From: Sphingopyxis terrae subsp. terrae NBRC 15098
GTDB taxonomy: Bacteria; Pseudomonadota; Alphaproteobacteria; Sphingomonadales; Sphingomonadaceae
Length of the DNA: 64,000 bases
Reading direction: 5' to 3'
Assembly (NCBI RefSeq): GCF_001598815.1
Contig: NZ_BCZQ01000018.1
Span: 62,001 to 126,000 of the forward strand
In this document: piece after piece, positions 1 to 64,000 of the stretch
Layout: the number at the start of each line of letters is the position of its first letter
Position numbering within the stretch: position 1 is the stretch's first letter
Made by a program: the position numbers and the translations under genes
Notes under the pieces: generated by a model
What the model was told of the DNA's origin: nothing
The model's input: the letters and a program-made list of their open reading frames with translations, nothing else
Databases searched by the model: none

Positions 1-262
1 TGACGAGATTCATGTCCTGCGCCACATTATGCGCGGGAGCGGGGGCGGGCAGGCGCAGTTCGAGCTTCGCCGGTGCGGATGCCTTGGCGGCGGGATCCCA
101 CAGGATGCGCCCGCCAGCATCGGTAACGCGGCCGCCCTTGATCAGCGTCTTGACGCGCTCGCGCGACAGGCTGGGCAAAGCCTCCGCCAGCGCCCGGTCG
201 AGCCGCAACCCGGCCGCGCTGTCGCCCAACGCCACGGTCAGAATGTCGTCGTCCCCCTTCAT
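1..262 (-). CDS. RluD/RluA-type pseudouridine synthase, N-terminal part (runs off window start)
   Basis: Reading the minus strand from the ATG at 262 gives an open frame to the window edge, 87 complete codons with no stop. The protein begins MKGDDDILTVALGDSAAG and contains LRLDRALAEALPSLSR followed by ERVKTLIKGGRV. This is the S4 RNA-binding fold found at the N-terminus of RluA/RluD enzymes, which convert uridine to pseudouridine in 23S rRNA. The next segment leads toward the linker that precedes the catalytic domain, but the catalytic Asp region lies outside the window. It is divergent from chpT with 119 bases between start codons. Family-level identification is good; whether it is RluD itself or a paralogue cannot be told from this fragment. 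Confidence 0.8.
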   Translation of the reverse strand, partial: MKGDDDILTVALGDSAAGLRLDRALAEALPSLSRERVKTLIKGGRVTDAGGRILWDPAAKASAPAKLELRLPAPAPAHNVAQDMNLV

Positions 263-381
263 TGGTCGTCATGTGGCCCCGTCCGGGCAATATTCAAGGG
301 GATGGCGCTTGCCCTGAAGGGGGCCGCTGCCCTAGGAGCGGCGGTGCCGGAAACTGCCGAGCTTGGGGAGCCACTGCATCC

Positions 382-1026
382 ATGACCGACGATCGCGTCG
401 ATTTCGCCTCGATGATGGCCTCGCGCCTGTGTCACGACCTGCTGAGCCCCGTCGGGGCCTTTGCCAACGGCCTCGAGCTGCTGGCCGATGAAAAAGACCC
501 CGAGATGCGGGCGCGGGTGCTCGACCTGCTCGAACAAAGCGCACGGACATCGGCCGCGAAGCTGAAATTCTTCCGGCTCGCCTTCGGATCGGCGGGCGGC
601 TTCGGCGAAGCGGTGCCGCCGACCGAGGCCAAGGGCGCGATCGAAGGGATCATGGCCGACCGCCCGATCACGCTCAACTGGATGATCGGCGAGGACGCGC
701 TGCCCAAACCGGCGGTCAAGATCATCCTCAACCTCGCGCTGATTCTGGTCGATGCGCTGGTCCGCGGCGGACGGCTCGACATCGGCTGCGAGCGGCAGGG
801 CGAAAATATCGAGATTGCGTTGCATGCCGAGGCCGAGCGCATCCTGGTCGATGCCGACGTCGAACGCATCCTTGCGGAAGGCGAGGCGGCGGCCGCGATG
901 ACCTCACGAACCGCTCCCGCGGTGCTCGTTCAGGCGGTGGCGGCGCAGAATAACGGCACCGTGATGCTGGCGCGCGAAACGCCGACGTCTTTGCTCGTCG
1001 GCGCGGTGCTGCGGCCCGCCGGGTAA
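382..1026 (+). CDS. chpT: ChpT-like histidine phosphotransferase
   Basis: The protein has 214 residues. The start chosen is the ATG at 382, which gives MTDDRVDFASMMASRLCHDL; an upstream GTG would add 40 low-complexity residues. The motif LCHDLLSPVGAFANGLELL places the phospho-accepting His at residue 18, as in Caulobacter ChpT, where a helical hairpin carrying His is followed by a degenerate HATPase-like domain. ChpT homodimers move phosphate from the CckA receiver to CtrA and CpdR. Here the gene heads the chemotaxis block, 62 bases before cheA, so it may also serve the motility regulon. The C-terminal half is divergent, as is usual in the family. The functional link to CtrA is inferred from the family and not shown by the sequence. 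Confidence 0.85.
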   Translation: MTDDRVDFASMMASRLCHDLLSPVGAFANGLELLADEKDPEMRARVLDLLEQSARTSAAKLKFFRLAFGSAGGFGEAVPPTEAKGAIEGIMADRPITLNWMIGEDALPKPAVKIILNLALILVDALVRGGRLDIGCERQGENIEIALHAEAERILVDADVERILAEGEAAAAMTSRTAPAVLVQAVAAQNNGTVMLARETPTSLLVGAVLRPAG

Positions 1027-1034
1027 AGCGCTCC

Positions 1035-1042
1035 TTAACCAT
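1035..1042 (+). promoter_or_regulatory. CtrA-like half site upstream of cheA
   Basis: The octamer TTAACCAT lies 47 bases before the cheA start codon, in the short chpT-cheA gap. It matches the half site reported for CtrA in Caulobacter. No second TTAA at the usual 7-base spacing is present, so this is a weak candidate that could occur by chance. Confidence 0.25.
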
Positions 1043-1088
1043 TGTCGGTCATGGTTGCGCCTTGATTTTGGGGCGCAGCGGAACCGCG

Positions 1089-3491
1089 ATGGACGATCTT
1101 CTGAACGATTTTCTGGCTGAAACGTCGGAAATCCTTGCCGATGCCGGCGGGGCGCTGGTCGTGTGGGAGGCCGATCCCGCCGACCGGGCGCAGCTCGATT
1201 CCATCTTTCGGATGATGCACACGATCAAGGGAAGCTCGGGCTTTCTGGCTTTGCCGCGCGTGACCGCGCTTTCGCATGCTGCCGAAGAGGCGCTCGACCA
1301 GGTTCGCCGCGGTCATCGCGCGCCCGACGCTGCGCTCGTCACCGGCGTGCTCGCCATCGTCGATCGACTGTCGATGCTGTGCGAGCGGTTGGCGAGCGAA
1401 GGCGCCGAGCCGGCGGGTGAGGATGGCGACGTTATCGCCTCCCTGTCGGGCGATGCGCCTGATCCGGTGCAGGCGGACGCGGCACCCGCGGTTCCGGCGG
1501 CGATCCGGATGCGGCGCGACGACGATATCATCACCGAATTGCAGGGCTGGCGGTCGATCCGCGTGCCGCTGCCGCTGCTCGACAGCGTGATGACGGGGGT
1601 TACCGACATCGTGCTCGCACGCAATGAATTTGCGCGGATGCTGCGCGAGTCTGGAGCCGATGCGGCACTGATCGGCGCGTTCGACCGCCTTTCCGATTCG
1701 ATCGCGGGGATGCGCCAGTCGGTCAGCCAGATGCGGATGCAGCGTATCGACAAGCTGTTCGCGCCGCTGCCGCGCATCGTGCGCGATCTGGCGCAGGAAC
1801 TGGGCAAGAAGGTCCATTTCGATACGAGTGGCGGCGAGGTCGAGCTCGACCGCGAGATGATGGAGAATATCCGCGATCCGCTGATCCATATCGTCCGCAA
1901 CGCCATCGATCACGGGATCGAGGGGCTCGACGAGCGGGTCGCAGCGGGGAAGGATATTACTGCCACCATCAGGGTTTCGGCGCGCCAGTCGGGCAATCAG
2001 ATCGAAATCGAGGTGCGCGACGACGGGCGCGGCCTGTCGCCCGACGCGCTGGTTGCCAAGGCGATCGCCAACCGGCTGCTCTCGGCGGCCGACGCTCGGA
2101 CGCTGACGCCGGCTGAAAAGCTGGAGCTGATCTTTCGTCCGGGCTTTTCGACCGCGGCGCAGATCACGGAAATTTCCGGCCGCGGCGTCGGCATGGACAT
2201 CGTCAAGGCGAATGTCGAAAAGATCGGCGGCCTCGTCGAACTGCGCAATGAAGAGGGGCGCGGCCTGTCGGTGTTGCTGCGCGTTCCGATGACGCTGACG
2301 ATCATTTCGGGGCTGATGGTGCGCGCAGCAGGGCAATATTTTGCCATTCCGCGCGGATCGGTGCGCGAAATCCTGCTGGAGACGAACGACAGTGTTCGCA
2401 TCGAGCGGCTCGGTGGCGGCGAAATCGCAACGGTGCGCGGCGAGCAATTCCCCTTGCTGCGGCTCGAGGATGTGCTGGCGCGTCAGCGCGGCGACGACGA
2501 CGATGTCGACGACCGCGCGCTCGTCATCATCCGGCCGGGGCAGGGGCAGAGCTATGCGCTCAGCGTCGCGGCGATCCACGACCATGAGGAACTGGTCATC
2601 AAGCCCGCCGCGCCCATGATCATGGCGACCGGCCTTTATGCGGGCACCACGCTGCCCGACAACGGCCGGCCGGTGCTGTTGCTCGATGTTCAGGGGCTGC
2701 TCGCGGCGTCGGGCGTCGATGCCGGTGAAGCCGGCCGCAGTCAGGACCGCGCCGACGAACGCGAGGCGCAGGCCGAACGGGCGCGCAACGCGACGCAATT
2801 GCTGCTGTTCCGCGAGGCCGCCGGCCGCACGCGCGGCGTCCGCCTGTCGGTGATCGAACGGGTCGAGGAAGTGCCGCAATCGGCGCTGTTCGAAAGCGGC
2901 GGCGCCGTTCGGGTGCAGGTCGGCGACGAGATATTCCCCGTCCACGCGGCAACGGTGCCGGCCGGCGAGGCGGCGGTGAAACTGCTGCGACTGTACGACG
3001 GCGATACCGTGATCTGTTACCCGATCGCGGCGGTGATCGACATCGTGCGCCTGCCTGACGTGGTTGAACCCGCGTCCGCGCCGGGCCTGATCGCGGGTGT
3101 GGTGCTGGTCGGCGGCGAGCCGGTCGAACTCATCGATCCTTTCTGGATCATGGAATGTCACGCCGGCGGCCGCACCGCTGTCGCGGGCCGCGCGCCGCTG
3201 TGCCGGCTCGTGGGCGATGCCGACGGGTGGGGCGAGAATTTCCTGGCGCCGCTGCTGCGCGGCGCGGGCTACCGCGTCGCCACCGCCGCCGACGCGGGCG
3301 AGGAGGCCGATGTGATGCTGTGCCTGACCGAAAGCGGACAGGGCTGCGGCCATGATGCGGGCGATCTTCCCGTCATCTGCTTGCGGTCGGCAGTGGTTTC
3401 GGCAAGCCCCGAGGGCGCGAGCGTCTATCGCTACGACCGTGCGGGCTTGCTCGCTGCGCTGCGCCGTAAGGTCGGAGGAGCGCGGTCATGA
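1089..3491 (+). CDS. cheA: Chemotaxis histidine kinase CheA with duplicated CheW domain and receiver-like tail
   Basis: The protein has 800 residues from the ATG at 1089. Domains in order are an HPt domain with phospho-accepting His44 in MMHTIKGSSGF; a dimerisation region around 155-250; the ATPase with N box near N271 (IVRNAIDHG), DDGRG at 311-315 and GRGVGMD at 364-370; a CheW-like domain at about 402-540; a second CheW-like domain at about 568-695; and a tail at 702-800. The tail has a receiver-like pattern, but CLTES stands where the phospho-acceptor Asp is expected. CheA autophosphorylates and passes phosphate to CheY and CheB. It overlaps cheW by 4 bases. No separate P2 domain is evident. 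The extra C-terminal domains are the unusual part. Confidence 0.93.
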   Translation: MDDLLNDFLAETSEILADAGGALVVWEADPADRAQLDSIFRMMHTIKGSSGFLALPRVTALSHAAEEALDQVRRGHRAPDAALVTGVLAIVDRLSMLCERLASEGAEPAGEDGDVIASLSGDAPDPVQADAAPAVPAAIRMRRDDDIITELQGWRSIRVPLPLLDSVMTGVTDIVLARNEFARMLRESGADAALIGAFDRLSDSIAGMRQSVSQMRMQRIDKLFAPLPRIVRDLAQELGKKVHFDTSGGEVELDREMMENIRDPLIHIVRNAIDHGIEGLDERVAAGKDITATIRVSARQSGNQIEIEVRDDGRGLSPDALVAKAIANRLLSAADARTLTPAEKLELIFRPGFSTAAQITEISGRGVGMDIVKANVEKIGGLVELRNEEGRGLSVLLRVPMTLTIISGLMVRAAGQYFAIPRGSVREILLETNDSVRIERLGGGEIATVRGEQFPLLRLEDVLARQRGDDDDVDDRALVIIRPGQGQSYALSVAAIHDHEELVIKPAAPMIMATGLYAGTTLPDNGRPVLLLDVQGLLAASGVDAGEAGRSQDRADEREAQAERARNATQLLLFREAAGRTRGVRLSVIERVEEVPQSALFESGGAVRVQVGDEIFPVHAATVPAGEAAVKLLRLYDGDTVICYPIAAVIDIVRLPDVVEPASAPGLIAGVVLVGGEPVELIDPFWIMECHAGGRTAVAGRAPLCRLVGDADGWGENFLAPLLRGAGYRVATAADAGEEADVMLCLTESGQGCGHDAGDLPVICLRSAVVSASPEGASVYRYDRAGLLAALRRKVGGARS

Positions 3492-3925
3492 TGGAAAAGC
3501 TGTATCTGATCGCGCGCATCGCCGACACGCGCGTCGCGCTGCGCTCGCGCTCGATCAACTCGGTCGTCACGGTCGGGGCGCCGGTCGAAGTGCCGGGCGC
3601 GCCGCCGCACGTCGCGGGCCTGTTCGCGCTGCGCAGCCGCGTCTTCACGCTGATCGACCCGCATGTCGTCGTCGGCCTGCCGCCGGTGGCGGTCGCGAGC
3701 GGGCAGCGGGTGATCGTCGTCGATGTCGCGGAACATGGCTACGCACTGCTTGCCGACGAAATCGAGGATGTGTGCTTCATCGACGCGGCCGAGACGCGCC
3801 TGGCCGGCAAGCTGATGCCGGGATGGGCGCGCGTCGCCGAAGCGATGATCGAGCATGAGGGCGCGTCGCTGCTCGTGGTCGATCCGTCGCATTTTATCGT
3901 ACCGCCCGCGCTTAAGGCAGCGTGA
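3488..3925 (+). CDS. cheW: Chemotaxis coupling protein CheW
   Basis: The protein has 145 residues and is a single CheW (SH3-like) domain. The core VAGLFALRSRVFTLIDPHVV is followed by LLADEIEDVCFID, the typical beta-strand pattern of the scaffold that couples receptors to CheA. GGAGG lies about 10 bases upstream, inside cheA, and the ATG at 3488 overlaps the cheA TGA, so translation is probably coupled. A second ATG directly follows at 3491. A CheW gene right after cheA fits one operon. No chemoreceptor gene is in this window. Confidence 0.9.
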   Translation: MMEKLYLIARIADTRVALRSRSINSVVTVGAPVEVPGAPPHVAGLFALRSRVFTLIDPHVVVGLPPVAVASGQRVIVVDVAEHGYALLADEIEDVCFIDAAETRLAGKLMPGWARVAEAMIEHEGASLLVVDPSHFIVPPALKAA

Positions 3926-3945
3926 TGCGGGCCGTATTAACATAG

Positions 3946-3960
3946 TGGACACCCCTTCGC
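3946..3960 (+). promoter_or_regulatory. Possible sigma-54-type -24/-12 element upstream of cheY
   Basis: TGGACACCCCTTCGC has the GG-N10-GC spacing required for sigma-54 promoters and lies 37 bases before the cheY ATG. It differs from the consensus TGGCAC-N5-TTGC at positions inside both boxes, so it is only a weak candidate. Flagellar genes of alphaproteobacteria are often sigma-54 dependent, which is why it is listed. Confidence 0.2.
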
Positions 3961-3996
3961 CGTAACGTGGCGTAAATTCCGGGGTCGGAGGAATAA

Positions 3997-4371
3997 ATGT
4001 CGAAATCCTGTCTGGTCGTCGATGACAGCAAAGTCATTCGCAAGGTCGCGCGACATATTCTTGAAAGCATGTCCTTTTCGGTCGACGAAGCGGCCGACGG
4101 GCAGGAGGCGCTGACCTTCTGCCGCGCCAATCGGCCCGACGTGATCCTGCTCGACTGGAACATGCCGGTGATGAGCGGGATGGAATTTCTCGGCGCCTTC
4201 AACGATCTCGATTTCGGGATCGAGGAGCGCCCGCGCGTCGTCTTTTGCACGACCGAAAACAGCATCGACCATATCCGCGCCGCGATCGAGGCCGGAGCCG
4301 ACGAATATGTCATGAAGCCGTTCGATCGCGAGACGCTGGAAGGGAAATTGCAACTCGTCGGCGTTGCCTGA
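3997..4371 (+). CDS. cheY: Single-domain response regulator CheY
   Basis: The protein has 124 residues, one receiver domain and no output domain. The acidic pair is D9-D10, the phospho-acceptor is D53 in LLDWNMPVMSG, the switch Thr lies in FCTTEN (T85/T86), and the conserved Lys is K107 in YVMKPFD. GGAGGA at 3987-3992 is a strong ribosome site 4 bases before the ATG. Phospho-CheY binds the flagellar motor switch. It sits between cheW and cheB in the same operon, preceded by a 71-base gap that could hold an internal promoter. Confidence 0.93.
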   Translation: MSKSCLVVDDSKVIRKVARHILESMSFSVDEAADGQEALTFCRANRPDVILLDWNMPVMSGMEFLGAFNDLDFGIEERPRVVFCTTENSIDHIRAAIEAGADEYVMKPFDRETLEGKLQLVGVA

Positions 4372-4379
4372 GCCCGGAC

Positions 4380-5495
4380 GTGTCGCTGCCCCAATCTTCG
4401 CTGACTGATCCCAGGGTCGAAACCGACATACCGGCGGCGCGCACGGTTCGCGTGATGCTGGTCGACGACAGCCTGGTCGTCCGCAGCATCCTTGAGCGCA
4501 TTGTCGACGGTACCCCGGGGCTGACGGTGTGTGCCTCGGTCGCATCGGCGCATGATGCGCTTGCCTTTCTGGCGACCGAGCCCGTCGATGTCGTGGTGCT
4601 CGATATCGAAATGCCGGGGATGAACGGGATCGACGCGCTGCCGCATATCCTGCGCAGCGCCGTGAACGCCCGTGTCCTGATCCTCTCGTCGAACTGCGTC
4701 GAGGGCGGCCCGGCCGCGATCGACGCGCTCTCGCTCGGCGCGAGCGATACGCTGGCGAAGCCGGGGCGGGGCAGCTTTTCGGGTCGCTTCGCCGAGATTC
4801 TGACCGACCGCATCCTGTCGCTCGGCCAGCGGCAGCCGATCCCGCCCGCGGCGCGGCTCGCCCGCCGCGAAATTCCGCCACCGGCCCCGGTGGCATTCGA
4901 TGCGGCGGCGCCGCTCGCCTGCATCGCGGTCGCGGCCTCGACCGGCGGCATTCCGGCGTTCACCAACTTCCTCGCCAATCTCGACCCGCGGATTTCGGCG
5001 CCGATCCTGCTGACCCAGCATCTGCCCGACGCCTTCATGGAATTTTACGCGCGCCAGATCGCGACGATGACGGCGCGCACCGTTCGCGTCGCGGCGGCGG
5101 GCATGCCGGTATTGCCGAACCATATCTATCTCGCCCCCGGCGATGCCCATCTGATGGTCGTCAATGCAGGGCGGCGGCAGGAAATCGCGCTCGATCGCCG
5201 TCCGGTCGACAATGGCTGTTGCCCCTCCGCCGACCCGATGCTGGCTTCGGTCGCCGATGTCTATGGCGCCGGCGGTGTGGCCGTCGTGCTGAGCGGCATG
5301 GGCCGCGACGGGGCGACCGGCGCGGCGCGACTGAAGGATGCGGGCGGCACGGTCCTCGCGCAGGCGCCCGAAAGCTGCGTCATCTGGGGGATGCCCGGCG
5401 CCGTTGCCAAAGCCGGGATTGCCGCGGCGACGCTCAACCCCGATGCGATCGCGCTGATGCTCGGCGCCTATCTTGGCGGCAGCAAAAAGTCATGA
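4380..5495 (+). CDS. cheB: Protein-glutamate methylesterase CheB
   Basis: The protein has 371 residues from the GTG at 4380, 8 bases after the cheY stop. An ATG at 4455 would cut into the first receiver strand (VRVMLVDDS), so the GTG is preferred. The receiver has D29-D30 and phospho-acceptor D75 (VLDIEMPGMNG). The esterase domain has the catalytic triad S187 (AASTGG), H214 (TQHLP) and D310 (GMGRDGATG). CheB removes methyl groups from chemoreceptor glutamates to give adaptation, opposing CheR encoded next. It overlaps cheR by 4 bases. All catalytic residues are present. Confidence 0.93.
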   Translation: MSLPQSSLTDPRVETDIPAARTVRVMLVDDSLVVRSILERIVDGTPGLTVCASVASAHDALAFLATEPVDVVVLDIEMPGMNGIDALPHILRSAVNARVLILSSNCVEGGPAAIDALSLGASDTLAKPGRGSFSGRFAEILTDRILSLGQRQPIPPAARLARREIPPPAPVAFDAAAPLACIAVAASTGGIPAFTNFLANLDPRISAPILLTQHLPDAFMEFYARQIATMTARTVRVAAAGMPVLPNHIYLAPGDAHLMVVNAGRRQEIALDRRPVDNGCCPSADPMLASVADVYGAGGVAVVLSGMGRDGATGAARLKDAGGTVLAQAPESCVIWGMPGAVAKAGIAAATLNPDAIALMLGAYLGGSKKS

Positions 5496-6349
5496 TGGGC
5501 GGCGGCGCCAGCGAGTCCGCCTATCGCGTGCTGATGGGCGTGCTCGAATCGCGCACCGGCCAGACGCTGTCGCCGAACCGGATATGGCGGATCGAAATGT
5601 CGCTGAAGCCGGTGATGCAGCGTCACGGCATCGCCGATCTCGACGCGCTTGTCGCCGCGCTCGTCACCTCGACCAGCCGGCAACTGCTCGACGACACGGT
5701 CGATGCGATGCTCAACAACGAAACCTATTTCTATCGCGAACATAGTGTGTTCGATGACATAGCGAAGACCGCGCTTGAACATATTCGCGAAACCAATGCG
5801 GCCAAGCGGCGCGTGACGATCTGGCATTGCGGCGTGTCGACCGGCCAGGAAGCCTATTCGATGGCAATGCTGCTCGCCGAACAGGGCGAGCAATGGGCGG
5901 GGTGGCAGGTCGATGTCGTCGGCACCGACGTCAGCTACCATGCGATCAGCCGCGCGCGCGTCGGGCTGTACAGTCAGTTCGAGATTCAGCGCGGGCTGCC
6001 GGTGCAGCGCATGGTGCGATGGTTCGACCAGACCGAAGGCGGCTGGCTGGCCAAGGCCGACCTGAGGCGCCGGATCGACTTTTCGGTGCAGAATATGCTC
6101 GTCGATCGCCCGCCGCTTGCCAGCCCGGCCGATCTCATCTTTTGCCGCAACCTGTTGCTCTATTTCTCGCTGCCGATGCGGCAGAAGGCCTTCGCGCGGC
6201 TGCGTTCGGTCGCCGCGCCGCAAAGCTTTCTGGTGCTGGGGGCGGGCGAGACGGTGCTCGGCCAGACCGACCAGTTCGTGGCGAGCCGCCGCCTGCGCGG
6301 GCTTTACGAGCCCGCCGACCAGCAGGTGCGCGCGCCGGTCGCGGCCTGA
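5492..6349 (+). CDS. cheR: Chemotaxis protein methyltransferase CheR
   Basis: The protein has 285 residues; the ATG at 5492 overlaps the cheB stop. It has the CheR N-terminal helical domain with NNETYFYRE around residues 75-83, then an S-adenosylmethionine fold with HCGVSTGQEAYSMAMLL (112-128) replacing the common CSTGEEPYS, and LIFCRNLLLYF near the C-terminal third. CheR methylates receptor glutamates using SAM. No C-terminal pentapeptide-binding insertion or TPR domain is obvious. It ends the recognisable chemotaxis operon. Confidence 0.92.
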   Translation: MMGGGASESAYRVLMGVLESRTGQTLSPNRIWRIEMSLKPVMQRHGIADLDALVAALVTSTSRQLLDDTVDAMLNNETYFYREHSVFDDIAKTALEHIRETNAAKRRVTIWHCGVSTGQEAYSMAMLLAEQGEQWAGWQVDVVGTDVSYHAISRARVGLYSQFEIQRGLPVQRMVRWFDQTEGGWLAKADLRRRIDFSVQNMLVDRPPLASPADLIFCRNLLLYFSLPMRQKAFARLRSVAAPQSFLVLGAGETVLGQTDQFVASRRLRGLYEPADQQVRAPVAA

Positions 6350-6415
6350 CCTTGCAATTTGCGCCCGACTGGCGCAAGCGAACGCAAGGCAGGGCAGGAA
6401 CGGGCCGCGACACGC

Positions 6416-7105
6416 ATGAGCGACTTTATCGAACGCTGGTCACCCAATTTCGACGAGCGCGCGCTGCCCATCTCGATGATCGTGCTGCATTATACCGGCA
6501 TGAAGACCGGCGCCGAAGCCCTTGATCGGCTTGCCGATCCCGAGGCGAAGGTGTCGGCGCATTATGTCGTCAGCGAGGACGGCCAGATCACCCATATGGT
6601 GCCCGAGGACAAGCGCGCTTGGCACGCGGGCAAGTCCCACTGGCGCGGGATCAGCGACATCAATTCGGCGAGCGTCGGGATCGAGATCGTCAATCCCGGT
6701 CATGAATTCGGCTATGTTCCCTTTCCCGACCCGCAAGTCGCCTCGGTCGTGCGGCTCGTTCATCAGATCAAGGACCGCCACGCGATCACGCGCGGCAATG
6801 TCGTCGGCCATTCGGACATCGCGCCGACGCGCAAGCAGGATCCGGGCGAGCTTTTTCCGTGGGGCGAACTGGCGCGCCGGCGCTTGGCGCTGCCGCGGCC
6901 GACCAAGAAACTGACCGATCCGCTATGGACGGACGCCGGTTTCCTGCTCGCGCTCGAACGCTTCGGCTATGATGTCACCGACGGCTTTGCCGCGACCGTC
7001 GCCTTTCAGCGCCGTTTCCGCCCCGAACTGATCGACGGGACGATCGACGGCGAATGCCGCGCGATCCTGCTCGCACTGCTGCTGCCGCAGCCCGAGGGTG
7101 ATTGA
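6416..7105 (+). CDS. N-acetylmuramoyl-L-alanine amidase (AmiD/AmpD-type, zinc amidase)
   Basis: The protein has 229 residues from the ATG at 6416. It is an Amidase_2 fold: VLHYTGMK carries zinc ligand His25, then SAHYVVSEDGQI, AWHAGKSHW and SVGIEIVNPG, and VVGHSDIAPTRKQDPGELFPW carries zinc ligand H132 and the KxDP motif at 140-143. A C-terminal helical segment (about 165-225) resembles a small peptidoglycan-binding domain. It cleaves the amide bond between N-acetylmuramic acid and L-Ala. No signal peptide or lipobox is visible, so it may act on cytoplasmic muropeptides like AmpD even though the layout is closer to AmiD. It follows cheR by 66 bases on the same strand. Confidence 0.88.
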   Translation: MSDFIERWSPNFDERALPISMIVLHYTGMKTGAEALDRLADPEAKVSAHYVVSEDGQITHMVPEDKRAWHAGKSHWRGISDINSASVGIEIVNPGHEFGYVPFPDPQVASVVRLVHQIKDRHAITRGNVVGHSDIAPTRKQDPGELFPWGELARRRLALPRPTKKLTDPLWTDAGFLLALERFGYDVTDGFAATVAFQRRFRPELIDGTIDGECRAILLALLLPQPEGD

Positions 7106-7146
7106 TCGAGCGGGAGCGACTGGAAACGAACATCGTCTTCATCGTC

Positions 7147-7227
7147 ATCCCGGATCAAGTCCGGGATAACGAAGGTATGAAAGTCCCGCTTCGATGTTGT
7201 GTACCCCGGCCTTCGCCGGGGTACACA
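7147..7227. repeat. Pair of REP-like palindromes in the gap after the amidase gene
   Basis: Two perfect inverted repeats lie side by side. The first has 8-bp arms ATCCCGGA/TCCGGGAT (7147-7154 and 7160-7167) around a 5-base centre. The second has 13-bp arms starting TGTGTACCCCGG (7198-7210 and 7215-7227) around the 4-base loop CTTC. Both resemble dispersed repeats common in sphingomonad and rhizobial chromosomes. The second could also work as a transcription stop for the amidase gene, but no T tract follows. The rest of the 272-base gap before the hydrolase shows nothing else clear. Confidence 0.7.
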
Positions 7228-7377
7228 AAGCGGTTCGCCGAAACGTCCGCCAACCACCCCAAAGCCGACAAATCGAAAATTTGCAGCGCTTGCTGTCACC
7301 ACCCGCCATTTGTTGCAGCTTGCCAGGGCTCACGCGCTCGGCCAGACGGTTTTGAAATGAAACCAGAGGAGCGATGC

Positions 7378-8301
7378 ATGAGCGGCGATTTCGATCAGGT
7401 GCGGGTCAGGCTGGCGACGGGGGTCGAGCTCGACGTTGTTGATATGGGGCCGCGCGATGCGCCGGTGCTGATCTTCCTCCACGGCTTTCCCGAATCGCAC
7501 CGCACCTGGCGCTTTCAGCTGCCGCATTTCGCGCAGCATTTCCGCTGCATCGCGCCCGATCAGCGCGGCTATCGCGGGTCGTCGAAGCCGCAGGACGCCG
7601 CCTCCTACACCCCCGACAAGCTGATCGCCGACATCTTCGCGCTCGCCGATGCGCTGGATGTCGCCGATTTCACGGTCGTCGGGCATGATTGGGGCGGGGC
7701 GATCGCGTGGGGTGTGGCGCTCGGCGGTCAGACGGGGGGATTGCATCCCGAATGGTCGGGCCGCGTCACGCGGGCGGTCATCGCCAATGCGCCGCACCCT
7801 GCGATCTTTCAGCGCTTGCTGCTGACCAATGCCGAGCAGCGCGCGGCGAGCCAGTATATCCGTACCTTCCGCGATCCTGCCAGCGACGCGATCATCGAGG
7901 AGCATGGCATTGCGGGCATCCTGGCCCATGCCTTTGCGGGCAGGGTGCCGAGCGGCGGGATCCAGCCGCCCGACGAGATCGCCCGGCTGCTCAAGGATTG
8001 GGAGGATCGCGACACCTGCCGCGCAATGATCAACTGGTATCGCGGTTCGCCCGCCAATGTGCCCGCAATGGACGACCCCTATGCCGAGCCGCCCGCGATG
8101 CCTTTTCCGAAGCTGACGATCCCGACGCTGGTCGTCTGGGCGCTCGACGATGTCGCGCTGCCGCCGTGCAACCTTGACGGGATCGAGGAACTGGTGCCCG
8201 ATATCACCATCGTGAAGGTGCCGGGCTGCGGCCATTTCGTGCCTTGGGAAGCGCCCGATGCGGTCAACGCCGCGATGGACGAATTTCTCGCCGCAAACTG
8301 A
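7378..8301 (+). CDS. Alpha/beta hydrolase, epoxide-hydrolase or dehalogenase-like
   Basis: The protein has 307 residues. AGAGGA lies 7 bases before the ATG at 7378; longer frames would read through the upstream repeats and are rejected. LIFLHGFPES gives the oxyanion HGxP motif, and VVGHDWGGAIAW supplies an Asp nucleophile at 104 instead of Ser, the mark of epoxide hydrolases and haloalkane/haloacetate dehalogenases. WALDDVALPP and GCGHFVPWEAPD carry the late Asp and catalytic His. These enzymes hydrolyse epoxides or C-halogen bonds through a covalent ester. The real substrate is not visible. The gene stands alone, with hairpins on both sides. Confidence 0.85.
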   Translation: MSGDFDQVRVRLATGVELDVVDMGPRDAPVLIFLHGFPESHRTWRFQLPHFAQHFRCIAPDQRGYRGSSKPQDAASYTPDKLIADIFALADALDVADFTVVGHDWGGAIAWGVALGGQTGGLHPEWSGRVTRAVIANAPHPAIFQRLLLTNAEQRAASQYIRTFRDPASDAIIEEHGIAGILAHAFAGRVPSGGIQPPDEIARLLKDWEDRDTCRAMINWYRGSPANVPAMDDPYAEPPAMPFPKLTIPTLVVWALDDVALPPCNLDGIEELVPDITIVKVPGCGHFVPWEAPDAVNAAMDEFLAAN

Positions 8302-8332
8302 CCCGGGTCGCCGTTTCGCGGAGCCCGAAAAA

Positions 8333-8361
8333 CGGCGGACGACTGTAACAGTCGCCCGCCG
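8333..8361 (+). terminator. Hairpin after the hydrolase gene
   Basis: A 13-bp stem with one mismatch (8333-8345 against 8349-8361) closes on the three-base loop TAA, 31 bases after the hydrolase stop. A short TTTT follows some 10 bases later, so it is an imperfect intrinsic terminator at best. Confidence 0.5.
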
Positions 8362-8380
8362 GAGGCGTCGGTTTTGGGGT

Positions 8381-8427
8381 GCACCTTCAGTCCGTCCACT
8401 GGTTTGCGACCCAAAAACTGAAGGTGC
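8381..8427. repeat. 11-bp inverted repeat upstream of the AraC regulator gene
   Basis: GCACCTTCAGT (8381-8391) and its exact complement ACTGAAGGTGC (8417-8427) flank 25 bases. The pair sits 68 bases before the AraC-type gene at 8495, so it could be a regulator-binding pair or a second hairpin after the hydrolase. Confidence 0.45.
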
Positions 8428-8494
8428 GATTTAACCATAGATTTGGCCTATATTGCAGGCTTTCAGATTCTCCCGCATTCGGCATATTCGCTGG

Positions 8495-9292
8495 ATGAAC
8501 GCGGGAGAAGTCAGGGCAATCGCCAAGGTCGACCGGATCGACGGCCCGAGCAGTTGGACGGTGTCTGGCAATTGTCACATGCTGATCCTTTACGAAGCGG
8601 GCAGCTACCACTGGCTTGAAACATGGCTCGACGGACGGCGGACATCGCTGGGCGATCCGATCCCCGGCGAAATGTGGCTGGCGCCCTTCGGTCACGAATA
8701 TCGTGCGACGGCGCAGGGCGGCGCGGTGCGGAGCATCGAGGTCGAAATTCCGCATCACCGGCTCGCCGTTTCGCCCCATGCGCGGGCGATCGCGGGGCAT
8801 GATGATCCGGCGATGGCGGCTCTCGCCCGCGCGCTCGCGGCGGGCGATGCCGAGGCGGGCGACGCCCTGATCGCCGCGATCGCCGAACGGCTCGCGACCA
8901 CGGCGACGCTTCCGGTGCAGCCGGGCATCGCGCGCCGTATCGACGATCTGATGCGCTATATCCAGAAGGGTCTCGAGACCCAGCTGTCGGTCCACGAGCT
9001 TGCCGAGGAAGCGGGCATGTCGGTCAATAATCTGATCGTCCAGTTCGCGCGCGCGACAGGCCGGACGCCGGCGCAATATGTGCTGCACCAGCGGTTGCGT
9101 CGTGCCTGCTGGTTCCTGCTCAACCGGCCGCTGAGCGTCGCCGAAATCGCCTTTGCAACCGGCTTTTCGAGTCACGCGCATCTTTGTGCTGTGTTTCGGC
9201 GCAGGCTTGCTATGTCTCCCGGCCAGTGGCGCAAACTTATGAAGGGGAGGGCAAGCGTCGATGGCGAGGACCAATCTGTTTCGGGCGCGTGA
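8495..9292 (+). CDS. AraC-family transcriptional regulator
   Basis: The protein has 265 residues from the ATG at 8495; a TTG at 8453 would add 14 residues. The N-terminal 150 residues form a cupin-like sensor region (WLDGRRTSLGDPIPGEMWLAP). The C-terminal 100 residues carry the two AraC helix-turn-helix units: LSVHELAEEAGMSVNNLIVQF, then PLSVAEIAFATGFSSHAHLCA followed by VFRRRLAMSPGQWRK. Its 3' end overlaps the ltrA-like gene by 32 bases, so the two are probably co-transcribed and the regulator may control that gene. The effector is unknown. Confidence 0.88.
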   Translation: MNAGEVRAIAKVDRIDGPSSWTVSGNCHMLILYEAGSYHWLETWLDGRRTSLGDPIPGEMWLAPFGHEYRATAQGGAVRSIEVEIPHHRLAVSPHARAIAGHDDPAMAALARALAAGDAEAGDALIAAIAERLATTATLPVQPGIARRIDDLMRYIQKGLETQLSVHELAEEAGMSVNNLIVQFARATGRTPAQYVLHQRLRRACWFLLNRPLSVAEIAFATGFSSHAHLCAVFRRRLAMSPGQWRKLMKGRASVDGEDQSVSGA

Positions 9293-10487
9293 CGCGCACG
9301 GCCATGCGCCGGTCACCTATATCGAGCTGTTCTTCGACCTCGTTTTCGTCTTCGCGATAACCCAGCTTTCGCACGGTCTGCTCGCGCATCTGTCGCTGAT
9401 GGGGGCGTTGCAGGCGCTGATCCTGCTGTTCGCGGTCTGGTGGGTGTGGATTTACACGACCTGGGTTGCGAACTGGCTCAACCCCGACCGCGCCAATGTC
9501 CGCCTAATGCTGATCCTGCTGATGCTCGCGGGGCTCGCGCTGTCGAGCGCCATTCCCTATGCCTTCGGCAAGAATGGCTGGCTGTTCGCCGCGGCCTATT
9601 GTTCGATGCAATTGGGGCGGTCGCTTTATGTCGTCTGGGCAAGCTGGGGGATCCACGACGGGCGCGCCCGCAATTTCGCGCGCATCGCCTTCTGGTCGCT
9701 GCTCACCCTGCCCCTGTGGATCGCGGGCAGCTTCGCGGATGCCGAGGTGCGGATGCTGTGCTGGGCGGCGGCGCTCGCCATCGAATATGCCGGTCCCTTC
9801 GCTTTTTTTGCGACGCCCGGGCTGGGCCGGTCGAACGCGGCCGACTGGGACATCGCCGGGGCGCATATGGCCGAACGCTGCGCGCTGTTCATCATCATTG
9901 CGCTGGGCGAGGGGGTGCTCGTCACCGGGGCGACCTTTGCAACGTTGCCGCAGGACGCGCTCCACTGGACGGCTTTCGCGACCTGCTTTCTCGGCAGCGC
10001 GGCGCTGTGGTGGCTCTATTTCGACACCGGCGCGGTGCGCGGGAGCAAGCTGATCGAGGCGAGCGGCGACGCCGGGCTGCTCGCGCGCAATGCCTATACC
10101 TATTGGCATATCCCGATCGTCGCGGGGCTCGTCGTCTCTGCGGTCGCCGACGAAATGCTGCTCGCCCACGCCAAGGGGCATATCGAGCCGGCCTATCTCG
10201 CCGTTGCCGTCGGCGGCGCGCTGCTCTTCCTCGTCGGCAATATGGGGTTCAAGCGCGCGACGAACGATCGGCCGCTGCCGCCCTTTTCGCATATGCTCGG
10301 CTGCGCGCTGCTGCTCGCGATCGGCGCCGCGGCCTGGTTCGGCCATTGGCAGCCGCTGACGCTCGGCATGGGAATTTTCGGCGCGCTGTTGTTCACCGCG
10401 ATCTGGAAATGGGGATCGCTCAACGGCGGCTGGCAGCGCTGGGCGCCGGGACTTGGCCGGCTATTCGGCGCCGATCCCGATGCCTAG
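9261..10487 (+). CDS. ltrA: Low temperature requirement protein A (LtrA) family membrane protein
   Basis: The protein has 408 residues, with GGGGAGGG upstream and an ATG at 9261 inside the end of the AraC gene. The signature PVTYIELFFDLVFVFAITQL is the LtrA family opening. About twelve hydrophobic segments follow, including LMLILLMLAGLALSS, CALFIIIALGEGVLVTG (the conserved E-G helix) and YTYWHIPIVAGLVVSAV. LtrA was named from a Listeria mutant that failed to grow in the cold; its biochemical role is unknown. Integral inner-membrane location is clear. The overlap with the regulator suggests controlled expression. Confidence 0.88.
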   Translation: MARTNLFRARDAHGHAPVTYIELFFDLVFVFAITQLSHGLLAHLSLMGALQALILLFAVWWVWIYTTWVANWLNPDRANVRLMLILLMLAGLALSSAIPYAFGKNGWLFAAAYCSMQLGRSLYVVWASWGIHDGRARNFARIAFWSLLTLPLWIAGSFADAEVRMLCWAAALAIEYAGPFAFFATPGLGRSNAADWDIAGAHMAERCALFIIIALGEGVLVTGATFATLPQDALHWTAFATCFLGSAALWWLYFDTGAVRGSKLIEASGDAGLLARNAYTYWHIPIVAGLVVSAVADEMLLAHAKGHIEPAYLAVAVGGALLFLVGNMGFKRATNDRPLPPFSHMLGCALLLAIGAAAWFGHWQPLTLGMGIFGALLFTAIWKWGSLNGGWQRWAPGLGRLFGADPDA

Positions 10488-10511
10488 CCGGATGTTTCAG
10501 GGGAGGAATCC

Positions 10512-10763
10512 ATGTCGCACACCATGATCATGCTCATCGCCGCGCTGGCCCTGCTGGTCCTGCTGCGCCTGTCCATTCGCGACGCCGCCCGCGCGACCCG
10601 GCTGTTTCTGATCCTGTGGTTGGTCGTATCGGTCGCCAATCTGCTCTTCGGCGTGCTTTCGGCCGGCTATGGCTGGGACGAGGAGGCGATGGTGTGGCTG
10701 CTCGTCTTCGGCGTCCCCGCGGCGTTCGCGCTGATCACACAGCGGTTCAGGGTGCGGGGTTGA
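10512..10763 (+). CDS. Small two-helix membrane protein, unknown function
   Basis: The protein has 83 residues, with GGGGAGGA about 5 bases before the ATG at 10512. Three hydrophobic stretches are visible: MIMLIAALALLVLLRL, LFLILWLVVSVANLLFGVL and MVWLLVFGVPAAFALI. It therefore has two or three membrane helices and almost no soluble part. It follows ltrA by 24 bases and is probably in that operon. Its last 17 bases overlap the end of the convergent gene at 10747-11178. I recognise no family. Confidence 0.65.
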   Translation: MSHTMIMLIAALALLVLLRLSIRDAARATRLFLILWLVVSVANLLFGVLSAGYGWDEEAMVWLLVFGVPAAFALITQRFRVRG

Positions 10764-11178
10764 TCAAACAGCCGTTGGCACCGGCATAGCGTGCGCTGCG
10801 CGACGCGAGCAGCGGCACGCTGCCCGTCACCGTCTTCGTCGCCGGATCGTCGCTGAGTGACACCAGTTCCATGCCGGGCTCGAAGTCCGTCTGGCAACTG
10901 TCGAGGCTGCGTCCCTGGACATAGCGGCACGAGCAACCGACGCGCGCGGCATAGGCCGAGCCGAGTTCGGCCTGCGCCTTGAACGACGGAAATTGCCAGA
11001 TCAGGAAGATCAGCAACAGGACGCCGAACCCCGCAGCCCATGGCAGGCAGCCGCCCCAGCGGCTCGCTCCGCGCCTGCGGCCGTGCAGGCGGCGCGGCAC
11101 TTCCGGGCGCTCGCCGGTCGGCGTCGGCGCCGCAGCAGGTTCGCCCGTTGCCGTTTCGGGTGGGTTGGTGTTACTCAC
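10747..11178 (-). CDS. Membrane-anchored protein with Pro-rich N-terminus and Cys-containing outer domain, unknown
   Basis: The protein has 143 residues from a GTG at 11178. A Pro/Arg-rich cytoplasmic tail (residues 1-45) leads to one membrane helix, AAGFGVLLLIFLIWQF, then an outer domain with CSCRYVQGRSLDSC and a lone late Cys (NGCLINP). The three-to-four Cys arrangement suggests disulfides in the periplasm. Codon use matches the neighbours. It converges on the small membrane protein gene, overlapping by 17 bases, and its start codon is only 8 bases from that of the divergent serine hydrolase. I recognise no family. Confidence 0.65.
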   Translation of the reverse strand: MSNTNPPETATGEPAAAPTPTGERPEVPRRLHGRRRGASRWGGCLPWAAGFGVLLLIFLIWQFPSFKAQAELGSAYAARVGCSCRYVQGRSLDSCQTDFEPGMELVSLSDDPATKTVTGSVPLLASRSARYAGANGCLINPAP

Positions 11179-11186
11179 GGGCAGCC

Positions 11187-12344
11187 ATGATCACGAAAAA
11201 ACTCCTGCTGGCAAGTGCCGCGCTCGCGCTCCTGGGGGGCTGGTCGCTCACGCACGCCGCCGGGCAGGGCAGCATGGCGCCGCCCGCACCGGCGCCGCGG
11301 CTGGGCGCATCGCTCGACGATGTCGTGCCGGTCGCTGCGTCGCCCGCGCTCCCGGCGCTCGATCCGGTGGTGAAGGCGAAGGCCGATGCGCTGTTCGACG
11401 ATGCCGGCGATATCGGCGAGACGCGCGCGCTGTTGGTCCTGCGCGACGGCAAGCCGATCTACGAACGCTATGGCGCCGGCTTCGGCCCCGATACCAAGCT
11501 TATCAGCTGGTCGATGGCCAAGAGTATTACGGCCGTGCTGACCGGCTTTCTGGTCGCCGATGGCCAATTGTCGCTCGATGGCCCAGCGCCGGTCGCGGCG
11601 TGGCAACGCAGCGGCGATCCGCGCGGCACGATCACGCTCAGGGATCTGCTGCACATGTCATCGGGCCTCGAGCATGTCGAGGAAGGCGACCCGGTTTGGC
11701 GCGGCGACACGGTCGACATGCTGTTCGGCAAGGGGGCGCAGGATATGGCCGCCTTTGCCGAGGGCAAGCCCGCGATCGCCAAACCGGGCGAAGTCTTCAA
11801 CTATAGTTCGGCGACCAGCGTCATCCTTGCCGATATCCTGACCGATGCGCTGACCCCGTCGTCGAACCCCGACGCTCGGCGCGACGCGATGCTCGATTTC
11901 ATCCACGGCCGCCTGACCGAGCCGCTCGGCATGACCAGCCTGACCCCCGAATTCGACGCGCATGGCACGATGGTCGGCGGATCGATCATGCACGCAACCG
12001 CACGCGATTATGCGAAGTTCGGCGAATTCCTGCGCAATCATGGGGTTGCGAACGGCCAGCGGTTGCTCCCCGAAACCTGGATGCGCTTCATGCTGACGCC
12101 GTCGCCCAACGATGCCGGCTATGGCGGGCACATCTGGCTCAACCGGGCGCGGCCCGCGGGCGTGGGGGCGGCGCTATGGCCCGATCGCGGGCCGAACGAC
12201 CTGTTCGCCTGCATCGGGCATCAGGGGCAATATATCATCGTGTCGCCGTCTCAGCGGATCACGATGGTGCGGCTCGGCATAACGAAGGACAAGCAGTTCC
12301 CGGCGCTCCGCCGCCATCTCGCCGATCTGACTGCCGCGCTCTAA
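11187..12344 (+). CDS. Exported serine hydrolase of the beta-lactamase class C fold
   Basis: The protein has 385 residues from the ATG at 11187. The signal peptide is MITKKLLLASAALALLGG followed by WSLTHAA. The SxxK nucleophile motif is SWSMAKS near residue 110, the second motif is YSS in FNYSSATS, and a late Gly-rich strand GHQGQYIIVSP replaces KTG. This fold serves penicillin-binding proteins, DD-peptidases, esterases and lactamases. The size and motif spacing match periplasmic esterase-like members (PF00144), so antibiotic hydrolysis should not be assumed. It stands alone, divergent from the membrane-anchored protein. Confidence 0.85.
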   Translation: MITKKLLLASAALALLGGWSLTHAAGQGSMAPPAPAPRLGASLDDVVPVAASPALPALDPVVKAKADALFDDAGDIGETRALLVLRDGKPIYERYGAGFGPDTKLISWSMAKSITAVLTGFLVADGQLSLDGPAPVAAWQRSGDPRGTITLRDLLHMSSGLEHVEEGDPVWRGDTVDMLFGKGAQDMAAFAEGKPAIAKPGEVFNYSSATSVILADILTDALTPSSNPDARRDAMLDFIHGRLTEPLGMTSLTPEFDAHGTMVGGSIMHATARDYAKFGEFLRNHGVANGQRLLPETWMRFMLTPSPNDAGYGGHIWLNRARPAGVGAALWPDRGPNDLFACIGHQGQYIIVSPSQRITMVRLGITKDKQFPALRRHLADLTAAL

Positions 12345-12362
12345 GGCGCTACGCCGCGATCG

Positions 12363-13178
12363 TCAGAGCAGGAATTCGCCGGTCAGCGTCGTGACGCAGC
12401 GACCCGAAAGCTCGACCTGATCGCCGTCGATATGACAGCCGACTCGCCCACCGCGCTCGCTCGCCTGCCAGGCGGTAAAGCGGTCGCGCGCCAGTCGGCG
12501 CGTCCAATAAGGGGTAAGGACGCAGTGCGCCGACCCGGTGACGGGATCTTCATCGATCCCCGCGCTTGGCACGAACACGCGGCTCACGACATCGGCGCCT
12601 GCTGGGTCGCCCGCGCCGTCGGCGGTGGCGATCGCCTGTACGTCGCCCAGCGCCTTGAGCGCCGCCATGTCGGGCGCCAGCGCGCGCACCTCGCGCGGAT
12701 CAGCATAGACCAGCAGCGCATAGCGCCCGTCATGCCACAGCGTTTCGAGCGGCGACCCGCCGACCGCGGCTGCGATCTTTGCCAGCGGCTTGGGTTCGGG
12801 GCGATAGGCGGGCAGGCGCATGCGATATCCGTCCTCGTCATCGCGCGCGACAACGAGGATGCCCGCGTGGCGCGTGCGAAAACGCATGTCGCCGCGCCAC
12901 TGGGCGGTGGTCAGCAGCACATGTCCGCTCGCCAGCGTCGCGTGGCCGCACAGAGCGACCTCTTGCTTGGGCGTGAACCAGCGCAGTTCGTAATCGGCCT
13001 CGCTCGTTTCGTCGGGAACGACGAAGGCGGTTTCGGACAGATTATTCTCCGCCGCGATCGCCTGAAGCATCGCGTCGCTCATCCACTCATCAAGCGGCAT
13101 GACGGCCGCCGGATTGCCCTCGAACGCCCGCTCGGCAAAGGCGTCGACGCGCGTGATCGGCAGGCGGCGCCAGCTCAT
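12363..13178 (-). CDS. PhzF-family isomerase-like protein
   Basis: The protein has 271 residues. [23 protein letters not shown] and the catalytic Glu in NNLSETAFV (near residue 47) mark the PhzF/DapF-like double fold; [14 protein letters not shown] and [18 protein letters not shown] are the two other conserved loops. PhzF isomerises a phenazine precursor, but stand-alone homologues are widespread and mostly of unknown substrate; no other phenazine gene is near. It overlaps pdxH by 4 bases and is the second gene of that pair. Confidence 0.88.
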
Positions 13179-13756
13179 GGGTAGAGCAGTCCGCTCGTCC
13201 AGCCATCGCCCGCGCGCACGAACAACGTGCGTTCGTGCAGGCGATGCGCCCGGTCCTGCCAGAATTCGATTCGCTCGGGCGTCACGCGCCAGCCCGACCA
13301 GCGGGGCGGACGCGGCACGTCCTGCCCTTCGAAGCGCGCCTGCATTTCGGCAAAGCGGCTTTCGAAGCTTTCACGCGCGTCGAGCGGACGCGACTGCTGG
13401 CTGGCCCAGGCGCCGAGCTGGCTGTCGCGGCTGCGCGTCGCGAAATAGGCATCAGCGGTTGCGTCGTCGACGGTCGATACCGGGCCTTCGATGCGAATCT
13501 GTCGGCGCAGCGACTTCCAGTGAAAGAGCAGGGCGACATGCGGGTTCGCCGCAAGCTCGCCGCCCTTGCGGCTGTCGAGATTGGTGTAGAAGACGAACCC
13601 GTCGGGGCCATGCCCTTTTAGCAGGACCATCCGCACCGACGGATGGCCGTCCGCCGTCGCGGTCGCCAGCGCCATCGCATTGCTGTCATTGGGTTCACTC
13701 GCGCGTGCCTCGCCATACCATAGGTCGAATAGCGCGAAAGGATCGGTCGTCGTCAT
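13175..13756 (-). CDS. pdxH: Pyridoxamine 5'-phosphate oxidase
   Basis: The protein has 193 residues, slightly shorter than E. coli PdxH. It uses FMN and oxygen to turn pyridoxine or pyridoxamine 5'-phosphate into pyridoxal 5'-phosphate. Conserved parts are [39 protein letters not shown], the substrate-binding [14 protein letters not shown], and the C-terminal [18 protein letters not shown] followed by AHRLHER. It is the first gene of a two-gene unit with the PhzF-like gene (4-base overlap) and is divergent from the dnaJ-like gene. Confidence 0.93.
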
Positions 13757-13807
13757 GCCGGCTCAATACTCCGCGTCGCGCCTCTGGTCGAGCAAAAGCG
13801 TCGGGAA

Positions 13808-13836
13808 CTTGACCCTCTGCGCAGCCATTACCACAT
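13808..13836 (+). promoter_or_regulatory. Candidate RpoH (sigma-32) promoter of the dnaJ-like gene
   Basis: CTTGAC at 13808-13813 is followed after exactly 17 bases by CCACAT at 13831-13836. Heat-shock promoters of alphaproteobacteria have a CTTGAA/C -35 box and a CCANNT -10 box at this spacing. Transcription would start near 13843, giving a leader of about 45 bases. The fit with a chaperone gene supports the call. Confidence 0.5.
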
Positions 13837-13888
13837 GGCGCGCAATCGGCCCTTCACGGCCAGTCACTTATCGGGCTACAGGAGACAG

Positions 13889-14821
13889 ATGGCAGATCCC
13901 TATTCCACCCTCGGCGTGGCGAAAAACGCGAGCGAAGCGGAAATCAAATCCGCTTATCGCAAGCTTGCAAAAGAGCTGCATCCCGACCGGAACAAGGAAA
14001 ATCCGAAGGCGTCGGAGAAATTCTCCGACGTCACGAAAGCCTATGACCTGTTGTCCGACAAGGAAAAGCGCGCGCAGTTCGATCGCGGCGAAATTGATGC
14101 AGAGGGCAATCCCGCCATGCCGTTCGGTTTCGGCGGTGGCGGCGGCGGCTTTCGGGGCGACCCGCGCGGCGGGCCGCAGGGGGGTTTCGGCGGTTTTGGT
14201 GGCGAGGGCGCCGACTTTGGCGACATATTTGAAGGCCTGTTCGGCGGTCGCGGTGGTGGCGGCGGATTTGGTTTCGGCGGGGGACGCAGCGCACCGCCGC
14301 AAAAAGGCGCCAATGTCGCCTATCGGCTGAGCGTTTCGTTCGTCGACGCGGCGACCCAGGCGATGCAGCGGATTACGCTTGCCGATGGCAAGACCATCGA
14401 CCTCAAGCTGCCGGCCGGGGTCGAAACCGGAACGCAGATGCGCCTTGCGGGCAAGGGGCAGCCGGGCCCCGGAGGCAATGGCGACGGCATCGTGACGATC
14501 AGCGTCAAGGATCATCCCTTCTACGAACGCGAGGGCGACAATATCCGGCTCGACTTGCCGATCACGCTGAACGAAGCGGTCAAGGGTGCGAAGATCAAGG
14601 TGCCGACCGTCGACGGACCGGTGATGTTGTCGATCCCCGCGGGTTCCTCGTCGGGCAAGGTGATGCGCCTCAAGGGCAAGGGGTTCAGCAGCAAGGGCGG
14701 CGGCCGCGGCGACCAGCTCGTCCGGTTGATGGTGGACATTCCTTCGGGCGACACCGCGCTCGAAAAGGCGCTCGAAGGCTGGACCGACACGCGGCCGGTG
14801 CGGGCCGATCTTGGCGTGTGA
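13889..14821 (+). CDS. DnaJ/CbpA-type co-chaperone (type II, no zinc finger)
   Basis: The protein has 310 residues, with AGGAGA before the ATG at 13889. Residues 3-70 are a J domain with HPD at 31-33 (KELHPDRNKENPKASEKF). Residues 80-145 are a long Gly/Phe-rich linker. The remainder is the beta-sandwich substrate-binding pair (RITLADGKTIDLKLPAGVE, LPITLNEAVKGAKIKVPTVDG). The four CxxCxGxG repeats of classical DnaJ are absent, so this is a CbpA-like partner of DnaK. A likely heat-shock promoter lies upstream. The next gene begins 3 bases after the stop, suggesting an operon. Confidence 0.9.
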   Translation: MADPYSTLGVAKNASEAEIKSAYRKLAKELHPDRNKENPKASEKFSDVTKAYDLLSDKEKRAQFDRGEIDAEGNPAMPFGFGGGGGGFRGDPRGGPQGGFGGFGGEGADFGDIFEGLFGGRGGGGGFGFGGGRSAPPQKGANVAYRLSVSFVDAATQAMQRITLADGKTIDLKLPAGVETGTQMRLAGKGQPGPGGNGDGIVTISVKDHPFYEREGDNIRLDLPITLNEAVKGAKIKVPTVDGPVMLSIPAGSSSGKVMRLKGKGFSSKGGGRGDQLVRLMVDIPSGDTALEKALEGWTDTRPVRADLGV

Positions 14822-14824
14822 TGC

Positions 14825-15901
14825 GTGGTTGAACGTCCCGGGCAGCAAGACGCCGCAGCGCTCGAACGTCAGGTCGCCGAAGAGGTCGGCAGGGAATTTC
14901 TGGCCGAAGGCCACTCGCCCCATTCGCCCGAGGCACGCGCCGAGCGCGCCAAGCGCATGCACCTGCGCGGGCGGGCACAGGGCGTCATCGAACGCGGACG
15001 CGAAACGCTCGGCCCCGGGACACGCATCTTTCGTGTCGCGCGCCGGGTGGTGGTCGGCACCTATACCGACGGGTTCATCCACGCTGGCAATCTTGCCTAT
15101 CTTGCGCTGATCGCGCTCTTTCCCTTCTTCATCCTGCTCGCCGCGGTGCTCAGTCTCGTGGGCGGCGCTTATGGCAGCGAGCGGGCGATCGAAGCGGTCT
15201 TTTCGACGATGCCGCCATCGGTTGCGCGCGCGCTCGCGGGGCCGATCGCAGAGGTAATGAGCGCGCGGACGGGCATTTTCCTCTGGCTCGGCGCGCTCGT
15301 CGCGCTGTGGACCGTCGGCAGCCTGATCGAAACGATCCGCGACATCTTGCGCCGCGCCTACGGCACCCATTTTTCCAAGGGCTTTTTCCACTATCGGCTG
15401 GTGTCGATCGGCATCGTCACCGGTGCGGTCGTGCTGATGCTGATTTCGTTCAGCATGCAGGTGCTGATCGTTGGCATCGAACAGTTCGTCGAGCGCGTCC
15501 TGCCCTCTGCCTATCAGTCGGCGGGCGTCGTCGCCATTTCGCGCGGCGTATCGGGGCTGGGGCTGTTCGCCGCCATCTATTTTCTCTTCCTGTCGCTGAC
15601 GCCGTCGAAATATCGCGGGCGACAATTTCCCAAATGGCCCGGCGCGCTCTTCACCACCCTGTGGTGGATGGCGGTCACCCTGGCGCTTCCGCCTTTGCTC
15701 GCCAGCCTGTTCCGCTATGACGCGACCTACGGCAGCCTTGCCGGCGTCATGATCGCGCTGTTCTTTTTCTACCTCGTCGGATTGGGTATGGTGATCGGCG
15801 CCGAACTCAATGCAGCGCTCGTCGAGGTTGAGGATTTGGGCCACGACGCTATTGGGCGCGTCGACGATATTGTGGTCGGTAACGACAAGACCGGAGAATG
15901 A
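14825..15901 (+). CDS. YihY/virulence factor BrkB family inner-membrane protein
   Basis: The protein has 358 residues from a GTG at 14825, directly after the dnaJ-like stop. A charged N-terminal tail of about 80 residues precedes six membrane segments, including AGNLAYLALIALFPFFILLAAVLS (here split for length: AYLALIALFPFFILLAAVLS), GIFLWLGALVALWTVG and MIALFFFYLVGLGMVIG. The YihY hallmark LAYLALIALFPFF and the late GAELNAALVE are present. Members were once called ribonuclease BN by mistake; the true role is unknown. It lies upstream of fabI with one base between stop and ATG. Confidence 0.87.
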   Translation: MVERPGQQDAAALERQVAEEVGREFLAEGHSPHSPEARAERAKRMHLRGRAQGVIERGRETLGPGTRIFRVARRVVVGTYTDGFIHAGNLAYLALIALFPFFILLAAVLSLVGGAYGSERAIEAVFSTMPPSVARALAGPIAEVMSARTGIFLWLGALVALWTVGSLIETIRDILRRAYGTHFSKGFFHYRLVSIGIVTGAVVLMLISFSMQVLIVGIEQFVERVLPSAYQSAGVVAISRGVSGLGLFAAIYFLFLSLTPSKYRGRQFPKWPGALFTTLWWMAVTLALPPLLASLFRYDATYGSLAGVMIALFFFYLVGLGMVIGAELNAALVEVEDLGHDAIGRVDDIVVGNDKTGE

Positions 15902-15902
15902 C

Positions 15903-16727
15903 ATGGGGCTGATGAAGGGAAAGCGCGGGCTGATCATGGGGCTTGCGAACGACAAGTCGCTTGCCTGGGGCATCGCGAAGGCCCTGCATGCGCAGGGCGC
16001 GGAACTTGCCATTTCCTATCAGGGCGAGGTGATGGAAAAGCGGGTGAAGCCGCTCGCCGACCAGCTCGGCTGCGATTTCCTGATCGATTGCGACGTCAGC
16101 GACATGGCCAATCTCGACCAGGCCTTTGCCACGCTCGCGGCGCGTTGGCCGACGATCGATTTCATCGTCCACGCGATCGGCTACACCAACAAAGAGGCGC
16201 TGCGCGGCGCCTATGCCGATGTCGGGCTCGAAGATTTTCTGATGACCATGAACATCAGCGTCTACAGCTTCACTGCGGTCGCCAAGCGCGCGGCGGCGAT
16301 GATGACGCCCTATGATCCCGAAACGGGGCAGGGGGGCGGCGCGATGCTGACGCTCAGCTATTATGGCGCCGAAAAGGTCATTCCGCATTACAATGTGATG
16401 GGCGTTGCGAAGTCGGCGCTTGAAACCAGTGTCAAATATCTCGCCAATGATTATGGGCCGCAGGGCATTCGCGTCAACGCGATCTCGGCGGGGCCGATCA
16501 AGACGCTGGCGGCGAGCGGGATCGGCGATTTCCGCCTGATCCTGAAGTGGAACGAATATAACGCGCCGCTGCGCCGCAATGTGACGATCGACGACGTCGG
16601 CGGCTCGGCACTCTATCTGCTCAGCGACCTGTCGAGCGGCGTCACCGGCGAAACGCATCATGTCGATGCGGGCTACCACACCATCGGCATGAAGCAGGAA
16701 GACGCGCCGGACATCGCGCTTGCCTGA
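15903..16727 (+). CDS. fabI: Enoyl-ACP reductase FabI (NADH-dependent)
   Basis: The protein has 274 residues. GLANDKSLAWGIAKAL near the N-terminus binds the cofactor, and Y163 and K170 (HYNVMGVAKSALE) form the YxxxxxxK catalytic pair typical of FabI, not the YxxxK of ordinary short-chain dehydrogenases. GIRVNAISAGPIKTLAASGI is the conserved loop near the substrate. FabI catalyses the last reduction of each fatty-acid elongation cycle and is the target of triclosan. The ATG at 15903 follows the YihY stop at once. Length and motifs are complete. Confidence 0.95.
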   Translation: MGLMKGKRGLIMGLANDKSLAWGIAKALHAQGAELAISYQGEVMEKRVKPLADQLGCDFLIDCDVSDMANLDQAFATLAARWPTIDFIVHAIGYTNKEALRGAYADVGLEDFLMTMNISVYSFTAVAKRAAAMMTPYDPETGQGGGAMLTLSYYGAEKVIPHYNVMGVAKSALETSVKYLANDYGPQGIRVNAISAGPIKTLAASGIGDFRLILKWNEYNAPLRRNVTIDDVGGSALYLLSDLSSGVTGETHHVDAGYHTIGMKQEDAPDIALA

Positions 16728-17250
16728 TGCAATCGCGGTCCGCCGCGCCCGCGCCAAGGACGCGGCGGCAATCGCGGCGGTGCATCGGGAGGCTTTCACC
16801 GCAACCGGCTTCGGCTATCAGGGCGAGGCCGAACTCGTCGCGATGATCGAGGCCGATGGCGATGCGCTCGTTTCGCTCGTTGCCGAGCGTGCTGGTACGG
16901 TCGCCGGGCATATCCTCTTCAGTCGCATGAGCGTGGTCGCGGACGGCCGGTCTCTTGCTGCGGCCGGACTCGCGCCGGTGGCTGTGCTTCCCGATTGGCA
17001 GGGGCAGGGCGTCGGCGGCCTGCTGATCCGCGGGGGACTCGCGGCGCTGCGCGATCAGGGGATAGCGTTGTGCGTCGTGCTTGGCGATCCGGCCTACTAT
17101 ACGCGCTTCGGCTTTTTCGCCGATCTTGCGGCGCGCTTCGCTTCGCCGTTCGCGGGCGAGCATCTGATGGCGATGATGCTCGATCCGGCGGCTGTCTGGC
17201 CGGTCGCGGGCCGGGCCGATTATGCCCCTGCCTTTGCGCGGATGGGCTGA
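16720..17250 (+). CDS. GNAT-family N-acetyltransferase (YhbS-like)
   Basis: The protein has 176 residues from a TTG at 16720 that overlaps the end of fabI by 8 bases; no ATG fits this frame nearby. The GNAT acetyl-CoA loop is LAPVAVLPDWQGQGVGGLLI (Q/RxxGxG/A pattern), preceded by VAGHILFSRMSVV and followed by VVLGDPAYYTRFGFF, which is the YhbS subgroup pattern. It transfers an acetyl group to an amine that cannot be named from sequence. It is probably translated by coupling with fabI. Confidence 0.85.
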   Translation: MPDAIAVRRARAKDAAAIAAVHREAFTATGFGYQGEAELVAMIEADGDALVSLVAERAGTVAGHILFSRMSVVADGRSLAAAGLAPVAVLPDWQGQGVGGLLIRGGLAALRDQGIALCVVLGDPAYYTRFGFFADLAARFASPFAGEHLMAMMLDPAAVWPVAGRADYAPAFARMG

Positions 17251-17291
17251 GCGCGCTTGAATTGCGGCGCGATTCCCGCCATCGGCGGGGC

Positions 17292-17666
17292 ATGGATTTC
17301 GCGCTTGCCCTCGATCATGTCCAGATCGCCATTCCGGTGGGCGGCGAAGCGCGGGCGCGCGCTTTCTATGGCGCGCTTCTCGGCCTCGCCGAATTGCCCA
17401 AGCCCGCCGACATGGCGGCGCGCGGGGGCTGCTGGTTCGCGCTTGGCGACCGGCAATTGCATCTGGGGGTCGAGGGCGATTTCCGGCCTGCCAGAAAAGC
17501 GCATGTCGCGCTCGCCACCGACGCGCTCGACGCGTTGCGCGCACGGGTCGAGGCGCATGGTCATCCGACGAAGGATGACAGTCCCGTCGATGGGCGTTAC
17601 CGTTTTTTCACCGAAGATCCCTTCGGCAACCGCATCGAGTTCATGGACAGGACGCCGCGCACATGA
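17292..17666 (+). CDS. VOC-family (glyoxalase/bleomycin-resistance fold) protein
   Basis: The protein has 124 residues from the ATG at 17292. One pair of beta-alpha-beta-beta-beta units is seen: [20 protein letters not shown] with a possible metal His, then [21 protein letters not shown] and [18 protein letters not shown] with the late Glu ligand. The pattern His...Glu fits a metal-binding VOC enzyme, but the substrate is open. The stop overlaps the aroC ATG by 4 bases, so it is in the same transcription unit. Confidence 0.82.
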
Positions 17667-18739
17667 GTTTCAACAGCTTCGGTCGCGTTCTGCGCTTCAC
17701 CACCTGGGGTGAGAGCCACGGGCCGGCGCTCGGCGCGGTGGTCGATGGCTGCCCGCCGCGCCTCGCGCTGTCCGAAGCCGATCTTCAGCCTTGGCTCGAC
17801 AAGCGCCGCCCGGGCCAGTCGCGTCACACGACGCAGCGGCAGGAGCCCGATCAGGTGCGCATCCTGTCGGGAGTGTTCGAGGGCAAGACCACCGGCACGC
17901 CGATCAGCCTGATGATCGAGAATGTCGACCAGCGGTCGAAGGATTATGGGGAGATTGCCCAGGCCTATCGCCCCGGCCACGCCGATTATGCCTATGACGC
18001 CAAATATGGCATCCGTGACTATCGCGGTGGCGGACGGTCGAGCGCGCGCGAAACCGCCGCGCGCGTCGCCGCGGGCGGGGTCGCGCGGCTGATCCTGCCC
18101 GAGGTGCAGATCCATGCGTGGGTCGCCGAAATCGGCGGCGATGCGATCGACCCGGCGAACTTCGATCTCGAAGAGATTGATCGCAATCCCTTTTTCTGTC
18201 CCGATCCGGCCGCGGCGCAGCGCTGGGAAGGGCTGATGGACGCCGCGCGCAAGTCGGGCAGCTCGCTCGGCGCGGTGATCGAATGCGCGGCGAGTGGCGT
18301 TCCCGCCGGCTGGGGCGCGCCCGTCTATGCCAAGCTCGATGCCGACCTCGCCTCTGCGATGATGGGTATCAATGCCGTCAAGGGCGTCGAAATCGGTGCG
18401 GGCTTCGGCGCGGCGCGGCTGCGCGGCGAGGAAAATGCCGATCCGATGCGACCCGCGAGCGACGGCAGCAACCGCCCCGATTTTCTGTCGAACAATGCAG
18501 GCGGCATTGCGGGCGGCATCTCGACCGGCCAGCCCGTCGTCGTCCGCGTCGCCTTCAAGCCGACCAGTTCGATCCTGACCCCCGTGCCGACGGTGAACAA
18601 GGCGGGCGAGGCGACCGACATCATCACCAAGGGGCGCCACGATCCCTGCGTGGGCATCCGCGGTGCGCCGGTGGTCGAAGCGATGATGGCGCTCGTCCTC
18701 GCCGATCACAAGCTGCTCCAGCGCGCGCAGTGCGGATGA
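17663..18739 (+). CDS. aroC: Chorismate synthase
   Basis: The protein has 358 residues, normal for the family. It converts 5-enolpyruvylshikimate 3-phosphate to chorismate with reduced FMN, the last shared step of aromatic amino-acid synthesis. Signatures are [36 protein letters not shown], the invariant [20 protein letters not shown] near residue 120, and [20 protein letters not shown]. The ATG overlaps the stop of the VOC gene. Confidence 0.96.
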
Positions 18740-18746
18740 TCGCCGA

Positions 18747-20537
18747 ATGATCGTCGCGGCGCAGGCCTTCATCGCCCAGCATCAGGCGATCATCGGCCTT
18801 GTCGTGCTTGCCCTGATGTTCGTCGGCTTCGTGATGGAGCGCTTCCCGGCGACCGTCGTTGCGATCCTCGGCACCTGCACCTTCCTTTTCCTCGGCATCC
18901 TGTCAGGCAAGGATCTTTTTTCGGTCTTTTCCAATTCGGCGCCGGTGACGATCGGCGCGATGTTCATCCTGTCGGGCGCCTTGCTGCGCACCGGCACGCT
19001 CGACGCGATCGCGAACCGCATCATCGCGCGGGCGCAGCGGCACCCGAAGCTCGCGCTCGCGGAGATGTTCCTCGGCGTCTATGTCGCCTCGGCCTTCCTC
19101 AACAACACGCCGGTCGTGGTCGTGATGATCCCGATCATGCTCAAACTGGCAAGCGCGCTGGGGATCAGCGCCAAGCGGCTGCTGATGCCGCTGTCGTTCG
19201 TCTGCATCCTCGGCGGCACGACGACGCTAATCGGCACCTCGACCAACCTGCTCGTCGCCGCGGTGGCGCAGGATAATGGCCTTGATCGCTTCGGCATCTT
19301 CACCATCACCCCGGTCGGGCTTGTTGCGGGGGTTTCGGGCACGCTGGCGCTGCTGCTGATCGCGCGCCGCTTTCTGCCCGACGATTCGCCGTCGCAGATC
19401 GCGCTCAGCCAGGAACATCGCACCTTCCTCTCTGAAGTGCGCATCCTGAAGGACGGCAATCTGGTCGGGCGGCGTGTCGGCGACGTTCCTTTCGTCAAGC
19501 GCGCCAATGTGAAGCTCGTCGCGATGAAGCGCGGTGCGACGCTGCGCCGGTCGAACCTTGCCGACGATATATTGGAACCCGATGACCGCCTCGTCCTGCG
19601 GCTTGAGCTTGCCGAACTCCTGTCGCTGCGCGCGAACAAGAATGTCGCCATCGGCCTGACCGCCGGGCACGACAATGCCGACCAGAATGACGAGGCGATC
19701 GTCGAGGCGATGATCGCCCCCAGCCACCCGGCGATCGGTCGCCGGCTGATCGAAATACCGTTTCTCTCGTCGCTCAAGGTCCGCATCCTCGGCATGGCGC
19801 GCTTTCGCAAGACGCCGGGTCCCGACCTCCCCAATGCGCGCGTTCAGGCGATCGATCGCGTGCTGGTAACGGGGCCGGCGGACCAGATCGAACAGCTCTA
19901 TGGCCATCCGCACCTCTATGGCGTCGGATCGACCAGCGAGCGCGAGTTTCGCCGCAACAAGGCGCCGATCGCCATCGGCGCGCTCGTCGGCGTCATCCTG
20001 CTGGCGACCTTCAATGTCATGGACATAGGCGTCGCCGCGATCATCGGGGTCGGGCTGATCCTGGTGACGCGCTGCATCGACGCCGACGAGGCGTGGGATT
20101 CGATCGATGGCAATGTCCTTGTCCTGATCTTCGCGATGCTCGCGGTCGGGCTGGCGCTCGAAAATTCGGGTAGCGTCGAACTGGTCGTCGGCGAACTGAC
20201 GCCGTTGCTGCGCAGCGTACCGCCGTGGGGGCTGGTCGTTGCGACCTATATCCTGTCGGTGCTGCTCACCGAAATCGTCACCAACAACGCGGTCGCCATT
20301 CTGGTGACGCCGCTGGCGATCGCGGTGGCGCGGCAATTGGGGGTCGATCCTTATCCGCTGGTGATCGCGGTCATGTTTGCCGCATCGGCCAGCTTCGCCA
20401 CACCTATCGGCTATCAGACGAACACGCTGGTCTATGCGGCGGGCAATTACCGCTTCATCGACTTTTTCCGTGCGGGCATTCCGCTGACGCTTGCCGTTGG
20501 CGCCGCGACCTGCGCAGCCATTACTTTTCTTGTGTAG
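18747..20537 (+). CDS. SLC13-family permease with two RCK (TrkA-C) domains
   Basis: The protein has 596 residues. An N-terminal set of membrane helices (VVLALMFVGFVMERFPATVV, FLNNTPVVVVMIPIMLKLA, GGTTTLIGTSTNLLVAAVAQ) is followed by two cytoplasmic TrkA-C/RCK domains between about residues 215 and 385 (ILKDGNLVGRRVGDVPFVKR; HPAIGRRLIEIPFLSSLK) and a second membrane half ending with FATPIGYQTNTLVYAAGNYR. The TSTN and GYQTNT motifs are the substrate/sodium hairpins of the DASS/ion-transporter superfamily. Substrates in this subgroup include dicarboxylates, sulfate or tungstate; I cannot choose. It starts 7 bases after aroC. Confidence 0.88.
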   Translation: MIVAAQAFIAQHQAIIGLVVLALMFVGFVMERFPATVVAILGTCTFLFLGILSGKDLFSVFSNSAPVTIGAMFILSGALLRTGTLDAIANRIIARAQRHPKLALAEMFLGVYVASAFLNNTPVVVVMIPIMLKLASALGISAKRLLMPLSFVCILGGTTTLIGTSTNLLVAAVAQDNGLDRFGIFTITPVGLVAGVSGTLALLLIARRFLPDDSPSQIALSQEHRTFLSEVRILKDGNLVGRRVGDVPFVKRANVKLVAMKRGATLRRSNLADDILEPDDRLVLRLELAELLSLRANKNVAIGLTAGHDNADQNDEAIVEAMIAPSHPAIGRRLIEIPFLSSLKVRILGMARFRKTPGPDLPNARVQAIDRVLVTGPADQIEQLYGHPHLYGVGSTSEREFRRNKAPIAIGALVGVILLATFNVMDIGVAAIIGVGLILVTRCIDADEAWDSIDGNVLVLIFAMLAVGLALENSGSVELVVGELTPLLRSVPPWGLVVATYILSVLLTEIVTNNAVAILVTPLAIAVARQLGVDPYPLVIAVMFAASASFATPIGYQTNTLVYAAGNYRFIDFFRAGIPLTLAVGAATCAAITFLV

Positions 20538-20628
20538 GCTCTGAAGATTCTGGCGATTGCTCCGCGGGCACCGGGCTGTTAGGCCCCCCATTTACATTCG
20601 GCGGGGACCGGAACAGGGGAGCGAATTG

Positions 20629-21981
20629 ATGGCGAAACGCCTCACAATCTACATTTTGATCGGCATGGTCCTGGGTGTCGTCGCCGGCTATCTGGTGCGC
20701 GTTATGGTGCCCGCGGGCAGCGAGGCGTTCGATAATTGGCTGCGCGGCTTTTCGATGCTCGCCAATATTTTCCTCAATCTGATCAAGATGCTGGTTGCGC
20801 CGCTGATCCTCGGCACGCTGATCGCGGGCATCGCGCATATGGGCGACAGCTCGGCGCTCGGCCGCATCGGGATCCGCGCCATTTCATGGTTCATCATCGC
20901 CAGCCTGATTTCGATCAGCCTCGGGCTGATCATGGTCAATGTGCTCGAACCCGGCGCCGGGCTCCACCTGACCGTCGGCGCCCATTCGGCGGCCGAAGTC
21001 GGCGAGGTCAAGAAACTCGACCTGTTCGAATTCGTCGAACATATTTTCCCCAAGAATATCGTCGCCGCGATGGGCGAGAATAACGTCCTCCAGATCCTCG
21101 TCTTTGCGCTGTTCGCGGGCGTCGGCCTGTCGGCGATCGGCGAAAAGGGCGCGCCGCTCGTCCGCGGGGCCGAGGCGCTTGCCGAACTGATGCTCCAGAT
21201 CACCGGCTATGTCATGCGCCTCGCGCCGCTTGCGGTGTTCGGTGCGCTCGCCAAGGTGGTGGCGCAATATGGGCTCGGCATCCTTGCGACCTACGCCGAA
21301 CTGCTCACCGAATTCTACATGTCGCTCGTCGTGCTGTGGGCGCTGCTGCTCGGCATCGGGGCGATCTTCCTCGGCAAGCGGATCGTCGAACTGATCCGCT
21401 ATATCCGCGAACCGATCCTGATCGCCTTCTCGACCGCCTCGTCCGAAGCCGCGATGCCGAAGCTGTTCGAACAGCTCGACCGCTTCGGGGTGCCGCGCCG
21501 CATCTCGGGCTTCGTGCTGCCGCTCGGCTACAGCTTCAACCTCGACGGGTCGATGATGTACGCCAGCTTCGCGACGATCTTCATCGCGCAGGCCTATGGC
21601 ATCGAACTGTCGATCACGACGCAGATCCTGATCCTGCTGACCCTGATGGTGTCGTCGAAGGGCATTGCGGCAGTGCCGCGCGCCAGCCTGGTCGTCATCA
21701 CCGCGACGCTCGCCATGTTCGACCTTCCGGTCGAGGGCGTCGCGCTCGTCTTCGCGATCGACCAGTTCCTCGACATGGGGCGCACCGCGACCAACGTCGT
21801 CGGCAATGCGGTGGCGACCAGCGTCATCACCAAATGGGAAGGCATGCTGGAGGTCGAGGATCCGGCGTTCGACGACCGTCCGCATGCACCGGCGCATACG
21901 TCGCATCACGGGATGCGGGGGCTGGACCTTCAGGAAGATATGGTCGAGGATAGGACCACGCCCCCGGCCGACCGCGCCTGA
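20629..21981 (+). CDS. DctA-like dicarboxylate/cation symporter (DAACS family)
   Basis: The protein has 450 residues from the ATG at 20629. It has eight membrane helices and two hairpins. The core motif is SFNLDGS in place of NMDGT; SKGIAAVPRASLVV forms the second hairpin; the last helix reads DQFLDMGRTATNVVGNAVAT. The Asp that binds sodium in archaeal GltPh (D405) is Asn here, as in E. coli DctA, favouring C4-dicarboxylate uptake. The C-terminal 40 residues are hydrophilic and His-rich (HAPAHTSHHGM). It is followed 50 bases later by a second, distant member of the same family. Confidence 0.88.
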   Translation: MAKRLTIYILIGMVLGVVAGYLVRVMVPAGSEAFDNWLRGFSMLANIFLNLIKMLVAPLILGTLIAGIAHMGDSSALGRIGIRAISWFIIASLISISLGLIMVNVLEPGAGLHLTVGAHSAAEVGEVKKLDLFEFVEHIFPKNIVAAMGENNVLQILVFALFAGVGLSAIGEKGAPLVRGAEALAELMLQITGYVMRLAPLAVFGALAKVVAQYGLGILATYAELLTEFYMSLVVLWALLLGIGAIFLGKRIVELIRYIREPILIAFSTASSEAAMPKLFEQLDRFGVPRRISGFVLPLGYSFNLDGSMMYASFATIFIAQAYGIELSITTQILILLTLMVSSKGIAAVPRASLVVITATLAMFDLPVEGVALVFAIDQFLDMGRTATNVVGNAVATSVITKWEGMLEVEDPAFDDRPHAPAHTSHHGMRGLDLQEDMVEDRTTPPADRA

Positions 21982-22031
21982 CGCCCAGCTTTTCGGCCGC
22001 CCCCACCCACGGGCGCGCAAGGAGCTGAGCC

Positions 22032-23351
22032 ATGACCGAAACCAAAGCCCCGCCCGGCGGGGATGAGGAGGCGCGCGCCAAGCAATTGCAATGGCGTATG
22101 CTGTTCGGTTTCGTCGGCGGCCTGATCGCCGGACTTGCCGCGCATTATGGTGCGGCGGGCGCCGGCTGGGTCGACAGTGCGACGACTTACGTCACCGGTC
22201 CGATCGGCCAGATTTTCCTGCGCCTGCTGTTCATGCTCGTGATCCCGCTGCTGGTGTCGGCGCTGATCGTCGGCGTCGCCGAAATGGGCGAGATGCGGGC
22301 GTTGAAATCGGTGGGCATCCGGACGCTGCTCTACACGGTCGTCGTCTCGTCGATTGCCGTCGCGATCAGCCTGCTGCTCGTCAATCTCATCCAGCCCGGG
22401 GCGGGGGTCGATCCGGCGCTGGCCCGGAATCTGATCGCCGAGGGCGCGGAGGGCGCCAGGGCGATTACCGACCGCGCGGCCGAGGCGAAGTCGGGGATGG
22501 ATGCGCTCGTTGCGATCGTGCCGAGCAATTTCATCGGCGCGATGAGCGAGAATGATGTGCTCGCCGTGATGTTCTTCGCGCTCTTCTTCGGTATTGGCCT
22601 GATGCTTGTCCGGACGCCGCAGACGGCGGCCCTCAAGACCGCGATCGAGGGTGTGTTCGAAGTGTCGATGAAGCTGATCGGCCTCGTCATCCGCCTCGCA
22701 CCGATCGCCATCTTCTGTTTCATGTTCAATCTTGCCGCGCAGTTCGGCTGGGATCTGATGGTGCGCCTGTCGGCTTATGTCGGGGTCGTGCTGCTGGCGC
22801 TCGGGCTCCAGATGTTCATCGTCTTTCCGGTGATGTTGCGGCTGCTTGCGAACAAGTCGCCGACGGCCTTCTTCCGTCAGACGCAGGAAGCGTTCGTGAT
22901 GGCCTTCGCGACATCGTCGTCGAACGCGACGCTGCCCACCGCGCTGCGCGTTGCGCACGACCGGCTGCGCCTGCCCGACCAAGTGGCGCGCTTCGTGCTG
23001 ACGCTCGGCGCTACCGCAAACCAGAACGGCACCGCCATGTTCGAAGGCGTGACCGTGATCTTTCTTGCGCAATTCTTCGGCATCGACCTGACACTTCAGC
23101 AGCAGCTGATGGTGATGCTCGTCTGCATCCTCGGCGGTATCGGCACCGCGGGGGTACCGGCGGGGTCGCTGCCGGTGATCGCGCTCATCCTGGCCTCGGT
23201 CGGGGTGCCGCCCGAAGGGATCGGTCTCGTGCTCGGCGTCGACCGTTTCCTCGACATGTGCCGCACGACGCTCAACGTGATCGGCGACCTCGTCGCCGCG
23301 ACCGTGGTGTCGGCGGGCACGAAGGACGAAGCGCGGCCATCACCCGCCTGA
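22032..23351 (+). CDS. Second DAACS-family dicarboxylate/amino-acid:cation symporter
   Basis: The protein has 439 residues, with AAGGAG before the ATG at 22032. It has the eight-helix DAACS layout. Motifs are ATANQNGTAMFEG (the sodium-site Asp of NMDGT is Asn), LGGIGTAGVPAGSLPVIALI, and VDRFLDMCRTTLNVIGDLVA, which keeps the Asp/Arg/Asn/Asp set that binds acidic substrates. An extra loop of about 40 residues after the third helix (RNLIAEGAEGARAITDRAAE) is longer than in GltP. It is not a recent duplicate of the preceding gene: the two differ in every key motif. Glutamate/aspartate or a dicarboxylate is likely. Confidence 0.88.
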   Translation: MTETKAPPGGDEEARAKQLQWRMLFGFVGGLIAGLAAHYGAAGAGWVDSATTYVTGPIGQIFLRLLFMLVIPLLVSALIVGVAEMGEMRALKSVGIRTLLYTVVVSSIAVAISLLLVNLIQPGAGVDPALARNLIAEGAEGARAITDRAAEAKSGMDALVAIVPSNFIGAMSENDVLAVMFFALFFGIGLMLVRTPQTAALKTAIEGVFEVSMKLIGLVIRLAPIAIFCFMFNLAAQFGWDLMVRLSAYVGVVLLALGLQMFIVFPVMLRLLANKSPTAFFRQTQEAFVMAFATSSSNATLPTALRVAHDRLRLPDQVARFVLTLGATANQNGTAMFEGVTVIFLAQFFGIDLTLQQQLMVMLVCILGGIGTAGVPAGSLPVIALILASVGVPPEGIGLVLGVDRFLDMCRTTLNVIGDLVAATVVSAGTKDEARPSPA

Positions 23352-23375
23352 TCGGGGCTGGCAGCCCGGCATCGG

Positions 23376-24272
23376 TCAGTTTTCGCGAATGTGTCCCGAC
23401 CGGTCGCCGCGGCTAGGGCGCGGCGCATCGCGGGAGGGTCGCGCCGGCGGTGCACTTGCCGCAGGCGGCGGCGGAGGGGGCGTTCGCGCGGCTGGCGCGG
23501 GTCGCTGCGGTGCGGGAGCCGCACGGGTTGCAGGCGGCGTATTGACGACCGGGGACGGGCGCTGCCGGTTTCCGGTCCATTCACCCGAAGGCGCGGGCCG
23601 CGGGCGGAGGACGCCGGGACCGCGCGTAGGCCGCGATGGCGCCGTGACGGGATCGCCTGAGGGGCGCGTCGGGGTGCTGCCCACCGGCGGACGCGGGCGG
23701 ATGACGCCCGGACCGCGATCGGGGCGTCCCGGGTTGCCGCTGGTCGGCGGGGTACCGGCGCCGGGCCGACCGCCGGGCGGGCGCGTCCCATGCTGGCCGT
23801 CGCCGTCCCGATCATGCCCCTGCCAGCCGCCGGGGCGATGGGGGCGTCCGCCGTGATCGCCGCCGCTCGACGGCGGGCGGCCTTGCCAGTGGCCGTCGCC
23901 GCGGTCGCCGCGATGCTTCCACCAGGCGCGGCGCCCGCCCCAATAGTTCAGATACTGGCCGCGCAGCGGGTAGCGGTTGCGATAATTGTCGAACATCCAC
24001 ATGCCGTAGCCGGGGTAATAATAATTGTCGTACCAGCCGCCGCCGAAACCGATCTGGACGAAGCCGCCGCTATAATCGGTCGGATCGTAACAGTCGTAGC
24101 TATAGCCGTCCGAATAGGCATAGGGATCATAGTCGTAATAGTCGTTGGCGCAGACCCCCGCCGAGGCATAGCTCGGGCCATAGAGATCGCCGTCATAGTA
24201 GCAGCCGCCGAGCGTCGCGGTGGCGAGGGCGCCGAGAGCGAGGGAGAGAGGCTTTTTGAGGCTGTTGGGCAT
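23376..24272 (-). CDS. Tyr-rich, Pro/Arg-rich putative lipoprotein, unknown
   Basis: The protein has 298 residues. The lipobox LGGC ends the signal MPNSLKKPLSLALGALATAT. Residues 25-110 are rich in Tyr, Asp and Gly (NDYYDYDPYAYSDGYSYDCY). Residues 115-298 are a disordered Gly/Pro/Arg tail that repeats the unit RGPGVIRPRP / RGPGVLRPRP and ends in a Pro-rich run. It is probably anchored to a membrane facing the periplasm or cell surface. Similar low-complexity proteins exist in sphingomonads without known role. It converges on the second DAACS gene and is divergent from the P450 gene. Confidence 0.75.
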   Translation of the reverse strand: MPNSLKKPLSLALGALATATLGGCYYDGDLYGPSYASAGVCANDYYDYDPYAYSDGYSYDCYDPTDYSGGFVQIGFGGGWYDNYYYPGYGMWMFDNYRNRYPLRGQYLNYWGGRRAWWKHRGDRGDGHWQGRPPSSGGDHGGRPHRPGGWQGHDRDGDGQHGTRPPGGRPGAGTPPTSGNPGRPDRGPGVIRPRPPVGSTPTRPSGDPVTAPSRPTRGPGVLRPRPAPSGEWTGNRQRPSPVVNTPPATRAAPAPQRPAPAARTPPPPPPAASAPPARPSRDAPRPSRGDRSGHIREN

Positions 24273-24376
24273 GATGCCATCCTTCCTTGGCGCAGCGATG
24301 GAGGCGCCATATCGGAATCGAAACTGTACGAAGCGAGTTGAATTTGCGGTGAATGGTCGCCGCCGCCGGAATAAGA

Positions 24377-24400
24377 CTTACTTGCAACAATGTCAGTAAG
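24377..24400. promoter_or_regulatory. Imperfect dyad upstream of the P450 gene
   Basis: CTTACT (24377-24382) and its complement AGTAAG (24395-24400) are separated by 12 bases, 45 bases before the P450 ATG. The TTAC...GTAA form and length resemble TetR-family operators. It lies in the divergent promoter region shared with the lipoprotein gene. Confidence 0.35.
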
Positions 24401-24445
24401 CCGATAGTCTGCGCCGACATCGGACAAAATGAAGGATTTGCCGCG

Positions 24446-25837
24446 ATGAATGCCCCCACGACGATCGAATGGTCGGAACGCCGCTTCGGACCCGATACCG
24501 CGCACTGGATGCCGCGCAACGCGGAGACCGCGCTCGATCATATTCCCGGCGACGACGGGATTCCCGTGCTCGGCACGACGCTGGCGCAGCTCAAGGATCC
24601 GGTCGGCTTCACCAACCGCATGGTCGCGCAGCACGGCAAGGTCTATCGCGCCAAAAGCTTCGGCGGCCGCGGCGTGTCGCTCGTCGGGCCCGAAGCGAAC
24701 GAGCTTGTGCTGTTCGATCGCGAAAAGATCTTCTCGTCCGAACAGGGGTGGGGGCCGGTGCTCAACCTCCTGTTCCCGCGCGGCTTGATGCTGATGGACT
24801 TCGAAAAGCATCGCGCCGACCGCAAGACGCTGTCGGTCGCCTTCAAGCCCGAACCGATGCGGCATTATGCCGGCGCACTGAACGAGGGTATCGGCAGCCG
24901 CATCGGCGCATGGAGCGGCAAGAGCTTCAAATTCTATCCGGCGATCAAGCAGCTGACGCTCGATCTGGCCGCGACGAGCTTTCTAGGCATCCCTTGGGGG
25001 CCGGAGGCGGAACGGATCAACAAGGCGTTCGTCGACATGGTGCAGGCGTCGATCGGCATCATACGCGTGCCGATGCCCTTCACCGCCATGGGCCGCGGGG
25101 TCGCCGGGCGCAAATTCCTCGTCGATTATTTCACGCGACTGGTGCCCGAACGCCGGGCATCGGAAGGCGAGGATATTTTCACCCAAATCTGTCAGGCCAA
25201 GGACGACGACGGCGAATATCTCAGCGTCGAGGCGATCGTCGACCACATGAACTTCCTGATGATGGCGGCGCACGACACCATCACCAGTTCGATCACCTCG
25301 CTCGTCTGGCTGCTCGCCCGGCATCCCGAATGGCAGGACCGGCTGCGCGACGAAATGCTGTCCGTTGCGCCGGCGGGCGAGGGCGTCGGGCACAACAGCC
25401 TCGGCGAGCTTGAACTGACCGAAATGGCGTTCAAGGAGGCGTTGCGACTGATCCCGCCGGTGCCCGCCATCCCGCGCCGCGCGCTCCGGGATTTCGAATT
25501 CGGCGGCTACCATATTCCCGCCGGCACCAATGTCGGGATCAACCCGAGCTATACGCATATGATGGCCGAATATTGGCCCGACCCCGAACGCTTCGACCCG
25601 CTGCGCTTCGCGCCCGACGCGGTGCGGGGCCGCCACAAATATGCATGGGTTCCCTTCGGCGGCGGCGCGCACATGTGCCTGGGGCTGCACTTCGCCTATA
25701 TGCAGGCGAAAATCTTTTTCCATCATGTGCTGACGACGCATCGCATCCGTATCGCCGACGGTTATGCCCCCGACTGGCACATGTGGCCGATCCCGCGCCC
25801 GAAAGACGGGCTGACGGTCACCTTCGACCCGCTCTGA
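24446..25837 (+). CDS. Cytochrome P450
   Basis: The protein has 463 residues from the ATG at 24446. The I-helix oxygen-activation motif is MMAAHDTITSSI (A-H-D-T), the ExxR of the K helix is KEALRLIPP, and the heme-binding loop FGGGAHMCLGLHFAYMQAK carries the thiolate Cys. No membrane anchor is present, so this is a soluble bacterial class needing separate ferredoxin and reductase partners, which are not in the window. P450s insert one oxygen atom into a C-H or C=C bond. The substrate cannot be read from sequence. It is followed 84 bases later by a membrane protein gene. Confidence 0.93.
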   Translation: MNAPTTIEWSERRFGPDTAHWMPRNAETALDHIPGDDGIPVLGTTLAQLKDPVGFTNRMVAQHGKVYRAKSFGGRGVSLVGPEANELVLFDREKIFSSEQGWGPVLNLLFPRGLMLMDFEKHRADRKTLSVAFKPEPMRHYAGALNEGIGSRIGAWSGKSFKFYPAIKQLTLDLAATSFLGIPWGPEAERINKAFVDMVQASIGIIRVPMPFTAMGRGVAGRKFLVDYFTRLVPERRASEGEDIFTQICQAKDDDGEYLSVEAIVDHMNFLMMAAHDTITSSITSLVWLLARHPEWQDRLRDEMLSVAPAGEGVGHNSLGELELTEMAFKEALRLIPPVPAIPRRALRDFEFGGYHIPAGTNVGINPSYTHMMAEYWPDPERFDPLRFAPDAVRGRHKYAWVPFGGGAHMCLGLHFAYMQAKIFFHHVLTTHRIRIADGYAPDWHMWPIPRPKDGLTVTFDPL

Positions 25838-25921
25838 TCTTCGCCCGGCGATTTCAGCGGCTTGCGCCGCGACCCGTCCGCCCTATCTCTGTCTTTCAAC
25901 CGAAAGGCAGGGGGACAGGAT

Positions 25922-26362
25922 ATGGCATTGGCGGCTTTTCTTGCGGGGCTGGTGGCGGCGATGCTGCTGGCACCGGACACGCCCGCGGCGCGCTGGCTTC
26001 ACCGCCATTGCGTCGAAGAACTGCTCGATCTCGCGAGCCGGCTCGAGCGCAAGCATATCCTGTTCCTCGTCGTCGGCCTCGTGTCGATCCAGGCTTTCGC
26101 GATGACTCTGCCCGCCGAACTGGCGGTGGCGATGGCGTGGGATGTCACCGCCTATGTCGATCTGGTCGTCGCCGTCTGGACGCTCTCCGCCTTCGCGCGA
26201 GTCCGGTCGATGAAGGCCTGGGTCGCGATGAAAGTCCGCGGGTCGCTGCTGCGGCTGCACCGCCGCCGGGTGCGGGCGAGCCGCGTGCGCCGACCCGTCG
26301 AAAGCCATAGCGCCGCAAATGACGACGACCCTGCGCCGGCGCGCGTTGCGCTGGCGGCCTGA
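25922..26362 (+). CDS. Membrane protein of unknown function
   Basis: The protein has 146 residues from the ATG at 25922, preceded by GGGGGACAGG. Hydrophobic segments are LAAFLAGLVAAMLLAP, ILFLVVGLVSIQAFAMTLP and AYVDLVVAVWTLSAFAR. The C-terminal 45 residues are very Arg-rich (LLRLHRRRVRASRVRR) and probably cytoplasmic. I recognise no family. The extensin-like gene starts 8 bases after its stop, so they are probably co-transcribed. Confidence 0.6.
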   Translation: MALAAFLAGLVAAMLLAPDTPAARWLHRHCVEELLDLASRLERKHILFLVVGLVSIQAFAMTLPAELAVAMAWDVTAYVDLVVAVWTLSAFARVRSMKAWVAMKVRGSLLRLHRRRVRASRVRRPVESHSAANDDDPAPARVALAA

Positions 26363-26370
26363 GCGCCGCC

Positions 26371-27087
26371 GTGGCACGCCGTCGCGGGCCGATTCTGTCC
26401 CTGCTGCTGCTGGCGCTGCTAAGCGCGGGCTTGCTGGTCGGCTGGCGCTGGCTGCGCGCGCATCCCGAACATGATCCCTTTGCGCCCTTCGACCTCGCGC
26501 AGCCGCTGGGCTGGGCAACGCATCGCAAGCTCGTCGGACTGGCTGGCGAGGATGAAGCCTGTTTTTCGGTGTTCGACCGCGCGGGCGAGCGATACGCGCG
26601 GCGCCCTGCGGCCGACGCGGGGCAATGCCGTGCGAGCCAGCGCATGATCCTTGCCGGCAATCGCCTTGTCCCCTCGATGCGTCCCGCGAACGCCGCACCC
26701 GGCTGCGCCGTGACCGCGGCACTGGCGCTATGGACGCGCGATGTGGTTCAGCCCGCGGCGCAGGAGCATTTCGGACAGAAGGTTGTCGGCCTTGAAAATC
26801 TGGGCAGCTATAATTGCCGCAAAATTGCCGGGCGACAGGCGCAAAGCGAACATTCGACCGCCAATGCAATCGACATTTCGGCCTTCATCCTTGCTGACGG
26901 GACGCGTGTGGCGCTGCGTGCCGACTGGGACGATCGCGGTGCGAAAGGAGCTTTCCTGCACGCGGTGCGCGATCGGTCGTGTGGGCTGTTCAGTACGCTG
27001 CTGTCGCCCGATTATAACCGGGCGCACGCCGACCATTTCCACCTCGATATGGCGGCGCGGACGGCGGGGTGGACGGTCTGCAGCTAA
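26371..27087 (+). CDS. Extensin-like C-terminal domain protein (LAS/M15-like zinc fold)
   Basis: The protein has 238 residues from a GTG at 26371. A signal anchor (ILSLLLLALLSAGLLVGW) is followed by the extensin_C domain: four Cys positions, NLGSYNCRKIAG, then EHSTANAIDISAFIL and late AHADHFHLDM. The H-x6-D and H-x2-H spacing matches zinc ligands of M15/LAS peptidoglycan peptidases, so a periplasmic cell-wall hydrolase role is plausible but unproven for this domain. It converges on the suf operon, with only 9 bases between stop codons. Confidence 0.82.
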   Translation: MARRRGPILSLLLLALLSAGLLVGWRWLRAHPEHDPFAPFDLAQPLGWATHRKLVGLAGEDEACFSVFDRAGERYARRPAADAGQCRASQRMILAGNRLVPSMRPANAAPGCAVTAALALWTRDVVQPAAQEHFGQKVVGLENLGSYNCRKIAGRQAQSEHSTANAIDISAFILADGTRVALRADWDDRGAKGAFLHAVRDRSCGLFSTLLSPDYNRAHADHFHLDMAARTAGWTVCS

Positions 27088-27096
27088 GATCGACCG

Positions 27097-27468
27097 TCAG
27101 ACCGTAAAGCTCTCGCCGCAGCCGCACGCGCCCTTGGCGTTGGGGTTCTCGAACACGAAACCCGCTGCGAAATCATCCTCCACCCAGTCCATCGTGCTGC
27201 CGATCAGATAGAGTACCGACGCGCCGTCGATGTAAAACACGCCGCCGGGCGTTTCGATTTTCTCGTCGAATTTCTGCTCGTCAGTCACATAGTCGACCGA
27301 ATAGGCAAGGCCCGAACAGCCGCGCCGCGGCGTCGACAGCCTGACCCCGATCGCGCCGTCGGGCGCGGCCGCCATCAGCTTTGCGATGCGCGCTTCGGCG
27401 CCGGGCGTCAGCGTGACGGCGGCGGGGCGGGCTGTCCGCGTCTTCTCGGGTGTCTTGGCTTCAGTCAT
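27097..27468 (-). CDS. sufA: A-type iron-sulfur carrier protein SufA/IscA
   Basis: The protein has 123 residues from the ATG at 27468; a GTG one codon earlier is possible. The HesB/IscA fold is clear: TPGAEARIAKLMAA, RRGCSGLAYSVDYVTD with the first Cys, and ACGCGESF with the C-terminal CxC. These three Cys hold a cluster or iron for transfer to target proteins. A 20-residue polar N-terminal tail is longer than in E. coli SufA. It is the last gene of the suf operon and overlaps the sufT stop as TGATG. Confidence 0.92.
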   Translation of the reverse strand: MTEAKTPEKTRTARPAAVTLTPGAEARIAKLMAAAPDGAIGVRLSTPRRGCSGLAYSVDYVTDEQKFDEKIETPGGVFYIDGASVLYLIGSTMDWVEDDFAAGFVFENPNAKGACGCGESFTV

Positions 27469-27938
27469 CACAGCATTCCCAATTCGAGCCGCGCCTCGTC
27501 GCTCATATTGGCGGGCGACCAGGGCGGATCCCAGACAAGGTTCACTTCGGCGTCGCCGACGCCGGGCACCGCGCCGACGCGCAGCTCGACCTCGCCGGGC
27601 ATCGATTCGGCGACGGGGCAGTGCGGGGTGGTCAACGTCATGGTGACGATGACATGGCCTTCATCGATCTCGACATTGTAGATCAGGCCAAGGTCATAGA
27701 TATTCACCGGAATTTCCGGATCGTAAATATCCTTGAGCGCCGCGACGACGGCTTCGTACAGGTCGCCGCCGACGCCGTGCGGATCGACCGCTGCGGGCTT
27801 GGCGGCGAGAAAGCCCTCCAGATAATCGCGCTTGCGCTCCAGCTTCTCGGGCGCGGTTTCGGCATCCTCGACGCGCGCTTTGGGCGGCGGCGCGACGCTT
27901 TCCACTTCCTCGATCCTGATGCTGTTTTCTTCGCTCAT
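27468..27938 (-). CDS. sufT: SufT/MIP18 (DUF59) iron-sulfur assembly protein
   Basis: The protein has 156 residues. An acidic, variable N-terminal 50 residues precede the MIP18 domain: VVAALKDIYDPEIPVNIYDL, GLIYNVEIDEGHVIVTMTLT, then TPHCPVAESMP with the conserved Cys, and VNLVWDPPWSP. SufT works as an accessory maturation factor for iron-sulfur enzymes under heavy demand. The ATG at 27938 overlaps the sufS stop by 4 bases. Confidence 0.92.
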   Translation of the reverse strand: MSEENSIRIEEVESVAPPPKARVEDAETAPEKLERKRDYLEGFLAAKPAAVDPHGVGGDLYEAVVAALKDIYDPEIPVNIYDLGLIYNVEIDEGHVIVTMTLTTPHCPVAESMPGEVELRVGAVPGVGDAEVNLVWDPPWSPANMSDEARLELGML

Positions 27939-29116
27939 CCGAAAATCCTCTCGACGCGCGCCAATCCTTCGACCAGCGCGGTCACATCGTCTGCATTGCT
28001 GTAGAGTCCGAAGCTCGCGCGGGCGGTCGCCGGTACGCCGAGATGCGCCATCAGCGGCTGCGCGCAATGATGCCCGGCGCGGATCGCGACCCCGCTTTCG
28101 TCCAAGATAGTGCCGATGTCGTGCGGATGAACCCCCGCCATCGCGAAACTGACGATCCCGGCGCTGCGGTCGGGGCCGAACAGCGTGATGCTGTTCTTGC
28201 GGGCGAGCTGCTCGCGCAAACTGCCGACCAGCGCACATTCATGCGCGTGGATCGCCTCGAGCCCGATCGTCTCGACATAATCGACCGCCGCCGCGAGCCC
28301 CAGCGCCTCGACAATCGCGGGCGTGCCGGCTTCGAAACGGGTCGGGGCGGGGGCGTAGGTCGTCCTTTCGAACGTCACCCGGTCGATCATCGACCCACCG
28401 CCCTGCCACGGCGGCAGGCGATCGAGCTTGTCGCCCCACAGCACGCCGATACCGGTCGGGCCGTAGAGCTTGTGGCCCGAAAACACATAATAATCGCAGC
28501 CGAGCGCCGCGACGTCGACCGGCAGCCGCGGCACCGCCTGGCAGCCGTCGATCAGAAGTTCGGCGCCGACGCGGTGCGCGATTTCGGCGGCGCGGGCAAC
28601 CTCGAGCGGGCTGCCGAGCACGTTCGACACATGCGCGAAAGCGACCATCGTGTGTTCGGGGGTCAGCATCTTTTTGGCGGCATCGAGATCGATGCAGCCG
28701 TCTTCGGTCAGCGGGCACACGTCGACCTGCCAACCGGCGAGCTGCCAGGGCACGATATTGCTGTGATGTTCGAGCATCGACAGCAGCACGCGGCCTTTGC
28801 GCGGGTGGGAATAGGCGACGAGGTTGATCGCCTCGGTCGCACCGCGCACGAAGGCGATCTGATCCTCCTTCGCGCGGATGAACCCTGCGATCCGCCGCCG
28901 TGCCGCCTCATAGGCGAGCGTCATGTCGGCCGAGCGCGCATAGACACCGCGGTGCACGGTCGCATAGTCGCGGCCCATCGCATTCACCGTCGCATCGATC
29001 ACCGCCTGCGGCTTCTGCGCGGTCGCGGCGGTGTCGAGATAGTGCCAGCCGGGCGTCAGGCCGGGGAAATCGGCGCGGACATCGGGGAAGGTGCGGAGGG
29101 CGGTCGCGGTGCTCAC
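27935..29116 (-). CDS. sufS: Cysteine desulfurase SufS
   Basis: The protein has 393 residues. It takes sulfur from L-cysteine as a persulfide using pyridoxal phosphate. The PLP Lys is in YVFSGHKLYGPTGIGVLWG, and the persulfide Cys is in IRAGHHCAQPLMAHLGV, the group II (SufS) arrangement. A GTG start at 29116 overlaps the sufD stop. No sufE or sufU gene is in the operon, so the sulfur-relay partner must be elsewhere. Confidence 0.95.
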   Translation of the reverse strand: MSTATALRTFPDVRADFPGLTPGWHYLDTAATAQKPQAVIDATVNAMGRDYATVHRGVYARSADMTLAYEAARRRIAGFIRAKEDQIAFVRGATEAINLVAYSHPRKGRVLLSMLEHHSNIVPWQLAGWQVDVCPLTEDGCIDLDAAKKMLTPEHTMVAFAHVSNVLGSPLEVARAAEIAHRVGAELLIDGCQAVPRLPVDVAALGCDYYVFSGHKLYGPTGIGVLWGDKLDRLPPWQGGGSMIDRVTFERTTYAPAPTRFEAGTPAIVEALGLAAAVDYVETIGLEAIHAHECALVGSLREQLARKNSITLFGPDRSAGIVSFAMAGVHPHDIGTILDESGVAIRAGHHCAQPLMAHLGVPATARASFGLYSNADDVTALVEGLARVERIFG

Positions 29117-29838
29117 ACCAATTCCCCCAGCTTCGCCAGCGCCAGCTCCCGCAAGTGTGCTTCATCTTCGGCGCCATCGAAAACGCCGGCCACGAAAGCC
29201 TGCAGCAAGATCTTCTTCGCCTCAGCCGACGGCAGTCCGCGCGACTGAAGATAGTAAAGGCTCATCGCGTCGAGCTCGCCGATCGCGCAGCCATGCGCAC
29301 ACTTCACATCGTCGGCGAAGATTTCGAGTTCGGGCTTGGCGTTGGCGGTCGCGCTGCGGTCGAGCAGCATCGCCTTCACATCCTGTTCGCTGTCGGTCTG
29401 CTGCGCGTCACGCGCGACCGCAACTTTGCCGAGATAGGTGCCGGTCGCGGTGCCGCCGAGGACCGAGCGCACCATCTGCCGCGACGTCGCACCGGGCTCG
29501 GCATGGGTGACGGTGGTGACGATCTCGAGATTCTGCTCGCCGCCGCCAATCTGCGCGGCGCCGAGATTGAAGTCCGCGCCTTCGTGGAGCGTCACGGCGA
29601 GTTCGATGCGGCCATATGCACCGCCGATGTTGAGGACGTGCAGCGACGCAGTCGCGCCCTTGCCCAGCACCAGCTCGATCTGGTGGATATCGCCCGCGTC
29701 CTGCACGATTGCGCGCATGAAGTCACCGCCTGCGGGCACGACGATATTTTCGGGCGCGGGCAGCGGCCAAGCTGCTGCGACCGCGTCGATGTCGCTATAG
29801 CGCCACGCTTCGTCGCGGCGATTAGGGAGAGCGGTCAT
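29113..29838 (-). CDS. sufD: Fe-S assembly scaffold component SufD
   Basis: The protein has 241 residues, much shorter than E. coli SufD (about 420) but of usual size for alphaproteobacterial short forms. The N-terminus reads TALPNRRDEAWRYSDID; the right-handed helix core follows, then CAHGCAIGELDAMSLYYLQS and RGLPSAEAKKILLQAFVAGV, the SufB/SufD C-terminal signature. SufD forms SufBC2D with SufB and the SufC ATPase. The ATG at 29838 overlaps the stop of the small exported-protein gene; an in-frame start 18 bases earlier is less likely. Confidence 0.9.
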   Translation of the reverse strand: MTALPNRRDEAWRYSDIDAVAAAWPLPAPENIVVPAGGDFMRAIVQDAGDIHQIELVLGKGATASLHVLNIGGAYGRIELAVTLHEGADFNLGAAQIGGGEQNLEIVTTVTHAEPGATSRQMVRSVLGGTATGTYLGKVAVARDAQQTDSEQDVKAMLLDRSATANAKPELEIFADDVKCAHGCAIGELDAMSLYYLQSRGLPSAEAKKILLQAFVAGVFDGAEDEAHLRELALAKLGELV

Positions 29839-30145
29839 GGCCTGCGCTCCGCCCATTCGCGGCGGAAGTTCGCGAGCAACGTCGATTTTCGCTTGTCGAT
29901 GCAGGCCTTCACTTCAGCCTGATTCGATGCGCCTTTCTTCACGCAGGTCGCGCTTGTCTTGCAGAGCTGCGCGTCGAGACGCGCATTGCCGCTGCTTTCG
30001 CTGAGGTCGCAATGATAGCGCCCCTTGGCATCACGGCCGACATGGACCGCGATGCCGCTCAGCTTCTGTGCGATCACGACGATTTCCTCGTCGGTCGGCA
30101 CCGGCTCGGGCGCTTGCGCAATCGTCAGAAGGGCGAAAGCGAGGA

Positions 30146-30149
<4 letters not shown>
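29835..30149 (-). CDS. Small Cys-containing, probably exported protein inside the suf operon, unknown
   Basis: The protein has 104 residues from a GTG at 30149. A short signal peptide MILAFALLTIAQA is followed by PEPVPTDEEIVVIAQKLSGI, then a domain with four Cys (YHCDLSES, LCKTSATC, VKACIDKRK), which would fit two disulfides outside the cytoplasm. It overlaps both neighbours by 4 bases (GTGA with sufC, ATGA with sufD), so its expression is tied to them. I recognise no family. An exported protein in a cytoplasmic Fe-S operon is odd. Confidence 0.7.
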
Positions 30150-30875
<726 letters not shown>

Positions 30876-30889
<14 letters not shown>

Positions 30890-31144
30890 TGTTTTCCAGT
30901 TCAGCAATTAACTCGGAAACCAGAGGCGTGATACGTTGCCGCACCGCTTGGTCTCGTGAGGAAAGTAGATCGATCAGTTCGTCTGCAACTCGAAGACGGC
31001 ACCGATCGATCGCAGGGTCAGAATGCGGGATCGACGTGAAGTCATCTATGTCCCACGCGCCCATATCGAGCTGCTCGCGGCCATCGATGGCGCTGAGCAG
31101 ACGTATCGCGTCGCTGCGAGTTTCGATGCCGTTGGGAAAGGCGG

Positions 31145-31148
<4 letters not shown>
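30876..31148 (-). CDS. 90-residue protein between sufB and sufC, unknown
   Basis: The protein has 90 residues from a GTG at 31148 that overlaps the sufB stop (GTGA). It is soluble, acidic and mostly helical in pattern: [20 protein letters not shown], then [20 protein letters not shown] and [21 protein letters not shown] single Cys and no signal peptide are seen. The start coupling to sufB and the 14-base overlap with sufC argue that it is translated. I recognise no family and assign no function. Confidence 0.65.
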
Positions 31149-32623
<1,475 letters not shown>

Positions 32624-32624
32624 T

Positions 32625-33131
32625 TCAAAAACCCGTTTGTGCTGAGCTTGTCGAAGCACTGATCTTTTCTGTGCTGCTGCGAAGAGGGAAAGACGGCCCT
32701 TCGACAAGCTCAGGGCGAACGGTTTTGGCAAGTCCGCTCAGGCTCGCCAGGCTGATGTCCGCCAGCGCGCCGCGCACGGCGCTGTTGACGACGCCCCAGT
32801 GCGGTTTGACGCGGCAATTGCCTTCGAGCGCGCAATCGTGCCGGCCATCCTCGACGCAGGTGGTGAGGGCGATCGGACCTTCGACGGCTTCGATAATATC
32901 GGCGATGCTGATCGCCGCCGCGGGACGGGCAAGGCGCACCCCGCCGCCGGTGCCGCGCGTCGACACCAGCAGGCCGGCGCGGGCGAGGCCGCTCACCAGC
33001 TTCTGCGCCGTCGGGCCGGGAATGCCCGTCTGTTCGGCCAGCATCGCCGCGTGCAGCGGCACCGATCCGCACTGGCGCGCGGCGGCGCTCATCAGCACGA
33101 CGGCATAATCGGCAAGGTTGGACAGGCGCAT
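32625..33131 (-). CDS. Rrf2/IscR-type regulator of the suf operon with repeat-derived C-terminus
   Basis: The protein has 168 residues. The N-terminal winged helix reads [20 protein letters not shown] with [20 protein letters not shown]; three Cys, C92, C100 and C106, occupy the cluster-binding positions known from IscR (92/98/104). Such proteins sense Fe-S status and repress or activate suf genes. Residues from about 137 ([17 protein letters not shown] onward) are encoded by a dispersed repeat and end just before sufB, so the native C-terminus has been replaced. A 25-bp dyad precedes the gene. Confidence 0.88.
32633..32722. repeat. Dispersed inverted-repeat element at the regulator/sufB junction
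   Basis: Imperfect 24-bp arms (32633-32656 and 32699-32722, three mismatches) contain the exact core GAGCTTGTCGAAG / CTTCGACAAGCTC and flank 42 bases. Translations of this element give the phrases ALSLSKG and ELVEG that recur in many sphingomonad frames. It lies wholly inside the regulator reading frame. Confidence 0.8.
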
Positions 33132-33162
33132 GGCTCTTTCCGGCGGAATTGCGAACGATTCT

Positions 33163-33187
33163 TAATTGGAGTAATTTGTTCCAATTA
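33163..33187. promoter_or_regulatory. 25-bp perfect dyad, candidate operator of the suf regulator
   Basis: TAATTGGA (33163-33170) and TCCAATTA (33180-33187) are exact complements around the 9-base AT-rich centre GTAATTTGT, 32 bases upstream of the regulator ATG. The overall length and AT-rich middle match IscR-type sites. It is the only AT-rich island nearby and likely overlaps the operon promoter. Confidence 0.6.
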
Positions 33188-33230
33188 GATAGTCGCTGAG
33201 CGCCCTAGGCGCAAGGTCGAGGACCGGCAA

Positions 33231-33270
33231 TAAAAAAAGGCACCCATCCAGCCGGAGCCGAATGAGTGCC
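33231..33270 (-). terminator. Intrinsic terminator downstream of the AraC gene at 33424
   Basis: On the minus strand GGCACTCAT (33270-33262) pairs with ATGGGTGCC (33247-33239), one G-U pair, and is followed by seven T (33238-33232). It lies about 155 bases after the AraC stop. The region 33271-33423 holds only an in-frame open stretch of 46 codons without a good start. Confidence 0.75.
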
Positions 33271-33423
33271 GAGATGAAGGTCTCAGTCCTCGTCAAAGGA
33301 AGAGCTCTTCTGGGTCGCGGATTCCGGATAGGTCGCGGGCCCGATTCGCGATTGTATCAAAACGCCAAATCGTCGCTCGGCGCCGAAAAAGACCGTCCCG
33401 TCGTGGGGCAGGGCCGAACGGAC

Positions 33424-34311
33424 TCAGGTTTCGGAAACGATCGGGCTGACCTTGCCCGCAAGCTGTTTGCGGCCCTTCGTCGTCGCCTCGGTATAAAGCG
33501 TCGGCTTGCCGAGCTGTCCCGGGGTTGCCCCGGCGAAGCGCTTGATCTCGCGGATCAGGTGCGACTGGTCGTAAAAGGCGTCGCCAAGCTGTGCCTCGTC
33601 CAGCGTCTCGCCGCGCGCCAGCGCCGCCGCGGCGCGCACGGCGCGATATTTGCGCGCCAGCATGCGCGGCGACAGGCCGTAATAATGTTTGGTCATCCGC
33701 TCGACCGAGCGGATCGACATGCCGGTTGCTTCGACCAGGTCATGCACCTGCGGCGACGCCGATCGCGTCAGCCATTCATCGACGGTGCGGATGAACCACA
33801 TCGCGGGCGCCTCGGTCTGTTTCAGCACCGCGCGGACGAAATTATTACCGATAATCAGCCGCTCTTCGTCGTTCGCGGCGCCCAGTATCGCGTCGGCAAC
33901 CTCGTTGATCCAGTCGCCGAACAGATCGGCGGCGTCGATCGCGCGATCGGTCAGTTTCTCGCCATGGCTGCCCATCAGCGCGGCCCAGCCGGCGGGCAGC
34001 ATGCCGAAGCCGAAGATGCGCGTCGGGCGGTTGCTGATCGCGCGGACGCGGCCGCTCGTCGGTCCGACGATATTGGCGCGCCGTACCGTGCTGCTGTGTC
34101 CGTCCGAAAAGACATATTCGCCGTCGGCAACGGTGATGAAGCGAAACTGCGGGCGGTCGGCGCGCTCATATTCGTCGAAGCGCGGCATGTTGATGCGCGC
34201 ACAGTAAAAGCTCGACACCATGTCCGCCAGATCGGGATCGGGCGGAAAATAGTGCAGCTCGAACGGCTGCTCGCCGCTCATCTGCCCGGATGAGGCTGAC
34301 GTATCCGACAT
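33424..34311 (-). CDS. AraC-family transcriptional regulator
   Basis: The protein has 295 residues from the ATG at 34311 (MSDTSASSGQMSGEQPFELH). An N-terminal sensor domain with FELHYFPPDPDLADMVSSFY leads to a C-terminal AraC HTH pair: HDLVEATGMSIRSVERMTKH and DEAQLGDAFYDQSHLIREIK, ending RFAGATPGQLGKP. The first part resembles the DUF6597 sensor found on such regulators in sphingomonads. It stands alone between the suf operon and the DUF885 gene, with its own terminator. Target genes and effector are not evident. Confidence 0.87.
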   Translation of the reverse strand: MSDTSASSGQMSGEQPFELHYFPPDPDLADMVSSFYCARINMPRFDEYERADRPQFRFITVADGEYVFSDGHSSTVRRANIVGPTSGRVRAISNRPTRIFGFGMLPAGWAALMGSHGEKLTDRAIDAADLFGDWINEVADAILGAANDEERLIIGNNFVRAVLKQTEAPAMWFIRTVDEWLTRSASPQVHDLVEATGMSIRSVERMTKHYYGLSPRMLARKYRAVRAAAALARGETLDEAQLGDAFYDQSHLIREIKRFAGATPGQLGKPTLYTEATTKGRKQLAGKVSPIVSET

Positions 34312-34411
34312 GACGAGACCGACCCTTCGGCGGCTTTGTTGCCGCCTTTTGCTTCCCCGCCATAATTTCAGAACGCCCGGCTGCGTCAAGGCGCAATTTT
34401 GATTCGCACTA

Positions 34412-36229
34412 TCAACGGCTGGCGGCGATCCAGGCATCGACGCGGCGTTCGAGGATGTCGAGCGGCACCGGCCCCGATTTGAGCACCACGTCATGAAAGT
34501 CGCGATAGTCGAAACGGTCGCCCAGCGCCGCCTGCGCGCGCGTCCTGAGTTCCATGATCTTGAGCTTGCCGATCAGATAGGCGGTCGCTTGTCCCGGATA
34601 GACGATATAGCGTTCGATCGCCTTTTCGATGTCGCCGTCGGGGTTGGGCGTATTGTCCTTGAGATACTGGATCGCCTGCTCGCGGCTCCAGCGCTTGTCG
34701 TGAATGCCGGTGTCGACGACGAGTCTGCACGCGCGCCACAATTCCATGCCGAGGCGCCCGAAATCGCTGTAGGGATCGGCATAGGCGCCCATGTCCTTCG
34801 CCAGTTCCTCCGAATAGAGGCCCCAGCCTTCGGTATAGGCGGTGAAGCCGCCGAAACGGCGGAAGGGCGGCAGGCCGGTCAGTTCAGTCTGCACCGCGCG
34901 CTGCAGGTGGTGTCCCGGAATACCCTCATGATAGGCGAGCGCTTCAAGCTCGGTCTTCGACATGTCGCGCAGGTCATAGAGGTTCACATAATAGGTGCCG
35001 GGCCGCGATCCGTCGGGCGAGGGCGACTGGTAAAAGGCCTTGCCCGCCGACTTTTCGCGGAAGGCTTCGACCGCTTTCACCTGCAGGTGCGCCTTCGGCA
35101 ACGTATGGAAGAAGGCGGGCAGCCGCGCCTCCATCGCCTTCACCTTGGCATCGACATCGGCCAGATAATCCTCGCGGGTCGTATAATAATATTGCGGGCT
35201 GGTGCGCAGATGCTCGAAAAACTCGCGCAACGTCCCTTTGAAGCCCACCTGCGCCATGATCTTCTTCATCTCGCCGTGGATACGCGCGACTTCGGAGAGG
35301 CCGAGCGCGTGGATCTGCGCCGCGCTCATGTCGGTGGTCGTATAATTGGCGAGCAGCGCGGCATAATAGGCTTTGCCGTCGGGCAGGCGCCAGATGCCGT
35401 CCTGCGTCGGCGCGACCGCCTGCTGGCGCTTCATTTCGGCGAGCAGCCGGCCATAGGCGGGGCCGGCGCTTTCCGCCCATGCGGCCTTTGCCGCATCGGT
35501 CAGTCGTGTCTTTTCGCCGGCGTCGATGTCGAGCTTGCCGACCTTCGCGCCGATATCCTCGATCACCGCATTGTCCGGCTTCATCAGATTTTCGATGTCG
35601 CTGATGACATAGGCATAGACCCACTTCGGCGGCTGGACGCCCATTTTGGCGCGCCGTGCCGATTCCGCCGACAGCGCGTCGAGCACCGGGCCCATGCCGC
35701 GGATGCGCTCCACATAGGCTTCGGCTTCGGCAACATTGGCGACGCGGTGGATGTTGATCAGAAAGGCGGGCATCTGGCTCTGCGCGCCGTTCATCTGGTC
35801 GAAGATATATTCATCGTCGCGGAACGGGAACAGCCGCTCGGCGCGCGCCGCCTGCGCGTTGAACAGTTCGAAGGACAGCGCTTCCTCCGCCGACAGCTTC
35901 GCGGGGTCGAAGCTCGCGCGCATGGCCGCCGCGGTCGCCTGTTGCAGCGTGTGGCTGGCAACCTCGGCATCGTCGCTCGGGTCGTTCCACTTGCCGTAAT
36001 CGGCGTCGCGGATACCGCGATACGCCTTGCCTTGCGGGCTCAACGACAGCTGCGCTTCGTCATAATTGTCGAAGAATTGCGCAAGATCGGCGCCCGCCGG
36101 TGCGCTCGCCGCGGGCGATTGCGGCGCGGTCGCCACGGTCGCCGGCGTACATCCCGCCGTCGCCAGCAGCACGAGCGCGGTGGACAGGATCGCGGTGGAC
36201 GGGCGGGCGGCGAAACGGCGATGCGACAC
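34412..36229 (-). CDS. DUF885 family putative zinc metallopeptidase, lipoprotein
   Basis: The protein has 605 residues from a GTG at 36229 with GGGAGA 6 bases upstream. The signal MSHRRFAARPSTAILSTALV ends in the lipobox LLATAGC, Cys27. The DUF885 core has EALAYHEGIPGHHLQRAVQT, an HExxH-like HEGIPGHH, with the downstream Glu in AYTEGWGLYSEELAKDMG, the usual zinc site. C-terminal VYPGQATAYLIGKLKIMELR is the family end motif. It is probably an oligopeptidase or carboxypeptidase anchored in the envelope; activity is known only for some members. It is divergent from pyrD. Confidence 0.88.
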   Translation of the reverse strand: MSHRRFAARPSTAILSTALVLLATAGCTPATVATAPQSPAASAPAGADLAQFFDNYDEAQLSLSPQGKAYRGIRDADYGKWNDPSDDAEVASHTLQQATAAAMRASFDPAKLSAEEALSFELFNAQAARAERLFPFRDDEYIFDQMNGAQSQMPAFLINIHRVANVAEAEAYVERIRGMGPVLDALSAESARRAKMGVQPPKWVYAYVISDIENLMKPDNAVIEDIGAKVGKLDIDAGEKTRLTDAAKAAWAESAGPAYGRLLAEMKRQQAVAPTQDGIWRLPDGKAYYAALLANYTTTDMSAAQIHALGLSEVARIHGEMKKIMAQVGFKGTLREFFEHLRTSPQYYYTTREDYLADVDAKVKAMEARLPAFFHTLPKAHLQVKAVEAFREKSAGKAFYQSPSPDGSRPGTYYVNLYDLRDMSKTELEALAYHEGIPGHHLQRAVQTELTGLPPFRRFGGFTAYTEGWGLYSEELAKDMGAYADPYSDFGRLGMELWRACRLVVDTGIHDKRWSREQAIQYLKDNTPNPDGDIEKAIERYIVYPGQATAYLIGKLKIMELRTRAQAALGDRFDYRDFHDVVLKSGPVPLDILERRVDAWIAASR

Positions 36230-36349
36230 GATAGTCTCCCTTTGTTGGCCGGTTGACCGCAGGCCCGGCAAGGCCCTTCATTTTGCAACGATTTCCGGCT
36301 GGTCGGCAGGGGGCTTGCCATAGCCGTCGTCCCGGCGCAATGGCGGGGC

Positions 36350-37420
36350 ATGTCGCTCTTTGCCTCCGCCGCCGATGCCGCCTACGGCCTTGTCCGCCCC
36401 GTCGTTCACGCGACCGATGGCGAGGCGGCGCATAATCTGACGCTCGCCGCGTTGCAGCCCTTGCCGCGTGCGCGCCGGGCGCTGACCAGTCCCGTGCTGG
36501 CGACCGAGCTGGCGGGGCTGAACTTCCCGAACCCGGTCGGCCTCGCCCCCGGCTTCGACAAGGATGCGCGCGTGGCGCATGCGATGCCCCATTTCGGTTT
36601 CGGCTTTGTCGAGGTCGGGACGCTCACCCCCTTGCCGCAGGACGGCAATCCGCGCCCGCGGCTGTTCCGGCTGGTCGAGGACCGCGCGGTGGTCAACCGC
36701 ATGGGCTTCAACAACGGCGGGCAGGCAAAGGCGGCCGACCGCATCGCCTGCCTGCGCCGCCACGGTCTGCCGGTGCCGCTCGGCATCAACATCGGCGCCA
36801 ACAAGGACAGCGCCGATCGCATCGCCGACTATGCGAAGGGCACGGCGGCCATGGCGCCGCTCGCCGATTATCTCACCGTCAATATCTCGTCGCCCAACAC
36901 GCCGGGCCTGCGCGCCTTGCAGGATCGCGGCGCGCTCGAGGCGCTGCTCGACGGCGTCGCGGCGGCGCAGCCTGCGGGAGCGGCCAAGCCCGTCTTCCTG
37001 AAGGTCGCGCCCGATCTTGAACCCGCCGACATCGACGACATCGTCGCGGTGGCGATCGACAAGCGCCTTGCCGCGGTCATCGTGTCGAACACCACGATCA
37101 CGCGCCCGCCGCTCGCCTCGCGCCACGCGGGCGAAGCGGGGGGGCTGTCGGGCGCGCCGCTTCACGATCTCGCGCTTCAGCGCTTGCGCGACTTTCGCCG
37201 GGCAAGCGGCGGAACAGTGCCGCTGATCGGCGTCGGCGGTATCGCCAATGCCGATCAGGCTTGGGCGCGCATCCGCGCGGGCGCCAGCCTGATCCAGATC
37301 TATTCGGCGATGGTGTTCGAAGGGCCGGGGCTGGCCGCACGCATCGCGCACGGCCTCGAAGATCGCGCCGCGCGCGACGGTTTTGCACGGGTGAGCGACG
37401 CGGTGGGCGCCGACGCCTGA
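36350..37420 (+). CDS. pyrD: Dihydroorotate dehydrogenase (quinone), class 2
   Basis: The protein has 356 residues. It oxidises dihydroorotate to orotate for pyrimidine synthesis and passes electrons to the quinone pool. The N-terminal extension (MSLFASAADAAYGLVRPVVH) is the class 2 membrane-binding helix pair. FPNPVGLAPGFDKDARV, VNRMGFNNGG, the catalytic Ser in VNISSPNTPGLRALQ and GVGGIANADQAWARIRAGAS are present. It stands alone on the + strand before the gamma-glutamyltransferase gene. Confidence 0.95.
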   Translation: MSLFASAADAAYGLVRPVVHATDGEAAHNLTLAALQPLPRARRALTSPVLATELAGLNFPNPVGLAPGFDKDARVAHAMPHFGFGFVEVGTLTPLPQDGNPRPRLFRLVEDRAVVNRMGFNNGGQAKAADRIACLRRHGLPVPLGINIGANKDSADRIADYAKGTAAMAPLADYLTVNISSPNTPGLRALQDRGALEALLDGVAAAQPAGAAKPVFLKVAPDLEPADIDDIVAVAIDKRLAAVIVSNTTITRPPLASRHAGEAGGLSGAPLHDLALQRLRDFRRASGGTVPLIGVGGIANADQAWARIRAGASLIQIYSAMVFEGPGLAARIAHGLEDRAARDGFARVSDAVGADA

Positions 37421-37502
37421 CGTGCTCGCGCCGGCGGGCAGGGGAGACGGGCGGGGGGAACAGGGCTTGCACTCGCCAGACCCCCGCGCCAATGTCGCGC
37501 GC

Positions 37503-39194
37503 ATGCTTAAACGACTCCTTGCTGTCTTCAGCCTCTTCGTCCTTGCCGTCCCGTCGCTTGCCGCGGCGCAGGGCGTCACCTCGTCGGCCGACCCGCGTGC
37601 GACCGAGGCGGGGCGAGAGATTTTGCATCAGGGCGGATCGGCGGCTGACGCCGCGATTGCCATGGTTGCGGTGCTGACGCTCGTCGAACCGCAATCGAGC
37701 GGCATCGGTGGCGGCGGGTTCATGGTCTACCACAACGCCAAGGACGACAGCATCTCGACCATCGACGGCCGCGAAAAGGCGCCGGCCGCGGCGAAGGGCG
37801 ACCGCTTCCTCGGCCCAGACGGCAAGCCGCGCGGGTTCATGGACGTCGTGCCGGGCGGCCTGTCGGTCGGCGTTCCGGGCAATGTCCGCCTGATGGAAAT
37901 GGCGCACAAGAAATGGGGCAAGCTCGAATGGAAGGCGCTGTTCCAGCCCGCGATCAAATTGGCCGAGGAAGGGTATAAGGTCACGCCCGCGCTTTACACC
38001 TGGCTCGAGCAATTCCAGCCGGTGTGGAAGGATTTCCCGGCCGCCCGCGCCATTTATTATGTCGACGGCAAACCCGCGCCCGTCGGCACCGTGATCCGCA
38101 ACCCCGCCTATGCCGCCATCCTGCGCGACATTGCAGCGCGCGGCCCCGAAGCCTTTTATGCGGGCGCCAATGCCAAGGCGATCAGCGACGCGGTGGCCAA
38201 GGCGCCGCGCAATCAGGCACAGCTCACGCTCAAGGATTTCGCCGCCTATCAGGCGAAGGAGCGCCCGGCGGTCTGCACCACCTATCGCATCTACAAAGTG
38301 TGCGGCATGGGGCCGCCCTCGTCGGGCGCGACGACCGTCTTCGGCATCCTCGGCATGCTCGAGGGCTATGACATGAAGGCGATGGGCAAGGACAATCCGA
38401 TGAGCTGGCACCTGCTGGCCGAAGCGATGCAACTCGCCTATGCCGACCGCGCGGCCTATCTCGGCGACGCCGATTTCGTCGATGTGCCGGTGAAAGGCCT
38501 GCTCGACAAAGGCTATCTGGCCGAACGCCGCCAGCTCATCTCGCCCTATGGCGCCGCAGGCCATTATGAACCCGGCACGCCGCCGGGCGCGAAGCCGCGC
38601 GCTGCCGCGCCGCCGATTCCCGAACATGGCACGACGCATTTCGTCGTCGCCGACAAGGACGGCAATGTCGTCTCGATGACCTCGACCGTCGAAAGCATCT
38701 TCGGCAGCCAGCTCATCGCCAACGGCTATTTCCTCAACAACGAGCTCACCGATTTCGACTTCGTGCCGGTCAAGGACGGGCAGCCGACCGCCAACCGGGT
38801 CGAAGCGGGCAAGCGACCGCTTTCCTCCATGTCGCCGACGATCGTCTATGGCCCCGACGGCAAGGTGATCCTGGCGGTCGGCTCGGCGGGCGGCAAGCGC
38901 ATCATCATGCATGTGACCAAGACGCTGATCGGCGTCCTCGACTGGGGCCTCAGCGCGCAGGACGCGATGGAACTGCCCAATATCTTCTTCGGTCAGCAGG
39001 GCGTGCTGATCGAGAATGACGATCTCGGCAAGGCGATCGCGGCGAAGATGAAGCCCTTCGGCTACAGCTTCACGCCGACCGATCTGGGCTCGAAGCTCAA
39101 CGCGATCGAACGCGTCGGCGATGGCTGGCGCGGCGCCGCCGACCCGCGCGGGCCCGGCACCTCGTCGGTCGATGGCGCCCCGGCCCAGAACTGA
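37503..39194 (+). CDS. ggt: Gamma-glutamyltransferase, exported
   Basis: The protein has 563 residues from the ATG at 37503. The signal peptide MLKRLLAVFSLFVLAVPSLA is followed by AAQ. The precursor is cut before the nucleophile Thr in PEHGTTHFVVADKDGN (near residue 378), giving two subunits; SSIGGGGF-like SSGIGGGGFMVYHN binds the glutamate and NRVEAGKRPLSSMSPTIVYG is the conserved small-subunit loop. It transfers or hydrolyses gamma-glutamyl groups of glutathione in the periplasm. A GTG at 37422 would place the signal internally and is rejected. Confidence 0.93.
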   Translation: MLKRLLAVFSLFVLAVPSLAAAQGVTSSADPRATEAGREILHQGGSAADAAIAMVAVLTLVEPQSSGIGGGGFMVYHNAKDDSISTIDGREKAPAAAKGDRFLGPDGKPRGFMDVVPGGLSVGVPGNVRLMEMAHKKWGKLEWKALFQPAIKLAEEGYKVTPALYTWLEQFQPVWKDFPAARAIYYVDGKPAPVGTVIRNPAYAAILRDIAARGPEAFYAGANAKAISDAVAKAPRNQAQLTLKDFAAYQAKERPAVCTTYRIYKVCGMGPPSSGATTVFGILGMLEGYDMKAMGKDNPMSWHLLAEAMQLAYADRAAYLGDADFVDVPVKGLLDKGYLAERRQLISPYGAAGHYEPGTPPGAKPRAAAPPIPEHGTTHFVVADKDGNVVSMTSTVESIFGSQLIANGYFLNNELTDFDFVPVKDGQPTANRVEAGKRPLSSMSPTIVYGPDGKVILAVGSAGGKRIIMHVTKTLIGVLDWGLSAQDAMELPNIFFGQQGVLIENDDLGKAIAAKMKPFGYSFTPTDLGSKLNAIERVGDGWRGAADPRGPGTSSVDGAPAQN

Positions 39195-39275
39195 CCCGGA
39201 AGGGGGCTTCAACCGGAACGCCGTTCACCCTAAGAACGACCCAACGACAATAACCTCCCGAGGAGAGCGAGAGGC

Positions 39276-41105
39276 ATGAAGCTGGACAACCCGCATCTCG
39301 ACCATTTTCCCAGTCTGGTCGCGATGTTTTTCGACCGTGCCGAACGGGGCGGCGAAAGCCCCTTTCTCTGGCACAAGGCCGATCGCGCGTGGCAACCGCT
39401 GAGCTGGCGGCAGGTTGCGAACCAGGTCGCCGCGCTCGCGCATAATCTGCGCGCGCTGGGGCTGAAGGAGGGCGACCGCGTCGTCCTCGTCAGCGAAAAC
39501 CGGCCCGAATTCTGCATCGCCGATCTCGCCATCATGGCGGCGGGGTGCATCACCGTGCCGACCTACACCACGAACACCGAACGCGATCACCAGCATATCC
39601 TCGACAACAGCGGCGCGCGCGCCGTCATCGTCTCGACCGCAAAGCTCGCGCGCACCCTGATGCCCGCAGTGATGCGGTCCGATGCGCATATCGTCATCAG
39701 CATGGAAAGCCTGCGCGTCGGCCAGCAGGGCGAGGTGGCGGTCCACGACTGGGCGCCGCTGGTCGAAGGCGGCGAGGCGCATCTGGCGGACGCGAAGGCG
39801 CGGGGGCTCGCGATGACGCGCGATGATACCGCCTGCCTTATCTACACCAGCGGCACCGGCGGCGCGCCGCGCGGGGTGATGCAGCATCATGGCGCGATCC
39901 TGCACAATGCGGCGGGCGCCGCCGAGGTGCTGGTCAATGATTTCGGCATCGGCGACGAAGAGGTGTTCCTCTCCTTCCTGCCCCTGAGCCATGCCTATGA
40001 GCATTCGGGCGGGCAGTTCCTGCCGATCATGGTCGGCGCACAAATCTATTACAGCGAGGGCCTCGAAAAGCTCGTCTCGAACATCGAGGAAACGAAGCCG
40101 ACGATCATGGTCGTCGTCCCGCGGCTGTTCGAAGTGATCCGCGCCCGGATGATCAAGTCGGTCGAAAAACAGGGCAAGCTTGCGAACTGGATGCTCAGCC
40201 AGGCGCTGCGCGTCGGCGAAAAGGATTATGAGCGCCGCCTCGGCGTGCTCGACCGCCCGGTCGACCTCATCCTCAACAAGCTGTTCCGCCCCAAGATCCA
40301 GCAGCGCTTCGGCGGCCGGATGAAAGCGCTCGTTTCGGGCGGTGCGCCGCTCAACCCCGAAATCGGCGTCTTCTTCCACTCGATCGGCCTGACGCTGCTT
40401 CAGGGTTATGGACAGACCGAGGCGGGGCCGGTGATCAGCTGCAACCGCCCCTCGGTCGGCCTCAAGATGGATACGGTCGGCCCGCCGCTGATGAACACCG
40501 AAGTGCGGATCGCCGACGACGGCGAAATCTGCGTCCGCGGCGAGCTCGTCATGAAGGGCTATTGGCGCAACGAGGAGGAAACGGCGCGGGTCCTCGTTCC
40601 CGATCCGGCCGAACCCGACAAGGGGCCGTGGCTTCATACCGGCGACATCGGCCATATCGACGACCAAGGCCGCATCGTCATCACCGACCGCAAGAAGGAT
40701 CTGATCGTCAACGACAAGGGCGACAATGTCTCGCCGCAGCGGGTCGAAGGGATGCTGACGCTCCAGCCCGAAATCCTGCAGGCGATGGTCTATGGCGACA
40801 AGCGCCCGCACCTCGTCGGCATATTGGTGCCCGATCCCGAATGGATGGCCGAATGGGCCGAGGTCGAAGGGCTACCCAAGGATTTGAAACTGCTGCGCGA
40901 GCATGAAAAATTCCGCACCGCGATCCGCGAGGCGGTCGACCGCGTCAACGGCCAGCTTTCGGTGATCGAAAAGGTGCGCAAGTTCGACTTTGCCGACGAA
41001 CCCTTCACGATCGAGAATGAACAGATGACCCCGTCGATGAAGATCCGCCGCCACATCCTGCGCAAAGTCTATGAGGACAAGATCGCGGCGCTCTACAAGG
41101 GGTAG
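39276..41105 (+). CDS. Long-chain acyl-CoA synthetase / AMP-dependent ligase
   Basis: The protein has 609 residues, with GAGGAGAG 12 bases before the ATG at 39276. AMP-binding motifs are LIYTSGTGGAPRGVMQHHGA (P loop), the A5 region LLQGYGQTEAGPVISCN, WLHTGDIGHIDDQGRIVITD (A7) and DRKKDLIVNDKGDNVSPQR (A8). The A10 Lys lies in NEQMTPSMKIRRH. It activates fatty acids as acyl-AMP then acyl-CoA. The size fits the bacterial FadD15-like long-chain group. It stands alone. Confidence 0.92.
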   Translation: MKLDNPHLDHFPSLVAMFFDRAERGGESPFLWHKADRAWQPLSWRQVANQVAALAHNLRALGLKEGDRVVLVSENRPEFCIADLAIMAAGCITVPTYTTNTERDHQHILDNSGARAVIVSTAKLARTLMPAVMRSDAHIVISMESLRVGQQGEVAVHDWAPLVEGGEAHLADAKARGLAMTRDDTACLIYTSGTGGAPRGVMQHHGAILHNAAGAAEVLVNDFGIGDEEVFLSFLPLSHAYEHSGGQFLPIMVGAQIYYSEGLEKLVSNIEETKPTIMVVVPRLFEVIRARMIKSVEKQGKLANWMLSQALRVGEKDYERRLGVLDRPVDLILNKLFRPKIQQRFGGRMKALVSGGAPLNPEIGVFFHSIGLTLLQGYGQTEAGPVISCNRPSVGLKMDTVGPPLMNTEVRIADDGEICVRGELVMKGYWRNEEETARVLVPDPAEPDKGPWLHTGDIGHIDDQGRIVITDRKKDLIVNDKGDNVSPQRVEGMLTLQPEILQAMVYGDKRPHLVGILVPDPEWMAEWAEVEGLPKDLKLLREHEKFRTAIREAVDRVNGQLSVIEKVRKFDFADEPFTIENEQMTPSMKIRRHILRKVYEDKIAALYKG

Positions 41106-41186
41106 GTTCGCGTCAGGATACAGGCGGGGGCGCGACCCGAAAAGCTCGGCGCAAACCGGAACCCCGCCTGTGACCGAACCTTTGGT

Positions 41187-41633
41187 TCAGCCGCCGTCCC
41201 CCGCCGGTTTGCGATAGGGGACGAATTCGCCAAAGACGCATGTCGGACCGCGAATGCCGCTGCTGCGGTCGACGAGATAGAAGAAGTCGCCTTCGCAGGT
41301 CGACGATCCGAACTGGCGCACGACCATGATGTCGCTGTCGCGCGCGAGGCCGGGGCAACTGCCCTTCAGCGTGTTGCGGTAAACCAGATTGCGCCCCGAC
41401 CGATAGAGCAGGATGTCGTCCGACACGCGAATGCTGTCCATCGAACGGTAATTGGGCAGGCATTTGACCGGGGTGCCCGGCGTCTTGCCCGCGAGCTGCT
41501 TGTCGAGCGTCGCCGCCTGCTTGGGCGTCAGCGCCGCGGCACCGGGGGCGCCGCTTCCCGACGGCGCACAGCCGGCAAGCGAGGCGGCGGCGCCGATCAG
41601 GGCGGTGCAAAGGGCAAAACGGGGCATGGTCAT
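41187..41633 (-). CDS. DUF6491-like lipoprotein
   Basis: The protein has 148 residues from the ATG at 41633. The signal peptide PRFALCTALIGAAASLAGC gives a lipobox Cys. The mature part has CLPNYRSMDSIRVSDDILLY, then RNTLKGSCPGLARDSDIMVV and SSTCEGDFFYLVDRSSG, close to the DUF6491 pattern of paired Cys and a R-S-I-R strand. It is probably periplasmic with disulfides. The function is unknown. It is 64 bases downstream of gloB on the same strand. Confidence 0.75.
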   Translation of the reverse strand: MTMPRFALCTALIGAAASLAGCAPSGSGAPGAAALTPKQAATLDKQLAGKTPGTPVKCLPNYRSMDSIRVSDDILLYRSGRNLVYRNTLKGSCPGLARDSDIMVVRQFGSSTCEGDFFYLVDRSSGIRGPTCVFGEFVPYRKPAGDGG

Positions 41634-41697
41634 CATAGGGGTCCTGACGGGCGTTGTTTGGCGGACGGACGCTGAACGAGGGCTGAAGCAGCCCATG

Positions 41698-42426
41698 TCA
41701 GGCCGCATCCTTCAGCGCGCGGATGCGGCCGAGTTCCGCTGCGCTGGGCGCGCGAAGAAAGGGGTTGGTCGCGCGCTCGTCGCCGATCGTCGTCGGCACT
41801 GTGGCTATGCCTTGCGCGCGCGCCGTTTCGACCGCGCTCAGGCGCTCGGCCAGCGCGCGGTTGTCGGGATCGACCGTCACCGCGAAGCGCGCGTTCGACA
41901 GCGTATATTCGTGCGCGCAATAGACGCGCGTCGCATCGTCGAGGGTCGCGAGGCGCTGCATGTTCGCGAACATCTGGTCGGCGGTGCCTTCGAACAGGCG
42001 GCCGCATCCCATCGCGAACAATGTGTCGCCGACGAAGATCACGCCGTCCTCGGCAAAATGATAGGCGATATGCCCGGCGGTGTGCGCGGGGACCGCCCAG
42101 ACGTCGGCGACATGCGCGCCGAGCATGACCCGGTCGCCATCGGCGACGAGGCGGTCGGCGGTCGGTATGCGCTCGCGCTCGGCCGCGGGCGCGATGATCT
42201 CGCACCCGGTCTTCGCCTTGATGTCGGCGTTGCCGCCCGTATGGTCGGGGTGCCAATGGGTGTTCCAGATCGCGGTGATCGGCCAGCCGCGCGCGTTCGC
42301 CTCGGCCAGCACCGGCTCCGCCACCGCGGGATCGACGACCATCGTTTCGAAGCTCGCCGGATCGTGGACCAGCCAGACATAATTGTCGCTGAGGACGGGG
42401 ATGCGGACGATTTCCAGCGCGCTCAC
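41698..42426 (-). CDS. gloB: Hydroxyacylglutathione hydrolase (glyoxalase II)
   Basis: The protein has 242 residues. It hydrolyses S-lactoylglutathione to lactate and glutathione. The metallo-beta-lactamase metal motif is TIWNTHWHPDHTGGNADI (reads AIWNTHWHPDHTGG), with later ligands in AHTAGHIAYHF and GDTLFAMGCGRLFEG; CAHEYTLSNARFA carries the family His. GloA is encoded 74 bases upstream, so both steps of methylglyoxal detoxification lie together. Confidence 0.95.
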   Translation of the reverse strand: MSALEIVRIPVLSDNYVWLVHDPASFETMVVDPAVAEPVLAEANARGWPITAIWNTHWHPDHTGGNADIKAKTGCEIIAPAAERERIPTADRLVADGDRVMLGAHVADVWAVPAHTAGHIAYHFAEDGVIFVGDTLFAMGCGRLFEGTADQMFANMQRLATLDDATRVYCAHEYTLSNARFAVTVDPDNRALAERLSAVETARAQGIATVPTTIGDERATNPFLRAPSAAELGRIRALKDAA

Positions 42427-42500
42427 GCTCTTCTCCTATGTCTCGCCGGCCTCATGCCTTCCAAGACGGACACGCGCGCGCGCCGCCTTGGTTGCACGAT

Positions 42501-42938
42501 CTACCAGCTTCCCGTGTTCGGCATGGAGGCCCAGGGTTCGGCAGGCTCCAGATGGCCGTCCTGCAACAGCTCGACCGAAATGCCGTCGGGTGATCGCACG
42601 AAGGCCATATGGCCGTCGCGCGGCGGGCGGTTGATCGTCACGCCGGCGTCCATCAGGCGCTGGCAGGTTTCGTAGATATTGTCGACGCGATAGGCGAGAT
42701 GCCCGAAATTGCGCCCGCCCGAATAGCTTTCGGGGGCGCTGCCATCCTCGGGCGGCCAATTATAGGTCAGTTCGACCTCGGCAACGCCGGCCTGTCCCGG
42801 CGGGGCCAGAAAGATCAGCGTGAACCGGCCCGCTTCGCTGTCGAAGCGGCGGACTTCCTCAAGGCCGATCAGCTTGAAGAAATCGATGGTGGCGTCCGGA
42901 TCCGAAACGCGGATCATCGTGTGGAGATATTTGGTCAT
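42501..42938 (-). CDS. gloA: Lactoylglutathione lyase (glyoxalase I)
   Basis: The protein has 145 residues. It isomerises the hemithioacetal of methylglyoxal and glutathione. [20 protein letters not shown] gives the first metal His; [11 protein letters not shown] carries the first Glu; [20 protein letters not shown] the second His; and [14 protein letters not shown] the last Glu. This complete H-E-H-E set supports an active nickel or zinc enzyme. It is 9 bases downstream of the thioesterase gene and is probably in one operon with it and gloB. Confidence 0.92.
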
Positions 42939-42947
42939 GCCCCCATA

Positions 42948-43385
42948 TTAGGCACGAAGCGCGCGACCTTCAAACGCTTCGAACAGATTTACGAATTCAT
43001 CGGGGACCGGGCTCGGCGCGCCCTGCGCTTCGGCGACATGGACGTTGACCAGAACGCCCGTCGCGCGCAGATCGTCCACGCCCGCGCCGTGCAGTTCGAA
43101 ATGAAAGACCATCGAACTGCGCCCAACGCGCGCCGCGCGCACGCAGATGTCGATTTCCTCGTCGAGCAGGATGGGCGCACGATAGTCGATCTCGGCGCGC
43201 GCAACGTGGAATTCGGGGCTGTCGTGGCCCGGCCAGCGGTCATACACCCCCGCCGCGCGCCAATATTCGGTGATGCCGATATCGAAATATTCGAGGTAGC
43301 GGCTGTTGAACACCACCCGCTGCGCGTCGATTTCGGCATAGCGGACGCGCTTGCGCACATGGAATTTATAGTCGCTGCGGGCCAT
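42948..43385 (-). CDS. Hot-dog-fold acyl-CoA thioesterase (4HBT type)
   Basis: The protein has 145 residues. RVRYAEIDAQRVVFNSRYLE YFDIG is the 4-hydroxybenzoyl-CoA thioesterase signature, with Asp as the usual catalytic residue in the AEIDAQ loop, followed by HVARAEIDYRAPILLDEEID and an RSSMVFHFEL strand. Such proteins (YbgC/FadM-like) release free acids from acyl-CoA. It sits between an alpha/beta hydrolase (9-base gap) and gloA. Confidence 0.88.
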   Translation of the reverse strand: MARSDYKFHVRKRVRYAEIDAQRVVFNSRYLEYFDIGITEYWRAAGVYDRWPGHDSPEFHVARAEIDYRAPILLDEEIDICVRAARVGRSSMVFHFELHGAGVDDLRATGVLVNVHVAEAQGAPSPVPDEFVNLFEAFEGRALRA

Positions 43386-43394
43386 GATTGTCCT

Positions 43395-44162
43395 TCAGTC
43401 CGGATGGGTCGCGAGGCGCGCGACAGTATCGATCAACAGGGCGATGTCGCCATCGCGCGAAAGGCGGTGGTCGCCGCCCTTGACCAGCGTCACCTGCACA
43501 TCGTCGCTGGCAAGCGCCGCGGCAACGCGCAGGCTGATGTCGGGCGGCACGTCGCCATCCTCCTGGCCGTGGAGCAGTCGCACCGGACAGGCGAGGGGGA
43601 TTTCACCGTCGAGCAACAAGTTCGCCTCTCCTGACTGGAAGAAGCCGCGCGTCGTCACATAGGGCTGATCGCCATAGGGCGTCTCTTCGATCAGCGCGCC
43701 TTCGGCGAGGATGATCGCCTTTTCTTGCGGCGAGAAACCCCAGCGGGTGAAGTCGGGCGCGGCGGCGATGCCGACCAGTCCCGCCACCCGCGCCGGCCCG
43801 TCGCGCGCGACCAGTTCGCGCGCCGCAAGCAGCATCAGCCAGCCGCCCATCGACGATCCGACAAGGATCACCGGCCCCTCGACCTTTGCGTCGATCAGGT
43901 CGAGGACGTCGCCGCGCCAGTCGAGCAAAGTCTGGTCGGCAAACAGTCCGTCGGACAGGCCGCAGCCCGCATAATCCAGCAGCAGGCAGGCCTGCCCTTC
44001 GGCGGCCGCCCAGTCGAACAGCGCGGTCGCCTTGCCGCCGGCCATGTCGGACATATAGCCGGGCAGGAATATGATCGTCGGCCCCGCGCCGCTGGCATGG
44101 CGATAGGCAAGCCGCGGGCGGCCGGGACGGTCGAGATAATCGGGTGTCGCCGTTTCGGTCAC
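43395..44162 (-). CDS. Alpha/beta hydrolase (serine esterase/palmitoyl-thioesterase-like)
   Basis: The protein has 255 residues. FLPGYMSDMAGGKATALFDW is the oxyanion region, the nucleophile Ser is in ILVGSSMGGWLMLLAA, the acid lies in LLHGQEDGDVPPD, and GGDHRLSRDGDIALL carries the catalytic His. The G-x-S-x-G, D and H set is complete and the protein has no signal peptide. The layout resembles ABHD10-type thioesterases or carboxylesterases. It starts the run of genes leading to gloA/gloB. Confidence 0.87.
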   Translation of the reverse strand: MTETATPDYLDRPGRPRLAYRHASGAGPTIIFLPGYMSDMAGGKATALFDWAAAEGQACLLLDYAGCGLSDGLFADQTLLDWRGDVLDLIDAKVEGPVILVGSSMGGWLMLLAARELVARDGPARVAGLVGIAAAPDFTRWGFSPQEKAIILAEGALIEETPYGDQPYVTTRGFFQSGEANLLLDGEIPLACPVRLLHGQEDGDVPPDISLRVAAALASDDVQVTLVKGGDHRLSRDGDIALLIDTVARLATHPD

Positions 44163-44172
44163 GCGAACGCGC

Positions 44173-44427
44173 TCAGATCACCCAGTCGACCGTGTTCATC
44201 TGTGCCACGGCCTGGCCCTTGGCGCGGCGCTGTTCGACCATGATCTTGTTGAGCCGCTGGATGGTGTCGCTGCCGGTGGTGATGCACCAGCCGGGCACGA
44301 CCGCGTGGACCAGCGCGCACAGACCGCCCCAGATCATCGTGAAGCCGAAGCGCGAGGCGACCGCGAAATGCTCGACGTAATTTTCGTCTACGCTTTTCGG
44401 ATGATCGACAAACAGGCGCTTGAACAT
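44173..44427 (-). CDS. DUF6356-like small membrane protein
   Basis: The protein has 84 residues. MFKRLFVDHPKSVDENYVEH and FAVASRFGFTMIWGGLCALV are the conserved opening of the DUF6356 family of sphingomonads, followed by HAVVPGWCITTGSDTIQRLN. One membrane helix is likely near residues 28-45. GGAG lies upstream at the start. It is 10 bases upstream of the hydrolase gene and may lead that operon. The role is unknown. The 193 bases upstream (44428-44620) show no clear feature beyond short GC-rich dyads. Confidence 0.75.
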   Translation of the reverse strand: MFKRLFVDHPKSVDENYVEHFAVASRFGFTMIWGGLCALVHAVVPGWCITTGSDTIQRLNKIMVEQRRAKGQAVAQMNTVDWVI

Positions 44428-44620
44428 TTTGGCGGCTCCTTTCGGTTTGCCGCCGCCCTAGCGAGCGGCCGAGGCGCAGGCAAGGGCGGTATCCGGATAC
44501 TCCCCGCGGGGGAACACTTACTTGTTCCAGCCGGAAATATGCCGACCTTGTCCTGAGCGCCTACCAGACAGCCGAAGCCCGCTGCCGCCTCCCCGGGCCG
44601 CCAGCACAGGGAGGATCAAC

Positions 44621-45529
44621 TTAATCTGAAAGGAACTTGTCGACCGCGTCGGCAAAGGCCTCGGGTTGATCGAGCATGATGAAATGGCGGCTGCCGTCGA
44701 TCCGCTTCAGCTTCACGGTCTTCGCCGTTGTAAAGGCACCTTTGTAGAGGCCATCGACCATCGCTTCGGGCATCGCGCTGGCATCGAGCGGATAGAGCAT
44801 CGTGAACGGCGCAGCGATCGCGCTCAGCTCGGGTCGAAGATCGGTGGTCATGTCATCATACATCAGCTGCACCGCCACCTTCGCGTTCGCCGCCCGCGTC
44901 CACGCCTTGACCTGCGCACGGCCGGCGTCGGTGGCCGACATTATCTGCAGCGTCCGGTCGTCGGCCTCGGCGCTTTCCCGTGCGGCGAGCATCGTCTGCA
45001 TCGCGGCGGCCTGCGGCTCGACGTCGGCGACGGTCGCGGTCGGACCGAACAGAATCCCGAAAAAGGGCAGGCTGTCGACGACCATCAGCCGGCCGACTTC
45101 CTGGGGGGCGCGGGCGGCGATCATCATGGCGGTCAGCCCGCCGAGCGAATGGCCGATGACCGCCGGAGCGGGGCGGCCTTGGTCGACGATGCAATCGTCG
45201 ATATAGTCCGCAATCTCGCGCATCATCGGCTCGAGTATCGGGCCCTCGGCATTCAGGCCCGGCGCATCGCCGCCGAATCCGCGCACCTCGACAAGGTGCA
45301 GGCGATGCGTCGCTTTCAGCCGTTCGGCAGTGGGCGCCCAGACCGCGCGCGGCGAGGACAGGCCGGGGATCAGCACGACATCGGGACCGTCGCCTTCGAC
45401 CTCGACCGTGATCCGCTTGCCTTCGAGCAGGCCGGTGCCGCATCCGGCGGCGCCTTCCGCGGCATCGGCGCGCGGTGCGATGGTGGCGATCAGCAAGATG
45501 AACAGCGCGGCGATGGAAAGTCGTTTCAT
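44621..45529 (-). CDS. Exported alpha/beta hydrolase
   Basis: The protein has 302 residues. The signal peptide is MKRLSIAALFILLIATIAPR followed by ADA. VVLIPGLSSPRAVWAPTAER holds the oxyanion residues, PAVIGHSLGGLTAMMIAARA the nucleophile Ser, and DGSRHFIMLDQPEAFADAVD the catalytic His. Four Cys occur, so disulfides are possible. It is 4 bases downstream of the XRE regulator and appears to be the last gene of that four-gene unit. The substrate is unknown. Confidence 0.85.
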   Translation of the reverse strand: MKRLSIAALFILLIATIAPRADAAEGAAGCGTGLLEGKRITVEVEGDGPDVVLIPGLSSPRAVWAPTAERLKATHRLHLVEVRGFGGDAPGLNAEGPILEPMMREIADYIDDCIVDQGRPAPAVIGHSLGGLTAMMIAARAPQEVGRLMVVDSLPFFGILFGPTATVADVEPQAAAMQTMLAARESAEADDRTLQIMSATDAGRAQVKAWTRAANAKVAVQLMYDDMTTDLRPELSAIAAPFTMLYPLDASAMPEAMVDGLYKGAFTTAKTVKLKRIDGSRHFIMLDQPEAFADAVDKFLSD

Positions 45530-45533
45530 GGGT

Positions 45534-45725
45534 TCAGTCTTTCAGGAATATGGCTTCGATCGGCAGGCCGAACAGGTCGGAAATGCGGAAGGCGAGCGGC
45601 AGCGACGGATCATATTTGCCGGTTTCGATGGCGTTGACCGACTGGCGCGACACCTCGAGCCGGTCGGCGAGGTCCTGCTGGCTCCAGTCACGCTCGGCGC
45701 GCAGAACCTTCAGGCGGTTCTTCAC
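45534..45725 (-). CDS. Small XRE-family repressor (HTH only)
   Basis: The protein has 63 residues from a GTG at 45725 (V/MKNRLKVLRAERDWSQQDLA). The HTH is SQQDLADRLEVSRQSVNAIE followed by TGKYDPSLPLAFRISDLFG and the end LPIEAIFLKD, the compact YozG-like form with no sensor domain. Such short regulators are usually encoded beside small membrane proteins and act as autorepressors. It overlaps the upstream membrane-protein gene by 4 bases and precedes the hydrolase by 4. Confidence 0.88.
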   Translation of the reverse strand: MKNRLKVLRAERDWSQQDLADRLEVSRQSVNAIETGKYDPSLPLAFRISDLFGLPIEAIFLKD

Positions 45726-46132
45726 GCGCACCCCGCATCGCCAAGCGTCAGCTTGTTGACCAGCGCGCCGACGCCCAGCCCGAAGCACCAGACCGGAAAG
45801 ACCCAGAAGATGGGAACCCGGGAAACGTCGGTATAGAGTTCCAATATGCCCCAGGTCGATGCCAGCGAAAGCGTCAACCCGGTCGCGACCAGCGCCTTGC
45901 GTATCTCCAGCATCCGCAGATATTCGTCGCTGAGTTCGGTCAGGAAGCGGCCGATCGACCAGATCACGCCAAGCACGGCGAGGCCGGGGATCAGGGCGAT
46001 GGCGATAGTCGCCGGGCTTGCGCTCGCGCCTTTCGGAAGGACGCTGCTGGCAAGGAGGATCGCCGCGACATAAGCGGCCGACATCGGGATCAGGCGCCGG
46101 ACATAGCGGCGCTGGGCGAGATTCATCGCCAT
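45722..46132 (-). CDS. Four-helix membrane protein paired with XRE repressor
   Basis: The protein has 136 residues from the ATG at 46132. Helices are seen at SAAYVAAILLASSVLP, TIAIALIPGLAVLGVIWSIG, ALVATGLTLSLASTWGILEL and VPIFWVFPVWCFGLGVGALV. Between helices 2 and 3 lies a charged loop (LTELSDEYLRMLEIRKAL). The layout recalls DUF2178-type proteins encoded next to small XRE regulators, but I do not claim membership. It overlaps the repressor gene by 4 bases and begins 2 bases after the 56-residue gene ends. Confidence 0.75.
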   Translation of the reverse strand: MAMNLAQRRYVRRLIPMSAAYVAAILLASSVLPKGASASPATIAIALIPGLAVLGVIWSIGRFLTELSDEYLRMLEIRKALVATGLTLSLASTWGILELYTDVSRVPIFWVFPVWCFGLGVGALVNKLTLGDAGCA

Positions 46133-46134
46133 GG

Positions 46135-46305
46135 TCAGGTCGCTTCCCGCGTGCGACAGTGTTTCGGCGTCGTTGCGATCATGATCGCGGGCAGCACGAT
46201 GATCAGCATTGTCGCGATATTCTCGGGAATGATGTCGAGGATCTGCGCAAAGGCGACGCACATGATGGCGAGGGCCCAGCAAAGAGCACGGAAAATCGGC
46301 GGCAT
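46135..46305 (-). CDS. 56-residue membrane peptide leading the XRE operon
   Basis: The frame opens at the ATG at 46305 and ends at 46135, 56 codons. AAGGGAG lies 8 bases upstream. The peptide reads MPPIFRALCWALAIMCVAFA, QILDIIPENIATMLIIVLPA and IMIATTPKHCRTREAT, giving two hydrophobic helices and a basic tail. Its strong ribosome site and tight spacing to the next gene (TGA then ATG 2 bases later) support translation. No family is recognised. Confidence 0.65.
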   Translation of the reverse strand: MPPIFRALCWALAIMCVAFAQILDIIPENIATMLIIVLPAIMIATTPKHCRTREAT

Positions 46306-46336
46306 CGGTCAAGCTCCCTTGTTAAACAGTAAAGGA

Positions 46337-46387
46337 ACATTGACACAGGGATTCGTTCTTGTCAAGCGACATTGACACAATGACAAG
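46337..46387 (-). promoter_or_regulatory. Repeated operator upstream of the XRE operon
   Basis: The 11-mer ACATTGACACA occurs twice, at 46337-46347 and 46369-46379, exactly 32 bases (three helical turns) apart. Between them TGTCAA (46360-46365) faces TTGACA (46372-46377) as a dyad with a 6-base centre, and CTTGTCA/TGACAAG (46358-46364, 46381-46387) form outer arms. On the minus strand TTGACA at 46365-46360 could be the -35 box. It is a good candidate for autoregulation by the XRE protein. Confidence 0.55.
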
Positions 46388-46409
46388 CGAGCCAATCGCG
46401 CTGGAGGCG

Positions 46410-46823
46410 TCAGCCTTTCGCGTGCCGCAATCGCCAGTTGACGATGTGTGCGCTGGCGAGGGCGATCGCGCCGAGGGTGGTGAACAGGCGGTCGCCGGTT
46501 TCGGGGGCGAGGCCGCCGATCCAGCCTTCGTGCGCGGCGAGTCCGGCGGCGAGGAGGGCAAGGCCGATCAGTGCCGCGGCGACGGGATAGCGATGGCCGT
46601 GGTGCCGCTGGCCGTCGGCCAGCGCCAGCGCCGCCGCGGGCGCGGCAAGCAGCAGGATCACCGCATGAAAGCTCTCGGGCAGCGAGAGCCAGGCGCTCAG
46701 CGCGGGCGCCGCGAGCAGGAGCAGCGGCAGTGCGAGGCAATGGACGAGGCAGGCGAGCGACAGCCCGACTCCGATAAGGTCGGCGGCGCGCGAGCGCAGC
46801 GAGGGGCGGGCGGGGAGGCACAT
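46410..46823 (-). CDS. MerC-domain membrane protein
   Basis: The protein has 137 residues from the ATG at 46823 (MCLPARPSLRSRAADLIGVG); an ATG at 46862 would add 13 residues. ACLVHCLALPLLLLAAPALS is the MerC metal-binding helix with its Cys, HAVILLLAAPAAALALADGQ, RHHGHRYPVAAALIGLALLA and late TLGAIALASAHIVNWRLRHA complete four helices. MerC proteins move mercury in mer operons, but lone chromosomal copies are often linked to zinc control. No merA or merR is near. A dyad lies 40 bases upstream. Confidence 0.83.
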   Translation of the reverse strand: MCLPARPSLRSRAADLIGVGLSLACLVHCLALPLLLLAAPALSAWLSLPESFHAVILLLAAPAAALALADGQRHHGHRYPVAAALIGLALLAAGLAAHEGWIGGLAPETGDRLFTTLGAIALASAHIVNWRLRHAKG

Positions 46824-46862
46824 GGATCGGGCTTTCGGCAGAGGAGGCGACGGGGTCGACAT

Positions 46863-46881
46863 AATGATACATTGTATCATT
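46863..46881. promoter_or_regulatory. 19-bp perfect dyad between merC and thrS
   Basis: AATGATACA (46863-46871) and TGTATCATT (46873-46881) are exact complements around one T. The AT-rich 9-1-9 form resembles Fur/Zur-family sites. It is 40 bases upstream of the merC start used here and 92 before the thrS ATG. Confidence 0.55.
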
Positions 46882-46972
46882 GCAAGCCCTCGCGGTGAAA
46901 ACGGCCCTTGCCGCTGCTTTCGCGCGCTGGCAAAGGGGCGCAGTTTATTCCGCCAGAAAGGCCCGATTTCCA

Positions 46973-48979
46973 ATGTCCGAGATGATCCGCGTCACCCTTC
47001 CCGACGGCTCTGCCCGAGAAGTCGCACGCGGCACTACTCCGGCGCAGATCGCGGCAGACATCGGCCCCGGCCTCGCCAAGGCGGCACTTGCCGCAAAGAT
47101 CGACGGCGAACTGCGCGACATCATGCGGCCGCTGGAGGAAGACACCAACCTTGCGCTGGTCACGAGCCGCGACGAGGCCGATGCGCTCGAACTCGTGCGC
47201 CACGACTATGCGCATGTGCTGGCGGAGGCAGTGCAGAATCTGTTTCCCGGCACGCAGATCACCTTCGGTCCCTCGACGAACGACGGTTTCTATTATGATT
47301 TCGCGCCGACCGCCGACCGCGGCCCGTTTCGCGACGACGAACTGCCGCTGATCGAGGAGGAGATGCGCCGTATCATCGCCGCCGACCTGCCGCTGACGCG
47401 CGAGGTGTGGGAACGCGACAAGCTGATCGCCAAATGGCAGGCCGAGGGTGAGACGTTCAAGGCCGAATGGGCCGCCGAACTGCCCGAGGGCGAGGAACTG
47501 ACCGTCTACCGCTCGGGAGACGGCTGGATGGACATGTGCCGCGGGCCCCATTTGGCTTCGACCGGCAAGCTCGACCCCGCCGCCTTCAAGCTGACGCGAG
47601 TCTCGGGCGCCTATTGGCGCGGCGACCAGAAAAATGCCCAGCTTTCGCGCATCTACGGCACCGGCTGGCTCAACAAGAAGCAGCTCGCCGAGCATCTCGT
47701 CCGGTTGGAGGAAGCCGCGAAGCGCGACCACCGCAAGATCGGCCGCGAGATGGACCTCTTCCACCTCCAGGAAGAAGCGCACGGCAGCGTCTTCTGGCAC
47801 CCCAAGGGCTATCGCATCTACCGCGAGCTTGAGGCCTATATGCGCCGGGCGATCGACGGCTCGGGCTACCAGGAGGTCAAGACGCCGCAGGTGATGGACG
47901 CGCGCCAGTGGGAACAGTCGGGCCACTGGGGCAAATATCGCGAGAATATGTTCGTCATCCCCGACGAGGTGCCGAATATCGAGGACGACGGCCCGCTCGT
48001 CTCCGACGATGCCGAGTGGATGGCGCTCAAGCCGATGAACTGCCCCGCGCACGTGCTGATCTTCCGCCAGGGGATCAAGTCGTACCGCGACCTGCCGCTG
48101 CGCATGGCCGAAATGGGCTGCTGCCACCGCAACGAACCGCATGGTGCGCTGCACGGCATCATGCGTGTCCGCCAATTCACGCAGGACGACGGCCATATTT
48201 TCTGCCGCGAGGATCAGATCGTCGAGGAAGTGCGCGCCTTCTGCGAACTGCTCGACCGTGTCTACAAGCAGCTCGGCTTCGAGAAATATGCCGTGAAGCT
48301 CGCGCTGCGGCCCGAGATGCGCTTCGGCACCGACGCGATGTGGGACAAGGCCGAGCAGGAACTGCGTGAGGCGGTCGCGCGCGCGGGCATGGCGAACGAC
48401 GATTATGGCTGGGAAGAATTGCCGGGCGAGGGCGCCTTCTATGCTCCCAAGCTCGAATTCCACCTGACCGACGCGATCGGGCGGACGTGGCAGTGCGGCA
48501 CGATCCAATCCGACCGCGTCATGCCCGAACGCCTCGATGCATCCTACGTGGGCGAAGATGGCGAGCGCCACCGCCCGGTGATGCTCCACCGCGCGATCCT
48601 CGGCACCTATGAACGCTTCATCGGCATTTTGATCGAGCATTTCGCCGGCCGCTTTCCGACCTGGCTCGCGCCGGTGCAGGCGGTCGTCGCGACGATCGTG
48701 TCCGATGCCGACGATTATGCGAAGGACGCCGCGGCGCAGCTCGAGGCGGCGGGCATCCGCGTCGAAACCGACCTGCGCAACGAAAAGATCAACTACAAGG
48801 TGCGCGAACACAGCCTTCAGAAGGTTCCCTATCTGCTTGTCGTTGGCAAGCGCGAGGCCGACGAAGGCACCGTCGCGATCCGCACCCTCGGCCAGGATGG
48901 CCAGCGCATCCTGCCGCTCGCCGAAGCGATCGCGATGCTGAAGGGTGAAGCGACCCCGCCGGACCTGCGCCCCGCTTGA
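46973..48979 (+). CDS. thrS: Threonyl-tRNA synthetase
   Basis: The protein has 668 residues from the ATG at 46973. It charges tRNA-Thr. The N-terminal TGS domain ([20 protein letters not shown]), the editing SAD domain ([36 protein letters not shown]), and class II motifs are present: motif 1 near [20 protein letters not shown], zinc Cys in [16 protein letters not shown], motif 2 [20 protein letters not shown], motif 3 near [19 protein letters not shown]. The anticodon domain ends the protein. All domains are of normal length. Confidence 0.96.
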
Positions 48980-49737
48980 CCGGCATCAAGGCTCTCGTCG
49001 GCCTGGCGCCGCTCACCTTTGCGGGCGCTGCGGCGATGACGTTCGGCGCGGCCTATGTGCGCGGGCTGACCGGTTTCGGCATGGCGATCATCCTCGTGCC
49101 GCTGCTCGGGATGATCGTGCCGCCGGGGCAGGCGGTCGTCGTGGCGATCATCCTGCAATTGCTGATCGGTCCGGTCGGGCTGCGCGTCATCCTGGCCGAT
49201 GCCGACCGCCATACGGCGGTGCCGATCGGGCTGATCGCGATGGCGACGACGCCGCTCGGCATGCTCGCGCTGAAAGCGATAACCCCCGATGTCGCGCGCC
49301 TGATGATCACGCTCGTCGCGGTCGGCGCCTTCCTGGCGATCCTGATGCCCAAACAGCCCGAGGGACATCGGCCCGGCCGCGTCGCCATCGGCGGGACGGG
49401 GATTGCGTCGGGCTTGCTCACCGGCTTCGCCGCGATGCCGGGGCCGCCGGTGGTGCCTTTCTACCTGCGCCGCCGGCTCGATCCGCGGACCGCGCGCGCG
49501 TCGATGATGCTGATCTTCTTCGCCACTGCCATCGCAGGGACGCTCGCGGCGCTGTGGACCGGGCTCGCGACGCACCGCCTGCTCATCCTCGCGCTGCTGC
49601 TGTTCGTGCCGATGTGGCTCGGCAATCATCTCGGCGGCCGCCACTTCGGCCGCGTTCCGGCGCATCTATGGCAGGCGATGGTCGCGGTCGTCCTCGGCCT
49701 CTCGGCGATTTCGGCGGTGGTGCGGATCTTGAACTAG
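48976..49737 (+). CDS. TauE/SafE-family membrane exporter
   Basis: The protein has 253 residues from a TTG at 48976 overlapping the thrS stop; an ATG at 49036 is the alternative start. Seven to eight helices are seen, with the family opening [20 protein letters not shown] and the internal repeat [20 protein letters not shown]. Members export sulfite, sulfoacetate or other anions. Tight coupling to thrS does not point to a substrate. It converges on the ABC permease gene. Confidence 0.82.
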
Positions 49738-49751
49738 GGTCAGGACCCTAG
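49734..49751. terminator. 18-bp palindrome spanning two convergent stop codons
   Basis: CTAGGGTC (49734-49741) and GACCCTAG (49744-49751) flank AG. The left arm holds the TAG stop of the TauE-type gene and the right arm, read in reverse, the TAG of the ABC permease. No T tract follows, so it is a short hairpin that may slow both transcripts. Confidence 0.4.
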
Positions 49752-52249
49752 AGGCTGCGCAGCGCCTGCGCGGGCTTCGCCGACAGCAAGGGCCAGCTTC
49801 CGGCGATGCCGATCAGGAAGGCGAGGCCCGCACCGCCGACCAGCGTCGCGCCAACCACGAGCGGATCGGGGGCGAAGCGGAAGTCGAACAGCTCGACCAC
49901 CACATAATGCGCCGCGACGAGCCCGAGGCCGAGCGCGAGCAGCGCGAGGATCGCGGCGAGCAGCGCATATTCCAGCCCCTGCGCCCCCAGAATCTGGCCG
50001 CGCGTCGCGCCGAGCAGTTTCAGGATCACGCTGTCATAGACGCGTCGCTCGCGGCTTGCGGCAATCGCGCCGATCAGCACGGCAATGCCGGCCAGGATCG
50101 CAATGCTCGCCGCCGCGGCAATCGCCTGGCTCATCTGCGTCAGCAGGCTCGTCACCTGGCTCACCACGTCGCGCACCTGAATCAGCGAGGCCGAGGGGAA
50201 GGCGCGGGGAATGCTGCGCGCCAGCGCGGTTTCGGCCTGCGGCCCAACGGCGACGGTCGCCACCATGTTATGCGGCGCCGCGTCGAAGGTGCCGGGCGAA
50301 AAGACGAGCGCATAGTTGAGCCCGAAATTGTCCCATTCGACGGAGCGGAAAGAGGCGACCCGCGCCTGCACCTCCACCCCCAGCACGTTGACCGACAGCG
50401 TGTCGCCGATCTTCAGCGCCAGCGATTTGGCGACATCAGCCTCGACGCTGACCAATGGCGGGCCCTTGTAATCCGGGGCCCACCACTGGCCCTGGGTCAG
50501 GCTGCTGCCCTTGGGCAGCACGGGGCTGTAGGTCAGGCCGCGGTCGCCGCGCAGCACCCACGCGCCTTCGGGCAGTTCGGTGAGTTCGTCGACGCGCTTG
50601 CCGGCAAATTCGGTGACGCTGCCGCGCAGCGCGGGGATCATGTTGATCGCCGCCTTGCCGTCGGCGCCCGTCACCAGCGCGCGGAACGCCGCCGCCCGGT
50701 CGCGCGGAATATCGAGCACGAAAAAGCTCGGCGCGCGTTCGGGCACGGTGCGAGCGATTTCGGCGGTGATGCTCGTCTGGATCGCGGCGAGGGTGACGAA
50801 CAGCGTCAGCCCCAGGCCGAGCGCGACGACCAGCGCGCCGGTTGCGGCGCCGGGACGATGCAGATTGGCGAGCGCAAGGCGCAGCAGCGGCCGCTTCGGG
50901 CGCGGCACCCGGCTCGCGATGCGGCGCACCAGCCAGCCGAGCGCGACGAGGATCAGGAGCAGCAGCACCGCCCCCCCGATAAAGCCCAGCGCAAACAGCG
51001 GTTCGCGCGCCGTCCCGACCGCGAGGGCGACGATGGCGGCGAAGGCGAGAGCAACGGCGGCCAGCACGCGCTTTTCGATCCGGCCCGCGCCGTCGACCGT
51101 CGCGCGGTAGAGGCCCGCGGCCGGAATATGGCGCGTCGCGGCGAGCGGTGGCAACGCAAAGGCAATCGCGATGAGCAGGCCGTAGGCGGCGCTGACCGCG
51201 AGCGGGAGCGGATAGACCGCCAGCCCCGGCTTGACCGGCAGGACGTCGCCCGCAATCGCGCCGATCGCCGCGGGGGCCAAGGCGCCCGCAATCAACCCGG
51301 CGGCAATCGCGGCAGCGGCAACCGCCAATATCTGCAAGCCATAGATACGCAGCACCGCCGCGCTGTCGGCCCCGAGCACCTTCAATGTCGCAAGCCCGGG
51401 GCGCTTGCCCGCAAGATAGCTGGCGACCCCGTTGCCGACCCCGATCCCGGCGATCACCAGCGCGGCGAGGCCGACGAGCGACAGGAACTGCCCCATGCGT
51501 TCGATAAAGCGCCGCGTGCCCGGCGCGCCGTTGCTACGGTCGGTCACCTCCCAGCCTGCGTCGGGGAAGGCCGCGCTCAGCCGCTTGCCCACTGCCACCG
51601 GATCGGCACCGGCGGGTAGGCGGACGCGATATTTGCTTTCGTAGAGGCTGCCGGGCTGGATCAACTGCGTTGCGGCAAGGTCGCCGAGGCCGATGATTGC
51701 CACCGGGCCCAGCGTAAAGCCTTCGCCTAGCCGGTCGGGCTCGTCGGCGATGATGCCGTCGATGCGGAAGGATTTGTCGCCGAATTTCACCGCGCCGCCG
51801 ACCGACAGGTCGAGCCGCGACGCGAGATCCTTGCCGATCCAGATCGCCCCCGGGGGCGGCGGGCCGCGGCGCGCGCCGCTTTCGAGCCGCATCGTACCGT
51901 AAAGCGGATAGGCAGCATCGACCGCCTTGAGTTCGGAGAGCAGCGCGCCGCCGCCCGGTGCGTTCGCCATCGCGCGCATCCGCACCGTCGCCGATGTCGC
52001 GCCCGCACCGCGCAGCCCCGCGAGCTCGGCCTCGCTCGCCTGCCGCTGCGGCAGGCCGAATTGCAGGTCGCCGCCCAGGATCGTTTGCCCGCGCGTCGCC
52101 AGTTCGGCGGTGATGCCGCTCGTCAGGCTGCCGATGGCCGCCAGTGTCGCGACGCCGAGGAACAGGCATACCGCCAGCAGGCGCAGCCCGCGAATCCGCG
52201 CCGCCAGATCGCGCCGCGCGATACGCCACAGGGTGCTGATGGGAAGCAT
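49748..52249 (-). CDS. FtsX-like ABC transporter permease (YbbP type)
   Basis: The protein has 833 residues. Two FtsX domains are seen. An N-terminal helix (LLAVCLFLGVATLAAIGSLT) and periplasmic domain precede a core of helices (LSLVGLAALVIAGIGVGNGV), a middle set of four helices, a second periplasmic domain, and three final helices (IAAAASIAILAGIAVLIGAI; GLEYALLAAILALLALGLGL). This large form matches E. coli YbbP, which pairs with the YbbA ATPase and is encoded beside TesA, as here. It may move lipids or quorum molecules; function is not settled. Confidence 0.88.
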   Translation of the reverse strand: MLPISTLWRIARRDLAARIRGLRLLAVCLFLGVATLAAIGSLTSGITAELATRGQTILGGDLQFGLPQRQASEAELAGLRGAGATSATVRMRAMANAPGGGALLSELKAVDAAYPLYGTMRLESGARRGPPPPGAIWIGKDLASRLDLSVGGAVKFGDKSFRIDGIIADEPDRLGEGFTLGPVAIIGLGDLAATQLIQPGSLYESKYRVRLPAGADPVAVGKRLSAAFPDAGWEVTDRSNGAPGTRRFIERMGQFLSLVGLAALVIAGIGVGNGVASYLAGKRPGLATLKVLGADSAAVLRIYGLQILAVAAAAIAAGLIAGALAPAAIGAIAGDVLPVKPGLAVYPLPLAVSAAYGLLIAIAFALPPLAATRHIPAAGLYRATVDGAGRIEKRVLAAVALAFAAIVALAVGTAREPLFALGFIGGAVLLLLILVALGWLVRRIASRVPRPKRPLLRLALANLHRPGAATGALVVALGLGLTLFVTLAAIQTSITAEIARTVPERAPSFFVLDIPRDRAAAFRALVTGADGKAAINMIPALRGSVTEFAGKRVDELTELPEGAWVLRGDRGLTYSPVLPKGSSLTQGQWWAPDYKGPPLVSVEADVAKSLALKIGDTLSVNVLGVEVQARVASFRSVEWDNFGLNYALVFSPGTFDAAPHNMVATVAVGPQAETALARSIPRAFPSASLIQVRDVVSQVTSLLTQMSQAIAAAASIAILAGIAVLIGAIAASRERRVYDSVILKLLGATRGQILGAQGLEYALLAAILALLALGLGLVAAHYVVVELFDFRFAPDPLVVGATLVGGAGLAFLIGIAGSWPLLSAKPAQALRSL

Positions 52250-52270
52250 CAGATCCGGTGCTCCCCATTT

Positions 52271-52352
52271 CCGTTCGTGTCGAGCGAAGTCGAGACACCC
52301 ATCGATGTTGCGCGTTCCTTCGCGGTGTCTCGACTTCGCTCGACACGAACGG
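52271..52352. repeat. Dispersed element with perfect 28-bp inverted arms
   Basis: Arms 52271-52298 and 52325-52352 are exact complements over 28 bp; each contains GTGTCGAGCGAAGTCGAGAC or its complement. The 26-base centre begins CCATCGATG. It lies between the ABC ATPase and permease genes, so their transcript would fold a very strong hairpin there. The family is common in sphingomonad genomes. Confidence 0.85.
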
Positions 52353-52370
52353 GATTGAACTGCGGTTCCA

Positions 52371-53072
52371 TCATCGTTCCTCGATCCGCCCGTCGTGCAT
52401 CACGACGACGCGGTCGCAATGGTCTGCCAATTCGGGATCGTGGGTGATGATCAGCAGCGTCGCGCCGAGCGCCGCGCGCCGCGCGAAGATCAGTTCGATG
52501 ATCGCATGACCGGTCGCGGTGTCGAGATTGCCGGTGGGTTCGTCGGCGAAGATGATCTGCGGCTCGCTCGCCATCGCGCGCGCGATCGCGACGCGCTGCT
52601 GCTCGCCGCCCGAAAGCTGCGCGGGATAATGGGTCAGGCGGTGGCCGAGCCCGACCGCGTCCAGCTCGCGCGCGGCGCGCCCGAACGGGTCGTCGATCCC
52701 CGCCAGCTCCAGCGGCACGGCGACATTTTCGAGCGCGGTCATCGTCGGCAACAGGTGAAAGGCTTGCAGGACGATACCGATCCGCCCGCGCCGCGCGCGC
52801 GCCAGCGCATCCTCGTCCATCGTTGCAAAATCGAGCCCCGCGACCATAACCGTTCCGCCGCGCGCGCGTTCCAGCCCGGCGAGCACCGCCATCAGCGAAC
52901 TCTTGCCCGATCCCGACGGACCGAGCAGCGCGACCGAGGTGCCGGCGGCGACTTCCAGGTCGACGCCGCGCAAAATTTCGACGGGGGCCTTGTCGCTCCC
53001 CAGCGTCAGCGTCACATTATGGGCGGCAATCGCCATCGTCGGCGCGACGGGCGGTTGGGGGCTGTCGGTCAA
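52371..53072 (-). CDS. ABC transporter ATP-binding protein (YbbA/LolD type)
   Basis: The protein has 233 residues from a TTG at 53072; an ATG at 53036 would drop 12 residues. Walker A is [20 protein letters not shown], the Q loop [20 protein letters not shown], the signature [20 protein letters not shown], Walker [21 protein letters not shown] and the switch His [14 protein letters not shown]. This is the MacB/LolD/YbbA group. It pairs with the FtsX-type permease gene 121 bases downstream, beyond the repeat, and is divergent from tesA with 17 bases between start codons. Confidence 0.92.
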
Positions 53073-53089
53073 GAAAGGACCCTTTGGAA

Positions 53090-53806
53090 ATGAGAACGGC
53101 CGGATGGCGCTCTTTCGCCCTATATGGTTTTGCAATCGCCCTTTGCCAACCGCTTGCCGGATGCGGCTCGGCGGAGGCCCCCACGGCGCCCGCAGCGGGC
53201 AAGGAAAATCCGGCGAAGGCGGCGCCCGTGCTTCCCGCCGACGCGCCGCTCGTCATCGCCTTCGGCGATAGCCTCTACGCCGGTTACCAGCTCGGCCCCA
53301 GGGAAGGCCTCGCGCCGCAGCTTCAGGCGGCGCTCGCGGCGGACGGTCACATGGTGCGCGTCCAGAACGCCGGGGTATCGGGCGATACCACCGCGGCGGG
53401 GCGGCAGCGGCTGTCCTATGTTCTCGACAATGCGAAGGCGAAACCCGCGCTCGTGCTGCTCGGCCTCGGCGGCAACGACATGCTGCGCGGTATCGGCCCC
53501 GACCAGACGCGCGCCAATCTCGACGCGATGCTCGCCGAGCTCAAGCGGCGCGGCATCCCCGTCCTGATGACCGGGATGATGGCGGCGCCCAATCTGGGCA
53601 GCGATTATGCGAGCAAATTCAATCCGATATTTCCCGAACTTGCCGACAAATATGGCGCGAGCCTCTATCCCTTCATCCTCGACAATGTCGTCACCGACAA
53701 ATCGCTGATGCTCGGCGACAATATGCATCCCAATGCCAAGGGCGTGAAAATCGTCGCCGCGTCGCTGGCGCCGCTCGTCGAACAGGCGCTGCCCGAGCCG
53801 CGCTAA
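53090..53806 (+). CDS. tesA: TesA-like SGNH esterase / acyl-CoA thioesterase I, lipoprotein
   Basis: The protein has 238 residues from the ATG at 53090. A signal peptide ends with the lipobox PLAGC, so unlike E. coli TesA it is probably membrane-anchored. The SGNH blocks are present: block I VIAFGDSLYAGYQLGP (Ser), block II VSGDTTAAGR (Gly), block III LLGLGGNDMLRGI (Asn) and block V DNMHPNAKG (Asp, His). It hydrolyses acyl thioesters and esters in the periplasm. The TesA-YbbA-YbbP neighbourhood is conserved far outside this order. Confidence 0.93.
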   Translation: MRTAGWRSFALYGFAIALCQPLAGCGSAEAPTAPAAGKENPAKAAPVLPADAPLVIAFGDSLYAGYQLGPREGLAPQLQAALAADGHMVRVQNAGVSGDTTAAGRQRLSYVLDNAKAKPALVLLGLGGNDMLRGIGPDQTRANLDAMLAELKRRGIPVLMTGMMAAPNLGSDYASKFNPIFPELADKYGASLYPFILDNVVTDKSLMLGDNMHPNAKGVKIVAASLAPLVEQALPEPR

Positions 53807-54450
53807 CCCAGCAGCTTGTCGGCGCGGGCGCGCCAGTTGGCGGCGAGCAGGTCCATCGCGGCGAGCGCGCGCAGCGCCGCCGGTTCGCGCTTGCCCGCCC
53901 CGCCGATCAGCAGGTGAAAGACGTGCTCGACGCTCCAGTCGGGCAGCGGACGGTCGATCAGCTCCAACGCGTCGCCTGCGCCGACCGCGCCATCCTCGAT
54001 GACACGGTAATACCAGCCGCCGCGGCGAGAGGTGACGACGGTGGCGGGCAGCGTCGCGATGCCGAACCGGTGGCCGAGCTTCCAGCACGGCTGGCGGCCC
54101 TGGCTGATCTCGACCAGCGCGCTGCCGAGGCGATAGCGGTCGCCGATGCACGCCGCGCTCTCGGTCAGGCCCGATGTCGAGATATTCTCGCCGAACGCGC
54201 CGGCGTCCTGCAACAGCGCATGGTCGCCGATCGTCTCGGCCCACCAGTCATAATGATCGCGCGGATAATGGTGGATCGCCTTGTCGGGGCCGCCGTGGAC
54301 CGAAAGGTCGGCCTGCTCGTCGCCCGCGATGCCCAGCGCGCCGACCGCGTGCCGTCCTTCGACCGCGCGCTTGTCGATCGCGCTCGGCTCGCCCTTCGCG
54401 CCGAAGCGGCGGGCCTTGCCGGTCAACAGGGCGTCGATCGTGTAGCGCAT
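53803..54450 (-). CDS. MOSC-domain protein (YiiM-like)
   Basis: The protein has 215 residues. LLTGKARRFGAKGEPSAIDK opens the domain; LGIAGDEQADLSVHGGPDKA, GAFGENISTSGL and the conserved Cys of ISQGRQPCWKLGHRF are the MOSC core; a C-terminal three-alpha domain (DWSVEHVFHLLIGGAGKREP) follows. YiiM uses molybdenum cofactor to reduce hydroxylated purines. The stop overlaps the tesA stop region by 4 bases (convergent). Confidence 0.9.
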   Translation of the reverse strand: MRYTIDALLTGKARRFGAKGEPSAIDKRAVEGRHAVGALGIAGDEQADLSVHGGPDKAIHHYPRDHYDWWAETIGDHALLQDAGAFGENISTSGLTESAACIGDRYRLGSALVEISQGRQPCWKLGHRFGIATLPATVVTSRRGGWYYRVIEDGAVGAGDALELIDRPLPDWSVEHVFHLLIGGAGKREPAALRALAAMDLLAANWRARADKLLG

Positions 54451-54482
54451 CGCCCTGCTGTGGCGGCTTCCCGCGCAAAAGA

Positions 54483-54512
54483 AAAGGGGCGACCCCGCGG
54501 GGCCGCCCCTTT
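54483..54512 (-). terminator. Intrinsic terminator of the beta-barrel gene
   Basis: AAAGGGGCG (54483-54491) and CGCCCCTTT (54504-54512) are exact arms with an inner CCCC/GGGG pairing. Read on the minus strand, the stem is followed by TTTTCTTTT. It lies 24 bases after the outer-membrane protein gene stop. Confidence 0.8.
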
Positions 54513-54536
54513 CCGTTCGTCTCGCTGACCGAAGGA

Positions 54537-54992
54537 TCAGAAAGCGAAGCCGACGCCGACCGCGAAGGCGTCGGTGTCGTCGAAGTTGTTGATGAACTGG
54601 TGGCGATATTCGACCTTGCCATAGACGTTCTGGGTCAGCTTGTGCTGATAACCGGCGCCAACATAGGGATCGTCGATCTGGCCGAAGGTGTAGCCGCCGG
54701 TCGCGTAGAGCTTGCCGTTCGTGCCGAGGTTGGCGCCCAGGCGCGCACCCGACGAGAACTGGACCTTGGCGCCGTCGATCAGCACCTTGTCGCCCGCGAT
54801 TTCGACGCCGGCAAAAGCCTTGTCGCCCAGGTTGTAATCATAGCCGCCCGCAACGCCCAGGGTGGCGTCGTCCAGGCCGCTGCCGGTGATGTACCCGCCG
54901 CGCACTTCGACATGACCTTCGCCGTTCTGGGCGAGGGCAGGCGTGGCAACGACAGCCGAGAGGAGAGCGGCAGCAACTGCGAACTTCTTCAT
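54537..54992 (-). CDS. Small outer-membrane beta-barrel protein (porin family)
   Basis: The protein has 151 residues. Signal peptide MKKFAVAAALLSAVVATPAL ends AQ. Eight short amphipathic strands alternate with Gly/Asp turns (VEVRGGYITGSGLDDATLGV, LYATGGYTFGQIDDPYVGAG, YGKVEYRHQFINNF) and the last residue is Phe (GVGFAF), the outer-membrane assembly signal. It resembles the OmpA-like/opacity barrel group. AAAGGAAAAG precedes the ATG. It is a single-gene unit with a strong terminator. Confidence 0.87.
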   Translation of the reverse strand: MKKFAVAAALLSAVVATPALAQNGEGHVEVRGGYITGSGLDDATLGVAGGYDYNLGDKAFAGVEIAGDKVLIDGAKVQFSSGARLGANLGTNGKLYATGGYTFGQIDDPYVGAGYQHKLTQNVYGKVEYRHQFINNFDDTDAFAVGVGFAF

Positions 54993-55073
54993 TGTCTTTT
55001 CCTTTTCTTTGACAGGGGGCGCCCTTTGGGTCGCGTCCCGTGTGCAAAGATGGCGTTCGCACCTGTCGTTTCA

Positions 55074-55131
55074 ATGAACGCATCGTTCAGAAAATGACAA
55101 TTTTATTACCTGTGTTGTTTTTGCAACACAG
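55074..55131. repeat. Two small dyads between rlmN and the barrel gene
   Basis: TGAACG...CGTTCA (55074-55088) forms a 15-bp dyad with centre CAT, about 82 bases upstream of the barrel-protein ATG. CTGTGTTG/CAACACAG (55110-55117 and 55124-55131) is an 8-bp stem with a T-rich loop, 20 bases after rlmN. The first may be a regulator site and the second a weak stop for rlmN. The area is AT-rich for this genome and likely holds the barrel-gene promoter. Confidence 0.4.
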
Positions 55132-55151
55132 CATAGCTATGCAAGTCGGCC

Positions 55152-56390
55152 TCAGCCCAGCGCCGCCTGCTTCTCTTCGGCGATCCGGTCGAGTTCGGCG
55201 CGCGAGGGTTTGGTCGCCGCGCTCTTGAGCTGGCCGCACGCCGCCATGATGTCGCGCCCGCGCGGGGTGCGAATCGGCGCCGAAATTCCGCTTTCGAAGA
55301 TGATGTTGCTGAACGCGCGCACCCGCTCGGGCGACGAACATTCATAGATCGCGCCGGGCCAGGGGTTGAACGGGATCAGGTTGACCTTCGCCGGCAGCTT
55401 GTACTGCTTGATCAGCCGCACCAGCTCGCGCGCATCGGCGTCGCTGTCATTCTTGTCCTTCAGCATCACATATTCGAAGGTGATGCGCCGCGCATTGTTC
55501 GCGCCGGGGTAGGCGGCGCAGGCGGCGAGCAGTTCCTCGATGCCGTATTTGCGGTTGAGCGGCACGATCTCGTCGCGGATTTCCTTGTTCACCGCGTGGA
55601 GCGAGACGGCGAGGTTGACCCCGATTTCCTCGCCCGCGCGCGCCATCATCGGCACCACGCCGCTCGTCGACAGGGTGATGCGCCGCTTCGACAGCGCCAG
55701 CCCGTCGCCGTCCATCACGATCTTCAGCGCGCCCTTGACCTCGTCGAAATTATAGAGCGGCTCGCCCATCCCCATCATCACGATATTGGTCAGCATACGG
55801 CCGTCCGCGGTATAATGGCCCGCGTCGTCATCCTCGTCGTCGATGTCGGCGCTTGATGCCATCGTGCCCTTCGGCCATTCGCCCAGCGCATCGCGCGCGA
55901 GCAGAACCTGGCCGACGATCTCGCCGGCAGATAGGTTGCGGACGAGCCGCATCGTGCCGGTGTGACAGAAACGGCAGTTCAGGGTGCAGCCGACCTGGCT
56001 GGACACGCACAGCGTTCCCCGATCGGCGTCGGGAATGAACACCATTTCATATTCCTGGCCGTCCGCCGCCGCGAGCAGCCATTTGCGCGTGCCGTCGGTT
56101 GAAACCTGCGCGGTGACGACGGTCGGGCGGCCGACGATGAAGCGTTCGGTGAGCCAGGGGCGCATCGCCTTGGCGATGTCGGTCATCGCGTCGAATTCGG
56201 TGACGCCGCGATGATAGATCCAGTGCCAGATCTGCTTGGAGCGCAGCTTCGCCGCCTTGGCGTCGAGCCCCGCCTCCTCGAGCGCGGAACGGATGCCCTC
56301 GCGCGTCAGTCCGACAAGGTCGACGCGGTTGCCGCCGCGCAGGGGAACGGTGCCCGTCGTAACGGGATCGATGTGGCCGGGGATCTGCAT
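55152..56390 (-). CDS. rlmN: Dual-specificity 23S rRNA/tRNA adenine C2-methyltransferase RlmN
   Basis: The protein has 412 residues from the ATG at 56390. It methylates A2503 of 23S rRNA and A37 of some tRNAs by radical SAM chemistry. The cluster motif is [20 protein letters not shown] (CxxxCxxC), the catalytic second Cys is in [10 protein letters not shown] near the C-terminus, and [13 protein letters not shown] and ISLHA-like [20 protein letters not shown] are the other signatures. An insert of about 25 acidic residues ([17 protein letters not shown]) sits before the [13 protein letters not shown] strand. Confidence 0.95.
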
Positions 56391-56451
56391 GATGCGCGGC
56401 CCTATAGTCGCGATGCGCGCTTTGCGCAATTGCGCGCGTCAGCGCGGCCCT

Positions 56452-56799
56452 TCACGCGCCGTGATAGGGGTCCATCGCATCTTCGAAATCTTCGAGCGTC
56501 CCGACATGCTCCAGCGGCGGTTCGCCGGGGGCGGCGGGAAAGATCGCGTCGATTCGGCGGCGCAGCGTGTCGTCGAACGCGGCATGGTTCGAAATGCGCG
56601 CGTTGCTGCTGACCGTCAGTTCGGTGCGGATCGCGCCCTTGATGCGCTCCAGCCCCTCGGGGCTCAGCACCCCGCTGTTCAGCAATTCCTCGCAAAGCTG
56701 GATCAACCCGACGGTCGTCGCATGGGCACGCAGCCCGATGAAATCCAGCGCCCGGTGCCGCTCACGTGCGGCGGCATCGCATCTGCCAATGGCATTCAT
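56452..56799 (-). CDS. Helical 115-residue protein, unknown
   Basis: The protein has 115 residues from the ATG at 56799. GGAGATGGG lies just upstream. Segments such as HATTVGLIQLCEELLNSGVL, SPEGLERIKGAIRTELTVSS and DDTLRRRIDAIFPAAPGEPP look helical and amphipathic. No signal, membrane segment or known motif is seen. It lies 61 bases upstream of rlmN on the same strand. I assign no function. Confidence 0.6.
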   Translation of the reverse strand: MNAIGRCDAAARERHRALDFIGLRAHATTVGLIQLCEELLNSGVLSPEGLERIKGAIRTELTVSSNARISNHAAFDDTLRRRIDAIFPAAPGEPPLEHVGTLEDFEDAMDPYHGA

Positions 56800-56880
56800 T
56801 GGCCCATCTCCTCATCCCACTAACCTCGCCGTCGGGCGCGCCTCTGTCGGGCGTCGTCCTTTCGGGCCGGTCGATCATGC

Positions 56881-56924
56881 GCGCCGGACGCCGCCTCGGC
56901 AAGAGCCGATGTGGCGTCCGGCGC
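56881..56924 (-). terminator. Two-part hairpin after the SDR gene
   Basis: Perfect 12-bp arms GCGCCGGACGCC (56881-56892) and GGCGTCCGGCGC (56913-56924) enclose a second stem TCGGC/GCCGA with tetraloop AAGA. It lies 45 bases after the SDR stop. No T tract follows, so it may be a protein-assisted stop or a protective 3' structure. Confidence 0.55.
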
Positions 56925-56968
56925 ATCATTTCGGGATGAGCGCGCTGCCGGTGATCGGAATGCGGCGA

Positions 56969-57712
56969 TCAGAGGGTGGCGAGGAACGCCAGTCGTTCGG
57001 CGACCGCGCCTTCGGCTTCGGCGTGCCGCAGCGGGAGGACATTGCGCACCAGAATCTCCGCCGGGGTCGGCGTTTCGGCGAACAGGGCCATGACCTCGTC
57101 GGCAAAGGCGTCCAGCGGCATATAGGCGTCGCGCGTCGACTGGCCGGGGGTCAGTTCAGTCCGCACCGCGGGCGGCGCCAGCTCGATCACCTCGACCCGG
57201 CCGGCAAGCTGGACGCGCAGCGCCTGCGTATAGCTGTGCAGCGCCGCCTTGGTCGCCGAATAGGTCGGCGCCTTGGGCAGCGGAACAAAGGCCAGCCCGG
57301 ACGTCACGTTGACGATCGCGCCGTCGCTGCGCGCGACGAGATGGTCGATCAGCGCATCGGTCAGCCGGATCGGGCCGAGCAAGTTGGTGACGACCGTCGC
57401 TTCGGCGTCGCTCAGGTCGCGCTCGCCGTCCAGCGCCTCGTACATCATCACCCCGGCGTTGTTCATCAGGACGTTGAGATCGGGGAAGCGCTGCACGATA
57501 TCGGCGGCAAAGGCGGCGATCGCGTCGGCGTCGGTCACGTCGAGCGGCAGCGCGTGCATATTGGCCCGGCCCGCGATCGCCGCATCCAGCTTGGCGCTAT
57601 TGCGTCCGGTCACGATCACCACATTGCCGGCATCGTGCCAACGCTGCGCGAGCGCCAGACCGATGCCCGATCCGCCGCCGGTGACCAGGATGGTGTTGCC
57701 TGTCGTTTTCAT
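56969..57712 (-). CDS. Short-chain dehydrogenase/reductase (DltE-like)
   Basis: The protein has 247 residues from the ATG at 57712. The NAD(P) motif is ILVTGGGSGIGLALAQRWHD, the structural NNAG is in VLMNNAGVMMYEALDG, and the catalytic Ser/Tyr/Lys are in IVNVTSGLAFVPLPKAPTYS and ATKAALHSYTQALR. The closest named type is the DltE-like oxidoreductase group. It is divergent from an HxlR regulator that probably controls it in response to a reactive compound such as a quinone or aldehyde. Confidence 0.9.
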   Translation of the reverse strand: MKTTGNTILVTGGGSGIGLALAQRWHDAGNVVIVTGRNSAKLDAAIAGRANMHALPLDVTDADAIAAFAADIVQRFPDLNVLMNNAGVMMYEALDGERDLSDAEATVVTNLLGPIRLTDALIDHLVARSDGAIVNVTSGLAFVPLPKAPTYSATKAALHSYTQALRVQLAGRVEVIELAPPAVRTELTPGQSTRDAYMPLDAFADEVMALFAETPTPAEILVRNVLPLRHAEAEGAVAERLAFLATL

Positions 57713-57773
57713 CGATTGTCCTTCGTTTCGGGGTTGGGGAGGCGGCCAATTTATGCCAATACTCTCCAATGGA

Positions 57774-57800
57774 AAGTAGGCACCTGAAAGTGCTATACTT
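57774..57800. promoter_or_regulatory. Near-symmetric site in the SDR/HxlR divergent promoter
   Basis: AAGTAGGCAC (57774-57783) faces GTGCTATACTT (57790-57800) across CTGAAA, symmetric except for one inserted base. It ends 5 bases before the annotated HxlR ATG and 62 bases from the SDR ATG. HxlR proteins usually bind such sites between divergent genes. Confidence 0.45.
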
Positions 57801-57805
57801 ACGCG

Positions 57806-58222
57806 ATGGAGAGAATTGGGATTTCTGCCGTGCCCGCGATGCAAAATTATTCGGCCGCCGCCGATCCCGCGCCCGATCCGCGCGTCGAGATGCTGGTCAA
57901 CGACCTGATCGGTCGAGTCGCCGACAAATGGACGCTGCTCGTGCTCGAGGAGTTGGAAGAGCATGGCACCTGCCGCTTCACCCGGCTGGCGCAGCTTGTA
58001 CCGGGGATCAGCCAGAAGATGCTGACCCAAACGCTGCGCGCGATGGAGCGCGACGGGCTCGTCCGCCGCACCGTCTATCCGGTGGTGCCGCCGAAGGTCG
58101 AATATGCGCTGACCGATCTCGGCCACAGCCTGGGCGAAGCCTTTTGCGGCGTGTGGCATTGGGCCGAAGCGCATCTCGCCGCGGTCGAAGCGGCGCGCAG
58201 CGCTTTCGACGCCGGCACCTGA
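57806..58222 (+). CDS. HxlR-family transcriptional regulator
   Basis: The protein has 138 residues. The winged helix is complete: LVNDLIGRVADKWTLLVLEE, CRFTRLAQLVPGISQKMLTQ with TLRAMERDGLVRRTVYPVVP and PKVEYALTDLGHSLGEAFCG. An ATG at 57839 would give 127 residues and leave normal room for the operator upstream, so the start is uncertain. Divergent pairing with an oxidoreductase is typical of HxlR regulators such as YodB. A late Cys (EAFCGVWHW) might be redox-active. Confidence 0.88.
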   Translation: MERIGISAVPAMQNYSAAADPAPDPRVEMLVNDLIGRVADKWTLLVLEELEEHGTCRFTRLAQLVPGISQKMLTQTLRAMERDGLVRRTVYPVVPPKVEYALTDLGHSLGEAFCGVWHWAEAHLAAVEAARSAFDAGT

Positions 58223-58257
58223 CCGCGGCGGCGGCGCGCTGCGCGCTTATTTGGCGC

Positions 58258-58587
58258 CTATTTGGCGAGCGTCACCTGGATCGGTTCGCCGCGCGTTGCG
58301 GCGCTGGCGATGACGCGTTCGGCCTCGGCCGATGCCTGGCGCATCGTGTCGCGGCGGCATTGCTGGACGTCATTCTTGCCTTCCAGATCATAGTCGGGCG
58401 CGCTGCCGCACACCGCGACGACCGCCCGCCAGATGCGGCGCTCGAGCCTATGGGCGCCGCGTGCGCTGCCAAGGTCGAGGTCCGAATGGACGACCGTCGC
58501 GCTGCGCGGTGCGGGCGCGGGTTCGGCATGGACGGGCAGGGCGGATGCCGCCGCGGCGAGCGCGACAAGGGTCAACATCATCTTCAT
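58258..58587 (-). CDS. UrcA-family small exported protein
   Basis: The protein has 109 residues from the ATG at 58587 with GGAG 8 bases upstream. The signal peptide KMMLTLVALAAAASALPVHA is followed by the UrcA pattern: VVHSDLDLGSARGAHRLERR, IWRAVVAVCGSAPDYDLEGK, then QCRRDTMRQASAEAERVIAS, with two Cys likely in a disulfide. Such proteins are frequent in Sphingomonadales; the function is unknown. It is divergent from the LysR gene. Confidence 0.8.
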   Translation of the reverse strand: MKMMLTLVALAAAASALPVHAEPAPAPRSATVVHSDLDLGSARGAHRLERRIWRAVVAVCGSAPDYDLEGKNDVQQCRRDTMRQASAEAERVIASAATRGEPIQVTLAK

Positions 58588-58686
58588 CTTGTTTCTCCGT
58601 CGACCGGCGGGTTGGGGAGGGGAGGAAGCCGGTAAGGCCAAGATAGGCCGGCGCGCCGCGCCGCAGGAGCAACGATGTTGCGCGAT

Positions 58687-58708
58687 CATTCTGCATAATT
58701 GCAGAATG
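58687..58708. promoter_or_regulatory. 22-bp perfect dyad, candidate LysR operator
   Basis: CATTCTGCA (58687-58695) and TGCAGAATG (58700-58708) are exact complements around TAAT. It lies 31 bases before the LysR ATG and 100 bases from the urcA-like start, the position expected for LysR autoregulation and divergent control. Confidence 0.6.
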
Positions 58709-58739
58709 AAGCGTGGGCGATTATTCCCCACAAGACGCC

Positions 58740-59621
58740 ATGTTCGACTGGAACGACCTTAAATATTTCCTCGCGGTCGCCGAAAGCGGCAGCACGCTCG
58801 CGGCGGCGCAGGCGCTGCGCGTCAGCCAGACGACGGTGGCGCGGCGTATTGCCGCGCTGGAGGCGGCTACCGGCGTCACGCTATTTGAACGGCGCCAGGC
58901 TGGCTATGCGTTGACGCCGACGGGCGAGGCGATGCTGGCGAGTGCGCTTGCGGTCCGCGACTCTGCGGACCGGTTCGGCGAAGCCGTGGGCGCCCAGTCG
59001 CGCGACGCGGGCGGGACCGTCAGCCTGACGACGATGGAGATTATTGCGATCACCCTTCTGCCGCCCATCCTGCGCGACCTGCGTGCAGCGCATCCCGGCA
59101 TCCATATCGACCTCGACACCGCCGACGAGCCGCGCGACCTTGCAAGCGGCGCCGCCGATATCGCGATCCGCAGCAGCAAGCAGCCGACGGGGGCGGGTCT
59201 CGTCGGACGCCGCGTCGCCGATAATCCGTGGACGGTTTATTGCAGCCGCGACTATGCCGGACGCCACGGCATTCCGCACAGCCGCGAGGAACTGGCGAGG
59301 CATCCCTTCATCGGCGGCGGCGGCCATATCTGGGAGCCGTATCGGGCGTGGCTGAAGCAATACCGGCTCGAGGATTCGGTGGTCATGCGTTACGATACCG
59401 CATCGGGGTTGCTCGCTGGCGTGCGTTCGGGAATGGGGCTGACGATCCTGCCGGCCTTCCTCGCCGACCGCGAACCCGACCTCGTCCGCTGCATCCCGGC
59501 GCGGGAGGATGATACGACCGGCCTGTGGCTGCTCACCCACGAACGCCTGCGCCACGTCCCCCGCATCCGCGTCGTACTCGATTTTCTGGCCGGGGCGTTG
59601 ACGCGGCTTGCACGCAGTTGA
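58740..59621 (+). CDS. LysR-family transcriptional regulator
   Basis: The protein has 293 residues from the ATG at 58740 (MFDWNDLKYFLAVAESGSTL); a GTG at 58713 is less likely. The HTH is AAAQALRVSQTTVARRIAAL, followed by the linker and a two-lobed effector domain (VSLTTMEIIAITLLPPILRD, GLVGRRVADNPWTVYCSRDY, LLAGVRSGMGLTILPAFLAD). The effector is unknown. It probably controls its own gene and the divergent urcA-like gene through the dyad at 58687. Confidence 0.9.
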   Translation: MFDWNDLKYFLAVAESGSTLAAAQALRVSQTTVARRIAALEAATGVTLFERRQAGYALTPTGEAMLASALAVRDSADRFGEAVGAQSRDAGGTVSLTTMEIIAITLLPPILRDLRAAHPGIHIDLDTADEPRDLASGAADIAIRSSKQPTGAGLVGRRVADNPWTVYCSRDYAGRHGIPHSREELARHPFIGGGGHIWEPYRAWLKQYRLEDSVVMRYDTASGLLAGVRSGMGLTILPAFLADREPDLVRCIPAREDDTTGLWLLTHERLRHVPRIRVVLDFLAGALTRLARS

Positions 59622-59777
59622 CTAGGCGGCGGCGCGGACCGGAAAGGCCTTTCCTACAATCGTCGGCTGTGGTTCAAACTGGCCAATGACGACCGGCACC
59701 CCTCCACAACATGAAACGCGAGTGGAGTTGAGCGGTTATCCGCGATTTTTCGATCGCACAAAATCTTCTACCTTCGT

Positions 59778-59845
59778 CACCCCGGACTTGATCCCGGGTC
59801 CATTCGCGCCGCGTCGAAGAAGTCCACCACGGATCAGGTCCGGTG
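59778..59845. repeat. REP-like sequence after the LysR gene
   Basis: ACCCCGG/CCCGGGT (59779-59785 and 59793-59799, one mismatch) around ACTTGAT, then CACGGA/TCCGGTG-type arms near 59828-59845, form two small dyads with the same CCCGGA-TTGAT core as the repeat at 7147. The rest of the 286-base gap (59622-59907) shows no gene. Confidence 0.55.
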
Positions 59846-59907
59846 CAGCTTGCTACCGTGAATCGCGAATGAAGTTCGGCAGTTTTCTGCCATTTTCCAA
59901 ACCGGCA

Positions 59908-60402
59908 TCAGCGGATGCTCGCGCACCCCAGCGCTGCCGCGTCGATCGCCGTCGCGGCGCCGCGCAGGCGATAGGTGTCGGCAATCGCGCCGCCCGTCAT
60001 AGACCGGCTCTCGACGCTCATGCTCGGCGCTGCGCGCATCGCGGCGATGATCGCGGCGTCCATGCGGGCATCGCTGGCCCAGCCGTGGGCGCCATTGCCG
60101 GTCAGCACGAAGCGGCGGCTGCCGACCGTCAGCCGCAATTCGCTCTGCGGTGCGCGCGGCTTCGACAGGCGGATATAGAATTGACCGCGGATGCGCGCCT
60201 TGGGCCAATATCCGATGCTGGCATAGGCTTTTTCCTGCGCCCGCCCGATCGTCGCGGCGGGGCTGGCGATCGCGTAGCAGCGGGGGGTTGCCGGATCGCG
60301 GAAAGCGCCCCAGCCATCGAAGATGCCGAGCGCGGTCGGTGCCGCCCAGGCGAACGCGGGCAGGCCGATGCACAGCAATAGAAGGAATAGCGCCCGCCGC
60401 AT
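59908..60402 (-). CDS. Exported protein, possibly IalB (invasion-associated locus B) type
   Basis: The protein has 164 residues from the ATG at 60402. The signal peptide is RRALFLLLLCIGLPAFAWAA. The mature part has FDGWGAFRDPATPRCYAIAS, KARIRGQFYIRLSKPRAPQS, RFVLTGNGAHGWASDARMDA and a C-terminal Cys (ALGCASIR), so a disulfide between the two Cys is likely. The W-x-C opening and length resemble the IalB fold, but the match is loose and hypothetical protein is the safe label. It is divergent from dnaN. Confidence 0.6.
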   Translation of the reverse strand: MRRALFLLLLCIGLPAFAWAAPTALGIFDGWGAFRDPATPRCYAIASPAATIGRAQEKAYASIGYWPKARIRGQFYIRLSKPRAPQSELRLTVGSRRFVLTGNGAHGWASDARMDAAIIAAMRAAPSMSVESRSMTGGAIADTYRLRGAATAIDAAALGCASIR

Positions 60403-60572
60403 CGCGCTTCCGTTGCGCGAAAGCCGCCGCAATGCAAGCATGGCTTGCGCGGCGCGGTGCGCGCGTTAAGGAAGGAAGACATTTCCAGGGGCAGGGAATC
60501 GGGGCGTCGCTGCGTCCGCGGCGCCGGCTCCATCAGGGACTTCTCCCGCAGAACACAGGATGGCGGATAAGA

Positions 60573-61688
60573 ATGAAAGCGACGATTGAACGCGCAGTGC
60601 TTCTGAAGAGCCTCGGCCACGTCCAGTCGGTGGTCGAACGGCGCAACACGATTCCGATCCTGTCGAACGTCCTGATCGAAGCCGATGCGAGCGGCCAGCT
60701 CAAGCTGATGGCGACCGACCTTGATCTGCAGGTCGTCGAAACCATCGCGGCAAAGGTCGAAACGCCGGGTACCACGACCGTCTCGGCGCACACCCTGTTC
60801 GAAATCGCGCGCAAGCTGCCCGAAGGCGCCGAGGTCAGCCTCGCCGCCGCCGAAGGCAAGATGCAGGTCAAGGCCGGCCGCTCGAACTTCAATCTGCCGA
60901 CGCTGCCGCGCGACGACTTCCCGGTGATCGCCGAGGGCGATTTGCCGACCAGCTTCGAACTGCCGGTCGCCGAACTCATCCAGATCATCGACAAGACGCG
61001 CTTCGCCATCTCGACCGAGGAAACGCGCTATTATCTCAACGGCATCTTCCTGCACGTCGCAGAAGATTCGACGGGTCCGGTGCTCAAGGCCGCGGCGACC
61101 GACGGTCACCGTCTCGCGCGTTATACGGTGACGCGTCCCGAGGGCGCCGCGGGCATGCCCGACGTCATCGTGCCGCGTAAGTGCGTCGGCGAAATCCGCA
61201 AGCTGCTCGACGAGGCCGAAGGCAATGTCGAAATCAGCCTCTCGGCGTCGAAGATTCGCTTCCAGCTCGGCAATGCCGTGCTGACCTCGAAGCTGATCGA
61301 CGGCACCTTCCCCGACTATAGCCGCGTCATCCCGACCGCGAACGACAAGCTCCTGAAGGTCGATCCCAAGAGCCTGTTCCAGGGCGTCGATCGCGTCTCG
61401 ACCATCGCCAGTGAAAAGACGCGCGCGGTCAAGGTCGGGCTCGACAAGGATCGCATCACGCTCAGCGTCACCAGCCCCGAAAACGGTACGGCGGCCGAAG
61501 AACTTCCCGCCGGCTACGACGCCGACGCGATGGAGATCGGCTTCAATGCCCGCTATCTCAGCGATATCCTGGGACAGGTCGACGGCGACAGCGTCGAACT
61601 CCATCTCGCCGATGCGAATGCGCCGACGCTGATCCGCGAAAGCGAAAAGAGCCCGGCGCTCTACGTGCTGATGCCGATGCGGGTGTAG
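60573..61688 (+). CDS. dnaN: DNA polymerase III beta subunit (sliding clamp)
   Basis: The protein has 371 residues from the ATG at 60573. Three clamp domains are seen: MKATIERAVLLKSLGHVQSV and VERRNTIPILSNVLIEADAS; ELIQIIDKTRFAISTEETRY with LNGIFLH; and NARYLSDILGQVDGDSVELH ending ALYVLMPMRV. It encircles DNA and holds the replicative polymerase. dnaA and recF are not next to it, so this order differs from the common origin cluster. It stands alone on the + strand. Confidence 0.96.
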   Translation: MKATIERAVLLKSLGHVQSVVERRNTIPILSNVLIEADASGQLKLMATDLDLQVVETIAAKVETPGTTTVSAHTLFEIARKLPEGAEVSLAAAEGKMQVKAGRSNFNLPTLPRDDFPVIAEGDLPTSFELPVAELIQIIDKTRFAISTEETRYYLNGIFLHVAEDSTGPVLKAAATDGHRLARYTVTRPEGAAGMPDVIVPRKCVGEIRKLLDEAEGNVEISLSASKIRFQLGNAVLTSKLIDGTFPDYSRVIPTANDKLLKVDPKSLFQGVDRVSTIASEKTRAVKVGLDKDRITLSVTSPENGTAAEELPAGYDADAMEIGFNARYLSDILGQVDGDSVELHLADANAPTLIRESEKSPALYVLMPMRV

Positions 61689-61713
61689 GCCGGCGTCCGC
61701 TTGATCTGGCGGA

Positions 61714-63054
61714 TCAGCCCGCCTTCGCGACCCGCCAGATAATCCCGCCGGTATCGTCGGCAACCAGCGCGCTGCCGTCCTTGGCGACCTTGACATCGGC
61801 CGGGCGGCCGCGGGTCGTCTTGCCGTCCTTGGCGACGAACTGGTCGAGCAGGGTGACGGGCAGGGCGTCGAGCGGCTTGCCATTGTCGCCGAACTTGACG
61901 AACACGACGTCATATCCCGACACCGGATCGCGGTTCCACGACCCGTGTAGCGCGATCAGCGCCCCGTTCGCCCAGCGGTCGCCAAGGTCCAGACCGTTGG
62001 TGAAGGTCATGCCCAGCGGCGCGACATGGGCGCCCAGCGCATATTGCGGCCGCTTGACATATTGCCGCCGATCCTCGGCTTCGGGGGCAACCCGCGGATC
62101 GGTGAAACCGCCCCAATAATACCAGGGCCAACCGAAGAAATCGCCCTCGTCGACGTCGGTCAGATAGTCGGGAACGAGGTCCGATCCCAGCATGTCGCGC
62201 TCGTTGACCACGGTCCACAGCGTGTTGCTGCCCGGATAGAAGGCAAGGCCGACGGGGTTGCGGATACCGGCGGCATAGGTGCGCATATATTTATTCTCGG
62301 GCCGCACCTCCAGAATACGGGCGCGGCGGACCTCGTTGCCCATGCCCTTTTCGCCGATGTTCGAATCGGCGCCGACGCCGATGTAGAGCCAGCCATTGGG
62401 CGCCGCGACCAGGCTCTTCGTCCAGTGGCGGTTGGTGCCTTGGGCGGGCAGATCGACGATCTTGGTCGGCTTGCCAGCCATCGCGGTCGCGCCCTCGACA
62501 AACGGAAAGGCGAGCAGCGCGTCAGTGTCGGCGACGTAGAGCGTCTTGCCAACGAGCGCCATGCCATAGGGCGAGTTGAGCCCGGTGATATACGCGGTCT
62601 TCACTTCCGCCTTGCCGTCGCCATTGGCGTCGCGGAGCAGGGTGATGCGATTGGCCGAGGGGCCGCCGGCGCCCGCCTTGCCCATCAGTGACTTCATCAC
62701 CTTGCCTTCGATGCCGCTGTCCTTGCGCGGCGGGCTCTGCGCCTCGGCGACCAACACGTCGCCATTGGGCAGCACGAGCATCGAACGCGGATGGTCAAGC
62801 CCTTCGGCAAAGCGCGCGACGGTCAATCCCTCCGCGGCCCGAGGCGCTTCGCCGTCCGGCCAGCCCGTGGCTTCGAGCACCTTCATCGTCGGAAATTGTT
62901 CGGGGCGCTGCGATGCCATCACCGGCACCCGGCCGCTGAGTTCGGCGGTCGAAAAGCGCGCAATGTCGGGACGTGACGCGACGTAAAAGGCGATCCCGCC
63001 CGCGACGATCAACACGACAAGGGCGATGGCGACATATTTCAGGATCTTGCGCAT
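61714..63054 (-). CDS. Sorbosone dehydrogenase / PQQ glucose-dehydrogenase-like beta-propeller
   Basis: The protein has 446 residues. An N-terminal anchor (ILKYVAIALVVLIVAGGIAF) leads to a six-bladed propeller: FAEGLDHPRSMLVLPNGDVL, GLNSPYGMALVGKTLYVADT, HWTKSLVAAPNGWLYIGVGA, AGIRNPVGLAFYPGSNTLWT, NERDMLGSDLVPDYLTDVDE and ALIALHGSWNRDPVSGYDVV. These are the L-sorbosone dehydrogenase/GDH motifs, including the catalytic-type His. PQQ dependence and sugar substrate are family inferences. It converges on dnaN with 25 bases between stops. Confidence 0.88.
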   Translation of the reverse strand: MRKILKYVAIALVVLIVAGGIAFYVASRPDIARFSTAELSGRVPVMASQRPEQFPTMKVLEATGWPDGEAPRAAEGLTVARFAEGLDHPRSMLVLPNGDVLVAEAQSPPRKDSGIEGKVMKSLMGKAGAGGPSANRITLLRDANGDGKAEVKTAYITGLNSPYGMALVGKTLYVADTDALLAFPFVEGATAMAGKPTKIVDLPAQGTNRHWTKSLVAAPNGWLYIGVGADSNIGEKGMGNEVRRARILEVRPENKYMRTYAAGIRNPVGLAFYPGSNTLWTVVNERDMLGSDLVPDYLTDVDEGDFFGWPWYYWGGFTDPRVAPEAEDRRQYVKRPQYALGAHVAPLGMTFTNGLDLGDRWANGALIALHGSWNRDPVSGYDVVFVKFGDNGKPLDALPVTLLDQFVAKDGKTTRGRPADVKVAKDGSALVADDTGGIIWRVAKAG

Positions 63055-63224
63055 GCCCCCTGCTTACACGCGCAGTGCCGCGCGGCAAAGAGGCGAAAGG
63101 CGAAGGCTATGGTTAAGCGCCAAGCCGCTTGCATTAACCTTACCCGATTGTTCATCACGGTTGGGAACGGCGCGGTCAGGCGTGCGCGCTAGGGGAGTGT
63201 TTCGAGGCAACGGACGGGGACTCC

Positions 63225-63440
63225 ATGCAGCTTCCAGCACCATTTCTTGCCGACCGCGGTGCGGTCGACGATGCGTATGCGCTGATGACCGAGCATGGCG
63301 AGGAAGCCGGCTTCGCGGCGGCCGCGCGCGCCGAACAATATCGGGTGCTCGGCAATCATGTCCATTTCGCGCGCTGGCGGCAGATCGAGCGGCTGATCAC
63401 CTATCTGTCGATCGATGCCGCGCTCGATACGGTGCACTGA
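63225..63440 (+). CDS. DUF6961-like small protein
   Basis: The protein has 71 residues from the ATG at 63225. FLADRGAVDDAYALMTEHGE, then AARAEQYRVLGNHVHFARWR and QIERLITYLSIDAALDTVH, match the pattern of the short DUF6961 proteins of sphingomonads. It is soluble and helical, with no known role. GTTAA-type half sites GGTTAA and TTAACC (63111-63116, 63134-63139) lie in the 170-base upstream region. It converges on argC with 2 bases between stops. Confidence 0.75.
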   Translation: MQLPAPFLADRGAVDDAYALMTEHGEEAGFAAAARAEQYRVLGNHVHFARWRQIERLITYLSIDAALDTVH

Positions 63441-63442
63441 CC

Positions 63443-64000
63443 CTAAAGCCGCAGTCCCGCCGTTTCGGTCAGGCCCGCCATGATGTTGAGATTCTGCACG
63501 CAAGCGCCGCTCGCGCCCTTGCCCAGATTGTCGAGCCGCGCGACGAGCCGCGCCTGGCTGCCGTCGGCATTGCCGAAGACGAACAATGCAATGCAATCGT
63601 CGCCTTGGTCCGATGCGCGCAGCAGCATTTCGCCGTCCGCGGGGGCGTCGCCCATCACGACGATCGGGCTTGCCGCATAAAAGTCGGCGAGCGCCGCGCG
63701 GAGTTCATCGACCGGCGCGGCGCCGGACATCGCGCCAAGCGGCAAAGGCACCTCGACCACCATGCCGCGATGCGCCGGCACGACAGCGGGGGAGAATAGC
63801 GGGGCGACCGTCAGCCCGCAGCGCGCCTGCATTTCGGGTACATGCTTGTGTCCCAGCGACAGCGCATAGCCGCGCCAGGCAATGTCGGGGTCGGCCTTGA
63901 AGCGCTCGATGAGGCTTTTACCGCCGCCCGAATAGCCGCTGACGGCGTGGCAGCTATAGGGCCAGTCGGCGGGGAGGAGGCCGTCGCGGACCAGCGGCGC
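63443..64000 (-). CDS. argC: N-acetyl-gamma-glutamyl-phosphate reductase, C-terminal part (5' end beyond window)
   Basis: The open frame enters from the window edge and ends at 63443, 186 codons. It reads APLVRDGLLPADWPYSCHAV, SGYSGGGKSLIERFKADPDI, then GHKHVPEMQARCGLTVAPLF, VVEVPLPLGAM, GMVVE, and LARLDNLGKGASGACVQNLN followed by IMAGL. SGYSGGGK, KHVPEM and NLGKGASGACVQNLNIM are ArgC type 2 signatures. ArgC makes N-acetylglutamate semialdehyde in arginine synthesis. The NADP-binding N-terminus is outside the window. Confidence 0.93.
   Translation of the reverse strand, partial: APLVRDGLLPADWPYSCHAVSGYSGGGKSLIERFKADPDIAWRGYALSLGHKHVPEMQARCGLTVAPLFSPAVVPAHRGMVVEVPLPLGAMSGAAPVDELRAALADFYAASPIVVMGDAPADGEMLLRASDQGDDCIALFVFGNADGSQARLVARLDNLGKGASGACVQNLNIMAGLTETAGLRL

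Follow-up and report, generated by a model that had tools for sequence, protein, structure and literature searches.

Within the window, i.e. the whole stretch of 64,000 nucleotides that was analysed, we characterized a short operon on the minus strand that encodes a small membrane protein next to a Cro/CI-type (XRE) repressor, behind a tandem operator. Judged from sequence comparison across the genus Sphingopyxis, the membrane gene is swapped as a unit while the operator and the repressor stay nearly constant. The locus had previously been noted for its close-set genes under a repeated operator. This observation was confirmed as real and conserved, and it turned out to be stronger than the preliminary description had assumed; by its evolution the locus is more interesting than by that first description. 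On balance we lean towards an auto-repressed membrane-signalling operon, whose receptor would be exchanged as a unit.

Gene content of the operon

The four close-set genes that had been described are all present, on the minus strand between 44621 and 46305. The first gene (46135..46305) encodes a membrane protein of 56 aa with two hydrophobic stretches, which accompanies the module in part of the loci. It had no match in Pfam, NCBIfam, PADLOC or PHROGs. It is followed by the gene of a four-helix membrane protein of 136 aa (45722..46132), which is proposed to be a sensor and to work together with the repressor, and for which nothing above cut-off was obtained from the same four collections, the only Pfam rows having E-values of 0.21 and 0.28. 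The repressor gene (45534..45725, 63 aa) begins with a GTG codon and overlaps the 136-aa gene by 4 bp. An exported alpha/beta hydrolase of 302 aa (44621..45529; PF12697, 5.5e-18), whose signal peptide was read by eye and which had no match in PADLOC either, is encoded by the final operon gene wherever that gene is present.

The repressor is of the CylR2 type. It matches the HTH_3 family (PF01381, 2.8e-15), and its best solved relative by sequence is PDB entry 9k3w (E 6.7e-24), “Transcriptional regulator, PbsX family”, a likeness of the XRE sequence alone. CylR2 itself (1utx, 66 aa) was matched over residues 3-61 with an E-value of 1.8e-12. The best matches in PADLOC and PHROGs, HTH_VI (1.9e-12) and phrog_3 (1.4e-14), were regarded as generic HTH and set aside as a specific identity. 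The repressor gene is under strong purifying selection, with median dN/dS values of 0.11 and 0.12 from simple pairwise estimates.

For a neighbouring MerC-domain gene, which ends at 46410 on the minus strand, a separate candidate promoter (TTCACC-17-TACAAT) was noted at 46864-46899. Near its candidate -10 element lies the palindrome ATGATACATTGTATCAT, which bears no relation to the TGTCAA operator.

The operator array and the putative promoter region

Upstream of the first gene two tandem 18-bp dyads of the type TGTCAA-N6-TTGACA, termed O1 and O2, are found on the minus strand with their starts 32 bp apart. O1, TGTCAATGTCGCTTGACA, occupies 46360..46377, and its right half TTGACA (46360-46365) is a candidate -35 box. 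O2, TGTCAATGTTCCTTTACT, is located 32 bp downstream at 46328..46345 and overlaps the candidate -10 element and the likely start site. An exact 11-bp repeat that occurs twice with an offset of 32 bases had been described and was found as stated: the 11-mer ACATTGACACA lies at 46337-46347 and at 46369-46379, again with starts 32 bp apart. The single dyad that had been placed between the repeats was an error, since each 11-mer overlaps its own complete dyad. On the same strand, an upstream block, GATTGG-N4-CTTGTC (46382..46397), emerged from the column conservation of 33 non-redundant loci, drawn from 40 loci with a spacing of 32. Downstream of the dyads, CAAGGGAGCTTGAC (46308..46321, minus strand) contains the Shine-Dalgarno sequence and then a third TTGAC half-site ahead of the first start codon; it is conserved in the same set of loci.

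The array had also been described as overlapping a likely -35 box. Indeed, the right half of O1 reads TTGAC, as in the consensus -35, in 52 of 52 loci, but a consensus sigma-70 promoter scan reported no promoter at the array, which weighs against the operon being a switch. The candidate -10 element, CAATGT (46342-46337), lies inside O2 behind a 17-bp spacer and agrees with the consensus in 2 of 6 bases. Given the negative scan and this low agreement, the -35/-10 assignment is based on position and conservation. The right half of O2 varies among the 52 loci, being TTTAC in 30, TTGTC in 14 and TTGAC in 8 of them (counted from table and listing). This contrast between the right halves of the two dyads suggests an additional role of O1 in polymerase binding.

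The surroundings of the dyads are conserved to differing degrees. At 43 of the 52 loci O1 is preceded, at a distance of about 10 bp, by a half-site in direct form, which reads TTGTCA or matches any of three variants. At about 6 loci the block upstream of O1 is seen as the reverse complement, GACAAG-N4-CCAATC, as if the site of a further protein functioned in both orientations. TTGAC is found exactly at O2+33, between Shine-Dalgarno sequence and start codon, in 44 of the 52 loci, irrespective of whether the 56-aa gene or the membrane gene leads the operon.

Conservation of the array across genomes

Within the window alone the rarity of the array is modest: two matches to the 11-mer with at most one mismatch were obtained in 5 of 100 shuffles, and the dyad with at most two mismatches was found in 11 of 100. 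It is the comparison across genomes that decides. The pattern TGTMAA-N6-TTKACA with at most one mismatch has 6 sites in the 4.08-Mb genome of the window (G000), compared to 2 per strand for the backward-read control. All 6 adjoin XRE/membrane modules: two belong to the array described here, two to the locus L003, and one each to L004 and L002. In front of the L003 paralogue two exact 18-mers are found 34 bp apart. The L002 dyad (G000:C12:69735-69752) is located before a 110-aa exported-looking gene, approximately 0.6 kb upstream of an XRE paralogue of 75% identity that is directly followed by a multi-helix partner.

Upstream of the orthologous Sphingopyxis loci the dyad pair was found in 52 of 52 cases, in none of 1,040 dinucleotide shuffles and in none of 52 downstream controls. 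Its spacing is 32 bp in 40 loci, 33 bp in 10, and 31 and 34 bp in one locus each. Searching with a fixed spacing of 32 bp and at most two mismatches provided a single site in each of 40 of the 80 genus genomes and none for the backward pattern. Compared by eye, none of the 40 is further than about 1 kb from the module XRE; this fixed-32 pattern also missed 12 genomes that carry the module.

Beyond the genus, 24 further loci from Pseudomonadota were available. The dyad with at most two mismatches is present at 22 of them (50 of 960 shuffles) and the dyad pair at 16 (0 of 960), where L084 and L086 were scored as dyad-less though a one-mismatch dyad stands further upstream. A contig set of 41 loci, which shares species with 30 loci of the genus search and is thus not independent of it, gave the dyad at 40 loci (58 of 1,640 shuffles) and the pair at 39 (0 of 1,640). 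At 8 of the 24 wider loci and at 2 of the 41 contig-set loci the 1.1 kb that precede the XRE contain no dyad pair, which counts against a switch.

In principle the dyads may be bound by some regulator besides the operon's own XRE, given that the dyad sequence by itself names no protein and that the genome carries paralogous XREs. The dyads, however, adjoin XRE paralogues and, in other families, relatives of the XRE, and none of the 28 genus genomes that lack the module gave a hit for the 32-bp array. We consider a foreign regulator to be very improbable. For the auto-repressed operon that we favour, the cross-genome comparison strongly supports the part of the preliminary description that concerned a putative autoregulation by the XRE at the repeated operator. 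The 56-aa protein and the hydrolase, which had been counted as part of the self-regulated module, are inconstant.

Distribution of the module and its chromosomal slot

A homologue of the membrane protein (E ≤ 0.001) was detected in 52 of 80 Sphingopyxis genomes. The XRE at an identity of at least 83%, a limit set post hoc once the gap to the next matches was visible, was likewise found in 52 of 80, and by eye these are the same genomes (Fisher P 3e-22). Repressor and membrane protein are thus both held by 52 genomes, while 28 hold neither. The remaining XRE matches in the genus, at 77% identity or less, correspond by identity to the paralogue of the L002 type.

Not all of the four genes co-occur in the way their description as one unit had implied. 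The array, the XRE and the 136-aa protein are constant, while the two outer genes are merely frequent: tblastn matches (E ≤ 1e-4) were obtained at 23 of the 52 loci for the 56-aa protein, a lower bound given so short a query, and at 30 of the 52 for the hydrolase, a lower bound as well. The 22 loci at which the hydrolase had no match at this threshold weigh against the switch.

In most loci the operon is flanked by the same neighbours; in four genomes (G018, G035, G059 and G076) the anchor gene is located on a different contig, as seen by eye. Among the module-less genomes 20 of 28 were retrieved at the neighbouring anchor gene, and in the expected region of all 20 no match to the module proteins was found. 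The 16 module-less gaps that we examined contain no dyad with at most two mismatches. Seven of them are short (81-305 bp) and nine carry a gene of 123-126 aa. By eye this slot gene resembles VOC/glyoxalase-like proteins (L134, L135, L136, L138, L139, L141, L142, L143 and L144). The filling of the same slot by a VOC-like gene suggests that the slot may be open to alternative cassettes.

The patchy occurrence in 52 of 80 genomes, the small overlapping gene pair and the autoregulatory operator are also what would be expected for a toxin-antitoxin-like system, in which a membrane toxin is paired with the XRE as antitoxin and autoregulator. A reviewer reply in Makarova et al. 2009 (PMC2701414, in excerpt) likewise states that membrane-toxin pairs could be novel systems. 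Such a system is nevertheless improbable in our view. The module occupies mostly a single chromosomal slot, and the membrane protein has matches in 1 of 72,556 plasmid records and in 0 of 50,697 phage records. Antitoxin families score the XRE below their cut-offs (TIGR03070 with 40.8 bits vs 71.65, HigA with 20.9 vs 47.7). The membrane gene is under purifying selection (median dN/dS of 0.23 in class A and 0.49 in class B, see below for the classes; simple pairwise estimates), and a hydrolase is found inside the operon.

The membrane protein and its acidic signature

A small multi-helix membrane protein adjoins the XRE at 52 of 52 genus loci. For the 136-aa protein of the window an AlphaFold2 model with a mean pLDDT of 90.3 was obtained, which predicts helices at residues 5-31, 40-66, 70-100 and 108-130. 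In an alignment of 40 family members D69, E70 and R73 are invariant, and in the model the D-E pair forms the beginning of helix 3. Helix 1 opens with arginines 8, 9, 12 and 13, such that the D-E-x-x-R loop is probably cytoplasmic according to the positive-inside rule. Foldseek provided no PDB match to the model with E ≤ 0.001, the best value being 2.4. The VIA-align 2 relatives of the model were rejected, with Z below 8 over 113 chains as is usual for helical bundles.

A search of 150 Pseudomonadota genomes gave XRE matches with E ≤ 1e-12 in 14 of them. At all 24 further loci a predicted membrane protein of at least two helices adjoins the XRE (by eye). In other genera two different membrane-protein genes were seen in tandem before one XRE (L084, L086 and L104). 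Taking the 24 wider loci together with three paralogues, a D-[D/E] motif is found inside the membrane span of 26 of the 27 partners, compared to 4.1 expected from residue shuffles. The sole miss is L003, for which the program took a wrong upstream frame; the likely downstream partner reads YDELNR. At L097 and L099 the motif taken by the program differs from the site picked by eye. The motif lies 56-63 residues into the span in most four-helix proteins and mostly 126-183 residues into it in longer ones. This offset fits the loop between helices 2 and 3 in the modelled protein, and in all others it would fit this loop or the equivalent position after an additional hairpin. The D-[D/E] signature across the partners of this repressor subfamily appears to be new.

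Exchange of the membrane gene

When linked at 50% identity, the 52 membrane proteins of the genus form three groups, all encoded at the same place before the XRE. Class A, to which the protein of the window belongs, comprises 24 loci with mostly 136-137 aa. The 23 proteins of class B have 195-251 aa as called and an extra N-terminal hairpin, and the 5 of class C have mostly 140 aa.

One such exchange is seen between the genome of the window (class A) and G077 (class B). Over approximately 8.7 kb around the gene, in three blocks, their DNA is 94.8-97.2% identical, while their membrane proteins share 39% identity. The similarity breaks off at the first codon of the XRE on one side and close to where the 56-aa gene ends on the other. 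Similar pairs exist among other loci: the DNA downstream is 92.4% identical for L033/L110 (A/C) and 90.1% for L029/L125 (A/B), with membrane proteins of 37% and 41% identity, respectively. For L110/L119 (C/B) the values are 91.5% and 32%. In this last pair the XRE identity amounts to 83% despite the similarity of the DNA, such that the swap may have included part of the XRE.

A tree of the XRE and the following 0.9 kb was built for 26 of the 52 loci, namely those with a hydrolase match of more than 45% identity over more than 200 aligned residues. It contains 9 changes of the A/B label, of which at least 7 are forced by supported branches. The labels do not cluster on it above random, as 370 of 500 shuffles were as low. 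In view of the tandem genes at L084, L086 and L104, an ancestral pair of membrane genes that lost one or the other member is an alternative explanation. At the 52 loci, however, no more than 206 bp separate O2 from the start of the membrane gene (program-called starts), which is too short for a second membrane gene, and replacement is therefore preferred as the more probable course. Exchange of membrane genes between classes within near-identical flanks appears to be new. It fits a recognition or sensing role of the membrane protein.

The same exchange can be read in another way, in which the membrane protein is the regulated product only, be it an exporter, an envelope modifier or an immunity protein, and the XRE responds to a small ligand or regulates itself without mutual contact. 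Small XRE repressors elsewhere autoregulate, and the membrane gene is swapped here with the XRE barely altered (98% identity for the XRE of L013/L042 vs 39% for their membrane proteins). Furthermore, no XRE residue is fixed by the class of the membrane protein. At positions 54 and 55 of the XRE the residues differ in frequency between classes A and B, with M at position 54 at 14 of 23 class B and 2 of 24 class A loci. From the absence of class-fixed residues it follows that a direct contact, if any, would mainly involve the shared part. On the other hand, a helix-turn-helix protein of 63 residues offers scant room for a ligand domain, and a D-[D/E] motif common to otherwise unlike partners suggests a shared function toward the repressor. 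Overall we regard a mere product as rather unlikely.

Proposed mechanism and relation to known systems

For the auto-repressed signalling operon towards which we lean, sequence supports the operator and the way in which it is coupled to the XRE/membrane pair, as well as the gene order and the predicted fold of the membrane protein. We infer repression, a contact between XRE and membrane protein, a signal and a role of the hydrolase in the following way. An XRE dimer would occupy O1 and O2, which are three helical turns apart and built into the -35/-10 regions. Bound XRE would block the promoter and keep the operon low, and with its gene inside the operon the XRE would set its own level. The four-helix protein would be an inner-membrane protein whose D-E-x-x-R loop, which connects helices 2 and 3, points toward the cytoplasm. 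Upon a change of the membrane or binding of an envelope ligand it may loosen the repressor from the DNA, as in the proposal for CylR1/CylR2. The operon including the hydrolase would then be induced, and the hydrolase would have the stimulus as its target, outside the cytoplasm.

A more far-reaching version, which we hold to be unlikely, would treat the locus as a receptor switch with exchangeable parts. Repressor and promoter-operator would form a constant chassis, the receptor classes would be swapped by recombination in the conserved flanks, and the D-E-x-x-R loop would serve as universal adapter. The swaps would then be explained by differences in the envelope ligands that the receptors recognise, for instance rival-derived or self-made molecules.

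The preliminary description suggested a function in envelope stress or competition, which stays putative, and could not name the module. It can be placed among Xre-membrane protein pairs, of which CylR1/CylR2 of Enterococcus faecalis is the one studied example that we found. As here, a CylR2-homologous repressor is paired with a small multi-helix membrane protein. Binding of CylR2 to DNA was reportedly described by Rumpel et al. 2004. The membrane protein of that system has three predicted helices compared to four in the 136-aa protein, and the two are likened by position and helices. The target of CylR1/CylR2 is the divergently read cytolysin (lantibiotic) operon, whereas here both genes of the pair share a single operon, to which the gene of an exported hydrolase is often added. 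According to excerpts of the literature, CylR2 binds its promoter (PMC3709268), and a model in which the membrane protein modulates the repressor was proposed and is unproven (PMC3709268, PMC12304293).

Makarova et al. 2009 list three Xre-membrane protein pairs (PA2784-, YoaS- and PA4076-like) and keep them out of their toxin-antitoxin list (PMC2701414, in excerpt). These pairs share with our locus the Xre repressor, the membrane protein and their conserved adjacency; operator, signature, hydrolase and exchange are absent from the excerpted description. PA2784 appears among regulated genes in excerpts of PMC7685553 and PMC2729926, and no passage on it was found in an excerpt of PMC8041468. In open PubMed Central, by which subscription papers are largely uncovered, we found no study of the operon, the operator or the exchange, and nothing on the paper that belongs to the code 9k3w.

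Significance

Since their listing in 2009, a general function of pairs of mini-repressors and membrane proteins still does not emerge from our searches of the open literature. The locus provides handles for tests: an operator code that lies beside XRE relatives in several Pseudomonadota families, a short acidic signature that may mark a contact loop, and naturally occurring swaps of the receptor between strains with approximately 95% identity around the locus. If the version with exchangeable receptors were true, this would be a recognition or competition locus, and the D-E-x-x-R loop would link any partner to a CylR2-type repressor across Pseudomonadota.
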